Source: Georgenia wutianyii
GTDB taxonomy: Bacteria; Actinomycetota; Actinomycetes; Actinomycetales; Actinomycetaceae
Direction of reading: 5' to 3'
NCBI RefSeq assembly: GCF_006349365.1
Contig: NZ_CP040899.1
Span: 1,116,001-1,180,000 of the forward strand
DNA: 64,000 bases
Shown: positions 1-64,000 of the stretch, piece after piece
How positions within the stretch are numbered: the stretch's first letter is position 1
Layout of the letters: every line of letters begins with the position of its first letter
Program-made: the position numbers and the translations under genes
The notes under the pieces: generated by a model
Seen by the model: only the letters and a program-made list of their open reading frames with translations
Databases searched by the model: none
What the model was told of the DNA's origin: nothing

Positions 1-125
1 GGACCCTGCGCGCGGCCGGGATCCCGACGACGGTCCGTGACACCCGCGGCAGCGACATCGACGGCGCCTGCGGCCAGCTCGCGGCCGAGACCCTGGCGGC
101 GAACGCTCCACGGGAGGGGCAGTGA
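1..125 (+). CDS. rlmN: 23S rRNA/tRNA adenine-C2 methyltransferase RlmN (C-terminal fragment)
   Basis: Only the last 40 codons are in the window, read from base 3 to the TGA at 123-125. The tail contains the family motif DIDGACGQL. Its cysteine matches the RlmN catalytic cysteine (C355 in E. coli) that carries the methyl intermediate. RlmN is a radical-SAM enzyme that methylates A2503 of 23S rRNA and A37 of some tRNAs. The stop overlaps the GTG of the next gene in a GTGA junction, so the two are probably translationally coupled. The radical-SAM CxxxCxxC motif lies upstream and cannot be checked. Confidence 0.93.
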
Positions 126-676
126 GCACGATGTTCCCCGTCGTCGGGCGGATGAGCACCGGTTACGACCGTGACCAGGTCGAGCAGTTCTTCACCCGCG
201 CGCGCCAGGCCTACGAGACGGGCGCGGTGGGGGACGCGGGGCTGACGGAGGGTGACGTGCGCACTGCCGCGTTCGACCTCGTGCGCGCCGGCTACGCGAC
301 CGGCGCCGTCGACTCGGCCCTGGACCGGCTCGAGGCCGCGATCGTCCAGCGGCGCCGGGACGCGTTCGTCGCCACCCACGGCCAGCAGGCGTGGATGGAC
401 CGCATCGCCGAGCGCGCGACGACCCTCTACCCGCGGCTCGTGCGCCCCGCGGGGGAGCGCTTCGCGGCCCCGGAGAGCGGGCGCGGCTACTCGCGTGACG
501 CCGTCGACCGCCTCATGGACCGGCTCGTGGACTACTTCGACGCGGACGGCGACCTCACGGCCGCCGAGCTGCGCGCCGCGACCTTCCCCTCCGCGGGCCG
601 CGACAAGGCCTACGCCGAGGGAGTGGTCGACGCCTACCTGGACCGCGCCGTCGAGGTCCTCCTGGCCGTCGAATGA
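122..676 (+). CDS. DivIVA-domain repeat protein
   Basis: A 184-aa acidic soluble protein with two imperfect copies of a module. Each begins G-Y-[DS]-R-D-x-V and continues through a helical stretch (about residues 13-76 and 119-182). This is the short DivI1A repeat of actinobacterial DivIVA-like proteins, although the coiled coil of true DivIVA/Wag31 is missing. The GTG start overlaps the rlmN stop by 4 bp, and its own stop forms an ATGA junction with dxr, so it sits inside a tight rlmN-dxr-rip-type run. No enzymatic motif is visible. A role as a small polar or scaffolding protein is inference from the repeat alone. Confidence 0.8.
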
Positions 677-1839
677 CCACCCTCACGCTCCTCGGCTCCA
701 CGGGGTCCATCGGCACCCAGGCCCTGGAGGTCGCCGCCGGCTACGACGTCGTCGCCCTCGCCGCGGGCGGTGGGAACCTGCGCCTGCTCGCCGAGCAGGT
801 GCTCGACCACGACGTCCCCCTCGTCGCCGTCGCGCGCGGGGAGGCGCAGGAGGTGCGCGCCGCGGTCGCGGCCGTCGCCGCCGAGCGCGGCGTCCTCGCC
901 CCTGCCGTCGAGGTGCTCGTCGGCCCGGGCGCCGCGACCGAGCTCGCCGGGGCCGGCAGCGACGTCGTCCTCAACGGCGTCACCGGCTCGGTCGGCCTGG
1001 AGCCCACCCTCGCCGCGCTGCAGGCCGGCTCGCGCCTCGCGCTCGCCAACAAGGAGTCCCTCGTCGTCGGCGGCGCGCTCGTGCGCGCCGCGCGCCGCAG
1101 CCCCGACCAGATCGTCCCGGTCGACTCCGAGCACTCGGCGATGGCCCAGGCGCTGCGCTCGGGCACGCACAGCGAGGTCGCCCGGCTTGTCCTCACCGCC
1201 TCCGGCGGCCCCTTCCGCGGGCGCCGCCGCGAGGAGCTCGCCGGCGTCACCGCCGCGCAGGCGCTGGCCCACCCCACGTGGGACATGGGCCCGGTCGTCA
1301 CCGTGAACTCCGCGACCCTGGTGAACAAGGGGCTCGAGCTCATCGAGGCCCACCTGCTCTTCGACGTGCCCACCGAGGACATCACGGTGGTGGTCCACCC
1401 CCAGTCGGTGGTCCACTCGATGGTGGAGTTCACCGACGGCTCGACGATCGCGCAGGCCTCCCCGCCCGACATGCGCCTGCCCATCGCGCTCGCGCTCTCA
1501 TGGCCCGCCCGCCCGCCGCGCGCCGTCGCGCCGTGCCGCTGGGACGAGGCCACGAGCTGGACCTTCGAGCCGCTCGACGAGGACACCTTCCGGGGTGTGC
1601 GCCTCGCGCGGCAGGCCGCCGCCGCGTCCGCGACCCACCCCGCCGTCCTCAACGCGGCGAACGAGGAGTGCGTCGCCGCGTTCCTCGCCGGCCGCCTGGG
1701 CTTCCTCGAGATCACCGACGTCGTCGAGCAGGTCCTCGCCGAGCACGACGGCGTCCCGGCCGCCGCCCTCGACCTGCGGGCCGTCCACGAGGCCGAGGCC
1801 TGGGCCCGGCGCAGGGCACAGGAGCTGGCCGCGCGATGA
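673..1839 (+). CDS. dxr: 1-deoxy-D-xylulose 5-phosphate reductoisomerase
   Basis: 388 aa, the normal family length. It catalyses the NADPH-dependent rearrangement and reduction of DXP to MEP, the committed step of the non-mevalonate isoprenoid pathway. Visible motifs are the NADPH loop GSTGSIG (residues 8-14), the metal-binding PVDSEHSA, the substrate loop [16 protein letters not shown] and HPQSVVHS. It is joined by 4-bp ATGA overlaps to the DivIVA-repeat gene upstream and the M50 protease downstream. ispG of the same pathway follows two genes later, which supports a shared isoprenoid locus. Confidence 0.97.
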
Positions 1840-3143
1840 GCTTCCTCGTCGGCGTCCTCGTCCTCGTCGTCGGGCTCGTCGTGTCCATCGCCCTGCACGA
1901 GGTCGGCCACCTCGTGCCCGCCAAGCGGTTCGGGGTCAAGGTCACCGAGTACTTCGTCGGCTTCGGGCCGACGCTGTGGTCCCGCCGCCGCGGGGAGACC
2001 GAGTACGGCGTCAAGGCCGTCCCGCTCGGCGGGTACGTCCGGATGATCGGCATGTACCCGCCCGCCCGGGAGGGCGCGACCGTCCGGCGCCGCCGCGACG
2101 GGCGCCCCACCCTCGTGGAGGAGGCGCGCGAGTTCTCCCTGGCCGAGGTCGGGCCCGGGGACGAGCACCGCACGTTCTCCTCCCTCAGCGTGCCGAAGAA
2201 GCTCGTCGTCATGCTCGGCGGGCCGGTGATGAACCTGCTCATCGCCGCCGTCCTCATCGCCGTGGTCCTCGTCGGCTTCGGCGTGCCGGCCTACACCTCG
2301 ACGCTCGGCAACGTCCAGGAGTGCCTGACCACCGAGGCCGCCGAGTGCACCGACGCCGACCCCGCCGCTCCCGGTGCGCTCGCCGGCCTCGAGCCCGGTG
2401 ACACGGTCGTGTCCTGGGCGGGCCGGCCGGTCGAGACGTGGGACGACGTGCGCGCCGCGATCGCCGACTCCGGCACCGCCCCGGCGCGCGTCGTCGTCGA
2501 GCGGGACGGCACCGAGCGCACGGTCACCGTCACCGCCGCCCTCACCGAGCGGCCCGTCGTCGTCGACGGCGAGGTCCGCACGGGCGCCGACGGCCGGCCG
2601 CTCACCGAGGCGCAGCCCTTCGTCGGCATCGCGCCGACGGCGGCGCTCGTGCGGCAGCCGCTGTCCGCGGTGCCCGGCCGGGTGGCCGAGTCCGTGGGGG
2701 CGACCTTCGGCGTCGTGCTCACCCTGCCCCAGCGCCTCGTCGACATCGCCCAGGCGGCGTTCGGCGACGAGGAGCGCGACGCGAGCGTCGTCGGCCTCGT
2801 CGGCGTCGGGCGCTTCGCCGGGGAGATCGCCTCGCTCGAGGGCGACAGCTACGGGGTGGCCGAGCGCACCGCCGACATGCTGAGCCTGCTCGCCTCGCTC
2901 AACCTCGCCCTGTTCGTCTTCAACCTCCTGCCGCTCCTGCCGCTCGACGGCGGGCACGTCGCCGGCGCCCTCTGGGAGGGGCTGCGCCGGCGGGTGGCGG
3001 CCTGGCGTGGTCGCCCCGACCCCGGCCCGGTCGACGTCGCCCGGCTGCTTCCGCTGACCTACGTCGTCCTCGCCGTCATGGTCGCGATGAGCCTGCTGCT
3101 GGCCTACGCGGACATCGTGCGACCCGTCACGCTCTCCGGCTGA
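1836..3143 (+). CDS. rip1: Site-2 (M50) intramembrane metalloprotease, Rip1/RseP type
   Basis: 435 aa. The zinc site HEVGH is at residues 21-25 in the first membrane helix and the second metal-ligand motif LPLDGGH is in the C-terminal membrane part. A PDZ-like segment follows [14 protein letters not shown] in the middle. Orthologues (M. tuberculosis Rip1, E. coli RseP) cut transmembrane anti-sigma factors or division proteins inside the bilayer. The ATG lies in an ATGA overlap with the dxr stop, which fixes the start; the open frame continues far upstream in antisense of other genes but is not coding there. A hydrophilic loop of about 55 aa with many Arg precedes the PDZ region. The substrate is not apparent from the window. 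Confidence 0.94.
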
Positions 3144-3170
3144 GCCGTGCACGGACCCCTGGCCGTGAGG

Positions 3171-3176
3171 GATACT
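3171..3176 (+). promoter_or_regulatory. -10 box for leaderless ispG
   Basis: GATACT ends 6 nt before the GTG at 3183, the distance at which transcription normally starts, so the mRNA should begin at or next to the start codon. No purine-rich ribosome-binding site precedes the GTG. No convincing -35 is seen. Confidence 0.6.
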
Positions 3177-3182
3177 TGCAGG

Positions 3183-4346
3183 GTGAGCACACCGATCTCC
3201 CTGGGAATCCCGACGGTCAAGGAGCAGCCGCCGGTGCTGGCTCCTCGCCGCCCGACCCGCAAGATCCGCGTCGGCAACGTCGAGGTGGGTGGTGACGCTC
3301 CCGTGAGCGTCCAGTCGATGACGACGACCAAGACGCACGACATCAACGCCACGCTCCAGCAGATCGCCGAGCTCACCGCCTCCGGCTGCGACATCGTCCG
3401 CGTCGCCTGCCCCACGGACAAGGACGCCGAGGCGCTGCCGATCATCGCGATGAAGTCGCAGATCCCGGTGATCGCCGACATCCACTTCCAGCCGAAGTAC
3501 GTCTTCGCCGCGATCGAGGCCGGGTGCGGCGCCGTGCGTGTCAACCCGGGCAACATCCGCAAGTTCGACGACAAGGTCAAGGAGATCGCCAAGGCCGCCT
3601 CCGACGCCGGGGTCTCCCTGCGCATCGGCGTCAACGCCGGCTCCCTCGACCCGCGCCTGCTGAAGAAGTACGGCAAGGCCACGGCCGAGGCGCTCGTCGA
3701 GTCCGCCGTGTGGGAGGCCTCCCTCTTCGAGGAGCACGACTTCCACGACTTCAAGATCTCCGTGAAGCACAACGACCCGGTCGTCATGGTGCGCGCCTAC
3801 GAGATGCTCTCCGAGCGCGGCGACTGGCCGCTGCACCTCGGGGTCACCGAGGCCGGCCCCGCGTTCCAGGGCACGATCAAGTCCGCCACCGCGTTCGGCG
3901 CGCTGCTCTCCCAGGGCATCGGCGACACCATTCGCGTCTCGCTGTCCGCGCCGCCCGCCGAGGAGGTCAAGGTCGGGTCGCAGATCCTCGAGGCCCTCAA
4001 CCTGCGGCCCCGCAAGCTCGAGATCGTCTCCTGCCCCTCCTGCGGCCGCGCCCAGGTGGACGTCTACACCCTCGCCGAGGAGGTGACCGCGGGCCTCGAG
4101 GGCCTCACGGTCCCGCTGCGCGTCGCGGTCATGGGCTGCGTCGTCAACGGCCCGGGGGAGGCCCGCGAGGCGGACCTCGGGGTGGCCTCCGGCAACGGCA
4201 AGGGCCAGATCTTCGTCAAGGGCGAGGTCGTCAAGACCGTCCCGGAGGACCAGATCGTCGAGACCCTGATCGCCGAGGCGAACCGGATCGCCGAGGAGAT
4301 GGGCCTGGAGTCCGACAGCGGCACGCCTGTCGTCACGGCCGGCTGA
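3183..4346 (+). CDS. ispG: 4-hydroxy-3-methylbut-2-en-1-yl diphosphate synthase (flavodoxin)
   Basis: 387 aa. It converts MEcPP to HMBPP in the MEP pathway with a 4Fe-4S cluster. The cluster ligands are visible as SCPSCGR and [10 protein letters not shown] near the C-terminus, and the N-terminal TIM-barrel signature [10 protein letters not shown] is intact. A GTG 12 codons upstream (3147) is open, but the GTG at 3183 is preferred. It sits 6 nt after a -10 hexamer and gives the N-terminus usual for actinobacteria. It follows the site-2 protease by 39 nt and has its own apparent promoter. The acetyltransferase gene starts 3 nt after its stop, so the pair is one operon. Confidence 0.97.
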
Positions 4347-4349
4347 GGG

Positions 4350-5216
4350 ATGCTCGGCCGGTGGCTGCACCCTGCGGGTGCGCGGGTGCGACCGCTGCGT
4401 GAGGAGGACCGCGAGGCGGCCCTGGAGCTGTGCGCCGTCGACCCGGTCGCCAGCGTGCTCGCCGCGGTCCAGGTCGAGCAGCTCGGCCGGCGCCGGCTCT
4501 CCGGGGCCGAGCTCTTCGGCGTGTGGCGCGAGGGCCGGCTGGAGGCCCTGTGCTGGTCCGGCGCCAACCTCGTCCCCGTCGGGGTCGAGGACCCCGAGCT
4601 GCTCGACACCGTCGCCGACCACGTCCGCTCGCGGGGCCGGCGCGCCTCCTCCCTCGTCGGGCCCGCCGAGCAGGTCCTGCCGCTGTGGGAACGGCTCGGC
4701 CCCTCGTGGACACGTGCCCGGGAGGTGCGCGCGGACCAACCGTCGATGGCGATCACCGGCCCTGCCGCCGTCGAGCCCGACCCGCTCGTGCGTCTGAGCT
4801 CGCTCGACGAGCTCGACGTCGTCGTGCCCGCGTGCGTCGCCATGTTCACCGAGGAGGTCGGCTACTCCCCGCTGGCCTCCGGCGGGGCCTACGCCGCGCG
4901 GGTGCGCGAGCTCGTCGCCACCAACCGGTCCTACGTGCGCATCGAGGAGGCGCCGGAGGGGCCACGCGTCGTGTTCAAGGCCGAGGTCGGCGCCTGCGCC
5001 CTCGGCGTCGCCCAGATCCAGGGCGTGTGGGTGCACCCCGAGCACCGCGGGCAGGGGATCGCCGCCCCGGGCATGGCCGCGGTCGTGGAGGACGTGCGGA
5101 TGCGCACGGCCCCGACCGTCTCCCTCTACGTCAACGGCTACAACGCCGCCGCGCTGGCCACCTACCGCCGCGCCGGCTTCGAGCAGGTCGGCACCTACGC
5201 CACCGTCCTGCTCTGA
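4350..5216 (+). CDS. DUF4081-type GNAT acetyltransferase
   Basis: 288 aa. The N-terminal half (about residues 10-125) resembles the DUF4081 domain. The C-terminal half carries a GNAT acetyl-CoA fold, with the pyrophosphate-binding segment HRGQGIA in the usual context after GVWVHPEH. The ATG begins 3 nt after the ispG stop. This arrangement behind ispG recurs in actinobacteria, from general knowledge, but the substrate is not known to me. Acetylation of a small molecule or a protein are both possible. A 10-bp inverted repeat (5247-5256/5281-5290) lies between this gene and proS. Confidence 0.85.
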
Positions 5217-5246
5217 CCCGCGGCGAGGGACGTACCTCACGCCGCG

Positions 5247-5290
5247 CCGCGCGCCCCCATGCCCGCTCGGGGGACGGTGCGGGCGCGCGG
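5247..5290 (+). terminator. Possible terminator hairpin between the GNAT gene and proS
   Basis: The arms CCGCGCGCCC (5247-5256) and GGGCGCGCGG (5281-5290) are perfect complements. The 24-nt loop has its own C5/G5 pairing. There is no U tract, which is usual for actinobacterial terminators. The 3' arm ends 5 nt before the proS -10 box. Confidence 0.45.
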
Positions 5291-5295
5291 GGCGA

Positions 5296-5301
5296 TACGC
5301 T
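5296..5301 (+). promoter_or_regulatory. -10 box for leaderless proS
   Basis: TACGCT ends 7 nt before the GTG at 5309, the same geometry as ispG, dapA and others here. No ribosome-binding site lies between them, so the mRNA is probably leaderless. This supports GTG 5309 over ATG 5315 or 5321. Confidence 0.55.
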
Positions 5302-5308
5302 GGCCCGC

Positions 5309-7102
5309 GTGCTGATGCGGATGTCGACCCTGTTCCTGCGGACCCTTCGTGAAGACCCGGCGGACGCCGAGCTGCCGAGCCACCGGCTGCTCGTGCGCGC
5401 CGGCTACATCCGGCGGGCCGCGCCGGGCATCTACACCTGGCTGCCGCTGGGGCTGCGGGTGCTCGGCAAGATCGAGGCGGTCGTCCGCGAGGAGATGACC
5501 GCCGCCGGCGCCCAGGAGGTCCACTTCCCGGCGCTGCTGCCGCGCGAGCCCTACGAGGCCACCGGCCGCTGGACCGAGTACGGCCAGGGCCTGTTCCGGC
5601 TCAAGGACCGCCGCGGCAACGACTACCTCCTCGCGCCCACCCACGAGGAGATGTTCACCCTCCTGGTCAAGGACCTGTACTCCTCCTACAAGGACCTGCC
5701 GCTCACGCTCTTCCAGATCCAGACGAAGTACCGCGACGAGGCCCGGCCCCGCGCCGGCCTGCTCCGTGGCCGCGAGTTCATCATGAAGGACGCCTACTCC
5801 TTCGACATCGACGACGCCGGCCTCGAGCGCTCCTACCAGGCCCAGCGCGCCGCCTACGAGCGGATCTTCACCCGCCTGGGCCTGGAGTACGTCATCGTCG
5901 CCGCGACGAGCGGCGCCATGGGCGGCTCCCGCTCCGAGGAGTTCCTCTTCCCGACGCCGTCGGGGGAGGACACCTTCGTCCGCTCGCCGGGCGGCTACGC
6001 GGCCAACGTCGAGGCCGCCCGGGCCGCCGTGCCCGAGCCGGTCGACGCGACCGATCTCCCGCCGGCCGAGGTCCGCGACACCCCGGACTCCACGAGCATC
6101 GACTCCCTCGTCCAGCGTGCCAACGAGCTCTACCCGCGCACCGACCGCCCGTGGACGGCCTCGGACACGCTGAAGAACGTCGTCCTCGCGCTCACCCACC
6201 CCGACGGCACCGAGGAGCTCGTCGTCGTCGGCCTGCCCGGTGACCGGGACGTCGACCTCGCCCGCCTCGAGGGCGCCCTCGAGCCCACCCAGGTCACCGC
6301 CGCGAGCGACGAGCAGATCGCCGCGCGCCCCGAGCTCGTCAAGGGCTACATCGGCCCGGCCGTCGTCGGCCCGAACGCCGGCGGGGAGGGCGAGGAGCGC
6401 ACGTCGCTGCGCTACCTGCTCGACCCGCGCGTCGTGCCCGGCACGAGCTGGATCACCGGCGCCGACGAGGAGGGCAAGCACGTCTTCGGGCTGGTCGCCG
6501 GCCGGGACTTCACCGCCGACGGCACCATCGAGGCCGCCGAGGTCCGCGCCGGGGACCCGGCGCCGGACGGCTCGGGCCCCCTCGAGCTCGCGCGCGGCAT
6601 CGAGATCGGCCACGTCTTCGCCCTCGGCCGCAAGTACGCCGAGGCCCTCGACCTCAAGGTGCTCGACGAGAACGGCAAGGCCGTGACCGTGACGATGGGC
6701 TCCTACGGGATCGGCGTCAGCCGCGCGCTGGCCGCCGTCGCCGAGGCCACCTGCGACGACCTCGGCCTCTCCTGGCCGATGAACGTCGCGCCGTACCACG
6801 TCCACCTCCTCGCCACCGGCAAGGACCCCGAGGTGTTCGCCGAGGCCGAGCGCATCGGGACCGCGCTGTCCGCCCAGGGTGTCGAGGTGCTCCTCGACGA
6901 CCGGCCGAAGATGTCGGCCGGCGTGAAGTTCGCCGACTCCGAGCTGCTCGGCGTCCCGCTCGTCCTCGTCGTCGGCCGCGGTCTCGCTGACGGGAAGGTC
7001 GAGCTGCGGGTGCGCGCCACCGGCGAGCGGCGCGAGCTGCCCGTGGAGCAGGCCGTGGACGTCGTCGCCGACAACGTGCGCGCGGCGCTCGCCCGGACGT
7101 GA
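5309..7102 (+). CDS. proS: Prolyl-tRNA synthetase (bacterial type)
   Basis: 597 aa. It charges tRNA-Pro. The N-terminal class II catalytic core has motif 2 around [19 protein letters not shown]. Next comes an inserted YbaK-like editing domain (about residues 225-390, with [13 protein letters not shown]). Motif 3, GSYGIGVSR, and the anticodon-binding domain follow. The length fits the long bacterial form with a cis-editing domain. The start is chosen at GTG 5309 from the promoter spacing and the family N-terminus with [15 protein letters not shown]. The stop overlaps the next GTG by 4 bp (GTGA). Confidence 0.96.
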
Positions 7103-8019
7103 TCTCGCGCCGTCCCCGCACCGCGCTCGCCGCCGCGCTCGTCGCCGTGACGCTCGCCGGGTGCGGGGTACGGCTGGAGACCCCGCCGCCCGAGGTGCCC
7201 GTCGCCGACGCCGCCGAGACGGCGCGGCAGGAAGCGGCGCTGGCCGCGGCCGAGCTCGCCGTGCTGGCTGCCGCGGCCGCGACGACGGCGCAGGACCCCG
7301 CCGTCGCCGCGGCGCTGACCGCCGTCGCCACCGCCTCCGGTGAGCACGACGCCGCCCTGGGCGGGGTGTGGGAGCCGTGGCCGGGCGCCGGACCCGACGC
7401 CACCGAGCCGCCCGGGCCCAGCCCGACGGTCGCCGAGACGGCGCCCGCGGCGACCCCCGAGGACGTCCTCGGGGACCTCACCGTGGCCGCGGACTCCGCG
7501 CAGGCGGGCGCCCTCGCCCAGACCGGTGAGCTCGGCGAGCTGCTGGCCTCGGTCGCGATCTCCCGCACCTACCTCGCCGCGGACCTCGCCGCCGCGCTCG
7601 GCACCGAGGTCACGACCCTGCCCGCCGCGCCGCTGCCCGTGCCCGAGCCCGGCACCCTCGCCCCCGACACCTCCCGCACGCTGGACGCCGCACGCTACGC
7701 CCTCGTCGTCGCCGCGGCCCGCAGCACCGGCGCCGAGCGCGGCGCCGCGGCGGACCGCGCCGACCACCTCGCCGCCGTCGCCGGCGCCGTCGCCCCCGAG
7801 GACGACCGGCGCGAGGCCGCCTACGACCTCACCGGCGTCGACGCCGAGGACCCGGCCGCCCTCGCCGCCGCCGCCGAGCTCGACGTCGTGCGCGTCTACG
7901 TGATGCTTCTCGCCTCCGCGCAGGAGGGGAGGGCCGAGCTGCTCGCCGCAGCGGTCGACGCCGCAGGTGAGGCACGGTCCTGGGGCGCGGCCCTGCCCGC
8001 CCTGCCAGGACTCTCCTGA
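7099..8019 (+). CDS. Ala-rich lipoprotein with DUF4439 ferritin-like region
   Basis: 306 aa. A signal peptide with the lipobox LAGC (Cys about residue 22) points to a lipid-anchored, extracytoplasmic protein. The mature part is extremely rich in Ala, Glu and Asp and predicted helical. The C-terminal 130 residues, including [15 protein letters not shown] and a later [15 protein letters not shown], match the DUF4439 ferritin-like family often found between proS and rimP in actinobacteria. No metal ligands can be assigned with confidence. It overlaps the proS stop by 4 bp and is probably co-transcribed with it. Function unknown. Confidence 0.78.
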
Positions 8020-8044
8020 GCGCGGGACCCCCGCCCGCCCCGGG

Positions 8045-8050
8045 TAAGGT
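8045..8050 (+). promoter_or_regulatory. Candidate -10 box upstream of rimP
   Basis: TAAGGT lies 36 nt before the rimP ATG. A clear GAGGAG ribosome-binding site follows at about 8075, so unlike many genes here rimP would have a leader. No -35 consensus is evident. Confidence 0.35.
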
Positions 8051-8086
8051 GTTGTAGTTCCGCAGCCTGACCCATGAGGAGAGCAC

Positions 8087-8572
8087 ATGACCCGCCCGTC
8101 GGACGTCGCAGCCGAGCTGCGCCGCGTCCTCGACCCGGTCGTCTCCGACGCCGGCCTGTACCTCGAGGACGTCGCCGTGAGCCCGGCCGGACGGCGCAGC
8201 GTCGTGCGCGTCGTCGTCGACCTTCCCGACGGGCCCGGCGGTGTGGACTCCGACTCCCTCACCGACGTCTCGCGCAAGGTGTCCGCCGCACTGGACGAGG
8301 CCGACGTCGTGCGCGGGGCCTACACCCTCGAGGTGTCCACGCCCGGCATCAGCCGGCCGCTGACCACCGCCCGCCACTTCCGTCGCGCCCAGGGCCGCCT
8401 CGTGGTGGCCCGGACCGCCGGGGGAGAGGTGCGCGGCCGGATCGTCGAGGTCGCAGGTGAGGACGTCGTCCTCGACACTGGGAGCCGGCACGTGGTCGCG
8501 CTCGCGGACATCACGTCGGCCACCGTGGAGCCCGAGCTCGGGCGACCCACCACGGACGCCGAAGAGGGCTGA
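8087..8572 (+). CDS. rimP: Ribosome maturation factor RimP
   Basis: 161 aa. It assists 30S subunit maturation. The alpha/beta N-terminal domain (VVRVVVDLPDG) and the SH3-like C-terminal domain are recognisable, with the STPGISRPLTTARHF segment typical of the family. GAGGAG ends 8 nt before the ATG. It is the first gene of the rimP-nusA-ylxR-infB-rbfA cluster, whose order is conserved in most bacteria. nusA begins 10 nt after its stop. Confidence 0.95.
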   Translation: MTRPSDVAAELRRVLDPVVSDAGLYLEDVAVSPAGRRSVVRVVVDLPDGPGGVDSDSLTDVSRKVSAALDEADVVRGAYTLEVSTPGISRPLTTARHFRRAQGRLVVARTAGGEVRGRIVEVAGEDVVLDTGSRHVVALADITSATVEPELGRPTTDAEEG

Positions 8573-8581
8573 GGAGGACAC

Positions 8582-9562
8582 ATGGACATCGACATGACTG
8601 CGCTGCGCCTCATCGAGAGCGAGCGCGAGATCAGCCTCGACGTGCTGGTCGGCGCGATCGAGGAGGCCCTTCTCCTCGCCTACCAGCGCACCCCCGGGGC
8701 CGCCGAGCGCGCCCGCGTGGAGGTCGACCGCAAGTCCGGCCGGGTGGCCGTCATCGCCACCGAGCTCGACGAGGAGGGCAACCCCGTCGGTGAGTACGAC
8801 GACACGCCCAGCGGCTTCGGTCGCATCGCGACCGCCACCGCCCGCAGCGTCATCGTCCAGCGGCTGCGCGACGCGGAGGACGAGCAGGTCATGGGGAGCC
8901 TGCGCGACCGCGCGGGCACCCTCATCGCCGGCGTCGTCCAGCAGGGTCGCGACCCGCGCACCGTGCTCGTCGACATCGGCGAGCTCGAGGCCGTCCTGCC
9001 CGCGCACGAGCAGGTCCCGACCGAGACCTACCGGCACGGCGACCGGCTGCGCGCCTACGTCCTGGACGTCAGCCGCGGCCCCAAGGGCCCCTCGGTCACC
9101 CTCTCGCGCACCCACCCCAACCTCGTGCGCGAGCTCTTCGCGCTCGAGGTCCCCGAGGTGGCCGACGGCACCGTGGAGATCAGGGCGCTCGCCCGCGAGG
9201 CCGGTCATCGCACGAAGATCGCCGTCTCCACGTCCGTGCCCGGGCTCAACGCCAAGGGTGCGTGCATCGGTCCGATGGGCCAGCGCGTGCGCGCCGTCAT
9301 GAGCGAGCTCGGCGGTGAGAAGATCGACATCGTCGACTACAGCGAGGACCCGGCGACGTTCGTCGCCAGCGCGCTGTCCCCGGCGCGGGTCACGAGTGTC
9401 GAGATCGTCGACCTCGAGGAGCGCTCCGCGCGCGTCGTCGTCCCCGACTTCCAGCTCTCCCTCGCCATCGGCAAGGAGGGCCAGAACGCCCGCCTCGCCG
9501 CACGTCTCACCGGGTGGCGGATCGACATCCACGCCGACACGGAGGACGAGCAGGAGGGCTGA
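8582..9562 (+). CDS. nusA: Transcription termination/antitermination factor NusA
   Basis: 326 aa, the compact actinobacterial form without the C-terminal acidic repeats of E. coli. In order it has the N-terminal RNA polymerase-binding domain (1-100), an S1 domain around [24 protein letters not shown]1 ([14 protein letters not shown]) and KH2 ([20 protein letters not shown]). It binds elongating RNA polymerase and nascent RNA and controls pausing and termination. The ATG follows the rimP stop by 10 nt with a GGAGG-type site, so the two genes are coupled. Confidence 0.96.
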
Positions 9563-9580
9563 GGCGCCCCCTGTGAGCAA

Positions 9581-9627
9581 GCACACCGGACCCCCGGGCG
9601 CACGCTCTTGGTGTGCAGCGCGGGGGT
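9581..9627 (+). other. Overlapping inverted repeats downstream of nusA
   Basis: Two stems interlock: GCACACC (9581-9587) with GGTGTGC (9610-9616), and ACCCCCG (9590-9596) with CGGGGGT (9621-9627). The second arm of the first lies inside the loop of the other, so they are either mutually exclusive or form a pseudoknot. This could be a nusA terminator or an attenuator ahead of ylxR-infB. The -10-like box TAGACT follows at 9635. Confidence 0.4.
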
Positions 9628-9634
9628 TCGGGGG

Positions 9635-9640
9635 TAGACT
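9635..9640 (+). promoter_or_regulatory. -10 box upstream of ylxR-infB
   Basis: TAGACT is a good actinobacterial -10 match, 28 nt before the ylxR ATG. TTGGTG at about 9608 is too far upstream (21 nt) for an ideal -35. It may provide extra transcription of infB downstream of nusA. Confidence 0.45.
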
Positions 9641-9667
9641 GCCGGACGGGCCGGTGCCCTTGATCCC

Positions 9668-10021
9668 ATGATGACGACTCCTACTTCCCCAGCTCCCGCC
9701 GGGGGACAGGTACGTACGTGCGTGGGATGTCGGGCCAAGGCCCGACGGGCCGCTCTCGTGCGGGTCGTCCTCGTTCCCCACGCGCACCGCGCGGTGGTGG
9801 ACGAACGGACGGACGCCCCTGGGCGGGGAGCCTGGTTGCACGCTGACCGGGCCTGTCTTGACCTCGCCGAGCACCGGCGGGCATTTACCCGGGCCCTGCG
9901 ATCCGCAGGACCGGTGGACCTCACCGCAGTAGCGGAGTGGTTCAGCACAGCCGAGCCAGACCTGGCCCGGCACGAGTCATCGACGAAGAAAGCGGGTTGG
10001 AAGCCGATGGGCACCCGATGA
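9668..10021 (+). CDS. ylxR: YlxR/DUF448 family nucleoid- or RNA-binding protein
   Basis: 117 aa. The family motif RTCVGCRAK is at residues 16-24, followed by a basic core with [16 protein letters not shown] and RRAFTRALR. YlxR sits between nusA and infB in most Gram-positive bacteria. Published work describes it as a nucleoid-associated regulator and as an RNA- or RNase P-interacting protein. The C-terminal 25 residues ([12 protein letters not shown]) are a variable basic tail. The ribosome-binding site before the ATG is weak. Confidence 0.92.
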
Positions 10022-10091
10022 GTACCCAGCGATGAGCCCCAAGCAATAACACGGCCCCACCCTGTCCCGGGCGGGCCGAGACAGGAGAAAT

Positions 10092-12974
10092 GTGGCAAAG
10101 CTTCGCGTCCACGAGCTCGCCAAGGAGCTCGGCGTCGACAGCAAGACTGTGATGGCCAAGTTGAGCGAGCTCGGAGAGTTCGTCAAGTCGGCCTCCTCGA
10201 CCGTCGAGGCGCCGGTTGTGCGCCGCCTGCGGGAGGCGATTCCCGCCCCGTCGGAGTCGACGGAGAAGAAGAAGCCGGCTCCCCGTAAGCCGCAGCCGAA
10301 GGCGCCCGCGCCGGCCCCGGCGGCAAAGCCTGCCGCTCCGGCCGACGACGCCCCGGCCCCGGCCCCGGCAGCCCCGGCAGCCCCGGCTCCCACCCCGACC
10401 CCCGCCGCCCCGAAGCCGGCGCCGGTCGAGGAGAAGAAGGCACCCGAGCCCGCGCCGGCCCCCGCCGCGCCGCAGGCCCCGGCCGCCAAGGCCGAGACCC
10501 CTGCGCCTGCAGCGCCTGCCCCGAAGCCGGCGTCCCAGGCCGCCCCGGGCCCCCGGCCCGCGCGTCCCGGCAACAACCCGTTCGCCCCGAGCCAGGGCAT
10601 GCCCCGCAGCGGCGGCAGCGGTGGCGGCCCCCGTCCCGGTGGCCCGCGCCCCGGTGGCCCGCGTCCCGGCAACAACCCCTTCGCCACGAGCCAGGGCATG
10701 CCCCGGCCCGGTGGCAGCGGTGGTCCCCGGCCCGGTGGCCCCCGCCCCGCCGGCGGTGCCCCCGCAGGCGCCCCGCGTCCCGGCGCGCCCCGTCCCGGTG
10801 GGACCGGTGGCCCGCGTCCGGCGGCTGCGCCGCGTCCCGGTGGCGCTCGCCCGACCCCCGGCATGATGCCGGGCCGTAGCTCGGTGGGCACCCCCGGTGC
10901 ACCCGCGCGTGGTGGCGGCCGCGGCCGTCCCGGCGGCGGTGCCCCCGGTGGCGCCGGCGGTCCCGGTGGCGCAGGCCGTCCCGGTGGCGGCGGCGGTTTC
11001 GCCGGCCGCGGCGGCGGTGCACGTGGTGGCCGCGGCGGCACCCAGGGCGCGTTCGGTCGTCCCGGCGGCAAGCCGGTCCGCGGGCGCAAGTCCAAGCGGG
11101 CGAAGCGCCAGGAGTTCGAGCAGCAGGGCGCCCCGAGCCTCGGCGGCGTCCAGGTCCCCCGCGGTAACGGCACCACCGAGGTGCAGATCCGCGCCGGAGC
11201 CAGCCTCGCGGACTTCGCGGACAAGATCGACGCCAACCCCGCGGCGCTCGTCACGGTGCTCTTCCACCTCGGTGAGATGGCCACCGCGACCCAGTCGCTG
11301 GACGAGGACACCTTCCAGGCCCTCGGCGCCGAGCTCGGCTACCAGATCAAGATCGTCTCGCCCGAGGACGAGGACCGTGAGCTCCTCGGGGGCTTCGACA
11401 TCGACCTCGAGGCCGAGGAGGCCGCCGAGACCGACGAGGACCTCGAGGCACGCCCGCCGGTCGTCACCGTCATGGGTCACGTCGACCACGGAAAGACCAA
11501 GCTGCTCGACGCGATCCGTCAGACGGACGTCGTCGCAGGCGAGGCCGGTGGCATCACCCAGCACATCGGTGCCTACCAGGTCCACCACGAGCACGAGGGC
11601 CACGAGCGCGCGCTCACCTTCATCGACACCCCCGGTCACGAGGCGTTCACCGCCATGCGTGCCCGTGGTGCGGACGTCACCGACATCGCGATCCTCGTGG
11701 TCGCGGCGGACGACGGCGTCATGCCCCAGACGGTGGAGGCCCTCAACCACGCGCAGTCGGCCGGCGTGCCGATCGTCGTCGCGGTGAACAAGGTGGACAA
11801 GGAGGGGGCCAACCCCGCCAAGATCCGCCAGCAGCTCACCGAGTACAACCTGGTGGCCGAGGAGTACGGCGGCGACACGATGTTCGTCGACGTCTCCGCG
11901 CTCAAGCGCATGGGCATCGACGAGCTCCTCGAGGCCGTCCTGCTCACCGCGGACGCCTCCCTCGAGCTGCGCGCCAACCCCGACAAGGACGCCCGAGGCG
12001 TCGCCATCGAGGCGAACCTCGACAAGGGCCGCGGCTCCGTCGCGACCGTCCTCGTCCAGTCCGGCACGCTGCACGTCGGCGACGCGATCGTCGCGGGCAC
12101 CGCCCACGGCCGTGTCCGCGCGATGTTCGACGAGTACGGCGACCCGGTCCAGGAGGCCGGCCCCTCGCGGCCGGTCCAGGTCCTCGGTCTCACCTCGGTG
12201 CCCCGCGCCGGCGACAGCTTCCTCGTCGCACCCGACGACCGCACCGCCCGGCAGATCGCCGACAAGCGAGCGGCCGCCGAGCGAGCCGCGACGCTGGCCA
12301 AGCGCCGCAAGCGGGTGTCCCTGGAGGACTTCACCGAGGCCCTCAAGCAGGGCCGCGTCGAGACCCTCAACCTCGTCCTCAAGGGCGACGTGTCGGGTGC
12401 CGTCGAGGCGCTGGAGGACTCGCTGCTCAAGATCGACGTGGGCGACGAGGTCGACCTGCGCATCATCCACCGCGGCGTCGGTGCGATCACGCAGAACGAC
12501 GTCAACCTCGCCACGGTCGACAACGCGATCATCATCGGCTTCAACGTGAAGCCCGCCGAGCGGGTCCAGGAGCTGGCGGACCGCGAGGGCGTCGACATCC
12601 GGTACTACTCGGTCATCTACCAGGCGATCGACGACGTCGAGCAGGCCCTGCGCGGCATGCTCAAGCCGGAGTACGAGGAGGTCCAGCTGGGCACCGCGGA
12701 GGTCCGTCAGGTGTTCCGCTCCTCCAAGGTCGGCAACATCGCCGGTTCGATCGTCCGGTCCGGCACCATCCGCCGGAACACGAAGGCGCGTGTCCTGCGG
12801 GACGGCGTCGTCGTGGGGGAGAACGTCAACATCGACTCCCTGCGTCGCGAGAAGGACGACGTCACCGAGGTCCGCGAGGGCTTCGAGTGCGGTATCAGCC
12901 TCGGGTCGTTCAACGACATCACCGAGGGTGACGTCATCGAGACGTTCGAGATGCGCGAGAAGCCGCGTAGCTGA
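10092..12974 (+). CDS. infB: Translation initiation factor IF-2
   Basis: 960 aa. It delivers initiator tRNA to the 30S subunit as a GTPase. Residues 1-55 form the IF2-N helix domain. About residues 56-330 are a low-complexity region, first Ala/Pro rich and then Gly/Arg/Pro rich, in which the motif [14 protein letters not shown] is duplicated. The G domain shows [23 protein letters not shown] and NKVDKEG, followed by domains II-IV. The GTG start is set by AGGAGA 5 nt upstream. The long disordered N-terminus is typical of high-GC actinobacteria. A strong hairpin follows the stop. Confidence 0.97.
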
Positions 12975-12986
12975 TTCGCCACACGA

Positions 12987-13022
12987 CGGCGTGGCGCGCA
13001 CCAGCCGGTGCGCGCCACGCCG
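12987..13022 (+). terminator. infB terminator hairpin
   Basis: A perfect 16-bp stem pairs 12987-13002 with 13007-13022 around the loop AGCC, 13 nt after the infB stop. There is no U tract. The stability of the stem suggests intrinsic termination or strong attenuation before rbfA. Confidence 0.8.
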
Positions 13023-13045
13023 CGTCAGCCCACCAGGAGGGAACC

Positions 13046-13501
13046 ATGGCCGACACCCCGCGGATGCGCCGCGTGAGCGACCGCATCCAGCAGATCGTCG
13101 CCTCGATGCTCGAGTCCCGGATCAAGGACCCGCGCCTCGGCTTCGTCACCGTGACGGAGGTCCGGGTGACCGGTGACCTCCAGAACGCCACCGTCTACTA
13201 CACCGTCCTCGGGGACGAGCAGGCGCGGCAGGACACCGCCGCCGCCCTCGCCTCGGCCAAGGGCCTCATCCGCTCCGAGGTGGGCAAGCAGCTCGGTCTG
13301 CGGCTCACCCCGACCCTCGCCTTCACGGCGGACGTCATCCCGGAGACCGCGGCCGACCTCGACCGCGTCCTGCGCGAGGCGGCCGAGCGGGACGCCGAGC
13401 TGGCCCGCCTCGCGGCCGGCGCCACCCCGGCCGGGGAGGCCGACCCGTACCGCCGCGAGCGGGACGAGGAGCTCACGGCCGACGACCCGGCCGACCGCTG
13501 A
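13046..13501 (+). CDS. rbfA: Ribosome-binding factor A
   Basis: 151 aa. It is a KH-fold protein that binds 30S precursors and helps mature the 5' end of 16S rRNA, with cold-shock importance. The family start [19 protein letters not shown] and the segment [21 protein letters not shown] are clear. The C-terminus is acidic and variable. AGGAGGG precedes the ATG. It lies behind the infB terminator, so part of its expression may depend on read-through. The TauE gene starts 11 nt after the stop and is probably co-transcribed. Confidence 0.95.
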
Positions 13502-13512
13502 GCACCCAGCCC

Positions 13513-14277
13513 GTGAGCATCCCCCGACTGGGCGCCGCCGGCCTCGCCGTCGGCGTCCTGTCGGGGCTGCTCGGCATCGGCGGGGGCGTCGTCCTCGTCC
13601 CGGTCCTCGTCTCGCTGTTCGCGATGGCGCAGAAGCGGGCGCAGGCGACCTCACTCGCCGCGATCACCCTCACCGCCCTCGCCGGGGCCCTCAGCTACGG
13701 CATCGCCGGGGACGTCGTCATCGTGCCCGCGCTCCTCGTCGTCGCCGGCGGGCTCGTCGGCACGTTCCTCGGCGCCGAGCTGCTCCACCGCTTGTCCGAC
13801 CGGGCGCTGAAGATCGCCTTCGCCGCCGTCATGGTGGCGGTCGCCGTGCGCATGGCGCTGGCCCCGCCGGTCGAGGGCGCCGGCGAGATCGCCCACCTCG
13901 AGCCGGTCGTGCTGCTCGGCTACGTCGGCGCCGGCCTCCTCATGGGCCTGCTGTCCGCCCTCATCGGCATCGGCGGCGGGATCGTCATGGTGCCGCTGCT
14001 CGTCCTCGGCTTCGGGTTCACCCCTCAGGAGGCGCAGGGGACCTCGCTCGCCGCCATGGTGCCGATCTCGCTCCTCGGCGCGTGGCGTCACGCCCGCCGC
14101 GGGTACACCGACTGGCGATCCGGAGCGGTGCTCGGCCTGGGCGGCGTCGTCGGCGCTCCGCTCGGAACCCTCGTCGCCCAGGCGGCCCCGGGGGAGTGGC
14201 TCCAGCGACTCTTCGCCGTCCTCCTCCTCGTCACCGCCGTCCAGCTCGTCCTCAAGGCCCGCCGCACCCCCTCCTGA
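13513..14277 (+). CDS. TauE/SafE-family sulfite exporter-like permease
   Basis: 254 aa with about eight hydrophobic segments. It has two copies of the family signature G-L-[LI]-G-I-G-G-G-x-V (near residues 15-30 and 150-165), as expected for the internally duplicated TauE/SafE fold. The family includes exporters of sulfite, sulfoacetate and other organosulfonates, but the substrate cannot be read from the sequence. No sulfur gene is nearby. The GTG start is 11 nt after rbfA. The 3' side is CCCCGG repeats and then an 18-bp tandem array. Confidence 0.85.
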   Translation: MSIPRLGAAGLAVGVLSGLLGIGGGVVLVPVLVSLFAMAQKRAQATSLAAITLTALAGALSYGIAGDVVIVPALLVVAGGLVGTFLGAELLHRLSDRALKIAFAAVMVAVAVRMALAPPVEGAGEIAHLEPVVLLGYVGAGLLMGLLSALIGIGGGIVMVPLLVLGFGFTPQEAQGTSLAAMVPISLLGAWRHARRGYTDWRSGAVLGLGGVVGAPLGTLVAQAAPGEWLQRLFAVLLLVTAVQLVLKARRTPS

Positions 14278-14280
14278 CCG

Positions 14281-14304
14281 CCCCGGCCCCGGCCCCGGCC
14301 CCGG
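14281..14304 (+). repeat. CCCCGG hexanucleotide tract
   Basis: Four consecutive CCCCGG units lie directly after the tauE stop, with a degenerate fifth. The tract is a simple repeat next to the larger 18-bp array. Confidence 0.8.
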
Positions 14305-14322
14305 CCCTGCCTCCCTCCCTTA

Positions 14323-14466
14323 CGCGCGAGAGCCGACTTCCGCGCGAGAGCCGACTTCCGCGCGAGAGCCGACTTCCGCGCGAGAGCCGACTTCCGCGCG
14401 AGAGCCGACTTCCGCGCGAGAGCCGACTTCCGCGCGAGAGCCGACTTCCGCGCGACAGCGGAGTTC
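14323..14466 (+). repeat. Tandem 18-bp repeat array A (upstream of truB)
   Basis: Seven identical consecutive copies of CGCGCGAGAGCCGACTTC occupy 14323-14448, followed by one diverged copy at 14449-14466. No spacers separate the units, so this is not a CRISPR array. It lies between the tauE stop and the truB promoter. Its reverse complement is nearly the same as the unit of array B on the other side of truB (16 of 18 positions). The unit is a multiple of three and lacks stops in several frames, so it produces spurious RESRLP-type open frames. Confidence 0.95.
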
Positions 14467-14540
14467 TGGTCGGCAGTGGCGTTCCTCTCCGCCGGCCGCT
14501 CGACATGTCCTGGTGCCACGGCCCGTCCGTCGGGCGCTGC

Positions 14541-14546
14541 TAGCGT
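14541..14546 (+). promoter_or_regulatory. -10 box for leaderless truB
   Basis: TAGCGT ends 6 nt before GTG 14553. An in-frame GTG at 14550 would lie only 3 nt after the hexamer and is less likely as the start. Confidence 0.5.
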
Positions 14547-14552
14547 CGCGTG

Positions 14553-15491
14553 GTGACCGAACGCCGCGCACCTTCCGGATCCGCCGACCCCGCCGACGGG
14601 ATCCTCGTCGTCGACAAGCCCTCGGGCTGGACGAGCCACGACGTCGTCGGACGCGTCCGCCGCCTCGCCGGGACCCGCAAGGTCGGCCACGCCGGCACCC
14701 TCGACCCTATGGCCACCGGCGTGCTGGTCCTCGGCGTCGGCCGCGCGACGCGGCTGCTCACCTACCTCGTGGGCGCGGACAAGGAGTACACGGCGACGAT
14801 CCGGCTCGGGCAGGCGACGATCACCGACGACGCCGAGGGCGACGTCACCACCGCCGTGGGCGCCCCCGACGTCTCCCGGGAGGCCGTCGAGGCCGCTCTC
14901 ACGGACCTTCGGGGTCCGATCGAGCAGGTGCCGAGCTCGGTGAGCGCGATCAAGGTCGACGGCAAGCGGTCCTACGCGCGGGTGCGTGGCGGGGAGGAGG
15001 TCGAGCTCGCCGCCCGGCCGGTCGTCATCCACCGTTTCGACGTCCTCGACAGGCGCACGACGACGGCGCAGGACGGGACGCCCGTCACCGACCTCGACGT
15101 CGTCGTCGGCTGCTCGTCCGGAACCTACGTGCGCGCGCTCGCCCGTGACCTCGGCGCCGCGCTCGGCACCGGCGGCCACCTCACCGCGCTGCGCCGCACG
15201 CAGGTCGGGCCGTTCGGGCTCGACGGCGCGGCCGACCTGGCCGCGCTCGGCGTCGCGCACGAGGAGGGTGCGCCGGTGCGGCTGCTCTCGCTCACCGAGG
15301 CGTGCCGGCTCGCGTTCCCGGTGCGTGACCTCACCGCGGAGGAGACGACGGCGGTCCGGTACGGCAAGCGGCTCGCGCCGAGCGGGTGTCCCGGGACGGT
15401 CGCCGTCGCGGCACCGGACGGACACGTCGTCGCGCTCGTCGAGGACCGCGGGGAGCAGGCCCGGCCGGTGCTCGTGCTCGACCCAGCCTGA
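14553..15491 (+). CDS. truB: tRNA pseudouridine-55 synthase TruB
   Basis: 312 aa. It isomerises U55 in the T loop of elongator tRNAs. The catalytic aspartate sits in GHAGTLDPMATGVL. The family segments GADKEYTATIRLG, VPSSVSAIKVDGKRSYARVRGG and CSSGTYVRALARDLG are all present, with a PUA-like C-terminal part. GTG 14553 is favoured by the upstream -10 spacing. The gene is framed by two oppositely oriented 18-bp repeat arrays. ribF and rpsO, common truB neighbours, follow after a nucleoside transporter. Confidence 0.96.
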   Translation: MTERRAPSGSADPADGILVVDKPSGWTSHDVVGRVRRLAGTRKVGHAGTLDPMATGVLVLGVGRATRLLTYLVGADKEYTATIRLGQATITDDAEGDVTTAVGAPDVSREAVEAALTDLRGPIEQVPSSVSAIKVDGKRSYARVRGGEEVELAARPVVIHRFDVLDRRTTTAQDGTPVTDLDVVVGCSSGTYVRALARDLGAALGTGGHLTALRRTQVGPFGLDGAADLAALGVAHEEGAPVRLLSLTEACRLAFPVRDLTAEETTAVRYGKRLAPSGCPGTVAVAAPDGHVVALVEDRGEQARPVLVLDPA

Positions 15492-15518
15492 CGCGTCGCC
15501 CTCCAGGACTCCCAGGGC

Positions 15519-15644
15519 GGAGTCTGCCGCCGCGCGGAACTCGGCTGTCGCGACGAACTCCGCCGCCGCGCGGAACTCGGCTGTCGCGCGGAACTCGGCT
15601 GTCGCGCACAAGTCGGCTGTCGTGCGGAACTCGGCTGTCGCGGG
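15519..15644 (-). repeat. Tandem 18-bp repeat array B (downstream of truB), inverted relative to array A
   Basis: Seven contiguous 18-bp units related to GAACTCGGCTGTCGCGCG (plus strand) start at 15519, 15537, 15555, 15573, 15591, 15609 and 15627. Unlike array A the copies have diverged, at 1-6 positions each. The reverse complement of array A's unit is GAAGTCGGCTCTCGCGCG, which differs only at positions 4 and 11. The array begins 28 nt after the truB stop and ends about 100 nt before the transporter start. No gene is recognisable in the rest of 15492-15741. Confidence 0.93.
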
Positions 15645-15741
15645 GGAGGGGGCGAGGAGGGCGGGTGACGCTCTCTCACGGGCGGAGCGGCGGGGTGTGT
15701 GCGAGGGTGAGTGCGCTCGTGCACGAGAGAGGGGGGAAGCC

Positions 15742-17205
15742 GTGCTCCAGGTGCTGTGGGGACTCGGTGGAATGGTGCTCGTCCTGGCGATCGCCTGGCT
15801 GCTGTCGGTCGACCGACGCCGGATCAACTACCGGACGATCACGCTCGCGCTGCTCATCCAGATCACCTTCGGCTTCCTCGTGCTCTACGTGCCCGCCGGC
15901 AGGTGGGTGCTGGAGGAGTTCACCACCGCGGTCCAGGCCGTCATCAACTCCTCCTCGTCCGGCATCGACTTCCTCTTCGGGCCGATCCTGCCCGACGAAG
16001 GCTCGGTCTTCGCCTTCCAGGTGCTTCCGGTCATCGTCTTCTTCGCCTCGCTCACCGCCGTCCTCTACTACATCGGTGCGCTGCAGCTCGTCACGCGGTG
16101 GATCGGGGGCGGCCTGGCGAAGGTCCTCGGCACCACCGGCCCGGAGTCGATGAATGCCGCGGCGAACATCTTCGTCGGTCAGACCGAGGCGCCCCTCGTC
16201 ATCCGTCCCTACATCAAGCACATGACGCCGTCGGAGGTCTTCGCCGTCATGGCCGGCGGGCTGACGACGGTCGCCGGCTCGGTGCTCGTCGGCTACTCGC
16301 TGCTCGGGGCGAACCTCGAGTACCTCATCGCGGCGAGCTTCATGGCAGCCCCCGCCGGGCTGCTCATGGCGAAGATGCTCGTGCCCGCGGGCGCGCTGTC
16401 CGACATCGGGCCCAACGCGGTGCCCACGGACGGGGCGACGACGACGGCGCGAACGCCCGTCGTGCAGGCGCCCGACACGGTGAGCGGCGCCGACACCCCG
16501 GAGGTCCCCCGCAAGGCGGGCGGCCGGAAGGAGGACCGCAGCTTCGCCGACCGGGCGAGGGCCGCCTTCCAGCGCGGCGCGCGGCGCGGGGCCACGGTGG
16601 AGGGTCGCGACGAGCTCGTGCGCCGGGTCCGCGCGGCCGACGAGCCGGCCGACGCCGACACCGACGACGACACCGCCGACGACGACGAGCCCGTCAACGT
16701 CATCGACGCCGCCTCCCGTGGCGCGTCCGACGGCCTCGGGCTGGCGCTCAACGTCGGCGCCATGCTCCTCGCGTTCATCTCCCTCGTCGCGCTGCTCAAC
16801 ATCATCTTCGGCGCCATCGGCTCGCTCTTCGGGGTCGACGACCTCTCCGTCCAGCAGATCCTCGGCTACGTGTTCGCCCCGGTGATGACGGCGGTCGGCG
16901 TGCCGATCAACGAGGCCGTCGACGCCGGCAGCTTCCTCGGCCAGAAGGTCGTCCTCAACGAGTTCGTCGCCTTCTCCGACTTCGCGCCCCGCGCGGAGGA
17001 GTTCAGCGCGAAGTCCCAGGCGATCATCACCTTCGCGCTCACCGGCTTCGCCAACCTCGGCTCCCTCGCGATCCTCCTCGGCGGCCTCGGCGGCATCGCC
17101 CCGACCCAGCGGGGCGTCATCGCCACCCTCGGTCTGCGGGCCGTGCTGGCCGGCACCCTGGGCAACCTCATGTCGGCCGCGATCGCCGGAATTCTCATCG
17201 GCTGA
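15742..17205 (+). CDS. nupC: NupC-type concentrative nucleoside transporter (CNT family)
   Basis: 487 aa. It imports nucleosides by cation symport across the cytoplasmic membrane. The CNT signature region [20 protein letters not shown] (residues 147-166) and the second half [23 protein letters not shown] are clear, with NEFVAFSDF near the C-terminal core. GTG 15742 is preceded by a strong GAGAGGGGGGAAG site. Between the two transport halves, about residues 217-318 are a hydrophilic insert with basic then acidic runs ([13 protein letters not shown]). Family members usually have a much shorter linker there. The membrane topology otherwise looks intact. Confidence 0.92.
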
Positions 17206-17212
17206 CCCGGGG

Positions 17213-17218
17213 TAGTCT
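17213..17218 (+). promoter_or_regulatory. -10 box upstream of ribF
   Basis: TAGTCT lies 49 nt before the ribF start. A transcript from here would begin near 17225 and carry the 6-bp hairpin at 17225-17243 at its extreme 5' end. Confidence 0.5.
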
Positions 17219-17224
17219 CGGCAG

Positions 17225-17243
17225 CGGCCGTGGAGAGCGGCCG
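17225..17243 (+). other. Leader hairpin of ribF
   Basis: CGGCCG (17225-17230) pairs with CGGCCG (17238-17243) around a 7-nt loop, 5 nt before the AGGAGAAGGAG ribosome-binding site. It may protect the 5' end or modulate translation. It does not resemble an FMN riboswitch. Confidence 0.45.
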
Positions 17244-17266
17244 TCGTGAGGAGAAGGAGCCCCAGG

Positions 17267-18211
17267 GTGCAGGTGTGGCACGGCATCGAGCAGATCCCCG
17301 CCGACCTGACCGGCAGCGTCGTGACCATCGGGAACTTCGACGGCGTCCACCGTGGTCACCGCGCCGTCCTCGAGACGACGATCTCCCACGCCCGGGCGCG
17401 CCGACTGCCGGCCGTCGCGCTGACCTTCGACCCGCACCCGGCGCAGGTCCACCGGCCCGAGGCCGCCCCCTCCCTCCTCACCGGGCTCACCGACCGGCTC
17501 GTGCTGCTCGCCGATGCCGGGATCGACGTCACGCTCGTCGTGCCCTACACCCTCGACTTCGCCCGGGCCACGCCCGAGGAGTTCGTGCGCACCTACCTCC
17601 TCGGCGCCCTCCACGCCCAGGCGGTCGTCGTCGGGCACGACACGCGCTTCGGGCGGGACAACTCCGGTGACCAGCACACCATGTCGGCCCTCGGGCGGGA
17701 GCACGGGTTCGACGTCGAGGTCGTGCACGACGTCGGCGAGGACCGGCGGTGGTCCTCGAGCTGGGCCCGCCAGCTCGTCGAGTCGGGGGACGTCGCCGCC
17801 GCGGCCACCGTCCTGGGACGCCCGCACCGCATGCGTGGCGTCGTCGTGCGCGGGTACGCGCGCGGTCGCGAGCTCGGCTACCCGACGGCGAACCTCGCCG
17901 CCGACTCGGTCGGCACCATCCCGGCCGACGGCGTGTACGCCGGCTGGCTGCGCCGTCACGGCGGGACGGGGGAGCGGCTGCCCGCCGCGATCTCCATCGG
18001 CACCAACCCGACGTTCGGGGACCCGGTCCGCACCGTCGAGGCGCACGTCATCGGCCGCGACGACCTCGAGCTGTACGACGAGGAGGTCGTCGTGGAGTTC
18101 GTCACCCGGCTGCGCCCGACACTGCGCTTCGACGGCGTCGAGCCGCTGATCGCCCAGATGGGCCACGACGTGCAGGACGCCCTCGCCGTGCTGCGCGCGT
18201 CCGGGGTCTGA
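17267..18211 (+). CDS. ribF: Bifunctional riboflavin kinase/FAD synthetase
   Basis: 314 aa. It converts riboflavin to FMN and then to FAD. The N-terminal nucleotidyltransferase domain shows [11 protein letters not shown]. The C-terminal flavokinase domain shows GYPTANL and the TNPTFG segment. An open frame extends back to GTG 17246, but AGGAGAAGGAG lies at 17249-17259 inside that extension. That places the real start at GTG 17267, with 7-nt spacing. rpsO follows after 93 nt. Confidence 0.95.
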
Positions 18212-18304
18212 TACGATCGACGCTGCCGTCAGATCGGCCGCGGATGCGTCATGCCCGGGTGGACATGCCCCGGTGCTCCGCGCAACGAACCCCAAGGAGA
18301 ACCT

Positions 18305-18574
18305 GTGCCCCTCGCTGCAGACGTCAAGCAGTCCATCATCGCCGAGTACGCCACCCACGAGGGTGACACCGGTTCGCCGGAGGTCCAGGTCGCGCTGCTC
18401 ACCCGGCGGATCAACGACCTCACCGAGCACCTGAAGTTCCACAAGCACGACCACCACAGCCGTCGTGGTCTGCTGCTCCTGGTCGGTCAGCGCCGTAACC
18501 TCCTCGGTTACCTGCAGAAGATCGACATCGCGCGCTACCGCAGCCTCATCGAGCGCCTCGGACTGCGTCGCTAG
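18305..18574 (+). CDS. rpsO: 30S ribosomal protein S15
   Basis: 89 aa, exactly the usual S15 length. It binds 16S rRNA helix 22 early in 30S assembly. The motifs [31 protein letters not shown] and RRNLLGYL are all present. AAGGAGA precedes the GTG. Longer in-frame extensions upstream are ignored because the family starts at this residue. A strong terminator follows, and pnp, its usual partner, lies 217 nt downstream. Confidence 0.98.
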
Positions 18575-18581
18575 GACCCGC

Positions 18582-18614
18582 GCCGGCTCGGACCCCGACG
18601 GGGTCCGAGCCGGC
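18582..18614 (+). terminator. rpsO terminator hairpin
   Basis: A perfect 15-bp stem joins 18582-18596 (GCCGGCTCGGACCCC) to 18600-18614 around a 3-nt loop, 7 nt after the rpsO stop. CTTGCATGT follows in place of a U tract. Confidence 0.9.
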
Positions 18615-18696
18615 CTTGCATGTCCGCCGGTGACGGGCGGGCACAAACTGAACAGAAACACCCACTCCCGCGCCGGTGTCATGCGCCGGTCCTCGG

Positions 18697-18727
18697 TAGT
18701 GGCCCCCGGAAGGTCGGCACCGCCGAC
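18697..18727 (+). promoter_or_regulatory. Candidate promoter and leader hairpin of pnp
   Basis: TAGTGG (18697-18702) could serve as a -10. It is followed by the hairpin GTCGGC (18713-18718)/GCCGAC (18722-18727). pnp mRNAs in other bacteria carry a leader stem used for autocontrol by RNase III and PNPase. Whether this one does is inference. Confidence 0.35.
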
Positions 18728-18791
18728 GGTCCGTGGGCCTCGATCGAAGGCCGCCAGGCCCGCGCGGGGACGATCAAGAAGGAGGGCACCC

Positions 18792-21161
18792 GTGGAGGGA
18801 CCCGAAATCACGTCCGCTGAAGCCGTCATCGACAACGGCAGCTTCGGCACCCGCACCATCCGCTTCGAGACCGGTCGCCTGGCCCGCCAGGCCGCCGGCT
18901 CCGCCGTCGCGTACCTCGACGAGGACACGATGATCCTCTCGGCGACGACGTACGGGAAGAACCCGAAGGACCACTTCGACTTCTTCCCGCTGACCGTCGA
19001 CGTCGAGGAGCGCCAGTACGCCGCCGGCAAGATCCCCGGCTCGTTCTTCCGCCGCGAGGGCCGTCCCTCGACCGAGGCGATCCTCGCCTGCCGGCTCATC
19101 GACCGCCCGCTGCGCCCCTCGTTCGTCAAGGGCCTGCGCAACGAGGTCCAGGTCGTCGAGACCGTCCTCGCGATCCACCCGGACGACAGCTACGACGTCC
19201 TGGCGATCAACGCCGCGTCGCTGTCCACCCAGATCTCCGGCCTGCCCTTCTCGGGGCCGATCGGCGGCACCCGGATCGCGCTCATCAACGACCAGTGGGT
19301 CGCCTTCCCGCGCTACTCCGAGCTCGAGCGGGCCGTCTTCTCGATGGTCGTCGCCGGACGCGTCGTCACCGACGCCGAGGGCAACGAGGACGTCGCGGTG
19401 ATGATGGTCGAGGCCGAGGCCACCGACAACGCCTGGACGCTCATCCAGGACGGCGCCACCGCGCCGACCGAGGAGATCGTGGCCCAGGGCCTCGAGGCCT
19501 CCAAGCCGTTCATCCTCGCGCTGTGCAAGGCCCAGGCCGAGCTCGCCGAGAAGGCCGCCAAGCCGGTCACCGAGCTGCCCCGCTTCCTCGACTACACGAC
19601 CGAGGAGTACGAGGCCGTCGTCGGTCACGCCGCCGCCGACCTCGCCGAGGCGATCGCCATCGCCGGCAAGCAGGAGCGCGAGGAGCGCCTCGACGAGGTC
19701 AAGAAGGCCACCCTCGAGGCCCTCTCCGAGCAGTTCCCGGAGTCGGAGAAGAACCTCTCCGCCGCCTTCCGCGCCGCGACCAAGCACTTCGTGCGCCAGC
19801 GGGTGCTCAAGGACGGCGTGCGCATGGACGGTCGCGGGCTGCGCGACATCCGCACCCTGTCCGCGGAGGTCGACGTCCTCCCGCGCGTGCACGGCTCGGC
19901 ACTCTTCGAGCGCGGCGAGACCCAGATCATGGGTGTGACGACGCTCAACATGCTCCGCATGGAGCAGCAGCTCGACACGCTCTCCCCGCAGACGCGCAAG
20001 CGTTACATGCACAACTACAACTTCCCGCCGTACTCCACCGGTGAGACCGGCCGCGTGGGCTCGCCCAAGCGCCGCGAGATCGGCCACGGCGCCCTGGCGG
20101 AGCGGGCCCTCATGCCCGTCCTGCCGACCCGCGAGGAGTTCCCCTACGCGATCCGTCAGGTCTCCGAGGCCCTCGGGTCCAACGGCTCGACCTCGATGGG
20201 CTCGGTCTGCGCCTCGACCCTGTCGCTGCTCAACGCCGGTGTGCCGCTGCGCGCCCCGGTCGCCGGCATCGCCATGGGCCTCATGAGCGACGAGGTGGAG
20301 GGTGAGACCCGCTACGCGGCGCTCACCGACATCCTCGGCGCCGAGGACGCGTTCGGCGACATGGACTTCAAGGTCGCCGGCACCCGCGAGTTCGTCACGG
20401 CGATCCAGCTCGACACCAAGCTGCTGGGCATCCCGGCCTCGGTGCTCGCCGCCGCGCTGAACCAGGCGCGCGACGCCCGCCTGCACATCCTGGACGTCAT
20501 GACCGAGGTCATCGACGCACCCGACGAGATGGCCGCCACCGCCCCGCGCGTCATCACCGTCAAGGTCCCGGTCGACAAGATCGGTGAGGTCATCGGCCCG
20601 AAGGGCAAGATGATCAACCAGATCCAGGAGGACACCGGCGCGGACATCTCGATCGAGGACGACGGCACCGTCTACATCGGCGCGACCGACGGCCCCTCGG
20701 CCGAGGCGGCCCGCCAGGCCGTCAACGCGATCGCCAACCCGCAGATGCCCGAGGTGGGCGAGCGCTTCGTCGGGACCGTCGTCAAGACGACGTCCTTCGG
20801 CGCCTTCGTCTCCCTGTCCCCGGGCAAGGACGGTCTGCTCCACATCTCCCAGATCCGCCGCCTCGTCGGTGGCAAGCGCGTGGAGAACGTCGAGGACGTC
20901 CTGTCCGTGGGCCAGCAGGTCCAGGTCGAGCTCGCCGAGGTCGACCCGCGCGGCAAGCTCTCCCTCCACGCCGTCGTCGACGACGAGGAGACCGGTGACG
21001 CCGAGGCCGCCGAGGCCACCGACGCCGGGACCGAGGACGCCGCCGAGGAGCAGCGTGACGAGCGTCCCCGCCGCGAGGGTGGCAGCAGCCGCCGCGAGGG
21101 CGGTCAGCGTCGCGAGCGTCGCAACCGCATCCGGGAGGACGGCGACACCGCCGGTGCCTGA
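18792..21161 (+). CDS. pnp: Polyribonucleotide nucleotidyltransferase (PNPase)
   Basis: 789 aa. It degrades RNA 3' to 5' by phosphorolysis and can add tails. There are two RNase PH domains; the second, catalytic one contains [16 protein letters not shown] sequence and [13 protein letters not shown] domain ([19 protein letters not shown]) and an S1 domain ([28 protein letters not shown]) follow. The C-terminal 60 residues are acidic and then Arg-rich and look disordered. GTG 18792 follows GAAGGAGGG and yields the normal N-terminus. The stop lies inside the start of the M16 gene (8-bp overlap). Confidence 0.96.
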
Positions 21162-22524
21162 AGCACTTCCGCTCGGCCCGGCCGGTGAGCCGGGCACCGA
21201 GCTCCACGTCGAGCAGGACGGCAGCGTCATCCGACGCTCCGTCCTGCCCGGCGGGATCCGGGTGCTCAGCGAGGCCATCCCCGCGCAGCGCTCGGCTGCC
21301 GTGGGCGCGTGGGTGGCCGTCGGTTCTCGTGACGAGACCGACGGCCACCACGGCTCGACCCACTTCCTCGAGCACCTGCTCTTCAAGGGCACCGCGCGAC
21401 GCGACGCGATGGACATCGCGGTCGCGTTCGACGCCGTCGGTGGCGAGGCGAACGCCGCCACCGGCAAGGAGCACACCTGCTACTACGCACGGGTGCTCGA
21501 CGCCGACCTGCCCATGGCGGTCGACGTCATCACCGACATGGTGACCTCCGCCCTGCTCGACGCGGAGGACTTCGAGACCGAGCGGGGCGTCATCCTCGAG
21601 GAGCTGGCGATGGCGGGGGACGACCCCGTCGACGTCGTCCACGAGCAGTTCGCCACCGCGGTCCTGGGCCCGCACCCGCTCGGCCGTCCGATCGGCGGGA
21701 CCCCGGCGACGATCCGCGAGGTTCCGCGCGAGGCCGTCCTCGAGCACTACCGGCGCACCTACGTGCCGCGCGAGCTGGTCGTCACCGCCGCCGGCGCCGT
21801 GGACCACGAGACGCTGTGCCGCCAGGTGCTGCAGGCGGTCGAGGCCGGCGGCTGGCGGCTCGACCCCGCCGAGGCGCCCGTCGCCCGGCGCACGGCCGGC
21901 AGCGACGCGCTGCCCACCGAGGGCAGCGCCCTCACCGTGCGGCGCACGACCGAGCAGGCCAACGTCATCCTCGGCTGCCAGGGGCTGCCCGCCCGCGACG
22001 AGCGGCGGTGGGCGCTGTCGGTGCTCATGACCGCGCTCGGCGGTGGCATGAGCTCGCGCCTGTTCCAGGAGGTCCGCGAGCGTCGCGGCCTCGCCTACTC
22101 CACCTACGCCTTCGCCTCCTCCTACGCGGAGGCCGGGCTCGTCGGCCTCTACGCGGGCTGCGCGCCGGAGAACACGACCGAGGTCGTCACCCTCCTCGGC
22201 GCCGAGCTCGACAAGATCGCGCGTGAGCCGCTCGGTGCGGAGGAGCTCGAGCGCGCTGTCGGCCAGCTGTGCGGCAACCTCGTCCTCGGCCTGGAGGACA
22301 CCGGCTCGCGCATGTCGCGCCTGGGCCGCGCGGAGATCGTCCACGGCGAGCTCACGACGATCGCGGAGAGCCTCGAGCTCATCCGCGCGGTCACCGCCGA
22401 GCAGGTCCAGGAGCTCGCGGCCGAGCTCGCCGCCCGGCCGCGCTCGCTCGTCGTCGTCGGGCCCTTCGAGGACGACGTCGCGGGCCCGCTGCTCGCCTCC
22501 CTCGCGCCGGTCCCGGCCCCCTGA
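21154..22524 (+). CDS. M16-family zinc peptidase (processing-peptidase-like)
   Basis: 456 aa. The inverted zinc motif HFLEH (HxxEH) is followed about 75 residues later by the downstream glutamate in ERGVILEE, as in active M16B peptidases. The C-terminal M16 half has the Arg/Tyr motif [24 protein letters not shown] 21154 overlaps the pnp C-terminus by 8 bp. This pnp-M16 pairing is widely conserved in Gram-positive bacteria. The enzyme is cytoplasmic, with no signal peptide, and its substrates are not established here. Confidence 0.92.
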
Positions 22525-22545
22525 CCCGGGGGCCGGCCGGCCGGC

Positions 22546-23481
22546 TCAGCCGCCGAGGCGCTCGATGGCGGCCACCGTCATGTCCCACAGCCGGTCGCGG
22601 TCGAGGGACACGGCCACGCGCGTGTTCACCGGGCGGCCGAGGAGCCCCTCGAAGTCGGTGACGGTCATGCCGGTGGTCCACGTGCCGGTGAGCTCGACGG
22701 TGACGAAGGCGTCGCGGTAGGTCATGACGTCCGGGTCGAGCACGGCGGCGACGGCGCACAGGTCGTGGACGGCGGGCGCGGGGAACCCGCGGCGCGCGTA
22801 CGACTGCGTGAAGAACTCCATGAGCTCCTCGACGAACCCTGCCAGCGGCGTCCCGAGGGCACGGACCCGGCTGCGGAAGGCGTCGTCGGCCAGCGCCTGG
22901 TGGGTGAGGTCCAGGCCGACCATCGTCACCGGCCACGGCGCGGCGAAGACGGCCGCCGCGGCCTCCGGGTCGGCGATGATGTTGAACTCCGCGGCGGGCG
23001 TGCGGTTGCCGCGGGTGTAGGCCCCGCCCATGAGGGTGACGCCGCGGACGCGCTCGGCCAGCCGCGGCTCGAGCGCGAGGGCCAGGGCGATGTTCGTCAG
23101 CGGCCCGGTGGGGACGAGGTCCACGGTCCCGGGCTCGCGGTCCATGACCGTGCGGACGATGAGCTCAGCCGCGCCGCGCGGGTCCAGGGGCACGGTGGGC
23201 TCGGGCAGGTCGGGCCCGTCCAGGCCGCTGTCGCCGTGGTACTCCGGGGCGATGATCGCCTCACGGACGAGCGGGCGGGACGCGCCCTGGGCGACGGTGA
23301 CGCCCTCGACCCCTGCGACCGTGCACACGGCGCGCGCGTTGCGGGTGACCTTCTCGACCGTCTGGTTGCCCGCCACCGTCGTGATCGCGAGGAGCTCGGC
23401 GCGGGGGTCGCCCGCGGCGAGCAGGATGGCGAGGGCATCGTCGTGGCCGGGGTCGCAGTCGAGGATGATGCTGCGGGTCAT
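22546..23481 (-). CDS. Inosine/uridine-preferring nucleoside hydrolase
   Basis: 311 aa. It hydrolyses the N-glycosidic bond of ribonucleosides. The Ca2+-binding signature DCDPGHDDALAI is at residues 7-18. TGPLTNIALAL, GGAYTRGN with EFNIIADPEAA, and HDLCAVAA complete the active site. AGGAGA ends 4 nt before the ATG. It is convergent with the M16 gene and divergent from dapB. Together with the CNT nucleoside transporter elsewhere in the window it suggests nucleoside salvage, though they are not in one operon. Confidence 0.94.
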   Translation of the reverse strand: MTRSIILDCDPGHDDALAILLAAGDPRAELLAITTVAGNQTVEKVTRNARAVCTVAGVEGVTVAQGASRPLVREAIIAPEYHGDSGLDGPDLPEPTVPLDPRGAAELIVRTVMDREPGTVDLVPTGPLTNIALALALEPRLAERVRGVTLMGGAYTRGNRTPAAEFNIIADPEAAAAVFAAPWPVTMVGLDLTHQALADDAFRSRVRALGTPLAGFVEELMEFFTQSYARRGFPAPAVHDLCAVAAVLDPDVMTYRDAFVTVELTGTWTTGMTVTDFEGLLGRPVNTRVAVSLDRDRLWDMTVAAIERLGG

Positions 23482-23532
23482 GGGTCTCCTCCCGAGGGTC
23501 GAGCGCGAGCATAGTGCGCGCTCCTGGAGCCG

Positions 23533-23538
23533 TATGCT
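23533..23538 (+). promoter_or_regulatory. -10 box for leaderless dapB
   Basis: TATGCT ends 7 nt before ATG 23546. An in-frame ATG at 23534 lies inside the hexamer itself and is therefore unlikely to be used. Confidence 0.55.
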
Positions 23539-23545
23539 CGCCGTC

Positions 23546-24298
23546 ATGACCGAACGCGTGAGGGTGGCGGTGCTCGGCGCCGGCGGACGCATGGGAGCCA
23601 CGGTGTGCCGGGCCGTCGAGGAGGCGCCCGACCTCGAGCTGGTCGCGCGTCTCGGGCAGGACGACGACGTCGCCGCGCTCGCCGGCCGGGCGGACGTCGC
23701 CGTCGACTTCACCGTCCCGTCCGTCACCGAGGCCAACGTCCACGCCCTCCTCGACGCCGGCGTGCACGCCGTCGTCGGCACGACCGGCTGGGACGCCGAC
23801 GCGCTGGAGCGGGTGGCCGACCACGCCGCCCGGGTCGAGGGCCTCGGTGTCCTCGTCGCCCCGAACTTCGCGCTCTCCGCCGTCCTCGCGATGGAGCTCG
23901 CCGCCCGCGCCGCCCGCTGGTTCGAGTCCGTCGAGGTCGTCGAGCTGCACCACCCGGACAAGGTCGACGCGCCGTCGGGGACTGCCGTCGCCACCGCCCG
24001 GCACATCGCCGCGGCACGCCGTGAGGCGGGGCTCGGTCCGGCCCCCGACGCGACGCAGACCCAGCTCGACGGCGCCCGCGGGGCCGTCGTCGACGGCGTG
24101 CACGTCCATGCCGTGCGGCTGCGCGGGCTGGTCGCCCACGAGGAGATCCTCCTCGGCAACCCGGGGGAGCAGCTGACCATCCGCACCGACTCCTTCGACC
24201 GGGTGAGCTTCATGCCCGGGGTGCTCCTCGCGGTGCGCAACGTCGCCCGGCGGCCGGGCCTGACGGTCGGCCTCGAGCACCTCCTCGACCTCGCCTGA
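23546..24298 (+). CDS. dapB: 4-hydroxy-tetrahydrodipicolinate reductase
   Basis: 250 aa. It reduces HTPA with NAD(P)H in the lysine/meso-diaminopimelate pathway. The Rossmann loop VLGAGGRMG starts at residue 8. DFTVPSVTEANVHALLDAGVHAVVGTTG and ELHHPDKVDAPSGTA, with the catalytic His-His and Lys, are intact. It is monocistronic, ending in a hairpin. dapA lies 1.7 kb downstream and dapF at 49 kb, so the pathway is dispersed over the window. Confidence 0.97.
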   Translation: MTERVRVAVLGAGGRMGATVCRAVEEAPDLELVARLGQDDDVAALAGRADVAVDFTVPSVTEANVHALLDAGVHAVVGTTGWDADALERVADHAARVEGLGVLVAPNFALSAVLAMELAARAARWFESVEVVELHHPDKVDAPSGTAVATARHIAAARREAGLGPAPDATQTQLDGARGAVVDGVHVHAVRLRGLVAHEEILLGNPGEQLTIRTDSFDRVSFMPGVLLAVRNVARRPGLTVGLEHLLDLA

Positions 24299-24302
24299 GG
24301 AA

Positions 24303-24320
24303 CGCCTCCCACGGGAGGCG
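24303..24320 (+). terminator. dapB terminator hairpin
   Basis: CGCCTCCC (24303-24310) pairs with GGGAGGCG (24313-24320) 4 nt after the dapB stop. The 2-nt loop implies the closing pair opens. Confidence 0.6.
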
Positions 24321-24338
24321 CCCGGGCGGGGCGCGGAC

Positions 24339-24344
24339 GAGAAT
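24339..24344 (+). promoter_or_regulatory. -10 box for the leaderless kinase gene
   Basis: GAGAAT ends 7 nt before GTG 24352. The alternative ATG at 24343 overlaps the hexamer. Confidence 0.45.
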
Positions 24345-24351
24345 GGTCGGT

Positions 24352-25245
24352 GTGAGTCGTCTCGCGGACAGGTACCAGCTGCACCGCGTCGTCGGACGCG
24401 GCGGGATGGGGACCGTCTGGGCCGCCCGTGACGTGAGGTCCGGGCGCGAGGTCGCCGTCAAGACGGTCACCGACCGGGGCGGGGAGGCGGGGCGGCTGCG
24501 CCGCGAGGCACGGCTCGCCGCGTCGGTCACCCACCCGGGTGTCGTCGCCGTCCACGACGCCGGGCACGACGGGGCCACCGGCTACCTCGTCATGGACCTC
24601 CTCACCGGGCCGGACCTCGGCGCCGTGCTCGACCAGGGGCCGATGGCGCCCGTCGAGGCCGTGCGCGTGACCGCGCGGCTGGCCGACGCCCTCGCCGCCG
24701 TCCACGGTGCCGGCGTCGTCCACGGCGACGTCAAGCCCGCGAACGTCGTCCTCGACGCCGGGGACGGCGTCGTCCTCATCGACTTCGGTGCCGCGCTGTC
24801 GACCGACGACGACGCCGGGCCGGTGACCTTCGGGACCGCGACCTACATGGCCCCCGAGCAGGTGACCTCGGCGCCGGCGACCGCCGCGAGCGACGTCTAC
24901 GCCCTCGGCTGCCTGCTGACGACGGCCCTCGCGGGGCGCCCGCCGTTCGTCGCGGGCTCGCCGACCGACGTGCTCCACCGGCAGGTGAGGGCCGCGGCGC
25001 CGCGGCTGCGTGAGCTCGTGCCCGGCGTCCCGGCCGCGCTGGACGACCTCGTCGCGTCGATGCTCGAGAAGGACCCGGCGGCGCGCTGCACGTCGGCGCA
25101 GGCCCACGCGGCCCTCTCCGCCCTGCGGGAGGACGACCCGCTGCCGGCGAGTCTCGGGCGCCGCGAGGAGGCCCCGGTCACCCGGCTGGACGCGGAGGCC
25201 ACCCGCCCGATCCTCGAGGTGCTCGACCTGCCTGCCGCGGCCTAG
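24352..25245 (+). CDS. Minimal soluble Ser/Thr protein kinase (PknB-like catalytic domain)
   Basis: 297 aa, almost only a kinase domain. The Gly-rich loop GRGGMG is at residues 15-20, the ATP lysine K37 is in VAVK, and the catalytic loop HGDVKPAN is at 124-131. DFG is at 144-146 and the P+1 region is TFGTATYMAPEQ. The HRD arginine is replaced by Gly, so it is a non-RD kinase and may need no activation-loop phosphorylation. No transmembrane helix, PASTA domain or sensor follows; the last 45 residues are a Glu/Arg-rich tail. It has its own promoter between dapB and a convergent acetyltransferase. The substrate is unknown. Confidence 0.9.
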   Translation: MSRLADRYQLHRVVGRGGMGTVWAARDVRSGREVAVKTVTDRGGEAGRLRREARLAASVTHPGVVAVHDAGHDGATGYLVMDLLTGPDLGAVLDQGPMAPVEAVRVTARLADALAAVHGAGVVHGDVKPANVVLDAGDGVVLIDFGAALSTDDDAGPVTFGTATYMAPEQVTSAPATAASDVYALGCLLTTALAGRPPFVAGSPTDVLHRQVRAAAPRLRELVPGVPAALDDLVASMLEKDPAARCTSAQAHAALSALREDDPLPASLGRREEAPVTRLDAEATRPILEVLDLPAAA

Positions 25246-25249
25246 GCCT

Positions 25250-25267
25250 CCGGCCGGGTCGGGCCGG
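25250..25267. terminator. Convergent hairpin between the kinase and GNAT genes
   Basis: CCGGCC (25250-25255) and GGCCGG (25262-25267) flank a 6-nt loop in the 27-nt gap between the two convergent genes. It is short but could end both transcripts. Confidence 0.4.
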
Positions 25268-25272
25268 CGGGG

Positions 25273-25908
25273 TCAGACCTGGGCGAACCAGCAGCTCTCG
25301 ACGACGTCGACGGCGCCCGTGCCCAGCGCCCGGCGCGGCCCGGCCGGGGCGAACCCGGCGGAGCCGAGGAAGCGGGTGCGCGCCTCGTCCTCCTGACCGG
25401 ACCACGTGACGAGGCAGGTGCCGCCGGAGTCGCGCACGAGGTCCGCGCACGCGGCGAGCAGTCGCGAGCCGTGGCCCTCGCGGGTGTGGCCGGCCCGGAC
25501 CTCGAGGGCGATCACCTCGACCGGGTCGGTGCCGGCGGACTCGGGCAGGGAGACGTCCCCGGCGGGGGCGTAGGCGAGGAACCCGACGACCTCACCGCCC
25601 GCGAGCGCGGTGAGCACGCGGTGGCGCGGTGAGGGCGGGTCGGTGATCGCCGCGCCCCACTGGGCGGTGACGGCCGCGGTGTCGACCGTGGCGAGGAGGT
25701 CCTCGTCCACCAGGCCGCGCGCCCGCCACGCGGCGAGCTGCAGCGCGGTGATGAGCGGGGCGTCCTCCGGGACGGCCGGACGCACCGACAGGTCGGCGGT
25801 CGGCCCGTGGTCGTGCCCGGCGTGGGGGTCCTCCTCCTCGGGCAGGTTGCCCGCCGCCAGGGCTCCGAGCAGGTCGTCCTCGTCGTGCGGTCCGCTGTCC
25901 ATCCTCAC
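25273..25908 (-). CDS. GNAT-family acetyltransferase
   Basis: 211 aa. An acidic, His-containing N-terminal extension of about 40 residues precedes a single GNAT domain. That domain has VIALEVRAGHTREGHGSRLLAACADLV, whose HTREGHGS corresponds to the acetyl-CoA loop. TAAWRARG-type sequence in the first helices matches actinobacterial GNATs. The GTG at 25908 is 6 nt after TAACCT on the minus strand; an ATG two codons later (25902) is an alternative. Substrate unknown. Confidence 0.82.
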   Translation of the reverse strand: MRMDSGPHDEDDLLGALAAGNLPEEEDPHAGHDHGPTADLSVRPAVPEDAPLITALQLAAWRARGLVDEDLLATVDTAAVTAQWGAAITDPPSPRHRVLTALAGGEVVGFLAYAPAGDVSLPESAGTDPVEVIALEVRAGHTREGHGSRLLAACADLVRDSGGTCLVTWSGQEDEARTRFLGSAGFAPAGPRRALGTGAVDVVESCWFAQV

Positions 25909-25914
25909 CCGGGC

Positions 25915-25920
25915 AGGTTA
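25915..25920 (-). promoter_or_regulatory. -10 box for the leaderless GNAT gene
   Basis: TAACCT on the minus strand ends 6 nt before GTG 25908. Confidence 0.5.
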
Positions 25921-26015
25921 TCGCGGACACGGGACGCCCCCCCGCCGCCCGCCCCCACGGGCGCGCGGCCCGGGCCGCCGGGTGGACGAGCAGGAGCGTC
26001 GTGGCGCCGGAGCGG

Positions 26016-26021
26016 TACCGT
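26016..26021 (+). promoter_or_regulatory. -10 box for leaderless dapA
   Basis: TACCGT ends 7 nt before ATG 26029. The pyrimidine-rich CTTCCCC between them rules out a Shine-Dalgarno site. Confidence 0.55.
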
Positions 26022-26028
26022 CTTCCCC

Positions 26029-26928
26029 ATGAATGCTGCCGTGCCCACGCGCACCTTCGGCTCCGTGTCGGTGGCGATGATCACCCCGTTCCACGCCGAC
26101 GGCTCCGTCGACGTCGACACCGCCCAGCAGCTCGCCGTCGACCTCGTCGACGCGGGCTGCGACAGCCTCGTCGTCAACGGCACGACCGGTGAGTCCTCGA
26201 CCACCCACCAGCCCGAGAAGGACGCCGTCGTGCGCGGCGTCGTCGAGGCGGTGGGGGACCGCGCGATGGTCATCGCCGGCGCCGGGTCCAACGACACCGC
26301 GCACGCCGTCCGCATCGCCAGGAGCGCCGAGGCCACGGGGGCGCACGGGCTCCTCGTCGTCACGCCGTACTACAACCGGCCCTCGCAGGCCGGCGTCCTC
26401 ACCCACATCCGCACGATCGCCGACTCCACCGGCCTGCCGGTCATGCTCTACGACATCCCCGGTCGCACCGGCGTGGCGATCGGCGACGACGCACTCGACC
26501 GGCTCGCCGAGCACCCCCGGATCCTCGCCGTCAAGGACGCGACCGGGGACGTGCAGCACGGCTTCGAGCGCATGGCCCGCACCGGCCTGGAGTTCTACTC
26601 CGGCGACGACGGGCTCAACTTCGCCTGGCTCGCCCACGGCGCCTCCGGGGTCGTGTCCGTCGTCGGCCATCTCGCTGCCGGCGCCTACGCCGAGATGGTC
26701 GCCGAGGTCGACGACGGCGACCTCGTGGCCGCGCGTGCCGTGGCGAACCGCGCGCGCGGGCTCGTCAATGCCATCATGGGAGGCGGACAGGGCACCGTCA
26801 TGGTCAAGGAGGCGCTGCACCTGCAGGGCCGGCTGCCGAGCCCTGCCGTGCGGCTGCCCCTCGTGCGCGCCGCCGAGAACGAGATCACGGCACTGGAGAC
26901 AGTGCTGCGCCAGGAAGGACTTCTGTGA
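26029..26928 (+). CDS. dapA: 4-hydroxy-tetrahydrodipicolinate synthase
   Basis: 299 aa. It condenses pyruvate with aspartate semialdehyde, the first committed step to diaminopimelate and lysine. TIM-barrel motifs are GTTGESSTTH, the catalytic tyrosine in VTPYYNRPSQ, YDIPGRTG, and the Schiff-base lysine in ILAVKDATGD. The open frame reaches further upstream, but ATG 26029 fits the promoter spacing and the family length. It overlaps the RNase J start in a GTGA junction. The dapA-rnj pairing is conserved in actinobacteria. Confidence 0.97.
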   Translation: MNAAVPTRTFGSVSVAMITPFHADGSVDVDTAQQLAVDLVDAGCDSLVVNGTTGESSTTHQPEKDAVVRGVVEAVGDRAMVIAGAGSNDTAHAVRIARSAEATGAHGLLVVTPYYNRPSQAGVLTHIRTIADSTGLPVMLYDIPGRTGVAIGDDALDRLAEHPRILAVKDATGDVQHGFERMARTGLEFYSGDDGLNFAWLAHGASGVVSVVGHLAAGAYAEMVAEVDDGDLVAARAVANRARGLVNAIMGGGQGTVMVKEALHLQGRLPSPAVRLPLVRAAENEITALETVLRQEGLL

Positions 26929-28610
26929 GCCACCCCCACCCCGACCTCACACCGCCCGGACCGCTGCCCGCAGGAGCGCTGCGCATCGTCGCCCTCGGCG
27001 GGCTCGGAGAGGTCGGCCGGAACATGGCCGTGCTCGAGTACGAGGGCCGGCTGCTCGTCATCGACTGCGGCGTGCTCTTCCCCGAGGACGACCAGCCCGG
27101 CGTCGACCTCATCCTCCCGGACTTCGACTACATCGCCGACCGGATGGGCGACATCGAGGCGATCGTCCTCACCCACGGCCACGAGGACCACATCGGCGCC
27201 GTGCCCTACCTCCTGCGGCTGCGCCAGGACATCCCGCTCGTCGGCTCCCGGCTCACCCTCGCGTTCATCGAGGCCAAGCTCAAGGAGCACCGCATCACGC
27301 CCACCACCCTCGCGGTCAAGGAGGGGCAGGTCGAGCGCTTCGGCCCGTTCGAGACGGAGTTCGTCGCGGTCAACCACTCGATCCCCGACGCGCTCGCGGT
27401 CATGGTCCGCACCGGGGCCGGCAACGTGCTCCACACCGGCGACTTCAAGATGGACCAGCTCCCGCTCGACGGGCGCATCACCGACCTGCGCGCCTTCGCC
27501 CGGCTGGGGGAGGAGGGCGTCGACCTGTTCATGACGGACTCGACGAACGCCGAGGTCCCCGGCTTCACCACCGCCGAGGCCGAGATCGGCCCGGTGCTCG
27601 ACTCGGTCTTCGCCGCCGCCGAGCAGAAGATCGTCGTCGCCTCCTTCGCCTCCCACGTCCACCGGGTCCAGCAGGTGCTCGACGCCGCCTACACCCACCG
27701 GCGCAAGGTCGCCTTCGTCGGGCGCTCGATGGTCCGCAACATGCGCATCGCCGCGGACCTCGGCTACCTGCAGGTCCCCGAGGACACGATCGTGGACATC
27801 AAGCAGGTCGACGACCTGCGCGACGACGAGCTCGTCCTCATGGCGACCGGCTCCCAGGGCGAGCCGATGGCCGCGCTCAGCCGGATCGCCAACCGGGACC
27901 ACCGGGTCTCCGTCGGTCCGGGCGACACGGTGATCTTCGCCTCCTCGCTCATCCCCGGCAACGAGAACTCCGTCTACCGCGTGATCAACGGGCTGACCCG
28001 TCTCGGTGCGAAGGTCGTCCACCAGGCCAACGCCCGGGTCCACGTCTCGGGCCACGCGAGCGCTGGTGAGCTCCTCTACTGCTACAACATCGTCCGGCCG
28101 CGCAACGTCATGCCGGTCCACGGGGAGATCCGCCACCTCGTCGCCAACGGCGCGCTGGCCGTCAAGACCGGCGTGCCCGCCGAGCGGGTCGTGCTGGCCG
28201 AGGACGGCGTCGTCGTCGACCTCGTCGACGGCCGGGCGCGGATCGTCGGAGCCGTGCCGAGCCGCTACGTCTACGTCGACGGCTCGAGCGTCGGGGAGAT
28301 CACCGAGGCCGAGCTCAAGGACCGGCGGATCCTCAGCGAGGAGGGCTTCATCTCGATCTTCGCCGCCGTGGACTCCGCGACCGGCGCCGTCGTCGCGGGC
28401 CCGCACATCCAGGCCCGCGGGATGGCCGAGGACGAGTCGGTCTTCGACGCGATCCTCCCCAAGGTCGCCGAGGAGCTCACCAAGGCCGCGCGTGGCGGCA
28501 CGACCGACGTCCACCAGCTCCAGCAGGTCATGCGCCGCATCGTGGGCCGCTGGGCCTCCAGCCGGCTGCGCCGCCGCCCGATGATCATCCCGGTGGTCGT
28601 CGAGGCGTGA
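26925..28610 (+). CDS. rnj: Ribonuclease J
   Basis: 561 aa. It is a metallo-beta-lactamase/beta-CASP nuclease with endonuclease and 5'-3' exonuclease activity in mRNA decay and rRNA maturation. The zinc motif [10 protein letters not shown] starts at about residue 83. [10 protein letters not shown], the beta-CASP region [17 protein letters not shown] and PVHGEIRHL are present. GTG 26925 overlaps the dapA stop by 4 bp. The 3' end overlaps the convergent tetR gene by 26 bp, so no terminator fits between them. Confidence 0.96.
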
Positions 28611-29196
28611 CCTCGGTGCCGGGCCCCGGGTCGGGGGCCCGGCGCGAGGCGAGGAGCGCCTCCCGGTAGCGGGCGTCGCGCTCCTCGCGGCCGCCCGGCA
28701 GCAGGCCGGCGAGCTCGAGACTCACCAGCCCGTGGGCCAGCGCCCACAGGCGCAGCGCGAGCTCGTCGGCGTCCGGGACGCCGGGGACACGCGCGACGGC
28801 CTCGCGCAGCACCCGGAAGGTCGGCTGAGCCGTCGTGGGGGCCGCGGCGCCTCCCTGCTCCGGGGCGGGCCCGAACATCACCCGGTAGAAGTGCGGGTTG
28901 GCCAGCGCGTTGTCGCGGTAGGCCAGGCCCAGCGCGAGGAGGTCGGCACCGGGGTCCGCGCTGCGGGGGACCGCCGCCAGGTGCTCGGCGAAGCGCCGGA
29001 AGCCCTCCTCGACGACGGCGGCGACCAGCCCGTCGCGGCCGCCGAAGAGGGTGTAGACGGCTGCCGTCGTCGTGCCTGCCTGCGCCGCCACCGTGCGCAG
29101 GGACAGTCCGGCGCTGCCCCGCTCGGCGACGGCCGCGGAGGCGAGCTCGACGAGGGTGGCGCGCAGGGCGGCGTCATGGGGGCGTGGTCGGGGCAC
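28585..29196 (-). CDS. TetR-family transcriptional regulator
   Basis: 203 aa. The N-terminal helix-turn-helix (residues 28-50, [26 protein letters not shown]) is typical. The C-terminal ligand domain contains [10 protein letters not shown] and [17 protein letters not shown], as in the WHG-type regulators. GTG 29196 is 7 nt after TAGACT, so the mRNA is leaderless. It is divergent from a membrane-protein gene. Several overlapping palindromes with TTAGA half-sites fill the space between them, suggesting autoregulation and control of the neighbour. The gene runs 26 bp into the end of rnj on the other strand. Confidence 0.9.
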
Positions 29197-29203
29197 GAGC
29201 CGG

Positions 29204-29209
29204 AGTCTA
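29204..29209 (-). promoter_or_regulatory. -10 box of tetR (leaderless)
   Basis: On the minus strand TAGACT has TTAGAC 18 nt upstream as its -35. The -35 lies inside the operator palindrome, consistent with autorepression. Confidence 0.55.
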
Positions 29210-29214
29210 GGGCG

Positions 29215-29244
29215 TTGACAGCCATCCGTCTAACACTGTTAGAT
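29215..29244 (+). promoter_or_regulatory. Promoter of the TetR-divergent membrane gene
   Basis: TTGACA (29215-29220) is a perfect consensus -35. TTAGAT (29239-29244) follows after 18 nt as the -10. The -10 is embedded in the palindromic operator, so a bound TetR dimer would block it. Confidence 0.65.
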
Positions 29245-29257
29245 AACGGTGTTAGAC
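29228..29257. promoter_or_regulatory. Compound palindromic operator between tetR and the membrane gene
   Basis: GTCTAACAC (29228-29236) and GTGTTAGAC (29249-29257) are perfect inverted repeats. Nested inside are TCTAACA-C-TGTTAGA (29229-29243) and TAAC-GGT-GTTA (29244-29254). The layout suggests two overlapping TetR dimer sites that cover both divergent promoters. Confidence 0.75.
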
Positions 29258-29275
29258 CAATCAGGGGGGTCCATC

Positions 29276-29686
29276 GTGCTCGAGCTGTCACCGGCAGCCC
29301 TCTCGACGGCGGGCGTCGCGGTCCTCGCGGCGGTCACCGTGACGAGCGGCGGCTACTTCATGATCAAGGTGGCCACCGCGAAGGTGCCCGCCACCCCGTT
29401 CCAGACGTCCTTCTTCCGCGCCGGCCACGCGCACGCGGGCGTGTTCGTCATCCTGGGTCTCGTCTGCCTGCTCCTCACCGAGGCGACCGGTCTCACCGGG
29501 GGCTGGGCCTGGCTGGCGCGGACGGGGGTGCTCTGTGCGGCGATCCTCATGCCCGCGGGGTTCTTCCTCTCCGCCGTGGGCCGGGGCCGGGAGCGGCCCA
29601 ACCGCCTCGTCATCCTGCTGCCCGTCGGCGCCGTGCTCCTCGTGGCAGGGCTCCTCACCCTCGGCGTGGGGCTGCTCACGGCCTGA
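29276..29686 (+). CDS. Small four-helix membrane protein under TetR control
   Basis: 136 aa with four predicted membrane helices and little else. The loop after the first helix carries [16 protein letters not shown], whose His-x-His pair at a membrane edge is the only polar motif. A short Arg-rich loop separates helices three and four. The frame is open back to 29249, inside the operator, but AGGGGGG at 29263-29269 points to GTG 29276. I do not recognise a named family. A transport or stress-related role under TetR control is only inferred from context. Confidence 0.72.
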
Positions 29687-29768
29687 CCCGCCGAATGCGG
29701 GCGGATCCGGTCCCCGTCGCGTGTCCACCGGGTGCGCGGGCGTGCCGGTGTGGTTCAGTTGACCCGCA

Positions 29769-29787
29769 GGTGCGTCCACGACGCACC
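29769..29787 (+). other. Hairpin/inverted repeat in the ftsK leader
   Basis: GGTGCGTC (29769-29776) and GACGCACC (29780-29787) are perfect complements around a 3-nt loop. They end 3 nt before the TTGGAGG ribosome-binding site of ftsK. TTGACC stands just upstream (about 29759). The element could be an operator or a translational control hairpin. Confidence 0.5.
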
Positions 29788-29802
29788 GCTTGGAGGACAC
29801 AC

Positions 29803-32430
29803 ATGGCGACCCGTACGACTTCCCCCGCACGGTCCGCCCGGTCCGCCAGGCCGAGCGGGAGCTCGGCGGCGCGTTCCGGTGGACGGTCGAGTCGCGCCCC
29901 CAGCCCACCACGATCCCCGTGGCCGGTCCGGATGGTGCGTGGGCTGTGGTTGGGCCTCGCCCACGTCATCGGAGGGACCCTGCGTCGAATGGGAAGTGGT
30001 GCTCGCGGGCTGGACCCCGCGCTCCGCAAGGACGGGGTGGCCCTGCTGCTGCTCGCGCTCGCGGTCGTCGTCGCCGCCCGGGAGTGGTTCGGGCTGTCCG
30101 GTGCCGCCGGGACGGCCATCCACGCCGTCACCGCCGGGAGCGTCGGCGTGCTCGCCGTCCTGCTTCCCCTCGTCCTCGTCGTCCTCGCCGTGCGCCTCAT
30201 GCGCCACCCCGAGCGGGGCGAGGACAACGGCCGGGTGACCATCGGGCTGTCGATCGCCGTCGTCGCCGTCACCGGCATCATCCACGTCGCCCGCGGGGTG
30301 CCCAGCCCCACCCAGGACTTCCCGGCCGTGCAGGACGCCGGCGGCGTCGTCGGCTGGCTCGTCGGGACCCCGCTCACCGTCCTGCTCAGCGAGTGGGTCG
30401 CGATCCCGGTTCTCGCCATCCTCGGTTTCTTCTCGGTGCTCATCATCACCGCCACCCCGATCGCGGCCATACCGCGCAGGCTCGCCGCCCTCACCGGCCG
30501 GGAGCGGGCGGCGGCCGAGCACCCGCCTGCCGAGGAGGAGGTCACCGCCGGCCGTCCGCCGAAGCCGCGCCGTCGCCGCGCCAAGCAGGCCCCGGAGGTC
30601 ACCCCGGGGGAGTACCAGGCCGACGAGGCGTTCGTCCGGGCTGCGGAGACCGAGGCCCCCGCCGCCCCCGACGCCACGACCGTCCTGCCCCGCAAGGGAC
30701 GCAAGCGCTCCGCCCCTGCGCCCGAGCCGGAGCCGGAGCCCGTCGAGGAGGAGCTGCTCGCCCCGCCGACGACGCCGCTGCCGGCGCGCGCGGAGCAGCT
30801 CGAGCTCAGCCCCGACATCGTCTACCAGCTCCCGGCCGACGACGTCCTCGTCAAGGGCGCGCCGCACAAGGTGCGCTCGGCCGCCAACGACCGCGTCGTC
30901 GAGGCGCTGAGCAACGTCCTCGAGCAGTTCGAGATCAACGCCAAGGTCACCGGCTTCTCCCGGGGCCCGACGGTCACCCGCTACGAGGTGGAGCTCGGCG
31001 CCGGGACGAAGGTCGAGCGCGTGACGGCGCTGAGCAAGAACATCGCCTACGCCGTCGCCAGCGCCGACGTCCGCATCCTGTCCCCGATCCCCGGCAAGTC
31101 GGCGATCGGCATCGAGATCCCCAACGCCGACCGCGAGACCGTCGCCCTGGGCGACGTCCTTCGCTCCTCGGCCGCCCGGCGCACCGAGCACCCCCTCGTC
31201 ATGGGCGTGGGCAAGGACGTCGAGGGCGGCTACGTCGTGGCGAACCTCGCGAAGATGCCCCACCTGCTCGTCGCGGGCGCCACCGGCGCCGGGAAGTCGA
31301 GCTTCGTCAACTCGATGATCACCTCGATCATGATGCGTGCCACCCCCGAGGAGGTGCGCATGGTGCTCGTGGACCCCAAGCGGGTCGAGCTGACGATCTA
31401 CGAGGGCATCCCGCACCTCATCACCCCGATCATCACGAGCCCGAAGAAGGCCGCCGAGGCGCTGGACTGGGTCGTGCGGGAGATGGACGCCCGCTACGAC
31501 GACCTCGCCGCCTTCGGGTACAAGCACATCGACGACTTCAACGCCGGGGTCCGCTCGGGCAAGGTCAAGCCGCTGCCGGGCAGCGAGCGCAAGATCTCGC
31601 CCTACCCCTACCTCCTCGTCGTCGTCGACGAGCTCGCCGACCTCATGATGGTCGCCCCGCGTGACGTCGAGGCCTCCGTCCAGCGCATCACCCAGCTCGC
31701 CCGCGCCGCCGGCATCCACCTCGTGCTCGCCACCCAGCGCCCGAGCGTCGACGTCGTCACCGGCCTCATCAAGGCGAACGTGCCCTCGCGGATGGCGTTC
31801 GCGACGTCGTCCCTCGCGGACTCGCGCGTCGTCCTCGACCAGCCCGGCGCGGAGAAGCTCATCGGCCAGGGGGACGCGCTGTTCCTCCCGATGGGCGCCC
31901 CCAAGCCGATGCGCGTCCAGGGCGCCTGGGTCACCGAGTCGGAGATCCACGCCGTCGTCGAGCACGTGAAGTCCCAGCTCAAGCCGAACTACCGCGACGA
32001 CGTCATCGTGGCGGCGGCGAAGAAGCAGGTCGACGAGGACATCGGCGACGACCTCGACCTCCTGCTCCAGGCGGCCGAGCTCGTCGTCACCTCCCAGTTC
32101 GGCTCGACGTCGATGCTCCAGCGCAAGCTCCGCGTCGGCTTCGCGAAGGCCGGGCGGCTCATGGACCTCCTCGAGTCCCGCGAGATCGTCGGTCCCTCCG
32201 AGGGCTCCAAGGCGCGCGACGTCCTCGTCCAGCCCGACGACCTGCCGGCCACCCTCGCGATGCTCCGCGGGGAGGACGTGCCGCCGTCGGGCGACGACGT
32301 GCCCTACGACGTCGCGGCGGAGGTCGACCCGACCACCGTGCTGCCCACCGGCGACGCGCCGCTCGCCGAGGACTACTACGACGACGACACCGCGTCCGAC
32401 GAGGACGCCTGGCACCTCACCGGCCGCTGA
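29803..32430 (+). CDS. ftsK: FtsK/SpoIIIE-family DNA translocase
   Basis: 875 aa. It pumps chromosomal DNA through the closing septum and aids dimer resolution. A basic Ser/Arg N-terminus is followed by four membrane helices (about residues 75-220) and an Ala/Pro/Glu linker. The motor has Walker [11 protein letters not shown] and Walker [14 protein letters not shown]. The C-terminal gamma winged helix is present ([28 protein letters not shown]). ATG 29803 follows TTGGAGG. The frame is open 1 kb upstream but is not coding there. The tail is strongly acidic ([12 protein letters not shown]). Confidence 0.96.
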
Positions 32431-32431
32431 C

Positions 32432-32461
32432 GCCCCGCCGGCTCAGCGATCCGTGCGGGGC
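32432..32461. terminator. Convergent hairpin after ftsK
   Basis: GCCCCGC (32432-32438) pairs with GCGGGGC (32455-32461). The far arm lies in the last codons of capA on the other strand. It could end both ftsK and capA transcripts. Confidence 0.45.
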
Positions 32462-33738
32462 AGGACCCGCGGGGGCGGGCCGGTGGGCTGCGGGGGCTCG
32501 GTGCGCTCGGTCGCGGCGTCACCGACGACCTCGAGCACCTGCTCGTAGCGGCTGCTGATCTGCCCCTCGGACAGGGTCAGGCCCTCGGGCCGCGCGCCGG
32601 CGAGGAGGTCGGACAGGACGTACAGCCGCTGCGCGCCGACCCGGTCGACCGTCACGGCGGTCCACTCCATCGACTCCACCCGGGCGGGCCCGTCGAACGG
32701 TTTGACGACGGTGGCCAGGGCGAGCAGGCCGGTGGCGGTCTGCGGCACGCAGCACCGCTCGTCCTGGTTGGAGATGAAGTTGCCCAGTCCGTAGGCCACC
32801 CACATCCCCTCACCGCGCGGGCCGCCGGGGAGCCGCTCGATGGGCTGGGGCACATGGGCGTGGTGGCCCAGGACGAGGTCGACCTCGCCCGACGCGGCGA
32901 GCGTCTCGGCCAGGCTCACCTGGTCCGGGTGGGGGGTGCCGCTGTACTCGCTGCAGCAGTGGATGCTCGCGACGACGAGGTCCGCACCCTCCGCCCGCGC
33001 CTCGGCGGCCATCCCCAGGAGCCGGTCGGCGTCGATGAGCTCGACCGCCCACGGGCTGTCCGCGGGAACCGGCAGGCCGTTGGTGCCGTACGTCGCACCG
33101 ATCTGCGCCACCCGGATGGTCTGGCCCTCGCGCTCGAGCTCGTACCACTGGGCGCTGTCGGCCTCCTCCTCGCTGCGCGCGGTCCCCACGTGCCCCAGCC
33201 CGGCCGCGTCCATCGCGTCCAGGGTGTGCTCAAGACCGGCCATCCCGCGGTCGAGGCTGTGGTTGGTCCCCGTCGAGCAGCCGTCCCAGCCGAGCCTCGC
33301 GAGGTCGGCGGCGAGCTCCTCCGGCGCCCCGAACATCGGGTAGCCGCTCGGTGCCGTGCCGGGCGGGGCGAGCGGGACCTCGAAGTTGCACAGCGCGAGG
33401 TCCGCGCCCCGGGTGTACTGAGCCGTCGCCTCCATCATCGGGACGAAGTCGTACCCCTCACCCGTCTCGGCCGTCCGGATCACGGTGGTGTGGGGCAGGA
33501 CGTCGCCGCCGCCGACGATGGTGAAGCGGGCGTCCGGCGGCGGCTCGGGCGTGGGGGACGGCGTCGGCGTGGGGGCCGAGGTCTCGGTCGCCGTCGGCGT
33601 CGGGTCGGCAGTGACCGTGGGCTCGGTGTCCCAGGGGCGAAGCAGCGCCGCGAGGACGAGGACGGCGGCGACGACGGCGAGGCCCAGCACCGCCCAGACG
33701 GACGGGCCGCGGCGGGAGGGGTGGGCATGGCGCGCCAT
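32443..33738 (-). CDS. capA: CapA-family putative poly-gamma-glutamate/capsule metallophosphatase-like protein
   Basis: 431 aa. One N-terminal membrane helix (residues 14-34) is followed by a Thr/Pro-rich stalk and an extracytoplasmic CapA domain. Its metal-binding segments are GGGDVLPH, CNFEVPLA, TGTNHSLDRG, ASIHCCSEY and GHHAHVPQP. CapA proteins anchor or process surface polymers such as poly-gamma-glutamate, but no pgsBC partners are present. The exact role here is therefore uncertain. ATG 33738 is 7 nt after TACGCT on the minus strand. It is convergent with ftsK and divergent from pgsA. Confidence 0.85.
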   Translation of the reverse strand: MARHAHPSRRGPSVWAVLGLAVVAAVLVLAALLRPWDTEPTVTADPTPTATETSAPTPTPSPTPEPPPDARFTIVGGGDVLPHTTVIRTAETGEGYDFVPMMEATAQYTRGADLALCNFEVPLAPPGTAPSGYPMFGAPEELAADLARLGWDGCSTGTNHSLDRGMAGLEHTLDAMDAAGLGHVGTARSEEEADSAQWYELEREGQTIRVAQIGATYGTNGLPVPADSPWAVELIDADRLLGMAAEARAEGADLVVASIHCCSEYSGTPHPDQVSLAETLAASGEVDLVLGHHAHVPQPIERLPGGPRGEGMWVAYGLGNFISNQDERCCVPQTATGLLALATVVKPFDGPARVESMEWTAVTVDRVGAQRLYVLSDLLAGARPEGLTLSEGQISSRYEQVLEVVGDAATERTEPPQPTGPPPRVLPRTDR

Positions 33739-33745
33739 GCCGCAG

Positions 33746-33751
33746 AGCGTA
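33746..33751 (-). promoter_or_regulatory. -10 box for leaderless capA
   Basis: TACGCT on the minus strand ends 7 nt before ATG 33738. Confidence 0.5.
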
Positions 33752-33792
33752 CTGGCCGGGGTGCGGGATGCCGTCCACCTGTCCGGGGACCG

Positions 33793-33798
33793 TACCCT
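33793..33798 (+). promoter_or_regulatory. -10 box for leaderless pgsA
   Basis: TACCCT ends 6 nt before ATG 33805. No Shine-Dalgarno sequence lies between them. Confidence 0.5.
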
Positions 33799-33804
33799 GG
33801 TGTC

Positions 33805-34410
33805 ATGCCGACCGACACCCACGGGACCCAGCACGTCCCGCTGTGGAACCTGGCGAACGTCCTCACGATGGTCCGCGTGGCCCTCGTGCCGGTCTTCGCC
33901 GTGCTCATGCTGGGTGACTCGACCACGCAGCGCGTGCTGGCCGCGGTCGTCTTCCTCCTCGCCGCGGCGACCGACAAGCTCGACGGCTACATCGCCCGCA
34001 GCCGTGGTCTCGTGACGAACTTCGGCAAGATCGCCGACCCGATCGCGGACAAGGCGCTCGTCATCGCCGCGCTCGTGCTCCTGTGGGCCGAGGGGACGAT
34101 CCCGTGGTGGGTGCCGGTGATCATCATCGTGCGCGAGCTCGGCATCACCGCGCTCCGCTTCGTCATGGTGCGTCGCGCCGTCATGGCCGCCTCCAACGGC
34201 GGCAAGCTCAAGACGGTGCTCCAGGTCGTCTTCATCGCCGCCTACCTCGTGCCGTGGGAGGCCCTGCTGCCGCAGGGTGCCGCCGACGTCGTGCTCCTCG
34301 TCGCCTGGTGGGTCATGCTGCTCGCCGTCGTCGTCACCGTGGTCACCGGTCTGGACTACGTGCTCCGCGCGGTCCGGATCGCGCGCGCCCCCGCACCCGG
34401 CGCCCCGTGA
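33805..34410 (+). CDS. pgsA: CDP-diacylglycerol-glycerol-3-phosphate 3-phosphatidyltransferase
   Basis: 201 aa. It makes phosphatidylglycerol phosphate at the membrane. The CDP-alcohol phosphotransferase motif D-x2-D-G-x2-A-R-x8-G-x3-D-x3-D is complete (DKLDGYIAR to KIADPIADK). About five hydrophobic helices are present. The start is chosen by the -10 spacing. The stop overlaps the cinA GTG in a GTGA junction. The order pgsA-cinA-clgR is characteristic of actinobacteria. Confidence 0.95.
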   Translation: MPTDTHGTQHVPLWNLANVLTMVRVALVPVFAVLMLGDSTTQRVLAAVVFLLAAATDKLDGYIARSRGLVTNFGKIADPIADKALVIAALVLLWAEGTIPWWVPVIIIVRELGITALRFVMVRRAVMAASNGGKLKTVLQVVFIAAYLVPWEALLPQGAADVVLLVAWWVMLLAVVVTVVTGLDYVLRAVRIARAPAPGAP

Positions 34411-34910
34411 CACCCGCCGGCGACGTCGTCGGCCGGCTCCGTGACGCCGGCCTCACGGTGGCGACGGGGGAGTCCCTCACCGGAGGGCTGGTGAGCGCGG
34501 CGCTCGTCGACGTGCCCGGCTCCTCGCGTGTGGTGCGTGGCGGGCTCGTCGCCTACGTGAGCGAGCTCAAGGCGCAGCTGCTCGGGGTGGACCGCGCACT
34601 GCTCGCGCGAGGTGGCGCGGTGCAGGCGGAGGTGGCCGCCCAGCTCGCCACCGGGGCCGCGCGCGTGTTCGGGGCGGACTGCGGGCTGGGGACCACCGGC
34701 GTCGCCGGCCCCGGCCCCGACGAGGGTCACCCGGCCGGGACGGTCTTCGTCGCCGCGAGCCTGGCCGGAACCGTGCGGGTGCGGCGTCTTCGCCTGTCCG
34801 GCACGCGTCCGCTCGTGCGGCGGGCGAGCACCGCGGCGGTGCTCGCCCTCCTCGTCGGGCTGCTCGAGGACCGGGAACAAATTGCTTCGGGCCGGAGTTG
34901 GAGCAGGTGA
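34407..34910 (+). CDS. cinA: CinA C-terminal domain protein (nicotinamide-nucleotide amidohydrolase, PncC type)
   Basis: 167 aa, the stand-alone C-terminal CinA domain without the N-terminal MoaB-like half. [22 protein letters not shown] and [10 protein letters not shown] form the active-site region. PncC enzymes deamidate NMN to NaMN in NAD recycling. GTG 34407 overlaps the pgsA stop by 4 bp. The last residues ([14 protein letters not shown]) are encoded by an unusually AT-containing stretch. A separate in-frame clgR-upstream open frame overlaps this end but is not coding. Confidence 0.92.
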
Positions 34911-35004
34911 TGACACACCACATCCATGGCGGCACCGTGCTCGGGCCGCCCAACCGCCCAGCGAGACGGCTCCCGTCCCGGCCCGCGCCCTCGCCTGCGC
35001 CGGG

Positions 35005-35010
35005 GTACCG
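35005..35010 (+). promoter_or_regulatory. Candidate -10 box of clgR
   Basis: TACCGT stands 38 nt before the clgR GTG; TAAGGC overlaps it as an alternative. The transcript would carry a leader ending in AGGAGGT. Confidence 0.4.
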
Positions 35011-35047
35011 TAAGGCAAACCACGGCGAGCGACAGGAGGTGGCCCCG

Positions 35048-35356
35048 GTGATCGTCCTACGACGCGAGATCGGTGACGTACTTCGGACGGTGCGACAGCA
35101 CCAGGGCCGCACACTGCGTGAGGTCTCCTCTGCAGCGCGCGTCTCCCTCGGCTACCTGAGCGAGGTGGAGCGCGGCCAGAAGGAGGCGTCCTCCGAGCTG
35201 CTCGCCTCCATCTGCACCGCCCTCAACATCCCCATGTCCTTCGTGCTGCGCAAGGTCAGCGACCGCATCGCGGTCGCCGAGGGCGTCCACGTCCCCGACA
35301 CGGTGCCCGAGGAGCTCGTCTCCTCGCTCCGCAAGGAGCTCGCCGGCGTCGCCTGA
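35048..35356 (+). CDS. clgR: ClgR-type helix-turn-helix regulator of Clp proteases
   Basis: 102 aa. An XRE-type HTH covers residues 6-65, with [35 protein letters not shown], nearly identical to actinobacterial ClgR/PopR proteins that activate clp and stress genes. The C-terminus ends LRKELAGVA, resembling the hydrophobic Ala-ending tails through which ClgR is itself degraded by Clp. An open frame extends back to 34898, but AGGAGGT at 35035-35041 sets GTG 35048. It lies behind pgsA-cinA as in other actinobacteria. Confidence 0.93.
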
Positions 35357-35370
35357 CACCCGCGCGACCC

Positions 35371-35409
35371 ACTCAGCCCCCGACCGGCTCCGGCCGTCGG
35401 GGGCTGAGT
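35371..35409. terminator. Bidirectional terminator between clgR and nei2
   Basis: A perfect 14-bp stem joins ACTCAGCCCCCGAC (35371-35384) to 35396-35409, with further inner CGG/CCG pairing. It lies between two convergent stops and can end both transcripts. Confidence 0.85.
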
Positions 35410-35429
35410 CGTGCCCGGGTCGTTGCCGC

Positions 35430-36215
35430 TCAGCGCGGCTGGCAGGCAGGGCAGTAGAACGCCGGGCGCTCCTGGCCCGGCGGGCCCACCCGGAGCTCGG
35501 CGATCGGGGTGCCGCAGCGCCGGCAGGGGCGCCCGCGCCGGCCGTGGACGTGGCTGGTGCGCCCGGGGGCGCTCTCCCCGGTGGCGGTGGGCAGCGGAGC
35601 GTCCGCCGAGCGGAGCATGAGGGCGCGGGCGGTCGCGCACAGCGCCTGCGCCTGGTCGACGTCCCGCGCGGGGCGCAGCGGGTGGACCCGGTGGGCCCAC
35701 AGGGACTCGGCGAGGTAGAGCGTGCCGATCCCGGCGACGACGGTCTGGTCGAGCAGGACGGCGCCGATCGGGCGGTCGCCCTGTGCGCGGACACGCTCGC
35801 CGCACTCGGCGAGGTCGACGCCGTCGGCGAGGAGATCGGGGCCGAGGTGGCCCACGAGGAGGTGCTCGTCCCGCGTGCGCACGAGGTCGACCATCCCGAG
35901 CAGCCGTCCAACGCACGTCCAGCGCTCGGTGCCGAGCACCGCGCGGACCCGGGGCGAGCGGTCGGCGCCGCGCTCCTGGCCGGCGCGGGTGATCCACCAG
36001 CTGCCGTCCATGCGCAGGTGCGTGTGGAGCGTGCGGCCGTCGTCGAGGCGGGTGAGCAGGTGCTTGCCCACCGGCTGGTTGCCGAGCACCACCCGTCCGG
36101 CGAGGTCGGTGTCCCCGAGGCGGCCCCAGCGCAGCTCGCCGCGGACCAGCCGCTGGCCGGCGAGCACCGCGTCCATCCGCCGGGCCACCCGCAGGACGAT
36201 GTCCCCCTCAGGCAC
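35430..36215 (-). CDS. nei2: Fpg/Nei-family DNA glycosylase (Nei2-like)
   Basis: 261 aa. It removes oxidised bases and cuts abasic sites. The mature N-terminus PEGD gives the catalytic Pro and Glu. The H2TH region is recognisable around GAVLLDQTVVAGIGTLYLAESLW. The C-terminal zinc finger is C-x2-C (CRRCG) plus C-x2-C (CPACQPR). GTG 36215 overlaps the lhr stop by 8 bp, so the glycosylase is translated with the Lhr helicase. This pairing is known in actinobacteria and suggests a joint repair role. The frame is open further upstream, but only inside lhr antiphase. Confidence 0.94.
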   Translation of the reverse strand: MPEGDIVLRVARRMDAVLAGQRLVRGELRWGRLGDTDLAGRVVLGNQPVGKHLLTRLDDGRTLHTHLRMDGSWWITRAGQERGADRSPRVRAVLGTERWTCVGRLLGMVDLVRTRDEHLLVGHLGPDLLADGVDLAECGERVRAQGDRPIGAVLLDQTVVAGIGTLYLAESLWAHRVHPLRPARDVDQAQALCATARALMLRSADAPLPTATGESAPGRTSHVHGRRGRPCRRCGTPIAELRVGPPGQERPAFYCPACQPR

Positions 36216-39200
36216 GTGCTGCTCCGTCCGCCGCGCGCCGGGCCGGCCCGTCCTCACGGAGCCGCAGGCCGCGGGGGGTGGCGAAGAAGCCCGCCTCCTG
36301 GAGGGCGGCGCGGACCGGGCCGCCGGCGCCGAGCGCGGGCTCACCGTCGACCCGGTGGAGGGTGAGACGGCCGAGCGTCCCGCGTGCGGCGGTGCGGGCG
36401 AGCTCGCCGGCCGCGACCTCCAGGCGGGCGGGGTCGGTGGTGAAGGAGAGCAGGGTGCGCCCGCCTCGCTCGACGTAGAGGCACAGCTCGCCGCCGACGA
36501 GGACGACGACCGAGCCCGCCGCACGGCGCGGGCGGGCGCCCTCCGCCGTGGCGTCGGGCCAGGGGAGCGCGGCACCGTACGGGTTGGCCGGGTCGGTCGC
36601 GGCGAGGAGCAGAGGCGTGGGCGAGGCGCGCCGGGCGGCGTCGCGCAGCAGGTCGACGCACTCGGGGAGGGCGAACTGGGCCGCGCCCAGCCCTTCGACG
36701 AGGTAGCCGCGGCGGACCTTCCCGGCGTCCTCGAGCCGGGTGAGCACGGGGTAGGCGGTGGCGAATCCGCCGGGGAGGTCCTCCAGGCCGACCGCGCCCC
36801 GGGTGAGCACGCCGTGCCGCTCGAGCAGCGCCGCGACCTGCGCGAGGACGGCCGTGGCGTTCCCGCCGGCGCGGGGGACGAGGGACCAGCGCCCGGCCGC
36901 GGCGGGCGGTAGCGGCCCGCCCGGCCTGGACCCGGCGGCCGCGGCGACGAGCGAGCGACGCCGGGAGAGCGCGCCGCTGGCCCGAGGCGGCCGGCGCGCG
37001 GAGTGGTGGGCCGGGCGGCCGCCGGAGAGCCGGGCGCGGACGGGGGCGAGGGAGTCGTTGGTCACGTGGCCGCCCCAGGCGAGCTCCCACAGCGCGTCGA
37101 GCACCCGGTCGGTGCTCACCATGGCGTCCTGCTCGCGGCAGGCGGCGAGCAGCTCGCGGAAGAACTGCCCGCCCCCGGCGAGCACCTCGAGGAGGGTGTG
37201 CTGGAGCGGGTCGTCCGCCACCTCCTGGGCGGGAGGCAGCAGCTCGGGGCTGTCGGCGGGGGCGAGCACGAGGTAGCCGTCGACGCCGGGCAGCGCGCCG
37301 GCGCCGCACCACAGGACCTCACCCGCGGTGGTGAGCTCGTCGAGGAGCGCGCCGCGGTAGCCACTGACCCGCGCCGGCAGGACGAGGGACTCCAGGGCGG
37401 AGGCCGGGACCCTGGCCCCGGCGAGCTGGTCGACCACCGAGGCGAGCGCCGCGGGGCCGCTGCCGGCGGTGGCGACCTGCTGCCAGCGTGGGAGGAAGGC
37501 CCCGAGGGTGGTCGCCGGCACGGCCTCGACCTCCGCACGCAGCACGGCGAGGCTGCGGCGGCGGATGCGGCGCAGCACCTCGGCGTCGCAGTACTGGTCG
37601 CCGGTCTCCGAGCCCGGGCGCAGGCGTCCGGTGACGAGGGCGGAGGCCGCCGTCAGCCGCCGCAGGACCGGGGCGATCGCGGCGGTCCCCAGCCCGAGGT
37701 GGGCGGCCGGCTCCTCGGCGCGGAAGGGGCCGTGCGTGCGGGCGTAGCGACGGACGAGGTCACCGAGCGGGTCGGCGACGGGCTCGAGCACGCCCTCCGG
37801 CAGGCCGACGGGCAGGGCCACCCCGAGGGCGTCACGCAGCCGGCCGGCGTCCTCGATCGCCGCCCACCGTTCCTGGCCGCCGACGGTGACGCGGATGACG
37901 CGCCGGGCCGTCTCGAGCTCGGCGAGCCACTCCCCGGCGGACGTGGGCGGGGCGCACCGGGCGGCGACGTCGGCGCCGGTGACCGGACCGAGGCGGCGCA
38001 CGAGGTCGGCGACGGCCTCGAGGTCGCCGGCGGGGTGGCGGCGCAGCCCCACCTCCTCCTCGATGTCCGCCAGGGCGGTCGGCTCGAGGAGGTCGGCGAG
38101 CTCGGTGGCACCCGGGCCGATGAGCTCGGCGAGCAGGCGCGGGTCGAGGGTGAGGGCGGCGGCGCGGCGTTCGGCGGCGGGGGCGTCGCCGTCGTAGAGG
38201 AACTGCCCGACGTAGCCCATGAGCAGGCTGCGCGCGAAGGGTGAGGGGGTGGGGGTGGAGACCTCGACGACGCGCAGGTCGCGCCGGGCCACCTGCGCCA
38301 TGACCTCGGCCAGCGCCGGGGTGTCGAAGTCGTCCTGGAGGCACTCACGAACCGCCTCGAGCACGATGGGGAAGTCGGGGTGGTCGACCGCCACGCCGAG
38401 CAGCTGGGCGGCGCGGTGGCGCTGCTGCCACAGCGGCTGGCGGCGGTCGGGGCGCCGGCGCGGCAGGAGGAGCGCGCGGGCGGCGGCCTCGCGGAACCGC
38501 GAGGCGAAGTGCGCCGAGCCGGCGAGCCCCTCGACGACCAGGCCGGTGACCTCGTCGGGCTCGAGGAGGAGGTCCTCGGCAGCGATCGGCAGCTCCCCGC
38601 CCTCGGGGCCGACGTCGGGCAGGCGCAGGACGATGCCGTCGTCGGCCGGCATGGCGGCGACGTCCATCCCGAGCCGCTCACGCAGCCGCGCGGACAGCAC
38701 GAGCGCCCACGGGGTGTGGACCCGGGAGCCGAAGGGGGAGTGGATGACCACGCGCCAGTCGCCGAGCTCGTCGCGGAAGCGCTCGAGGACGATCGTGCGG
38801 TCGTCGCTCAGGTGGGCGTGCTCGCGCTGCTCGTACAGGTAGCCGAGGAGGTTGTCCCGCGCCCACTCGTCCAGGCCCTGCGCCGCGAGCCTGGCGTGCG
38901 CCTCGTCGGTGGGCAGCGCCGCGGTCGTGCGGACGAACGCGCCCAGCGCCCGGCCGAGCTCGACGGGCCGCCCGGGGGAGTCGCCCTTCCAGAACGGCAG
39001 CCGCCCGGGCTGGCCGGGGGCGGGGGAGACGAGGACCCGGTCGGGGGTGATGTCCTCGATGCGCCACGTGCTCGACCCGAGGGTGAAGGTGTCGCCGACG
39101 CGCGACTCGAAGACCATCTCCTCGTCGAGCTCGCCCACCCGGCGCCCGCCCCGACCCGCGGAGGTGACGCCGTCGCCGTCCTGGGTCGCGGTGGCGGCGA

Positions 39201-40905
39201 GGAAGACGCCGTACAGGCCACGGTCGGGGATGGTGCCCCCGCTCGTCGTCGCCAGCCGCAGCGCGCCCGGCCGCGCGGTGAGCGTGCCCGCGGCGCGGTC
39301 CCACACGACGCGCGGACGCAGCTCGGCGAACTCCTCGCTGGGGTAGCGGCCGGAGAGCATGTCGAGGACCGCGTGGAGGGAGGCGTCCCCGAGTGACTCG
39401 AACGGGGCGCTGCGCCGCACGAGGGCGGCGAGCTCGTCGACCGACCAGTCGTCCACGGCGAGCATCGCCACGACCTGCTGGGCGAGGACGTCGAGCGGGT
39501 TGCTCACGACGTGCAGCGCCTCGATCGCCCCCTCCTGGGCCCGCACGGAGGTCACCGAGGACGCGAGGAGGTCACCGCGGTGGGTGGGCAGGACGACGCC
39601 GCGGGACAGCGCCCCGACCTGGTGCCCGGCCCGCCCGATGCGCTGGAGCGCCGAGGCCACCGACGGCGGGGCACCGACCTGGACGACGAGGTCGACCGTG
39701 CCCATGTCGATGCCGAGCTCGAGGGTGGAGGTGGCGATGACGGCGGGCAGGGTGCCGGACTTCAGCGCCGTCTCGATGCGGGTGCGCTCCTCGCGGCTCA
39801 TCGAGCCGTGGTGGGCCCGGGCGAGCTCTCCGTCGGCGGCCGGCGAGGCCGTCCCCGACTGCCCGGGGACCTGGGCGGCCCAGGCGTCGGCCGAGCTCGC
39901 GGGCCCGCTCTCCGCGTCGGCGGGCCGGGTGCGCTCGGCCCAGACCTCGTTGACCCGTGCGGCGAGGCGCTCGGCTCCGCGCCGTGAGTTGGCGAAGACG
40001 ATGGTCGAGCGGTGGGTGGTGATGAGGTCGACGAGGCGTTCCTCGACGTGCGGCCAGATCGAGGCGCGGTGCGGTCCGGGCAGGCGGCCGGCGGCGGAGC
40101 CCGACAGGTCCGGCTCCGCCGCGGGCTCGCTCGGTGCCTCGGGCAGGTCGGACAGGTCGGGGACGGGGACGACGACGTCGATCTGCAGCTCCTTGGCGAC
40201 CTCCGGGCGCACGATGCGGACCGGGCGACCGCCCTCGTCCGGGGTGCGGGCACCGGAGAGGAAGCGCGCCACCGCCTCGACCGGACGCACCGTGGCCGAG
40301 AGCCCGATCCGCTGCGCCGGGCGCGGCAGGAGGGCGTCGAGCCGCTCGAGGGTGACCGCGAGGTGCGCCCCGCGCTTGGTGCCGGCCACGGCGTGGACCT
40401 CGTCGAGGATGACCGTCTCCACCCCGCGCAGCCCCTCGCGCGCTGCGGAGGTGAGGACGAGGTAGAGCGACTCCGGGGTGGTGATGAGGATGTCCGGCGG
40501 CCGGGTGGCCAGGGCGCGGCGCTCCGCGGGTGGGGTGTCGCCCGTGCGCACGCCCACCGTGACGTCGCGCAGCGGGGTGCCGGATGCGGCCGCCGCCCGG
40601 GTGATGCCGACGAGGGGGGAGCGCAGGTTGCGCTCGACGTCCGCGGCGAGGGCCTTGAGCGGGGAGACGTAGACGACACGGGCGCGCCGCTCGGGCGGGG
40701 GATCCTCCCCGGTGAGGAGGCGATCGACCGACCACAGGAACGCCGAGAGCGTCTTGCCCGAGCCGGTCGGGGCGACGACGAGGGCGTGGTCCCCGGCGCG
40801 CACCGCCTCCCAGGCGCCGGTCTGGGCGGCGGTGGGCGCGGCGAAGGCGCCGGCGAACCAGGCGCGCGTCGGGGCGGAGAACCCGGCCAACACGTCTGCC
40901 ACCAT
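36208..40905 (-). CDS. lhr: Lhr-family ATP-dependent DNA helicase
   Basis: 1565 aa, full length. The N-terminal superfamily 2 core has APTGSGKT (Walker A), the DEVH box in ILDEVHAVAG, SATVRP and HHGSMSREERTRIE. Winged-helix and Lhr-specific domains follow, then a long C-terminal region. Mycobacterial Lhr is a 3'-5' translocase on ssDNA that prefers RNA:DNA hybrids. ATG 40905 is preferred because it is 7 nt after CACAAT on the minus strand; the open frame continues to 41250 and another ATG is at 40914. nei2 is coupled downstream. Confidence 0.95.
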   Translation of the reverse strand: MVADVLAGFSAPTRAWFAGAFAAPTAAQTGAWEAVRAGDHALVVAPTGSGKTLSAFLWSVDRLLTGEDPPPERRARVVYVSPLKALAADVERNLRSPLVGITRAAAASGTPLRDVTVGVRTGDTPPAERRALATRPPDILITTPESLYLVLTSAAREGLRGVETVILDEVHAVAGTKRGAHLAVTLERLDALLPRPAQRIGLSATVRPVEAVARFLSGARTPDEGGRPVRIVRPEVAKELQIDVVVPVPDLSDLPEAPSEPAAEPDLSGSAAGRLPGPHRASIWPHVEERLVDLITTHRSTIVFANSRRGAERLAARVNEVWAERTRPADAESGPASSADAWAAQVPGQSGTASPAADGELARAHHGSMSREERTRIETALKSGTLPAVIATSTLELGIDMGTVDLVVQVGAPPSVASALQRIGRAGHQVGALSRGVVLPTHRGDLLASSVTSVRAQEGAIEALHVVSNPLDVLAQQVVAMLAVDDWSVDELAALVRRSAPFESLGDASLHAVLDMLSGRYPSEEFAELRPRVVWDRAAGTLTARPGALRLATTSGGTIPDRGLYGVFLAATATQDGDGVTSAGRGGRRVGELDEEMVFESRVGDTFTLGSSTWRIEDITPDRVLVSPAPGQPGRLPFWKGDSPGRPVELGRALGAFVRTTAALPTDEAHARLAAQGLDEWARDNLLGYLYEQREHAHLSDDRTIVLERFRDELGDWRVVIHSPFGSRVHTPWALVLSARLRERLGMDVAAMPADDGIVLRLPDVGPEGGELPIAAEDLLLEPDEVTGLVVEGLAGSAHFASRFREAAARALLLPRRRPDRRQPLWQQRHRAAQLLGVAVDHPDFPIVLEAVRECLQDDFDTPALAEVMAQVARRDLRVVEVSTPTPSPFARSLLMGYVGQFLYDGDAPAAERRAAALTLDPRLLAELIGPGATELADLLEPTALADIEEEVGLRRHPAGDLEAVADLVRRLGPVTGADVAARCAPPTSAGEWLAELETARRVIRVTVGGQERWAAIEDAGRLRDALGVALPVGLPEGVLEPVADPLGDLVRRYARTHGPFRAEEPAAHLGLGTAAIAPVLRRLTAASALVTGRLRPGSETGDQYCDAEVLRRIRRRSLAVLRAEVEAVPATTLGAFLPRWQQVATAGSGPAALASVVDQLAGARVPASALESLVLPARVSGYRGALLDELTTAGEVLWCGAGALPGVDGYLVLAPADSPELLPPAQEVADDPLQHTLLEVLAGGGQFFRELLAACREQDAMVSTDRVLDALWELAWGGHVTNDSLAPVRARLSGGRPAHHSARRPPRASGALSRRRSLVAAAAGSRPGGPLPPAAAGRWSLVPRAGGNATAVLAQVAALLERHGVLTRGAVGLEDLPGGFATAYPVLTRLEDAGKVRRGYLVEGLGAAQFALPECVDLLRDAARRASPTPLLLAATDPANPYGAALPWPDATAEGARPRRAAGSVVVLVGGELCLYVERGGRTLLSFTTDPARLEVAAGELARTAARGTLGRLTLHRVDGEPALGAGGPVRAALQEAGFFATPRGLRLREDGPARRAADGAARA

Positions 40906-40912
40906 GGCCCTC

Positions 40913-40918
40913 ATTGTG
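40913..40918 (-). promoter_or_regulatory. -10 box for leaderless lhr
   Basis: CACAAT on the minus strand ends 7 nt before ATG 40905. It is weaker than TANNNT but keeps the A and T positions. Confidence 0.4.
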
Positions 40919-40992
40919 CAGGTGAGGTCCGACACGCACGCCCCGAGCCCTCCGGTGCGCGCCCTCACGGGCCGCCGTGGCACCCTTGTGCG

Positions 40993-41223
40993 GTGAAGCA
41001 CTCGGAGTTCCGGCAGGCGCTGGAGGACACCTTCGGCTCGGCGTACGGCCGCACCCTCGCCGCCGAGCTCGTCCTCGTGCCGCTGGGTAACCGGACGGCC
41101 GCCCAGGCGCTCGCCGACGGCCTCGCGCCGCAGCAGGTGTGGGACGCCGTGTGCCAGGAGATGGAGCTCGGTGAGCTCGTGCGCTGGCGCCACCGCGGGA
41201 CGCTGGACCCGAAGCGTCGCTGA
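40993..41223 (+). CDS. DUF3046 family small protein
   Basis: 76 aa. The protein [15 protein letters not shown]...[23 protein letters not shown] matches DUF3046, a short actinobacterial family nearly always placed just upstream of recA. GTG 40993 is 6 nt after CACCCT, so it may be leaderless. The frame is open for 1 kb upstream as lhr antisense, which is not coding. The function is unknown; the conserved location next to recA hints at a link to DNA repair, but this is inference. Confidence 0.85.
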
Positions 41224-41243
41224 CCCCGCGTGTCGCGTGCGGT

Positions 41244-41266
41244 CGAACACCCGTTCGGTCTAGGCT
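41244..41266 (+). promoter_or_regulatory. LexA (SOS) box and -10 of recA
   Basis: CGAACACCCGTTCG (41244-41257) matches the Gram-positive SOS box CGAAC-N4-GTTCG perfectly. TAGGCT (41261-41266) follows 3 nt later as the -10, so LexA would cover the promoter spacer. Transcription would start near 41273. Confidence 0.85.
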
Positions 41267-41420
41267 GGTCCCCAGGGAAGGACGGGTCGCGGGTCTCCAC
41301 AGTCGGGAGGGGCCGCGACCCGGATGTCGGTGGTCGGGCATAGCCTCCCCAACAGGTAGCCGTCCGGAGAGGGCGGGCCCTGGAAGACCAGCCCTGTTCC
41401 GCCCGGCCGGCGCCCGGCCG
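41263..41420 (+). other. Structured recA leader RNA
   Basis: A 218-nt region without a gene separates DUF3046 from recA. Outer arms GGCTGGTC and CCAGGG (41263-41270, 41272-41277) pair with CCCTGG and GACCAGCC (41378-41383, 41386-41393). Inside is a 10-bp stem CGGGTCGCGG/CCGCGACCCG (41283-41292/41313-41322). Its loop GGGAGG (41305-41310) can pair with CCTCCC (41344-41349) as a pseudoknot. A last 7-bp hairpin (41404-41410/41414-41420) stands just before the AAGGAGA site. If transcription starts near 41273 the first 8-bp arm would not be in the RNA. Confidence 0.5.
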
Positions 41421-41441
41421 ACTGACCCAAGGAGAACTCAC

Positions 41442-42485
41442 ATGGCCGCTCCCGTAGCAGACCGCAGCAAGGCCCTGGAGGCCGCGCTCAGCCAGATCGA
41501 CCGCCAGTTCGGCAAGGGCTCGATCATGCGGCTGGGGGACGACACCCGTCCGCCCGTCGCCGTCATCCCCACCGGGTCGGTGGCCCTGGACGTCGCCCTC
41601 GGCATCGGCGGACTGCCCCGCGGGCGCGTCGTCGAGATCTACGGCCCGGAGTCCTCCGGCAAGACGACCGTCGCCCTCCACGCGGTGGCCAACGCGCAGC
41701 GGGCCGGCGGGATCGCCGCCTTCATCGACGCGGAGCACGCGCTGGACCCGGAGTACGCCAAGAAGCTCGGCGTCGACACCGACGCCCTCCTCGTCTCCCA
41801 GCCGGACACCGGTGAGCAGGCGCTGGAGATCATGGACATGCTGATCCGCTCCGGCGCGATCGACATCGTCGTCATCGACTCGGTCGCCGCGCTCGTGCCC
41901 AAGGCCGAGATCGAGGGCGAGATGGGTGACTCCCACGTCGGTCTGCAGGCGCGCCTCATGTCCCAGGCGCTGCGCAAGATCACCGGCGCGCTGTCCGCCT
42001 CGGGCACCACCGCGATCTTCATCAACCAGCTCCGCGAGAAGATCGGCGTGTTCTTCGGCTCGCCCGAGACCACCACCGGTGGCAAGGCGCTGAAGTTCTA
42101 CGCCTCGATCCGGATCGACGTCCGCCGCATCGAGACCCTCAAGGAGGGCGCCGTCCCGGTGGGCAACCGCACCCGGGCCAAGATCGTCAAGAACAAGATG
42201 GCCCCGCCCTTCAAGCAGGCCGAGTTCGACATCGTCTACGGCCAGGGCATCTCGCGCGAGGGTGGCCTGCTCGACCTCGGCGTCGAGCACGGCATCGTGC
42301 GCAAGTCCGGTGCCTGGTTCACCTACGAGGGCGACCAGCTCGGCCAGGGCAAGGAGAACTCCCGTCGCTTCCTCAAGGACAACCCCGAGCTCGCCGAGGA
42401 GATCGAGAAGAAGATCCTCGACAAGCTCGGCATCGGCAAGTCCGCCGAGGCGAAGGACGGCGCGGAGGCCGAGGTCGACTTCTGA
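41442..42485 (+). CDS. recA: Recombinase RecA
   Basis: 347 aa, no intein. It forms filaments on ssDNA, drives strand exchange and stimulates LexA self-cleavage. Walker A GPESSGKT (about residue 67), [18 protein letters not shown], and loops L1/L2 with [22 protein letters not shown] and [20 protein letters not shown] are intact. AAGGAGA lies 9 nt upstream of the ATG. A LexA box and a structured leader precede it. recX begins inside its stop codon. Confidence 0.99.
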
Positions 42486-43051
42486 GCCCCGCACGTCGCT
42501 CCGGTGGCCGGGCGCCTGAGCCCCCGGCCACCGGCGCCGCCGCCGAGGACCGCGAGCCGCCGACGGAGGAGGTCGCCCGCGCGATCCTCCTGCGCCAGCT
42601 CGCCGCCGCCCCGCGCAGCCGGTCCCAGCTCGCCGGGAAGCTCGCCTCCCGGGACGTCCCGGAGGAGCTGGCCGAGGCTCTCCTCGACCGGTTCGAGGAG
42701 GTCGGGCTCGTCGACGACGCCGCGTACGCCGAGATGCTCGTCCGTACCCGGCACGAGGAGCGTGGCCTGGCCCGGCGGGCGCTCGCCCACGAGTTGCGCC
42801 TCAAGGGCGTGAGCCCCGAGGTCGCCGAGCAGGCGCTCGAGCAGATCGACGACGAGGACGAGGTCACCACGGCGGTCGCGCTCGCCGTGCGCAAGGCGCG
42901 GACGACTCGCGGCCTGGACCCGGTGAAGCGGCGCCGCCGCCTCGCCGGGATGCTCGCCCGCAAGGGCTACCCTCCCGGCGTCGTCATGCGCGCGGTCGAG
43001 GAGGCCCTCGGCGGCGAGGGGGAGGACCCGGGCGGGGAGGACCTGCAGTGA
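42482..43051 (+). CDS. recX: Regulatory protein RecX with CTG start
   Basis: 189 aa from CTG 42482. It inhibits or modulates RecA filaments. The coding frame is clear from [22 protein letters not shown] to [15 protein letters not shown], with the three-helix repeats of the family. There is no ATG, GTG or TTG in frame between the recA stop and ATG 42734, which would remove 84 conserved-looking residues. CTG 42482 overlaps the recA TGA (CTGA), the same coupling geometry as the ATGA and GTGA junctions elsewhere, and gives the usual MSP-R-R N-terminus. The start codon is thus inferred. A long hairpin covers the stop. Confidence 0.88.
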
Positions 43052-43084
43052 GGGGGTCGCCGTCCACGGACGGCGACCCCCTCA
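43049..43084. terminator. Bidirectional terminator between recX and gluD
   Basis: A perfect 17-bp stem joins 43049-43065 to 43068-43084. It begins at the recX TGA itself and ends 3 nt before the gluD stop on the opposite strand. It is the longest hairpin seen in the window. Confidence 0.92.
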
Positions 43085-43087
43085 GCG

Positions 43088-43957
43088 TTAGTGGCTCCCG
43101 CCCGCGCTCTGCGGGACGGCCGACGGCGCACCGACCCGGACGGGCCCGGCCGTGCGGGCGCGCATGCGGGAGGCCGTACGCTCCGCGAGCGTCGTGAGCA
43201 TCCAGTTGATGAGGATGAAGATCACCGCCGCGACGAGCAGCGCGGGCAGCAGGTTGCCGAAGTTGCTGCCGACGAGCCGGGCGGCCCGCAGCAGCTCGGT
43301 GTAGGTGATGATGTAGCCGAGCGCCGAGTCCTTGAGGATGACGACGAGCTGGCTGACCATCGACGGCAGCATGGCGAGCATCGCCTGGGGCAGCTCGACC
43401 AGGCGCAGCGACTGCCCGTGGCGCAGGCCGATCGTCAGCGCCGCCTCCCGCTGGCCGCGGGGCAGGCTCACCACGCCCGAGCGCAGCAGCTCGGCGATGA
43501 CCGAGCCGTTGTAGAGCGTGAGCGCGACGACGACGGCCCAGAGCGGGCCCTCGGACGCAGGCACCACGCCGCTCCGGGTGAACCAGAAGTACAGGAAGAT
43601 CATCATGATCAGCACCGGCACGGCGCGGAAGAACTCCACGACGGCGCCGGACGCCCACCGCACCGGTGCGAGCTGGGACAGGCGCCCCAGGCCGAAGACG
43701 AGTGCGAAGAGGTGGGCGCCGATGATGGCGAGGAACGCCGCCTTGAGGGTGGCCAGCAGCCCGGGGAGGAAGAAGTTCTCCCAGACGTTCGCCGTGAGGA
43801 ACGGCTCCCACTTCTGCGCGGTGAACTGGCCCTTGCCCGCGAGGCCGACGACCGCCCAGGTGAGGAGCGCGAGGAGGACGAGCGCCCCGATGATGTTGGC
43901 CACGAGGATGCGGCGCCGCATGCGGGGGCCGGGGGCGTCGAAGAGGGTGGTGCTCAT
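43088..43957 (-). CDS. gluD: Amino-acid (glutamate-type) ABC transporter permease GluD
   Basis: 289 aa. It is a HisM/GlnP-type inner-membrane permease. An N-terminal extension and helix are followed by the five-helix core and the EAA loop (EAALTIGLRHGQSLRLVELPQAM). Its ATG overlaps the gluC stop by 4 bp. It is last of the gluA-gluB-gluC-gluD operon, as in Corynebacterium glutamicum. Specificity for glutamate rather than glutamine or cystine is inferred from gene order. Confidence 0.9.
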   Translation of the reverse strand: MSTTLFDAPGPRMRRRILVANIIGALVLLALLTWAVVGLAGKGQFTAQKWEPFLTANVWENFFLPGLLATLKAAFLAIIGAHLFALVFGLGRLSQLAPVRWASGAVVEFFRAVPVLIMMIFLYFWFTRSGVVPASEGPLWAVVVALTLYNGSVIAELLRSGVVSLPRGQREAALTIGLRHGQSLRLVELPQAMLAMLPSMVSQLVVILKDSALGYIITYTELLRAARLVGSNFGNLLPALLVAAVIFILINWMLTTLAERTASRMRARTAGPVRVGAPSAVPQSAGGSH

Positions 43958-44655
43958 CGGCGGACCGCCGCCTTCCGGGAGACGTAGGTGGCCAGCAGCC
44001 CCATCGGCAGGACGATGACGATGAAGCCGAGGGCGAAGGTCAGGAAGATCGCGACGATGTACTGCGGGTGGAACTCGATCATCGTGTTCATCACCGAGGA
44101 GGCTTGGAACACCCCGGCCGCCTGGGCGACGGTCGTGTTCTTCGTCAGCGCGATGAGCGTGTTGCCCAGCGGCGCCACCGAGCCGCGGAAGGCCTGCGGC
44201 AGGATGATGAGGCGCATCGAGTCGGTGAAGCCGAGGCCGATCGCCCGGGCCGCCTCCGCCTGGCCGACAGGGACGGTGTTGACGCCGCTGCGCAGCGCCT
44301 CGCAGACGAACGCGCCGGTGTACGCCGCCAGGCCGAGCACGGCGAGGCGGAAGCTGTTGACCTCGAGCCAGCCCGCCTGGTCACGGCTGACGAGCTGGAT
44401 GTCGAGCTGCCCCCACAGGACGAGGGAGCAGAAGACGACGACGAGGGTGAGCGGGGTGTTGCGCACGAGCGTGACGTACGCGGCGCCCGCCAGGCGCAGG
44501 CTCGGCGCGGGGCTGACCCGCATGGCCGCGAGGACCACGCCGATGACCAGGGCGGCCAGCCCCGAGAAGAGGGTGAGCCGGAGGTTGGAGCCGAACGCGC
44601 CGATCACGTCGTACTGCGTGACGACCTCGGCGAACCCCGAGAGGTACTCGCCCAT
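43954..44655 (-). CDS. gluC: Amino-acid (glutamate-type) ABC transporter permease GluC
   Basis: 233 aa. It is the second HisM/GlnP-type permease with the EAA motif EAARAIGLGFTDSMRLIILPQAFRG. AAGGAAG lies just before the ATG. A 14-bp hairpin stands between this gene and gluB upstream, which probably lowers permease expression relative to the binding protein. It pairs with GluD to form the membrane channel. Confidence 0.92.
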   Translation of the reverse strand: MGEYLSGFAEVVTQYDVIGAFGSNLRLTLFSGLAALVIGVVLAAMRVSPAPSLRLAGAAYVTLVRNTPLTLVVVFCSLVLWGQLDIQLVSRDQAGWLEVNSFRLAVLGLAAYTGAFVCEALRSGVNTVPVGQAEAARAIGLGFTDSMRLIILPQAFRGSVAPLGNTLIALTKNTTVAQAAGVFQASSVMNTMIEFHPQYIVAIFLTFALGFIVIVLPMGLLATYVSRKAAVRR

Positions 44656-44679
44656 TGCTTCCTTTCGTTCCGAGGCCGA

Positions 44680-44720
44680 GACGTCGGGGAGCGTGACCCG
44701 AGGCCGCGCTCCCCGACGTC
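44680..44720 (-). terminator. Intercistronic hairpin between gluB and gluC
   Basis: GACGTCGGGGAGCG (44680-44693) and CGCTCCCCGACGTC (44707-44720) form a perfect 14-bp stem with a 13-nt loop. In binding-protein operons such a hairpin usually stabilises the upstream mRNA or terminates part of the transcripts. Confidence 0.8.
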
Positions 44721-44729
44721 GTCAGTGGC

Positions 44730-45602
44730 TCAGCTGCAGGCTTCGAGCTCGGTGGGCGGGTTGAGCGAGGCGTCCGGGGTGAAGGAGTCGCCGACGTTCT
44801 CGGCGAGGATCCGCTCCCAGTCGCCGTCGGCGACCATCTTCTCGACCGCGGCGTTGATGTCCTCGCACAGGTCGGAGTCCTTGTTGAGGCCGATGCCGTA
44901 GCGCTCCTCGGAGAACGGGTTGCCGACGACCTTGAGCTGGCCCTCGTACTGCGGCTGGGCCGCGAAGCCGGCGAGGATGACGTCGTCGGTGGTGACCGCG
45001 TCGACCGTGCCGGCGGTGAGGAGCTCGACGCACTCGGAGTAGCCGACGGTCGGGTAGAGCTCCACGCCCTCGGCGTACTCCTCGCGGATCCGCTCGGCGG
45101 ACGTCGAGCCCTCGACGGAGCACAGCACCTTGCCGTCGAGGGTGTCCGGGCCGGTGATCTCGGTCTCGTCGGCGCGCACGAGGAGGTCCTGGCCGGCGAC
45201 GAAGTACGGGCCGGCGAAGGAGACGAGCTCCTTGCGGTCGTCGGTGATCGAGTACGTCGCGAAGATCATGTCGACCTGGTTGTTCTGCAGCATGTTCTCG
45301 CGCTGGGCGGAGGGGGACTCGACGAAGGTGATCTGGTCGTCGGTGTAGCCGAGCTCACCCGCCACGTACCGCGCGACGTCGACGTCGAAGCCGGTGAACT
45401 CGCTGCCCTCCTGGAGCCCGAGGCCGGGCTGGTCGAACTTGATGCCGATGGTGATGCCGTCACCACCGTTCGCGCCCTCGGTCGAGCCGCCGGTGGTCGC
45501 GTCGCCGCTCCCGCTGCCGCCGTCGTCGCTGCCGCAGGCGGCGAGCATGAGCGCGCCCGCCGCAGCCAGTGCCGCGATTCGGGTTCCTCGTGTGATTCTC
45601 AT
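44730..45602 (-). CDS. gluB: Glutamate-type ABC transporter substrate-binding lipoprotein GluB
   Basis: 290 aa. The signal peptide has the lipobox LAAC (Cys about residue 23), then a Gly/Ser/Asp linker and a family 3 solute-binding domain. That domain includes GFDVDVARYVAGELGY, SAQRENMLQNNQVDMIFATYSITDDRK and FSEERYGIGLNKDS. It captures the amino acid outside the membrane. GGAGAC lies before the ATG. It is located between gluA and gluC. Ligand identity is inferred from the operon type. Confidence 0.93.
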   Translation of the reverse strand: MRITRGTRIAALAAAGALMLAACGSDDGGSGSGDATTGGSTEGANGGDGITIGIKFDQPGLGLQEGSEFTGFDVDVARYVAGELGYTDDQITFVESPSAQRENMLQNNQVDMIFATYSITDDRKELVSFAGPYFVAGQDLLVRADETEITGPDTLDGKVLCSVEGSTSAERIREEYAEGVELYPTVGYSECVELLTAGTVDAVTTDDVILAGFAAQPQYEGQLKVVGNPFSEERYGIGLNKDSDLCEDINAAVEKMVADGDWERILAENVGDSFTPDASLNPPTELEACS

Positions 45603-45625
45603 GGGTCTCCTTCGGTCGGTGCGGG

Positions 45626-46399
45626 TCAGTGGGTGAGGATCTTGCCGAGGAAGTCCTTGGCGCGGTCCGACTCGGGGGCGGTGAAGAACGTCTCGGGGTC
45701 CTTCTCCTCGACGATCTCGCCCTGGTCCATGAAGACGACGCGGTCCGCCGCCCTCCGTGCGAAGCCCATCTCGTGGGTGACGACGACCATCGTCATGCCC
45801 GAGCGTGCGAGCTCGGTCATGACGTCGAGGACCTCGTTGATCATCTCCGGGTCCAGCGCGGAGGTCGGCTCGTCGAAGAGCATGACCTTGGGCTGCATGG
45901 CCAGGGCGCGGGCGATCGCCACACGCTGCTGCTGGCCGCCGGAGAGCTGGGCGGGGAGCTTGGCGGCCTGGTCGGCCACCCCCACGCGACGCAGGAGGTC
46001 CATCGCGTGGTCCTTGGCCTCCTTGCTCTTCATGCCGCGGACCTTGATCGGGCCGAGGGTCACGTTGTCGAGGACCGACTTGTGGGCGAAGAGGTTGAAG
46101 GACTGGAAGACCATCCCGACGTCGGCCCGCAGCTTGGCGAGGGCCTTGCCCTCCTCGGGAAGCGGGGTCCCGTCGACGAGGATCTCGCCGGAGTCGATCG
46201 TCTCGAGCCGGTTGATCGTGCGGCACAGCGTCGACTTGCCCGACCCCGAGGGGCCGATGACGACGACGACCTCGCCGCGGTGCACGGTGAGGTTGATGGT
46301 CTTGAGGACGTGCAGGTCCCCGAAGTGCTTCTCGACTGCCCGCATCTCCACGAGAGGCTCGCTGGAGGGAGGGGGCATGGAGGTGCCCGGCTGAGTCAT
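45626..46399 (-). CDS. gluA: Glutamate-type ABC transporter ATP-binding protein GluA
   Basis: 257 aa. It is the polar amino-acid ABC ATPase: Walker [10 protein letters not shown], signature [15 protein letters not shown], Walker [15 protein letters not shown] and the switch His in VTHEMGFA. It is the first gene of the operon. ATG 46399 is 7 nt after TAGGTT on the minus strand, so the operon mRNA is probably leaderless. It is divergent from miaB. Confidence 0.95.
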
Positions 46400-46406
46400 A
46401 CGGGCA

Positions 46407-46412
46407 AACCTA
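46407..46412 (-). promoter_or_regulatory. -10 box of the leaderless gluABCD operon
   Basis: TAGGTT on the minus strand ends 7 nt before ATG 46399. ATGACC about 18 nt further upstream is a possible -35. Confidence 0.5.
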
Positions 46413-46475
46413 ACCGTAAGCAGTGGCGCAGGTCATGTTTTCCGGGGGCGTGAGGTCGGACAGTCCGGGCGGAAC

Positions 46476-46481
46476 TAGACT
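46476..46481 (+). promoter_or_regulatory. -10 box of miaB
   Basis: TAGACT ends 9 nt before ATG 46491, so the mRNA would have a leader of at most two or three bases. Confidence 0.5.
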
Positions 46482-46490
46482 TGCCAGACG

Positions 46491-48008
46491 ATGAGTGCCA
46501 CCGCCAGCGCACCCCGCACGTACGCCGTGCGCACCATGGGTTGCCAGATGAACGTCCACGACTCCGAGCGCCTCGCCGGGATGCTGGAGGACGCCGGCTA
46601 CGTGCCGGCCGACCCCGCCTCCGACCCGCTCGTCACCGGCGCGGACGTCGTCGTCATCAACACGTGCTCGGTGCGCGAGAACGCCGCGACCAGGCTCTTC
46701 GGGAACCTCGGCCAGCTCGCCGCCGTCAAGCGCGGGCGGCCGGGCATGCAGATCGCCGTCGGCGGGTGCCTCGCCCAGCAGATGCGCGACGGCATCGTCG
46801 ACAAGGCCCCGTGGGTCGACGTCGTGTTCGGCACCCACAACCTCGACGTCCTGCCGACCCTCCTCGAGCGCGCCCGGCACAACGCCGAGGCGCAGGTGGA
46901 GATCGAGGAGTCGCTCAAGGTCTTCCCCTCGACGCTGCCCACCAAGCGCGAGTCCGCCTACGCGGGCTGGGTGTCGATCTCCGTCGGCTGCAACAACACG
47001 TGCACCTTCTGCATCGTGCCCCACCTGCGCGGCAAGGAGCGCGACCGGCGCCCCGGTGACGTCCTCGCCGAGGTCGAGGCGGTCGTCGCCCAGGGCGCGA
47101 TCGAGGTCACGCTGCTCGGGCAGAACGTCAACTCCTACGGCGTGAGCTTCGGTGACCGCGGCGCGTTCGCCAAGCTGCTGCGCGCCTGCGGGCAGGTCGA
47201 GGGCCTCGAGCGCGTGCGGTTCACCTCCCCGCACCCCGCTGCCTTCACCGACGACGTCATCGAGGCGATGGCCCAGACGCCGACGGTCATGCCCCAGCTG
47301 CACATGCCGCTGCAGTCCGGCTCGGACCGCATCCTGCGGGCGATGCGCCGCTCCTACCGCTCGGCCAAGTTCCTCGGCATCCTCGACCGCGTGCGCGCCG
47401 CCGTCCCCAATGCCGCGATCAGCACCGACATCATCGTCGGCTTCCCGGGGGAGACGGAGGAGGACTTCGCCCAGACCCTCGAGGTCGTCGAGGCCTCCCG
47501 GTTCGCCAGCGCCTTCACCTTCCAGTACTCCCCGCGCCCCGGTACCCCGGCCGCCGACCTCCCCGACCAGGTCCCGCCGGACGTCGTCGCCGACCGCTAC
47601 CAGCGGCTCGTCGCCCTCCAGGAGCGGATCGGGACCCTGGAGAACGAGCGCCAGGTCGGGCGCACCGTCGAGGTGCTCGTCGCCGACGGCGAGGGCCGCA
47701 AGGACGGCGCGACGGCGAGGATCAGCGGCCGCGCCGCCGACAACAGGCTCGTCCACGTCGCACTGCCCCCGGGCACCACCGAGCTGCCACGCCCCGGGGA
47801 CATGGTCACCGCGACGGTGACCCACGGCGCCCCGCACCACCTCGTCGCCGACTCCCCGGCGCTCGGCGGCACCTACGCCCTGCGCCGCACGCGCGCCGGG
47901 GACGCCTGGGAGCGCGCCCGCCGCGGCGACCACGACCACGGCGGCGGGGCGGCGCCCGCGCCCGGTGGCGCCGTCACCCTCGGCATGCCCTCGCTGCGCA
48001 CCCGCTGA
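46491..48008 (+). CDS. miaB: tRNA-2-methylthio-N6-isopentenyladenosine synthase MiaB
   Basis: 505 aa. It adds the methylthio group to i6A37 of tRNAs. The N-terminal MTTase domain has three cluster cysteines (MGCQMN, NTCSVRE, GGCLAQQ). The radical-SAM motif CNNTCTFC follows, and a TRAM domain lies near residues 380-450. The last 50 residues are a Gly/Ala/His-rich extension not needed by the family. miaA, which makes its substrate, follows after 60 nt. Confidence 0.96.
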
Positions 48009-48030
48009 CCGCGGGCGTGGGGACCCGCGG
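48009..48030 (+). terminator. miaB terminator hairpin
   Basis: CCGCGGG (48009-48015) pairs with CCCGCGG (48024-48030) around an 8-nt loop directly after the miaB stop. Confidence 0.6.
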
Positions 48031-48055
48031 CTGGGGCCGGGGGACCGGGGCGACG

Positions 48056-48061
48056 TAGGCT
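48056..48061 (+). promoter_or_regulatory. -10 box for leaderless miaA
   Basis: TAGGCT ends 7 nt before GTG 48069. Confidence 0.55.
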
Positions 48062-48068
48062 GACGGCC

Positions 48069-48992
48069 GTGCCCCACCCCGTCCTCGCCGTCGTCGGGCC
48101 CACCGCGACGGGCAAGTCGGACCTCGCGCTCGACGTCGTCGACCTCCTCGGCGGCCCCGACGCCGCCGAGGTCGTCAACGCCGACGCGATGCAGCTCTAC
48201 CGCGGCATGGACGTCGGCACCGCCAAACTGCCGCCGGACCAGCGGCGCGGGGTGGCACACCACCAGCTCGACGTCCTGGACGTCACCCAGGAGGCGAACG
48301 TCGCCGCCTACCAGCGTGAGGCGCGCGCGGACGTCGCCGCCGTCCACGGCCGTGGCCGGCGCGCGGTCCTCGTCGGCGGCTCGGGGCTCTACGTGCGCGC
48401 CGCGCTGGACGAGCTCGACTTCCCCGGCACCGACCCGCAGGTCCGGGCCCGGCTGGAGGAGCGCGTCGAGCGTGAGGGGCCCGGCATCCTCCACGCCGAG
48501 CTCGCGGCCCGCGACCCGCAGGCGGCCGCGCGGATCCTGCCGGCCAACGCGCGCCGCGTCGTGCGGGCGCTGGAGGTCATCGAGCTCACCGGCCGCCCGT
48601 ACTCGGCCTCGATGCCCGAGCACCGCTACCACCTGCCCGCCGTCCAGGTGGCGATCGCCGTCCCGCGCGAGGAGCTCGACCGCCGCATCGCGGCGCGCGC
48701 CCGTGCCATGCTCGACGGCGGCCTCCTCGAGGAGACCCGCGACCTCCTGGCCGCGGGGCTGGCCCAGGGACGCACGGCCTCACGGGCCGTGGGCTACTCC
48801 CAGGCGGTGGCCGTCCTCGAGGGGCGGCTCGACGTCGACGAGGCGCACGAGGCCATCACCATCGCCACCCGCCAGCTCGCCCGGCGCCAGGAGAAGTGGT
48901 TCCGCCGCGACCCGCGCGTCCGGTGGCTGGAGCCCGGGCCGGACCTCGCGGCACGCGCGGCGCAGGCCTTCGTGGACGGGGCCGCGACCTGA
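48069..48992 (+). CDS. miaA: tRNA dimethylallyltransferase MiaA
   Basis: 307 aa. It transfers a dimethylallyl group from DMAPP to A37 of UNN-reading tRNAs, linking the isoprenoid genes of this window to tRNA modification. The P-loop GPTATGKSDLALD is at residues 9-21. NADAMQLYRGMDVGTAK, VGGSGLYVRAALD and the C-terminal RQLARRQEKWFRRDPRVRWL are family hallmarks. dapF begins 26 nt downstream with its own -10. Confidence 0.96.
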   Translation: MPHPVLAVVGPTATGKSDLALDVVDLLGGPDAAEVVNADAMQLYRGMDVGTAKLPPDQRRGVAHHQLDVLDVTQEANVAAYQREARADVAAVHGRGRRAVLVGGSGLYVRAALDELDFPGTDPQVRARLEERVEREGPGILHAELAARDPQAAARILPANARRVVRALEVIELTGRPYSASMPEHRYHLPAVQVAIAVPREELDRRIAARARAMLDGGLLEETRDLLAAGLAQGRTASRAVGYSQAVAVLEGRLDVDEAHEAITIATRQLARRQEKWFRRDPRVRWLEPGPDLAARAAQAFVDGAAT

Positions 48993-49006
48993 CCGGTCGC
49001 CGGACG

Positions 49007-49012
49007 TAGGCT
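49007..49012 (+). promoter_or_regulatory. -10 box for leaderless dapF
   Basis: TAGGCT ends 6 nt before ATG 49019. Confidence 0.55.
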
Positions 49013-49018
49013 CTCGCC

Positions 49019-49924
49019 ATGCCTTCCCTCGCGGCCCTGTCCGGCCTGTCCCTCACCAAGGGGCACGCCACCGAGAACGACTTCCTCCTCCTCGCCGACC
49101 CCGACGGCGCTCGCGAGCTCGACGCCGCCGCGGTGGCCGCCCTGTGCGACCGCCGGGCCGGCATCGGGGCCGACGGCGTCGTGCGCGTCGTCCGCTCCCG
49201 TGCGTTCGCCGAGGCGGCCGAGGCCGCCGCGCACGGCGCGGAGTGGTTCATGGACTACCGCAACGCCGACGGCTCACCGGCCGAGATGTGCGGCAACGCC
49301 GCCCGGCTCGTCATCGCCTTCCTCGAGGACGAGGGCCTGCTGTCGCTCGCCGACGGCGAGCCCGTCCTCCTCGGCACCCGCGGCGGGGTGCGCTCGGTGT
49401 GGCGCAGCGGCGGGCTCTACACCGTCGACATGGGCCCGTGGGGGCTGCCCGGCGGTGCGGAGGCCGTCCGGCGGGGCTTCGACGTCGCCGTCCAGGCCAC
49501 CGGGCTCGAGGGCACCCGCGCCGGACTGCGCGTCACCATGCCCAACCCGCACACCGTCGTCGCGCTGCCGGACGTCGCCGAGCTCGACGGCGCCGACCTC
49601 GGCCCGCTCGTCGCCGTCGACCCGCTGCCCCCGGAGGGGACCAACGTCGAGCTCGTCGTCCCCCTCGGGGAGACGACCCTCGACGGGGAGACGGCCGGCA
49701 CGGTGCGCATGCGCGTGCAGGAGCGGGGGGCGGGGGAGACCCGCTCGTGCGGGACGGGCGCGTGCGCCGTCGCCGTCGCGCTCCACGCGTGGGGCGGGCA
49801 GGAGGCTCCCCGGCTGTGGCGGGTGCAGGTGCCCGGTGGGGAGCTGCTCGTGCGTCTGACCGACGACGGCCGCGCCCTGCTCACCGGTCCCGCGACGCTG
49901 GTCGCGCGCCTCACCCTCCGCTAG
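49019..49924 (+). CDS. dapF: Diaminopimelate epimerase
   Basis: 301 aa. It converts LL- to meso-diaminopimelate for lysine and peptidoglycan. The two catalytic cysteines lie in EMCGNAARL and RSCGTGACAVAV. The N-terminal region KGHATENDFLLL is typical of actinobacteria. The miaB-miaA-dapF-hflX order is conserved in the phylum. Here a minus-strand insertion of about 1 kb (a possible remnant plus a methyltransferase gene) separates dapF from hflX. The TAG stop shares CTAG with a minus-strand stop. Confidence 0.96.
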   Translation: MPSLAALSGLSLTKGHATENDFLLLADPDGARELDAAAVAALCDRRAGIGADGVVRVVRSRAFAEAAEAAAHGAEWFMDYRNADGSPAEMCGNAARLVIAFLEDEGLLSLADGEPVLLGTRGGVRSVWRSGGLYTVDMGPWGLPGGAEAVRRGFDVAVQATGLEGTRAGLRVTMPNPHTVVALPDVAELDGADLGPLVAVDPLPPEGTNVELVVPLGETTLDGETAGTVRMRVQERGAGETRSCGTGACAVAVALHAWGGQEAPRLWRVQVPGGELLVRLTDDGRALLTGPATLVARLTLR

Positions 49925-50124
49925 GGGTTTCCGGCGCCGTCCTCCCGGCCGGGGGCGATCGCCGCGCGCCTGACGTCGGTGTTGTCCTGGAGGAACCGGA
50001 GCAGGGCGGGCCCCAGCCCGAGCTCCTCGGCGTCCAGGCCCTCGCTCGCGTCGTGGACCGCCCGGACCACCGCGCCTACGCGGCCGACCTGCGCGCGGGT
50101 CGCCGCCGGTGCCTGCGTCGCCAC
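49921..50124 (-). CDS. Short unidentified reading frame, possible gene remnant
   Basis: 67 aa from GTG 50124, with strongly G/C third codon positions like real genes here. The peptide AQVGRVGAVVRAVHDASEGLDAE continues into a helical acidic stretch. No family is recognised and no ribosome-binding site is convincing. Just upstream, in another frame, a second coding-like stretch (50156 to about 50237) ends ...RTVQRYMRVLRARGADLPE plus four residues and a stop. Together they look like pieces of a decayed gene between dapF and the methyltransferase. The stretch 49925-50240 holds nothing else I can identify. Confidence 0.35.
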   Translation of the reverse strand: MATQAPAATRAQVGRVGAVVRAVHDASEGLDAEELGLGPALLRFLQDNTDVRRAAIAPGREDGAGNP

Positions 50125-50240
50125 CGGGGACGAACCCGGTCACGACGCCTGCTCGTCACGCCGAGAGCAGCTCGGGGAGGTCGGCCCCCCGCGCCCGCAG
50201 GACGCGCATGTAGCGCTGGACCGTTCGGCGCCCGGCCGGG

Positions 50241-50870
50241 CTAGCGATCCGCGCCCGGCGCCGCTGCGGGCGAGTGCACGTCGAGCACCCGGAAGCCCTT
50301 CGAGCTCGACAGGCGCTCGGTCGGCAGCGCCAGCTCGGTCTCGATCCACCGGTGCAGGGAGTCGGCGCCGAGGTTCTTCCCGACGACGAGGTAGGCCCGG
50401 CCCTCGGGCGCGAGCCGGCCCAGCCACGTGCGCAGCAGCTCGTGCAGCGCCGGCTTGCCGATGCGGATCGGCGGGTTGGACCACAGCTCGGTGATCCCGT
50501 CGGGCAGCAGGTCCGCCGCCTCCTCGGGCGTGGCGACGACGACGTTGCGCAGGCCCAGGGCCGCGGCGTTGCGTGCCGTGAGGTCGCGTGCCCGCTCGTT
50601 GACGTCGACGGCGACCACCCGCGCGGCGGGGGAGGCCGCCGCCAGGGCGAGGGTCACCGGACCCCACCCGCAGCCGAGGTCGACGAGCGTGCCCGACGGC
50701 GCCGGGTCCGGCGCGGCCTCGAGCAGCACCCGGGTGCCGAGGTCGAGGCGGTCGCCGGAGAACACCCCGGCGGCCGTGGTCACCTGGACGCGCCTGCCGC
50801 GGAGCTCCACGGTCATCGTGCGGGTCTCCCCGGAGGAGGCCGGCTGGGCGGAGAAGTAGTGCTCGCTCAC
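50241..50870 (-). CDS. RsmC/RlmG-like class I SAM-dependent methyltransferase
   Basis: 209 aa, a single MTS (methyltransferase small) domain. Motif I is VDLGCGWGPVTLALA. The catalytic NPP-x motif appears as SNPPIRIGK, typical of enzymes that methylate guanine or adenine exocyclic amines in rRNA. The end SSSKGFRVLDVHSP is also RsmC-like. GTG 50870 is 6 nt after TAGGTT, so it is probably leaderless. It is divergent from hflX. The exact target nucleotide is not predictable. Confidence 0.87.
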   Translation of the reverse strand: MSEHYFSAQPASSGETRTMTVELRGRRVQVTTAAGVFSGDRLDLGTRVLLEAAPDPAPSGTLVDLGCGWGPVTLALAAASPAARVVAVDVNERARDLTARNAAALGLRNVVVATPEEAADLLPDGITELWSNPPIRIGKPALHELLRTWLGRLAPEGRAYLVVGKNLGADSLHRWIETELALPTERLSSSKGFRVLDVHSPAAAPGADR

Positions 50871-50876
50871 CCCAGA

Positions 50877-50882
50877 AACCTA
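50877..50882 (-). promoter_or_regulatory. -10 box for the leaderless methyltransferase gene
   Basis: TAGGTT on the minus strand ends 6 nt before GTG 50870. Confidence 0.5.
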
Positions 50883-50928
50883 CCTCGCGGGGTGTGGATA
50901 TCTGTTCGCAGCCGGCGCGCCTCCGTGG

Positions 50929-50934
50929 GACCCT
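50929..50934 (+). promoter_or_regulatory. -10 box for leaderless hflX
   Basis: GACCCT ends 7 nt before GTG 50942. This favours that codon over GTG 50894 and ATG 50963. Confidence 0.4.
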
Positions 50935-50941
50935 TGGGGGA

Positions 50942-52447
50942 GTGGACGACGACTGGGAGAACATGGCAGAGCACGACGAGACCTCCGCACCGACCGACCC
51001 TGCGCACGACGTCGTGGCACGGGTGCTCGCACGGGCCGGCACGGCCGTGCAGGAGGACGCCGCGGACGGTCACGAGCTCGACGGCGAGCAGCTCGACCGC
51101 GAGGAGCGCTCGGCGCTGCGTCGCGTGGGCGGGCTGTCGACCGAGCTCGAGGACGTCACCGAGGTCGAGTACCGGCAGCTGCGCCTGGAGCGGGTCGTGC
51201 TCATCGGTGTGTGGTCCGGGCCGGACTCCGAGCTCGCCGAGGTCTCCCTGGCGGAGCTGGCGGCGCTCGCCGAGACGGCCGGCTCGGTCGTGCTCGACGC
51301 CGTGCTCCAGCGCCGCGCCTCGCCCGACCCGGCGACGTACTTCGGCTCGGGCAAGGCCGCCGAGCTCGCCGAGCTCGTCGCCGAGCTCGGCGCGGACACC
51401 GTCGTCGCGGACTCCGAGCTCAGCCCTTCCCAGCGGCGCGCCCTCGAGGACGTCGTCAAGGTCAAGGTCATCGACCGCACGGCCCTCATCCTCGACATCT
51501 TCGCCCAGCACGCGAAGTCCCGGGAGGGCAAGGCGCAGGTCGAGCTCGCCCAGCTCGAGTACCTGCTGCCGCGCCTGCGCGGCTGGGGTGAGTCGATGTC
51601 CCGGCAGGCAGGTGGCCGGGTCGCCGGCGGCGCGGGGATCGGCTCGCGCGGCCCCGGTGAGACGAAGATCGAGCTCGACCGGCGGCGGATCCGCACCCGC
51701 ATGGCGCGGCTGCGTCGCCAGATCGCCCAGATGGCGCCCTCCCGGGAGACCAAGCGCGCCTCGCGTCACCGCGCCCACATCCCGTCGGTCGCGATCGCCG
51801 GCTACACGAACGCCGGCAAGTCCTCCCTGCTCAACCGGCTCACCGGCGCCGGCGTGCTCGTCGAGAACGCCCTGTTCGCCACCCTGGACCCCACGGTCCG
51901 CCGCGCCGAGACGCCCGACGGCCGGGTCTACACCCTGGCCGACACGGTCGGTTTCGTCCGCTCGCTGCCCCACCAGCTCGTCGAGGCGTTCCGCTCGACC
52001 CTCGAGGAGGTCGCCGAGGCGGACCTCGTCCTCCACGTCGTCGACGCCGCCCATCCCGACCCCGAGGGCCAGGTCAAGGCCGTGCGCGACGTCCTCGCCG
52101 ACATCGAGGGCGTCGAGGAGATCCCCGAGGTCATCGTCCTCAACAAGGCCGACCTCGCCGACCCGGGCACGATCGCCGGGCTGCGCACCCGCTACCCCGG
52201 GGCCGTCGCGGTCTCGGCGCGCACCGGCGCGGGGATCGAGGAGCTGCGCGAGCGCATCGCCGAGCTGCTGCCGCGCCCGTCGGTCCGGGTCGAGGTGCTC
52301 GTGCCGTACTCGCGCGGCGACCTCGTCTCCCGGGCGCACAACAGCGGTGAGGTCATCGCCGAGGAGCACACGGGCACCGGCACCCGGCTCACCGCACTCG
52401 TCGACGAGGCGCTCGCGGCAGAGCTGGTCGCCGCCCACTCGGCGTGA
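50942..52447 (+). CDS. hflX: Ribosome-associated GTPase HflX
   Basis: 501 aa. It splits stalled or heat-damaged 70S ribosomes. The N-terminal HflX domain (ATYFGSGKAAELAELV, QLEYLLPRLRGWGESMSRQAGG) precedes a helical linker. The G domain follows: AGYTNAGKSSLLN, DTVGFVRSLP, NKADL. An acidic N-terminal extension of about 70 residues is usual in actinobacteria. The stop overlaps dinG in a GTGA junction. Confidence 0.94.
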   Translation: MDDDWENMAEHDETSAPTDPAHDVVARVLARAGTAVQEDAADGHELDGEQLDREERSALRRVGGLSTELEDVTEVEYRQLRLERVVLIGVWSGPDSELAEVSLAELAALAETAGSVVLDAVLQRRASPDPATYFGSGKAAELAELVAELGADTVVADSELSPSQRRALEDVVKVKVIDRTALILDIFAQHAKSREGKAQVELAQLEYLLPRLRGWGESMSRQAGGRVAGGAGIGSRGPGETKIELDRRRIRTRMARLRRQIAQMAPSRETKRASRHRAHIPSVAIAGYTNAGKSSLLNRLTGAGVLVENALFATLDPTVRRAETPDGRVYTLADTVGFVRSLPHQLVEAFRSTLEEVAEADLVLHVVDAAHPDPEGQVKAVRDVLADIEGVEEIPEVIVLNKADLADPGTIAGLRTRYPGAVAVSARTGAGIEELRERIAELLPRPSVRVEVLVPYSRGDLVSRAHNSGEVIAEEHTGTGTRLTALVDEALAAELVAAHSA

Positions 52448-54510
52448 GCACGACCGCGGAGCTGCTGCACGCCGCCGTCGAACGGCTCGGGGGCAAGGAA
52501 CGCGACGGGCAGCTGACGATGGCGCGCGAGGTCGCCCGGACCCTGCGCGAGCCCGGTGCGCTCCTCGTCCAGGCCGGCACCGGCACGGGCAAGTCCCTCG
52601 GCTACCTCGTGCCCGTCCTCGCCCACGCCGTCGAGCACAACGAGCGGGCCGTCATCTCGACCGCCACCCTCGCCCTGCAGCGCCAGGTGCTCACCCACGA
52701 CGTCCCGCTCGTCGCCGACGTCGTCGCCGCGTCCGGCCGGCCGCGCCCGAACGTCGCGCTGCTCAAGGGCTGGCACAACTACGTGTGCCGGCACAAGGTC
52801 GCGGGCGGCTACCCGGCGGACGACGAGCCGGGCCTGTTCGCCCTCGACGCCGCGACCGCCGACGCCGGCGGGGCGCCCGCCCGGGGGCCGCTCGCCGAGC
52901 AGGTGCTGCGGCTGCGCGAGTGGGCCGAGGAGACCGACTCGGGGGACCGTGACGACCTCGACTTCGCCGTCGGTGACCGCGCGTGGCGCCAGGTCTCGGT
53001 GACCAAGCTCGAGTGCCTCGGCGCGAGCTGTCCGATGCTCGAGGAGTGCTTCCCCGAGGCGGCGCGTCGCGCGGCGCACGAGGCCGACGTCGTCGTCACC
53101 AACCACGCGATGCTCGGCATCGCCGCCGCCGGGTCCTCCCGGGTGCTGCCCGAGCACGACGTGCTCGTCGTCGACGAGGCGCACGAGCTCGCCGAGCGGG
53201 TCACCGCGCAGTCGACCCTCGAGCTCTCCGCAGCCGTCGTCGACCGCACGGTGCGCCTGGCCCGCAAGCACGCCGGGGTGAGTGCCGAGTCGCTCGAGGC
53301 GGCGGGACGCGCGCTCGGCGCCTGGCTCGAGACCGCACCGGCGGGCCGGCTGCGCCGCGTGCCCGCCGAGCTCCTCGACGCCCTCACCCTCCTCGAGGCG
53401 GGCAGCCGCGAGGCGATGACCGCCCTGCGCGGTGACGGCGAGGCCGAGCCGGGCGGACGCCTCATGGCGCGCTCGGCCATGCTCGTCCTCCACGAGATCG
53501 CCGAGCGGCTCCTCGGCGACGGCGTCGCCCAGCGCCGCGAGGTGCTGTGGTGCGACCGTGGCCGCACCGGCTTCGAGTCCGCCCGGCTCCATCTCGCACC
53601 TCTCGACGTCGCCCGGCCGATCGCCACCGAGCTGCTCGCCGGCCGCGCAGCAGTCCTCACCTCCGCCACCCTCGCGCTCGGCGGCACCTTCGACCCCGTG
53701 GCCCGCACGCTGGGCGTCTCCCTCCTCGACCACCTCGACGACGGCGACGACGCCGAGCGGCCGGTCCGGCGCACGGCCCCGGAGGGCGAGGAGGACGAGC
53801 CCGCCGTCACGCCGACGAGCGCCGGCACGAGGTGGCGGGGCATCGACGTCGGCTCACCGTTCGACTACGCCCGCCAGGGCATCCTCTACGTCGCCGGGCA
53901 CCTGCCCGCGCCCGGCCGCGAGGGCCCGAGCGAGGAGGCGCAGCGCGAGCTCGTCGACCTCGTCCGCGCCTCCGGCGGAGGCGCGCTGGGCCTGTTCTCC
54001 TCCCGGCGCGCCGCGGAGGAGGCCGCCGACCTGCTGCGCGCCGAGCTCGACACCCCGGTCCTGTGCCAGGGGGAGGACCAGCTCGCCTCCCTCGTGCGGC
54101 GGTTCGCGCAGGACGAGGACGCCACGCTCGTCGGCACCCTGTCGCTGTGGCAGGGCGTGGACGTGCCCGGGCGCACCTGCCGGCTCGTCGTCATCGACCG
54201 CATCCCCTTCCCCCGCCCGGACGATCCCGTGCGCTCCGCGCGCTCGGAGGTCGTCGCGGCGTCCGGCGGCAACGGGTTCATGGCGGTCGCCGCCACCCAC
54301 GCCGCCCTGCTCCTCGCGCAGGGCGCCGGCCGGCTCATCCGCTCGACCGGGGACCGGGGCGTGGTCGCCGTCCTCGACCCGCGGCTCGCCACGGCCCGCT
54401 ACGGCTCCTTCCTGCGCCGCTCGATGCCACCGCTGTGGCCGACCACCGACGGTGAGGTCGCCCGCGGCGCGCTCCGCCGCCTGGGCGCGCAGCCCGCGAC
54501 CAGGACCTAG
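52444..54510 (+). CDS. dinG: DinG/XPD-family ATP-dependent DNA helicase
   Basis: 688 aa. It is a 5'-3' superfamily 2 helicase. Walker A is AGTGTGKS (residues 44-51) and the DEAH box is VVDEAHELAERV. Four cysteines in the insertion (NYVCRHK and LECLGASCPMLEECFPEA) match the 4Fe-4S site of DinG/XPD. The C-terminal motifs SLWQGVDVPG and QGAGRLIRS with RGVVAVLDPR are present. It is translationally coupled to hflX. The TAG stop is part of the downstream ldh -10 TAGGCT. No LexA box was seen before the operon. Confidence 0.93.
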   Translation: MSTTAELLHAAVERLGGKERDGQLTMAREVARTLREPGALLVQAGTGTGKSLGYLVPVLAHAVEHNERAVISTATLALQRQVLTHDVPLVADVVAASGRPRPNVALLKGWHNYVCRHKVAGGYPADDEPGLFALDAATADAGGAPARGPLAEQVLRLREWAEETDSGDRDDLDFAVGDRAWRQVSVTKLECLGASCPMLEECFPEAARRAAHEADVVVTNHAMLGIAAAGSSRVLPEHDVLVVDEAHELAERVTAQSTLELSAAVVDRTVRLARKHAGVSAESLEAAGRALGAWLETAPAGRLRRVPAELLDALTLLEAGSREAMTALRGDGEAEPGGRLMARSAMLVLHEIAERLLGDGVAQRREVLWCDRGRTGFESARLHLAPLDVARPIATELLAGRAAVLTSATLALGGTFDPVARTLGVSLLDHLDDGDDAERPVRRTAPEGEEDEPAVTPTSAGTRWRGIDVGSPFDYARQGILYVAGHLPAPGREGPSEEAQRELVDLVRASGGGALGLFSSRRAAEEAADLLRAELDTPVLCQGEDQLASLVRRFAQDEDATLVGTLSLWQGVDVPGRTCRLVVIDRIPFPRPDDPVRSARSEVVAASGGNGFMAVAATHAALLLAQGAGRLIRSTGDRGVVAVLDPRLATARYGSFLRRSMPPLWPTTDGEVARGALRRLGAQPATRT

Positions 54511-54513
54511 GCT
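54508..54513 (+). promoter_or_regulatory. -10 box of ldh
   Basis: TAGGCT overlaps the dinG stop codon. Transcription would start near 54520, leaving a short leader with GAAAGGGG before the start. Confidence 0.45.
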
Positions 54514-54536
54514 CGGGCAGGACGAAAGGGGTGGGC

Positions 54537-55484
54537 ATGGTCAGAGGTAGCACCGTGGCGATCGTCGGAGCCGGGACGGTGGGGGCGACCCTCGCCTACG
54601 CCCTGCTCATGCGGGGCGCCGCGCAGCGCGTGGTCCTCTACGACGTCAACCGGGCCAAGGTCGAGGCGGAGGCGCTCGACCTGGCCCACGGCATCCAGTT
54701 CGTCCCACCCGCGCAGGTCGTCGGCTCGGACGACATCGAGGTGTGCCGGGACGCCGACGTCGTGGTCGTCACCGCGGGTGCCAAGCAGCAGCCGGGGCAG
54801 ACGCGCCTCGACCTCGCCGCGAGCACCGTCTCCCTCATGCGCACCCTCGTCCCGGGCCTCACCGCCGTCGCCCCGGACGCCGTCTACCTCATGGTGACCA
54901 ACCCCGTCGACATCGTCACGCAGGCGGCCCTGACGATCTCCGGGCTGCCGCGCGAGCAGCTCTTCGGGTCCGGCACCGTCCTGGACACCTCGCGCCTGCG
55001 CCACCGGATCGCCCAGGAGACGGGCATCGCGGCGAAGAACGTCCACGCCTACGTCGTCGGTGAGCACGGGGACTCCGAGCTCGTCCTGTGGAGCTCGGCG
55101 ATGATCGGGGCGGTCCCGCTGCTGGACTGGAGCACCACGCACGCGCCGCGGCTCGACGCGGACGCGCGGGCTGCCGTCGCGGAGGAGGTCGTCGCCGCGG
55201 CCTACCGGATCATCGCGGGCAAGGGTGCGACGAACTACGCCGTCGCGCTCGCTGCCGTCGAGATCATCCAGGCCGTGCTCCGCTCGGAGAACAGGGTGCT
55301 GCCCGTCTCCACGCTGCTCACCGACTACGTCGGGATCTCCGGGGTGTGCCTCTCGGTGCCCACCGTCGTGGGCGGCAGCGGTGCCGAGGAGCGCCTCGTG
55401 CTTCCGATGACGAGTGCCGAGCTCGCCGGCCTGCACGCCAGCGCCGAGCGGATCCGCTCGGTCGTGCGCGAGCTCGGCTTCTAG
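54537..55484 (+). CDS. ldh: L-lactate dehydrogenase
   Basis: 315 aa. It interconverts pyruvate and L-lactate with NADH. The Rossmann loop VGAGTVGAT is at residues 10-18. The substrate-loop motif GAKQQPGQTRLDL contains the Gln that marks lactate rather than malate dehydrogenases. The catalytic His is in GEHGDSE. ATG 54537 follows AAAGGGG; GTG 54531 is an alternative two codons earlier. The gene is convergent with a second, unrelated dehydrogenase, sharing the bases CTAG as overlapping stop codons. Confidence 0.94.
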   Translation: MVRGSTVAIVGAGTVGATLAYALLMRGAAQRVVLYDVNRAKVEAEALDLAHGIQFVPPAQVVGSDDIEVCRDADVVVVTAGAKQQPGQTRLDLAASTVSLMRTLVPGLTAVAPDAVYLMVTNPVDIVTQAALTISGLPREQLFGSGTVLDTSRLRHRIAQETGIAAKNVHAYVVGEHGDSELVLWSSAMIGAVPLLDWSTTHAPRLDADARAAVAEEVVAAAYRIIAGKGATNYAVALAAVEIIQAVLRSENRVLPVSTLLTDYVGISGVCLSVPTVVGGSGAEERLVLPMTSAELAGLHASAERIRSVVRELGF

Positions 55485-56494
55485 GCGCTCGCGCCCGCGA
55501 GGGTGCTGACCTCGGCCCAGGTGGCCCGCCGCACGGGCAGCCCGCGCTCGAGGTTCTCGCGCCGGGCGCGCTCGGTGCCCTCACCGGGGTAGCGCAGGTC
55601 CGCGCCGGCGGCGTGCAGCGAGGCGACGACGGCGTCGGCCACCCGCTCCTGCTCGTCGGGACCGCTGACGACGCCCGGGTCGAGGGCGAGGAAGAACTGG
55701 GTCTGGCCGCTCTCGCCCTCCGGGTCCGTGCCGAGCTCGTGGGTCGCGGCCCCGCCGGAGAGCATGGCGGCCCACGCGTCGAGGACGACGGCGAGCGCGA
55801 AGCCCTTCCAGCGACCGACCGCGGCCGGGCGCCCGCTGTCGAGGACCGCGGCGGCGTCGTGCGTGAGGTCGCCCTCGGCGGTGAAGCCGCCGGGGACCGG
55901 GAGCCGCTCGCCGCGCTGGGCGTAGCCGGTGAGGACACCGACGGAGAACTGGCTCAGCGCCATGTCGAGGACGAGCGGACCGGCAGGCCGGGGGACGGCG
56001 ACGACGAGCGGGTTGTTGCCGACGACGGGCTCCTCCCCGGCGGCGGAGGTGTTGGCGATGGTGTTCGACCAGCACATCGCGAGGAGGCCAGCCTCGGCCG
56101 CCTGCCGGCCGTAGGTGCCGCCGCGCATCCAGTGGTTCGTGTTGCCGAGGGCGACGGCGCCGACCCCGTGCGTGCGGGCGAGGGCGACCGCGCGGTCCAT
56201 CGCGGCCCAGGCGTTGAGGTTCCCGGGGCCGCGCCGTCCGTCCCACCGCTCGACAGCCCCGCTGCCGGCAGTCCGCTCCGGCGTGGCCGAGACGTCGACG
56301 AGGCCGGCGGCGACGGTGCGTGCGAAGCGGGGGAGGCGTTCGACGCCGTGGGAGTACACCCCGTCGCGGGTGGCCTCGACGAACAGCCGGGCGCACAGGT
56401 CGCCGCGCTCGCCGGTGAGCCCGAGCCGCCCGACCGCGGCGCGGACGACGCGGTGGACCTCCTCGAGCGGCAGGCGCAGCTCGCCGTCGGCCAT
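55481..56494 (-). CDS. YiaK/DlgD-like 3-dehydro-L-gulonate 2-dehydrogenase (Ldh_2 family)
   Basis: 337 aa. It belongs to the malate/L-lactate dehydrogenase (Ldh_2) family with an NADPH-binding fold unlike LDH. The segments DGVYSHGVERLPRF, NTNHWMRGGTYGRQAAEAG, VGNNPLVVAVP and GRWKGFALAVVLDAWAAMLS follow E. coli YiaK (2,3-diketo-L-gulonate reductase) closely. The ATG directly abuts the lexA TAG, so it is presumably the second gene of the lexA transcript. No other ulosonate or ascorbate genes are nearby, so the physiological substrate is uncertain. Confidence 0.86.
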   Translation of the reverse strand: MADGELRLPLEEVHRVVRAAVGRLGLTGERGDLCARLFVEATRDGVYSHGVERLPRFARTVAAGLVDVSATPERTAGSGAVERWDGRRGPGNLNAWAAMDRAVALARTHGVGAVALGNTNHWMRGGTYGRQAAEAGLLAMCWSNTIANTSAAGEEPVVGNNPLVVAVPRPAGPLVLDMALSQFSVGVLTGYAQRGERLPVPGGFTAEGDLTHDAAAVLDSGRPAAVGRWKGFALAVVLDAWAAMLSGGAATHELGTDPEGESGQTQFFLALDPGVVSGPDEQERVADAVVASLHAAGADLRYPGEGTERARRENLERGLPVRRATWAEVSTLAGASA

Positions 56495-57196
56495 CTACAG
56501 GCTGCGCAGGACCGAGACGACGCGCCCCAGGACCTGGGCGTGGTCGCCGTCGATGGGGGAGTAGGCCTCGTTGGCCGGGAGCAGCCACACGTGGCCGTCG
56601 CGGCGCTGGAGCGTCTTGATCGTGGCCTCCTCCCCCAGCAGGGCGGCGACGATCTCCCCGTTCTCCGCGACCGGCTGGCGGCGCACGACGACCCAGTCGC
56701 CGTCGCAGATGGCGGCCTCGATCATCGAGTCGCCCTGGACCTTGAGGAGGAAGAGGTCCCCGTCCCCGACGAGCTGGCGCGGCAGCGGGAAGACGTCCTC
56801 GACCGTCTGCTCGGCCAGGATCGGGCCGCCGGCCGCGATGCGCCCGACGACGGGCACGAAGGTGGGCGCGGGGGCGTCGGTGCCGTCCTCCGGGCTGCCG
56901 AGCTGCTGCGGTCCGCGGACCTCGCTGCCGACGATCTCGATCGCCCGCGGGCGCTTGGGGTCGCGGCGCAGGTACCCCTTGCGCTCGAGGGCGGTGAGCT
57001 GGTGCTTGACCGACGACGGGCTGGTGAGCCCGACGAGGTGGCCGATCTCCCGCATGGTCGGGGGGTATCCGCGCTCGTCGACCGAGCGGCGGATCGTCTC
57101 GAGGACGAGACGCTGCCGCTCGGTGAGGGCGCCGTCGACAGGCTCACGCTCGGGGAGCTCGTGCACGGTCGCGCCGGGCCGCTCGTCCTGGTTCAC
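56495..57196 (-). CDS. lexA: SOS repressor LexA
   Basis: 233 aa. The winged HTH occupies residues 24-85 ([23 protein letters not shown]). Self-cleavage would occur at Ala122-Gly123 in GRIAAGGP, with the Ser157 (GDSM) and Lys194 (ATIK) dyad. RecA filaments trigger cleavage and derepression of SOS genes. The open frame continues to 57433, but GTG 57196 with GAGGAGCACGAGG upstream gives the family length. A near-perfect LexA box at 57271-57286 overlaps its promoter, consistent with autoregulation. Confidence 0.97.
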
Positions 57197-57245
57197 GCCT
57201 CGTGCTCCTCGAATGTCAGTGGCTGGTGATGTGCTCGTGCTCGAC

Positions 57246-57286
57246 AGCGTAGAAGGACCCACGGCCGATATCAAACATCTGTTCGA
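57246..57286 (-). promoter_or_regulatory. lexA promoter with LexA box
   Basis: On the minus strand TTTGAT and TACGCT (57246-57251) are 18 nt apart as -35 and -10. The palindrome TCAAACATCTGTTCGA (57271-57286, plus strand) covers the -35. It deviates from CGAAC-N4-GTTCG at one half-site base. Confidence 0.7.
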
Positions 57287-57316
57287 CGGCGTGTCGACAG
57301 TGTCGGAGCCGCGTAG

Positions 57317-57353
57317 TACGGTGTCGCACAGATGTTCGACGAACAGGCGTTCG
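57317..57353 (+). promoter_or_regulatory. SOS promoter of the LysM gene
   Basis: TCGACA (57293-57298) and TACGGT (57317-57322) form -35 and -10 with an 18-nt spacer. CGAACAGGCGTTCG (57340-57353) is a perfect CGAAC-N4-GTTCG SOS box just downstream of the expected start site, 13 nt before the ATG. Confidence 0.8.
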
Positions 57354-57366
57354 AAGGAGAGAGACG

Positions 57367-57825
57367 ATGAGTGCACTGGCGATCCCCGTCCGGTCCGGCC
57401 CCGTCGGTGGCGTCCGCGCCGCCCGCCCGGCACCCCACCTCCGCCTCGTCGGGCCGGACTTCGTCCCGCCCGTCGCCGTCGTGGCGCCGACCGCCCGTCC
57501 CACCGCCGGTCCCGCCGCGAGGCCCGCGATCCGCCTCTCGGCCCGCGGGCGCGTCGTGCGCGGGGCCCTCCTGCTCCTCACCTCACTCGCCCTGGCGATC
57601 GCGGGAGGTGCCTGGGTGGGCAGCGTCGCCTCGGAGGCCGGCACGTACACCGGACCGGTCGAGCGCGTGAGCGTCGGCGCGGGGGACACCCTGTGGGCGA
57701 TCGCCGCCACGTCGGCAGCGGAGGGGCAGGACGTGCGCGACGTCGTCGACGACATCATGCGCCTCAACGGCCTGGGGTCCGGGGAGCTCGTCGTGGGGCA
57801 GCAGATCGTCGTCCCCGCGCCCTGA
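57367..57825 (+). CDS. SOS-induced LysM membrane protein (DivS/YneA/ChiZ-type division inhibitor candidate)
   Basis: 152 aa. A Pro/Arg-rich cytoplasmic N-terminus of about 58 residues is followed by one membrane helix (about 62-85) and an extracytoplasmic LysM domain (about 97-152, [13 protein letters not shown]...[10 protein letters not shown]). The domain layout and the divergent position next to lexA match YneA, DivS and mycobacterial Rv2719c/ChiZ, which delay septation during DNA damage. AAGGAGA precedes the ATG, and a perfect LexA box lies in the leader. Sequence similarity among these proteins is low, so the assignment rests on architecture and context. Confidence 0.85.
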
Positions 57826-57912
57826 GCGATGTTGCACGTCCCGTTCGCGCGCCCGTACCGTGCACCTCAGCGGTGCCGCACGGTGGACCGCCCGAACGAC
57901 GAGGAGCCTGGC

Positions 57913-58428
57913 GTGCACTGTCCGTTCTGCCGGAACGCCGACTCCAGGGTCATCGACTCGCGGACGGCCGACGACGGCTCGTCCATCCGCAGGCGGCGCG
58001 AGTGCACCGCGTGCCACCGGCGCTTCACGACGATCGAGACGTCGAGTCTCTCGGTGGTGAAGCGCTCGGGCGTCGTCGAGCCCTTCAGCCGCGCGAAGGT
58101 CATGGCCGGGGTGCGCAAGGCGTGCCAGGGCCGCCCGGTCTCCGACGACGACCTCGCACTCCTGGCCCAGCAGGTCGAGGAGACCGTGCGCTCGGCCGGC
58201 GCCGCGCAGATCGATGCCGAGGAGGTCGGCCGCGCCATCCTCGGGCCGCTGCGCGCCCTCGACGAGGTCGCCTACCTCCGCTTCGCGAGCGTCTACTCCT
58301 CCTTCACCTCCCTGGACGACTTCGAGTCGGCGATCACCGCCCTGCGGGCCGAGCGCCCCGACCCGTCCCCCGGGCCCGAGGCGGACGGCTCGGCTAGTGT
58401 TGAGGCTGGCGAGCCCGGCTCGCGCTGA
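57913..58428 (+). CDS. nrdR: Transcriptional repressor NrdR
   Basis: 171 aa. It represses ribonucleotide reductase genes according to the dATP/ATP state. The zinc ribbon has CPFC and [12 protein letters not shown]. The ATP-cone domain (residues 46-136) contains [24 protein letters not shown]. The GTG at 57913 follows GAGGAG and gives the invariant start MHCPFCRN; the frame is open back to 57829. No reductase gene lies in this window, so its targets are elsewhere. A long hairpin follows. Confidence 0.96.
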
Positions 58429-58430
58429 CC

Positions 58431-58472
58431 ACCGGTGACGGTGGCGGAGGGGAAGCCGCCACCGTCACCGGT
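58431..58472. terminator. nrdR terminator (bidirectional)
   Basis: A perfect 17-bp stem pairs 58431-58447 (ACCGGTGACGGTGGCGG) with 58456-58472 around an 8-nt loop, 2 nt after the nrdR stop. A pyrimidine-rich run (TCCTCGTCTCTC) follows. It may also end the convergent aldo-keto reductase transcript. Confidence 0.9.
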
Positions 58473-58545
58473 TCCTCGTCTCTCGGGGCCTGCCCCTGGG
58501 ACGGACCGCGCGCAGGGCTCCTCGCCCCGCGCGGGCCTGTCGGCC

Positions 58546-59577
58546 TCAGCGGGTGCGCGCCGCCCAGATGTTGATGCCGGCGTCGACGGCGTGCTCGTCG
58601 ATGCGCGCGAGCTCCTCGTCGCTGAGCTCGAGGTTGTCCAGCGCCGCGAGCGTGTCGTCCAGCTGTGCGACGCTCGAGGCGCCGACGAGGGCGGTCGTCA
58701 CGCGCGGGTCGCGCAGCACCCACACGATGGCGAGCTGGGCGAGCGTCTGACCGCGCTCGGCCGCGATGTCGGCGAGTGCCCGGATGTGCCCGATGCTCTC
58801 CTCGGTGAGGAACTCCCGGCGCAGCGAGCCGTCGCGCGCCGCGCGCGAGTCCTGCGGCACGCCGTCGAGGTAGCGGCCGGTGAGCATGCCCTGGGCGAGC
58901 GGGGAGAAGACGACGTTGCCCATCCCGGCCTCCGCGGTGACGTCCAGCGCGCTCGGGCTGCCCTCCTCGACCCAGCGGTTGAGCATCGAGTACGAGGGCT
59001 GGTGGACGAGCAGCGTGAGACCGATCTCCCGCGCGACCTCGACGGCCTGTGCGGCCCGCTCGGCGGTGTAGGAGGAGATGCCCGCGTAGAGCGCGCGGCC
59101 GGAGTCGACGGCGGTCTTCAGTGCCCCCATCGTCTCGTGCAGCGGGGTCGTCGGGTCGTCGCGGTGGGAGTAGAAGATGTCGACGTAGTCCTGCCCGAGG
59201 CGACGCAGCGAGGCGTCGAGGGAGGAGAGGAGGTACTTGCGCGAGCCCCACTCGCCGTAGGGCCCCGGCCACATGCGGTAGCCGGCCTTGGAGGAGATGA
59301 CGAGCTCGTCGCGGTAGGGCGCGAGGTCGGTGGCGAGCAGCCGGCCGAAGAACGACTCGGCCGCGCCCGGGGGCGGGCCGTAGTTGTTCGCGAGGTCGAT
59401 GTGGGTGACGCCGCGGTCGAAGGCGTGCAGGACGATCTCCCGCTGCGTGTCCTCGGACTTGTCGTGCCCGAAGTTCTGCCACAGGCCGAGTGCGATCGCC
59501 GGCAGGTCCAGGCCGCTGCGTCCGCAGCGGCGGTAGATCATGGAGTCGTAGCGGTCACCCGCGGGCAGGTAGCTCAT
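58546..59577 (-). CDS. YghZ-like aldo-keto reductase (L-glyceraldehyde 3-phosphate reductase type)
   Basis: 343 aa. The AKR catalytic residues are seen as Asp and Tyr in HIDLANNYGPPPGAAE, Lys in ISSKAGY and His in YSHRDDP. The N-terminal YRRCGRSGLDLPAIALGLWQNFG and the segment FSPLAQGMLTGRYL are close to E. coli YghZ, which reduces L-glyceraldehyde 3-phosphate and methylglyoxal. TACGGT on the minus strand ends 8 nt before the ATG. The gene lies 20 nt behind serA and may also be read from there. A methylglyoxal detoxifying role is plausible but not shown. Confidence 0.9.
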   Translation of the reverse strand: MSYLPAGDRYDSMIYRRCGRSGLDLPAIALGLWQNFGHDKSEDTQREIVLHAFDRGVTHIDLANNYGPPPGAAESFFGRLLATDLAPYRDELVISSKAGYRMWPGPYGEWGSRKYLLSSLDASLRRLGQDYVDIFYSHRDDPTTPLHETMGALKTAVDSGRALYAGISSYTAERAAQAVEVAREIGLTLLVHQPSYSMLNRWVEEGSPSALDVTAEAGMGNVVFSPLAQGMLTGRYLDGVPQDSRAARDGSLRREFLTEESIGHIRALADIAAERGQTLAQLAIVWVLRDPRVTTALVGASSVAQLDDTLAALDNLELSDEELARIDEHAVDAGINIWAARTR

Positions 59578-59597
59578 GGCTCCCCACCGTAGTCGGC

Positions 59598-60815
59598 TCA
59601 GACCTCGGTCTGCCCAGCAGGCAGGACACGCAGCCGGATGGTGTCGGGGACCTCGTCCAGCGCCTGGCGGGCCTCGTCGGGCAGGTCGCCGCCGATGTCG
59701 GTGATGACGTAGCCCAGGTCGCCCGAGGTGCCGAGGATCTGCCCCTCGATGTTCGCCCCGCTCTCCGCGAACGCCTGGTTGACCAGCGCCAGCGCACCGG
59801 GGGTGTTGCGGTGCAGGTAGGCCACCCGGTGGCGGGCGGCGGGCGCCGGGTCGAGGGCGAGCGGGGGGACGTTGACGCTCATCGTCGTCGTGCCGTCCAG
59901 GACGTAGCGGGCGAGCTTGTTCGAGACGAACGCGCCGATGCCCTCCTGCGCCTCCTCGGTCGACCCGCCGACGTGCGGGGTGAGGATGACGTTGGGCAGG
60001 CCGCGCAGCTCGGAGTCGAACGGGTCACCGGTGCGCATCGGCTCGTCGGCGAAGACGTCGACGGCGGCGCCGACGATCTTGCCCGAGAGGACGTGCTCGC
60101 GCAGCGCGCCGTAGTCGACGACGAAGCCGCGCGAGAGGTTGAGGAAGATCGAGCCGGGCCGCATCCGGTCGAACTGCTCGGGGCCGAACATCCCCGCGTT
60201 CCCCGGCCGACCGTCGACGTGGAGGGTGACGACGTCGGAGACGTCGAGCAGCTCGTCCAGGCTGCCCATGCGCCGTGCGTTGCCCAGCGCGAGCTTCTCG
60301 GCCATGTCGTAGAAGACCACCCGCATGCCCAGCGCCTCGGCGAGGACGGACAGCTGCGTGCCGATGTTGCCGTAGCCGACGATGCCGAGCGTGCGCCCGC
60401 GCACCTCGTGCGCGCCGGCCGCGCTCTTGAGCCAGGTCCCGGCGTGCAGGGCGTCGTCGACGACGGTGAGGCGCCGGCTGAGCGCGACGATCTCCCCGAG
60501 CGCGAGCTCGACGACCGAGCGCGTGTTGGAGAACGGGGCGTTGAACACGGCCACGCCGCGGTGGGCCGCGAAGCGCAGGTCGATCTGGTTCGTCCCGATG
60601 GCGAAGGAGCCGATGACGAGGAGGTCCGGCGCAGCCTCGAGCACCCGGCGGCTCACCGTCGTCTTGGACCGGATGCCGAGGACCTGGACGCCGTCCAGGG
60701 CCGCGATGAGCTCGTCCTCGCCCATCGCGCCGGGGTGGCGGCGGACCTCGAGGCCGGCGGCCTCCAGGGCAAGGTCGGCGTTCGGGTGGGGGTTCTCCAG
60801 CAGCAGTGCGCGCAC
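59598..60815 (-). CDS. serA: D-3-phosphoglycerate dehydrogenase
   Basis: 405 aa. It is the first enzyme of serine synthesis. The NAD-binding GIVGYGNIG, the substrate Arg in LNLSRGFVVDYGAL and the catalytic His in ILTPHVGGSTEEAQ are present. A single C-terminal ACT domain follows (HRNTPGALALVNQAFAESGANIEGQ), the E. coli-like short type rather than the long mycobacterial form. Serine feedback through the ACT domain is expected. GTG 60815 is 7 nt after GAACAT, a weak -10, and no Shine-Dalgarno site is seen. Confidence 0.96.
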   Translation of the reverse strand: MRALLLENPHPNADLALEAAGLEVRRHPGAMGEDELIAALDGVQVLGIRSKTTVSRRVLEAAPDLLVIGSFAIGTNQIDLRFAAHRGVAVFNAPFSNTRSVVELALGEIVALSRRLTVVDDALHAGTWLKSAAGAHEVRGRTLGIVGYGNIGTQLSVLAEALGMRVVFYDMAEKLALGNARRMGSLDELLDVSDVVTLHVDGRPGNAGMFGPEQFDRMRPGSIFLNLSRGFVVDYGALREHVLSGKIVGAAVDVFADEPMRTGDPFDSELRGLPNVILTPHVGGSTEEAQEGIGAFVSNKLARYVLDGTTTMSVNVPPLALDPAPAARHRVAYLHRNTPGALALVNQAFAESGANIEGQILGTSGDLGYVITDIGGDLPDEARQALDEVPDTIRLRVLPAGQTEV

Positions 60816-60822
60816 GGACCTT

Positions 60823-60828
60823 ATGTTC
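60823..60828 (-). promoter_or_regulatory. Weak -10 box for leaderless serA
   Basis: GAACAT on the minus strand ends 7 nt before GTG 60815. The match is weak, but the spacing is the same as at the other leaderless genes. Confidence 0.3.
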
Positions 60829-60873
60829 TCGCACCGGGCCCCGAAGGGGGAAACCGATCCGCCAACCGGACGG

Positions 60874-63087
60874 CTACGCCTCGAACCCCTCCGGCAGCGG
60901 GGCGCGGTGGACGACGTGCAGGCGGCGGGTCGGCCGGGTCATCGCGACGTACAGGTCGCCGGGTCCGCCACGGGCGATCTCGGCCGGCTCGACGAGCACG
61001 ACGACGTCGAACTCCAGGCCCTTGGCCGCGACGGCGTCCAGGACGACGACGGGCGCCCCGAGGAGGTCCCCACCGGGCGCCTCGAGCTTCCCCGCCAGCC
61101 GGTCGGCGAGCGCGGCCCGCGTCGCGGCGACCCTGCCGGGTGCAGTGATCACCGCGACCCGTCCCGCGCCGAGCGCGGCGTGCTCCGCGGCGACGACGTC
61201 GACGAGGTCGGCCTCGCCCGCCAGGCGCGTCGTGCGCAGCGAGCCGGGCACCTCGCGGGCCGAGCGGGCGGGCGCCGCGTGCGCCCCGCCGGCGGCGCGC
61301 AGGACGCGCACGGCGGCGCGCATGACCTCGGCGGGCGTGCGGTAGTTGATCGTCAGGGCCGCCGTGCGCACGTGCTCGTGCGCCGCGGTCCCGAGCAGCT
61401 CGCGCCAGCTGCGGGCGGGGGTGTGGCCTGAACGCTGGTCGAGGTCGCCGACGAGCGTCATCGAGCGGGCCGGGTTGCGCCGCAGCAGCGCGCGCCACGC
61501 CATCGGCGACAGCTCCTGCGCCTCGTCGACGACGATGTGGCCGTAGGTCCACTCCCGGTCCGCGGCCGCCCGCTCGGCGACCGACAGGCTCGCCTCCGGC
61601 GCGGCGAACCGCGCGGCGAGGGTCTGGGCGTCGACGAGGCCGCCGCCGAGGCCGTCCTCACGGATGGCGTGCTCGGCGTAGGCCACCGCGGCTGCCTGCT
61701 CGGCCTCGCGGGCGACGCGCGCCCGCTCCTGCTGCGGGTTCTCCAGGTGCCCGAGGAGGACGGCGAGCTCGTCGAGGAGCGGCAGGTCGGCTGGGGTCCA
61801 CGGGGCGTCGGCGGGCCGGCGGAGCAGGCGGCGCTCCTGGACGGTGAGCCCGCGGGCGTGGCGGGCGAGCAGCTCGGGGTCGGCGTAGAGCCGCCGCAGC
61901 AGCTGCTCGGGCGTCGTGGGCATCCAGCGCAGGTTGATCTCGCGGCGGGCGTCGCGCGACTCGCGCACCGACTGCAGGAGGTAGCCGTGCTCGGACTCCA
62001 GGTCCAGGCCCTTGTCCTCGGCCCAGCGGCGTACGACGGCCTCGAGCACCGCCGTCGCGTAGGTGCGCCGGGCGATGTTGTGCGGCCGGCCGCTGCGCCG
62101 GGCGCGCTCCTGCGCGGAGCGCACGTCGTCCGGCTCGAGGAGCACCTGCTCGCCGTCGACGTCGAGGACGACGGGCTCGGCGAGGCGGCGCGGGATGCCC
62201 CGCACGGCGCTGCGCAGGACCTGGGCCATGACCGGCCGGCCCTTGAGCGCGGCGACCGCCTCGGGCTCGGTGCCGGTGACCGGGACGTCGGCGAGCAGGT
62301 CGCCGAGCGTGGTGGCGACGACGCCGCTCTCACCGAGGGAGGGGAGGACCTGCTCGATGTAGCGCAGGAAGACCCGGCTCGGCCCGACGACGAGCACCCC
62401 GGAGCGCTCGAGGCGCTCGCGGTGGGTGTAGAGGAGGTAGGCGGCGCGGTGGAGCGCGACGGCGGTCTTGCCCGTGCCCGGCCCGCCCTCGACGACGAGG
62501 ACGCCGTCGACGTCGGAGCGGATGATCTCGTCCTGCTCGGCCTGGATCGTGGCGACGATGTCGTTCATCCGGCCCTCGCGGGCTGCGGACATCGCGGCGA
62601 ACAGGGCGCCCTCGCCGGTGAGGCCCTCGACGTCGGCGGCCGTGTCGAGCAGCTCGTCCTCCACGCCGGTGACCTGGCGGCCGCGGGTCATGAGGTGGCG
62701 GCGCAGCACGACCTCACCGCGCTGGGCGGCGGTCGCCTGGTAGAAGGGGCGGGCGGCCGGCGCGCGCCAGTCGATGAGGAGCGACTCCTGCTCGTCGTCT
62801 GCGATGCCGATGCGCCCGATGTACCGGCGCGACTCGTCCTGCAGGTCGAGGCGGCCGAAGACGAGCCGGTTCTCCACCTGCTCGAGCCGCGCGAGCGTCT
62901 CCTCGTAGTGGGTGGCGAACGCGTCGCGCTCGGACCGGTTCTGCGGTGTCCCCGACGCGCCCTGTCGGCGGACGTCGGCCAGGCGGTCGCGGTAGCGGCG
63001 CCGAAGGTCGTCGAGGCGCGCGTACACATGGTCGACGAACTCCTGGTCCGCCTGCCACGGAACCCGCGTCGCGTTCGGCTGCGCCAC
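60874..63087 (-). CDS. helR: RNA polymerase recycling motor ATPase HelR/HelD-type
   Basis: 737 aa. It is a UvrD/HelD-like superfamily 1 ATPase that binds RNA polymerase and frees it from stalled complexes. Actinobacterial HelR also protects against rifamycins. An N-terminal coiled-coil arm (residues 10-75) precedes the split motor with GGPGTGKTAVALHRAAYLLY (Walker A), VVDEAQELSPMAW (Walker B) and LVGDLDQRSG. The fold ends with the UvrD_C region VAAKGLEFDVVVL and YVAMTRPTRRLHVV. GTG 63087 follows GAGGGGATGG. The upstream -10 GATAAT is among the best in the window. Whether it is HelR or another HelD class is not certain. Confidence 0.9.
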   Translation of the reverse strand: MAQPNATRVPWQADQEFVDHVYARLDDLRRRYRDRLADVRRQGASGTPQNRSERDAFATHYEETLARLEQVENRLVFGRLDLQDESRRYIGRIGIADDEQESLLIDWRAPAARPFYQATAAQRGEVVLRRHLMTRGRQVTGVEDELLDTAADVEGLTGEGALFAAMSAAREGRMNDIVATIQAEQDEIIRSDVDGVLVVEGGPGTGKTAVALHRAAYLLYTHRERLERSGVLVVGPSRVFLRYIEQVLPSLGESGVVATTLGDLLADVPVTGTEPEAVAALKGRPVMAQVLRSAVRGIPRRLAEPVVLDVDGEQVLLEPDDVRSAQERARRSGRPHNIARRTYATAVLEAVVRRWAEDKGLDLESEHGYLLQSVRESRDARREINLRWMPTTPEQLLRRLYADPELLARHARGLTVQERRLLRRPADAPWTPADLPLLDELAVLLGHLENPQQERARVAREAEQAAAVAYAEHAIREDGLGGGLVDAQTLAARFAAPEASLSVAERAAADREWTYGHIVVDEAQELSPMAWRALLRRNPARSMTLVGDLDQRSGHTPARSWRELLGTAAHEHVRTAALTINYRTPAEVMRAAVRVLRAAGGAHAAPARSAREVPGSLRTTRLAGEADLVDVVAAEHAALGAGRVAVITAPGRVAATRAALADRLAGKLEAPGGDLLGAPVVVLDAVAAKGLEFDVVVLVEPAEIARGGPGDLYVAMTRPTRRLHVVHRAPLPEGFEA

Positions 63088-63116
63088 GTTCCATCCCCTC
63101 TCGATCGGCTGACCAT

Positions 63117-63122
63117 TATCTA
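63117..63122 (-). promoter_or_regulatory. -10 box of helR
   Basis: The minus strand reads TAGATAATGG here, giving GATAAT as a near-consensus -10 about 30 nt before the start codon. No rifamycin-associated palindrome was found around it. Confidence 0.6.
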
Positions 63123-63170
63123 CGATCCCGGCGACCGACGTGGCGTGTCCGGGGCGCGACTCCGTCTGCG

Positions 63171-63176
63171 TACGAT
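63171..63176 (+). promoter_or_regulatory. -10 box of the response-regulator gene
   Basis: TACGAT lies 29 nt before GTG 63205. A GAGAGG ribosome-binding site follows at about 63190. Confidence 0.5.
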
Positions 63177-63204
63177 GTCCCGACCGACGAGAGGACCCCC
63201 CACA

Positions 63205-64000
63205 GTGACGGACACCGAGGCGCGCGCCGGCACGCTCCACCTGCTCCTCGTCGAGGACGACGACGGGGACGCCGTCCTCGTCGAGGAGCTGCTGAGCGAC
63301 GCCGGCCTGGAGACCGAGGTCACCCGGGCGTGGAGCCTGGAGGCCGCGGTCGACGCCCTCGCCTTCCCGGTCGACTGCATCCTGCTCGACCTCGGGCTGC
63401 CCGACGCCACGGGCTTCGACGCACTCGTGCGGCTGCGTGACGCCTCGGACGCGGCGCTCGTCGTCCTCACCGGCCTCGACGACGCCGAGCGCGGCCTCGA
63501 GGCCGTCGCCGCCGGCGCGCAGGACTACCTCGTCAAGGGCTCGGTGGACGGGGAGGCGCTCGGCCGGGCGGTGCGCTACGCCGTCGAGCGGCGCCGTGGC
63601 GACCGGGACCGGCGCAGCCAGGAGGCGCTGCGCGCCCGCGCCGAGGAGGTCGCCGAGCTCGCGCTGCGGATGCGGCCCGAGCCGCACGTGCCCTCCTCGC
63701 CGGTGCGGGTGCTCGTGCGTGACTCCGACGAGCACGCCCTGAGCACCCAGCTGTGCGACGTCGTCGAGCGTCCCGACGGCAGTGTCCTCGCGGTCATCGG
63801 CACCGTGGAGGGCAGCGGCACGGGCGCCGCGGCCGTCGCGGCCACGGTACGCGCGGCCTTCCGTGGGCTCGCGCTCAGCACGCTGGCCGCCGTCGAGGTC
63901 CTCGACTCCCTCGACCACCTCGTGCGCACCCACGGGGCGGTGGTCCGCGCCGCTCTCGTCGAGCTCGTTCCGGGCACCCGCCACACCGCGGTGTGCCACC
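63205..64000 (+). CDS. Response regulator-PP2C phosphatase fusion (RsbU/SpoIIE type, truncated at window end)
   Basis: At least 265 aa; the frame runs off the window. Residues 11-125 are a receiver domain with acidic residues in LLVEDDDGD, phospho-acceptor Asp62 (CILLDLGLPD), Thr89 (VVLTG) and Lys111 (DYLVKG). A helical linker to about residue 155 leads into a sequence beginning SSPVRVLVRDSDEHALSTQLCDV and VIGTVEGSGTGAAAVAATVR. This fits the start of a SpoIIE-like PP2C phosphatase, although the first metal Asp appears as GTVEGSG rather than GDVxGHG. Such proteins control anti-sigma partner switches. It is divergent from helR. The start GTG was chosen from GAGAGG upstream. Confidence 0.8.
   Translation, partial: MTDTEARAGTLHLLLVEDDDGDAVLVEELLSDAGLETEVTRAWSLEAAVDALAFPVDCILLDLGLPDATGFDALVRLRDASDAALVVLTGLDDAERGLEAVAAGAQDYLVKGSVDGEALGRAVRYAVERRRGDRDRRSQEALRARAEEVAELALRMRPEPHVPSSPVRVLVRDSDEHALSTQLCDVVERPDGSVLAVIGTVEGSGTGAAAVAATVRAAFRGLALSTLAAVEVLDSLDHLVRTHGAVVRAALVELVPGTRHTAVCH

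Follow-up and report, generated by a model that had tools for sequence, protein, structure and literature searches.

Dispersed 18-bp Tandem Arrays in Georgenia: A Candidate Gene 3'-End Repeat with Hairpin Relatives

Introduction

Placement at gene 3' ends is a familiar property of REP repeats, and the TRIT terminators of mycobacteria are sequence-conserved hairpin terminators repeated across an actinobacterial genome, though we know of no tandem form of them. The BOX elements of Streptococcus pneumoniae contain an internal repeat in variable number. REP, BIME and REPIN sequences are described as high-copy, extragenic, hairpin-forming repeats, some of which lie in genes, with several families per group (PMC3733652, PMC3116915, PMC2817692), and a GTAG or CGTC tag is given for one end of REP/REPIN sequences (PMC3733652). 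The DNA uptake sequences of Neisseria are portrayed as a short genome-wide motif whose core is conserved and whose dialects differ by species, and inverted pairs of which act as terminators (PMC3630211, PMC2397512). Dispersed elements with terminator-like sequences are described in S. pneumoniae under the name SPRITE, and palindromic elements of Rickettsia as in-frame insertions across many unrelated genes (both PMC10969869). Among the Beggiatoaceae, 169 short intergenic sets of TAACTGA direct repeats are reported from one genome, with a mechanism of spread given as unknown (PMC4679880), and the TRIT model is mentioned in PMC3526491.

The arrays described here, from the genus Georgenia, behave most like REP/BIME repeats and neisserial uptake-sequence pairs, yet they depart from the defining features of both. 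Like REP/REPIN sequences they are dispersed, high in copy number and mainly extragenic; unlike them, they consist of 18-bp units set head to tail, and the IS200-like transposase family is without a match in the genus. A single unit is not palindromic, a palindrome arising where two opposed units meet. Neisserial uptake sequences differ in being scattered single copies, and the spacing of the Georgenia arrays is wider than 1-1.5 kb. Compared by description rather than by sequence, SPRITE and BOX differ in that the hairpin arms themselves are multiplied in Georgenia; the TRIT comparison is likewise one of description. In contrast to the Rickettsia elements, the arrays are mainly intergenic and tandem, with three in-frame cases, and whereas TAACTGA repeats lie just upstream of start codons, the Georgenia arrays lie mainly at gene 3' ends. 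A literature search, whose coverage was thin for subscription journals, found no account of this array family among the entries listed.

The truB Locus

The window, a stretch of 64,000 nucleotides from a source genome of 3,454,625 bp in one contig, contains two 18-bp arrays, A and B, on either side of truB (Table 1). Array A comprises, as the original prediction described, seven identical copies of CGCGCGAGAGCCGACTTC (14323-14448) and one diverged copy (14449-14466); the latter has three differences. Of the seven diverged copies claimed for array B, six are within three mismatches of the unit (15537-15644) and the seventh (15519-15536) is weak, differing at 5 of 18 positions; in both arrays the unit differences are counts made by eye. 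When unit A is reverse-complemented, positions 4 and 11 are its sole mismatches to unit B, and the two arrays are one 18-bp family in inverted orientation. Both follow gene stops, A by 45 nt (TauE/SafE stop at 14277) and B by 27 nt (truB stop at 15491), and a transposase gene is absent from their vicinity; in each of these respects the earlier description was borne out. The lack of coding sense also ascribed to the arrays is true of A and B themselves, but other arrays of the family sit in frame within predicted genes. The further suggestion that array A is the younger gains no support from the arrays elsewhere in the genome, which are uniform in some cases and mixed in others.

Table 1. Arrays, flanks and genes at the truB locus (window positions)
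Feature	Position	Strand	Basis
TauE/SafE-family gene, upstream of array A	13513..14277	+	ORF; Pfam TauE, E 7.9e-55
C-rich tract after TauE/SafE stop (G-rich 3' flank of array A in unit orientation)	14278..14322	+	Sequence
Array A: 8 units, GAAGTCGGCTCTCGCGCG on minus strand, 7 identical	14323..14466	-	Sequence, unit matches
truB, enclosed by the outward-facing pair A and B	14550..15491	+	Pfam TruB_N, E 3.3e-48
Array B: 6 units with up to 3 mismatches and weak unit 15519-15536; consensus GAACTCGGCTGTCGCGCG	15519..15644	+	Sequence, unit matches
G-rich 3' flank of array B	15645..15665	+	Sequence; general to the array family
Nucleoside-transporter-family gene, 3' of array B	15742..17205	+	Pfam Nucleos_tra2_C, E 3.7e-70

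The terminal unit of array B ends TCGCGGG, and the array faces the start of the next gene rather than a stop. With up to three mismatches allowed, the unit matches the window 15 times, 14 of these matches belonging to the two arrays; 2.4 were expected, and no more than 7 appeared in any of 100 shuffles. A search of Rfam with positions 13500-16500 of the window gave three matches at E up to 5, the best of them at 25.4 bits where the gathering cut-off is 80. A GCCCCG hexamer repeat of 4.7 copies (14280-14307) lies in the C-rich tract that follows the TauE stop and precedes array A.

truB was matched in all six genus genomes. A gene cassette or composite transposon around truB was considered and set aside, since the next gene is kept in five of five congeners and the preceding gene in four of five, as judged by gene size and order and with the contig of one congener (G356) ending before the preceding gene.

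A Dispersed Family with Species Dialects

At up to three mismatches the unit is found 744 times (361 + 383) in the source genome, as against 26 (11 + 15) for a reversed control pattern, and it recurs in the genus; the family is therefore repeated well beyond this locus. These matches, together with the related repeats that precede truB in three congeners, practically dispose of local slippage beside truB as an explanation, even though the seven identical copies in array A would suit it. Stretches totalling 1.4 Mb of the source genome were examined closely, with genes taken from a simple codon-usage caller, and contain 48 arrays (35 and 13 from two sets of stretches); the genome as a whole holds roughly a hundred similar arrays.

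Outside the source genome the distribution is narrow. A strict tandem pattern at up to three mismatches matched the source genome alone among 296 of the class, with nothing in the 295 others; among 61 family genomes, a tandem pattern (again at up to three mismatches) matched only the source genome and a congener, Georgenia satyanarayanai NBRC 107612 (G336). A relaxed search for the skeleton AASTnnGCTSTCG at an 18-bp period, with up to two mismatches, returned 673, 334, 125, 121 (from a 57% complete genome), 4 and 1 tandem pairs in the six genus genomes, against 23, 0, 3, 4, 0 and 0 reversed-control pairs in the same order. Many tandem copies are present in four of the six, and the two genomes with low counts, G358 and G356, bear related units whose period is longer than 18 bp. 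Among 145 other family genomes the relaxed skeleton gave one pair in each of two, and a third had one control hit. TRF, run on 80 kb apiece of four other family genomes and on 21.7 kb of a fifth, yielded assorted intergenic tandem repeats, none matching the skeleton. Within the samples searched, the array family has been seen so far only in the genus of G. satyanarayanai. A separate observation comes from Nocardia albiluteola (L144), where three core-pattern matches of 18-bp period lie at one place, multiples of 18 apart, and where the array finder reported none.

Each of the four array-rich genomes has its own unit dialect on the common skeleton AASTnnGCTSTCG. Units of the source genome mostly end in CGCG after the core and those of G. 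satyanarayanai with GCGG or GCGA, and in G357 and G303 the two bases following AAST are altered. Position statistics were drawn, in two genomes, from inner units cut in phase regardless of mismatches. Core positions 2, 3, 5, 6, 8-10 and 12-14 are 95-100% uniform in the source genome and 90-100% in G. satyanarayanai, figures that retain some bias since the arrays were located via the core. Positions 4 and 11 are variable, yet G or C in 99-100%. Variation is also seen at position 7 in the source genome, and the linker is more variable than the core, except for position 17 in G. satyanarayanai (98%).

Placement and Polarity

The position of arrays relative to genes is uneven. Among gaps of 30-1500 bp in the 1.4 Mb, convergent gaps hold an array most often (11/89), tandem gaps less often (22/437) and divergent gaps rarely (2/159), and the same order is seen in 1.1 Mb (8/51, 15/288 and 2/116, respectively). 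The arrays are thus placed mainly at gene 3' ends and rarely in divergent gaps. They are also polar. In the 48 arrays of the source genome, G makes up 63% of the 25 bases on the 3' side and 37% of those on the 5' side, the corresponding values in G. satyanarayanai being 57% and 41%. Where a gene lies within 150 bp of the 3' side, its stop faces the array in 26 of 32 cases in the source genome and 34 of 47 in G. satyanarayanai; on the 5' side the counts are 17 of 28 and 23 of 38.

Where two arrays are neighbours within 2 kb, they mostly point outward. Their orientations in the source genome (n=17) are -+ 14, +- 2 and ++ 1, and those in G. satyanarayanai (n=23), whose loci were chosen by pattern match after removal of two chance arrays from other organisms and include one pair counted twice (on two near-identical contig ends), are -+ 19, +- 0, ++ 2 and -- 2. 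Over both species, 33 of 35 opposite-facing pairs are outward. In half of the outward pairs of the source genome (7/14), as with truB between A and B, exactly one predicted gene lies between the arrays, and seven other proteins enclosed by array pairs are, by eye, ordinary-looking. No outward partner lies within 2 kb of 20 of the 48 arrays. A link of orientation to replichore was rejected, both orientations being present at 0.15-0.45 Mb.

Inverted pairs at gene ends and dialects on a shared skeleton recall Neisseria (PMC3630211, PMC2397512), and by that analogy the arrays might be a tag resembling a DNA uptake sequence, with its inverted pairs serving as terminators. We regard this as very improbable, given that the arrays lie on average about 29 kb apart (48 in 1.4 Mb) and single matches occur once per 4.6 kb, compared with about 1.1-1.5 kb reported for meningococci (PMC2397512).

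At least three predicted genes of the source genome contain an array in frame (C1:2656334-2656405, 1239765-1239818 and 2652438-2652509). The in-frame copies use different frames and strands, and a role at the peptide level was rejected on that ground.

Hairpin Relatives

Two congeners, G303 and G358, carry the same core in single hairpins, which the source genome has as a second form; these lie in convergent or tandem gaps. Their layout is a C-rich tract, an arm with CGASAGC or CGAGCGC, a loop, the matching arm and a G-rich tract, and 14 such non-coding hairpins were counted by eye in 1.4 Mb of the source genome (7 in convergent and 7 in tandem gaps). In 12 distinct hairpins with a CGASAGC or CGAGCGC base, from a set that required a perfect 8-bp inner stem, the S position is G:C in eight, C:G in three and C-C in one, two of the 12 being mismatched at a neighbouring position. 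The G/C-only freedom at position 11 of the array unit is what swapped stem base pairs would leave. A pooled hairpin set was complementary at three positions in 25, 26 and 27 of 29 cases, with none of 5000 shuffles as high, but it includes other hairpin families and accordingly shows only that gene-end hairpins pair.

The region upstream of truB offers a view of these forms at one place. By eye, G358 and G356 have a related unit of 51-bp period in opposed arms, G357 has an 18-bp-like array, and G303 and G. satyanarayanai have short gaps without units. The repeats of G356, G357 and G358 share the minus orientation of array A, with plus units also present in G356 and G358. Since repeats stand at the same place in congeners, array A appears to be the local version of that element; array B has, by eye, its only occurrence in the source genome. 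The two arrays differ in folding as well: A folds better than shuffles (z -3.0 and -5.5) and B does not (z +0.3 and +0.5), for which reason self-folding was discarded as a conserved feature. A lone arm without its partner does not form a hairpin. Because the core also forms single gene-end hairpins, an array resembles one arm, multiplied, of a bidirectional 3'-end hairpin, and because the genus displays single hairpins, few units and long arrays, the route from gene-end hairpin to array may be traceable.

Hairpins of any kind, with the hairpin alone counted, are found in 11 of 14 convergent gaps in G303, 12 of 18 in G358 and 52 of 81 in the source genome, and belong mostly to other families. 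One such gene-end family, in 200 kb of G303, has CGAGTACGCAC...GTGCGTACTCG-like stems at four loci, and 200 kb of G358 contain a CATATGCGGGA...CCGCATATGCG gene-end hairpin at two loci (stretches L268-L287 in both cases).

A Possible Role at Transcript Ends

Arrays and other hairpins tend to avoid one another in convergent gaps, where another hairpin is present in 2 of 11 gaps with an array against 47 of 78 without (Fisher p 0.011, a post hoc comparison and one of three contexts). The difference is not significant in tandem gaps (3/22 against 100/415; p 0.31), and divergent gaps run in the opposite direction (1/2 against 6/157; p 0.09). Taken with position and polarity, the exclusion in convergent gaps suggests that arrays stand in for 3'-end hairpins, and on these sequence patterns the arrays could plausibly serve as 3'-end or termination elements. 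Arrays within genes, solitary arrays and the orientation of B toward a start codon argue against a strong, simple terminator.

On balance, we lean toward a reading in which the arrays are a genus-specific, dispersed gene-3'-end repeat of expanded hairpin arms that marks transcript ends and is homogenised genome-wide. The family, its polarity and placement, its shared sites, its dialects and its hairpin relatives are matters of observation; to these the reading would add a function, the marking of transcript 3' ends by termination or by insulation against read-through, and a process, homogenisation through copying or conversion between loci. The basic element would be a bidirectional hairpin (C-rich tract, CGnCGASAGC... 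arm, loop, ...GCTSTCGnCG arm, G-rich tract), the arms of which would have been multiplied, in the source species and G. satyanarayanai, to head-to-tail 18-bp arrays, often with one arm per site. Arrays differ between species at most compared sites and have a preferred polarity, the G-rich end outward and usually toward a gene's stop codon, and genome-wide homogenisation would leave each species with its own unit on a conserved skeleton. If arrays do end transcripts, they would represent a further, repeat-based type of gene border for bacteria of high GC content.

The unit might instead be a binding site, gathered by the arrays at gene borders, for a putative sequence-specific protein (nucleoid, insulator or terminator cofactor), a change in whose specificity would shift all arrays to a new dialect. 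Such a site would fit the 18-bp period, with a core that is conserved and a linker that varies more, in four of the six genus genomes (positions having been measured in two), the 99-100% G or C at positions 4 and 11, and the outward pairs that enclose exactly one predicted gene. We nonetheless think it unlikely: two genus members have longer periods, and in the light of the hairpin relatives a swapped base pair accounts for the restriction of position 11 to G or C.

Another role raised in the original prediction, long-range RNA pairing across truB, finds no support as a tuned interaction between A and B. A and B differ at both variable positions, and partner arrays are no more alike than re-dealt ones, with 1384 of 2000 shuffles in the source genome and 1683 of 2000 in G. 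satyanarayanai scoring at least as high. Moreover, of the 26 other arrays that are 100 bp or longer, 23 have a duplex energy with A equal to or better than that of B, in a comparison not normalised for length.

Site Turnover and Probable Concerted Evolution

Most array sites are not conserved between species. Of 72 arrays in G. satyanarayanai, 22 have both flanking genes syntenic in the stretches of the source genome, and the latter has an array in only 4 of these 22 gaps. A few sites are shared more widely: an FAD-like gene has the element at one and the same position in six of six genus genomes, with one to six units, and an SNF2-like gene has core-like units in all five copies whose site was read.

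Five shared sites, the four syntenic gaps and the FAD-gene array, were compared between the source genome and G. satyanarayanai. At each of the five, units were more similar to other loci of their own genome (0.75-0.86) than to the same site in the other species (0.59-0.78), although at one, 2,870,846, the two arrays are opposite in orientation and may not be one insertion; the other four agree. The FAD-site units of G357 likewise have a similarity of 0.84 to other G357 units, a set that includes units elsewhere in the locus, against 0.59 and 0.72 to the other two species; dialects at this site in G303, G356 and G358 were judged by eye. We read this pattern as probable concerted evolution of the array units. 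Arrays at 1.109 and 3.230 Mb share a 253-bp match of 88.5% that extends 13-15 bases beyond the array, and array A matches the array at 2,870,846 at 96% over 126 bp, both of which fit copying of whole arrays. Concerted evolution of about 100 dispersed, mostly non-coding arrays, visible at sites that species share, would be a clear natural case in which to study repeat homogenisation without a known REP transposase.

The main rival to a boundary role arises from this turnover. The arrays could be a neutral, selfish repeat of REP or MITE type that brings the cell no benefit, its 3'-end bias left by purging elsewhere and its likeness to hairpins a mark of how it is copied. Consistent with this are the 18 of 22 syntenic sites without an array in the source genome, where several gaps are only 3-19 bp, the in-frame copies in three predicted genes with their varied frames and strands, and partner arrays that are not co-adapted. 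An inert insert, however, would not be expected to have a preferred polarity or to exclude other hairpins, and ten core positions are 95-100% uniform (90-100% in G. satyanarayanai) when most other positions vary more. Nor is a suitable enzyme in evidence: the Y1 (IS200-like) transposase, PF01797, had no match in any of the six genus genomes, one of them 57% complete, in a search whose control was positive in 5 of 14 known genomes, and a REP-type (Y1/RAYT) transposase was rejected as the mover of the arrays. We hold the selfish reading possible, with distinctly limited confidence, and on the sequence patterns a 3'-end boundary role seems somewhat likelier than its absence.

A more speculative extension, which we doubt, is that one trans-acting machine, either a sequence-specific recognition protein or a templated copying enzyme extending or rewriting 18-bp units at G-rich gene ends, sets the dialect of the whole genome. 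A change in that machine or its template would alter all arrays in step, even at the site occupied in all six genomes. Were it so, bacteria would have in this machine an analogue of the uptake receptors that set dialects, or of templated repeats of the telomere type.

A shared loop or flank was considered as a mobile core and dropped, as flank matches seemed, by eye and unmasked, to lie mostly on adjacent opposite-strand units. Self-comparison of the 1.4 Mb returned 11 repeated segments; the presence of opposed arms is a separate observation. Other repeats in the source genome include a tandem duplication of about 176 bp with a two-unit array per copy (C1:3098393-3098604), a 5.4-kb duplicate of 99.8% identity that is perhaps an rRNA operon (C1:982450-987880 and 179248-184679), and a 1.7-kb run of tandem repeats whose period is near 285 bp (C1:2633128-2634843).
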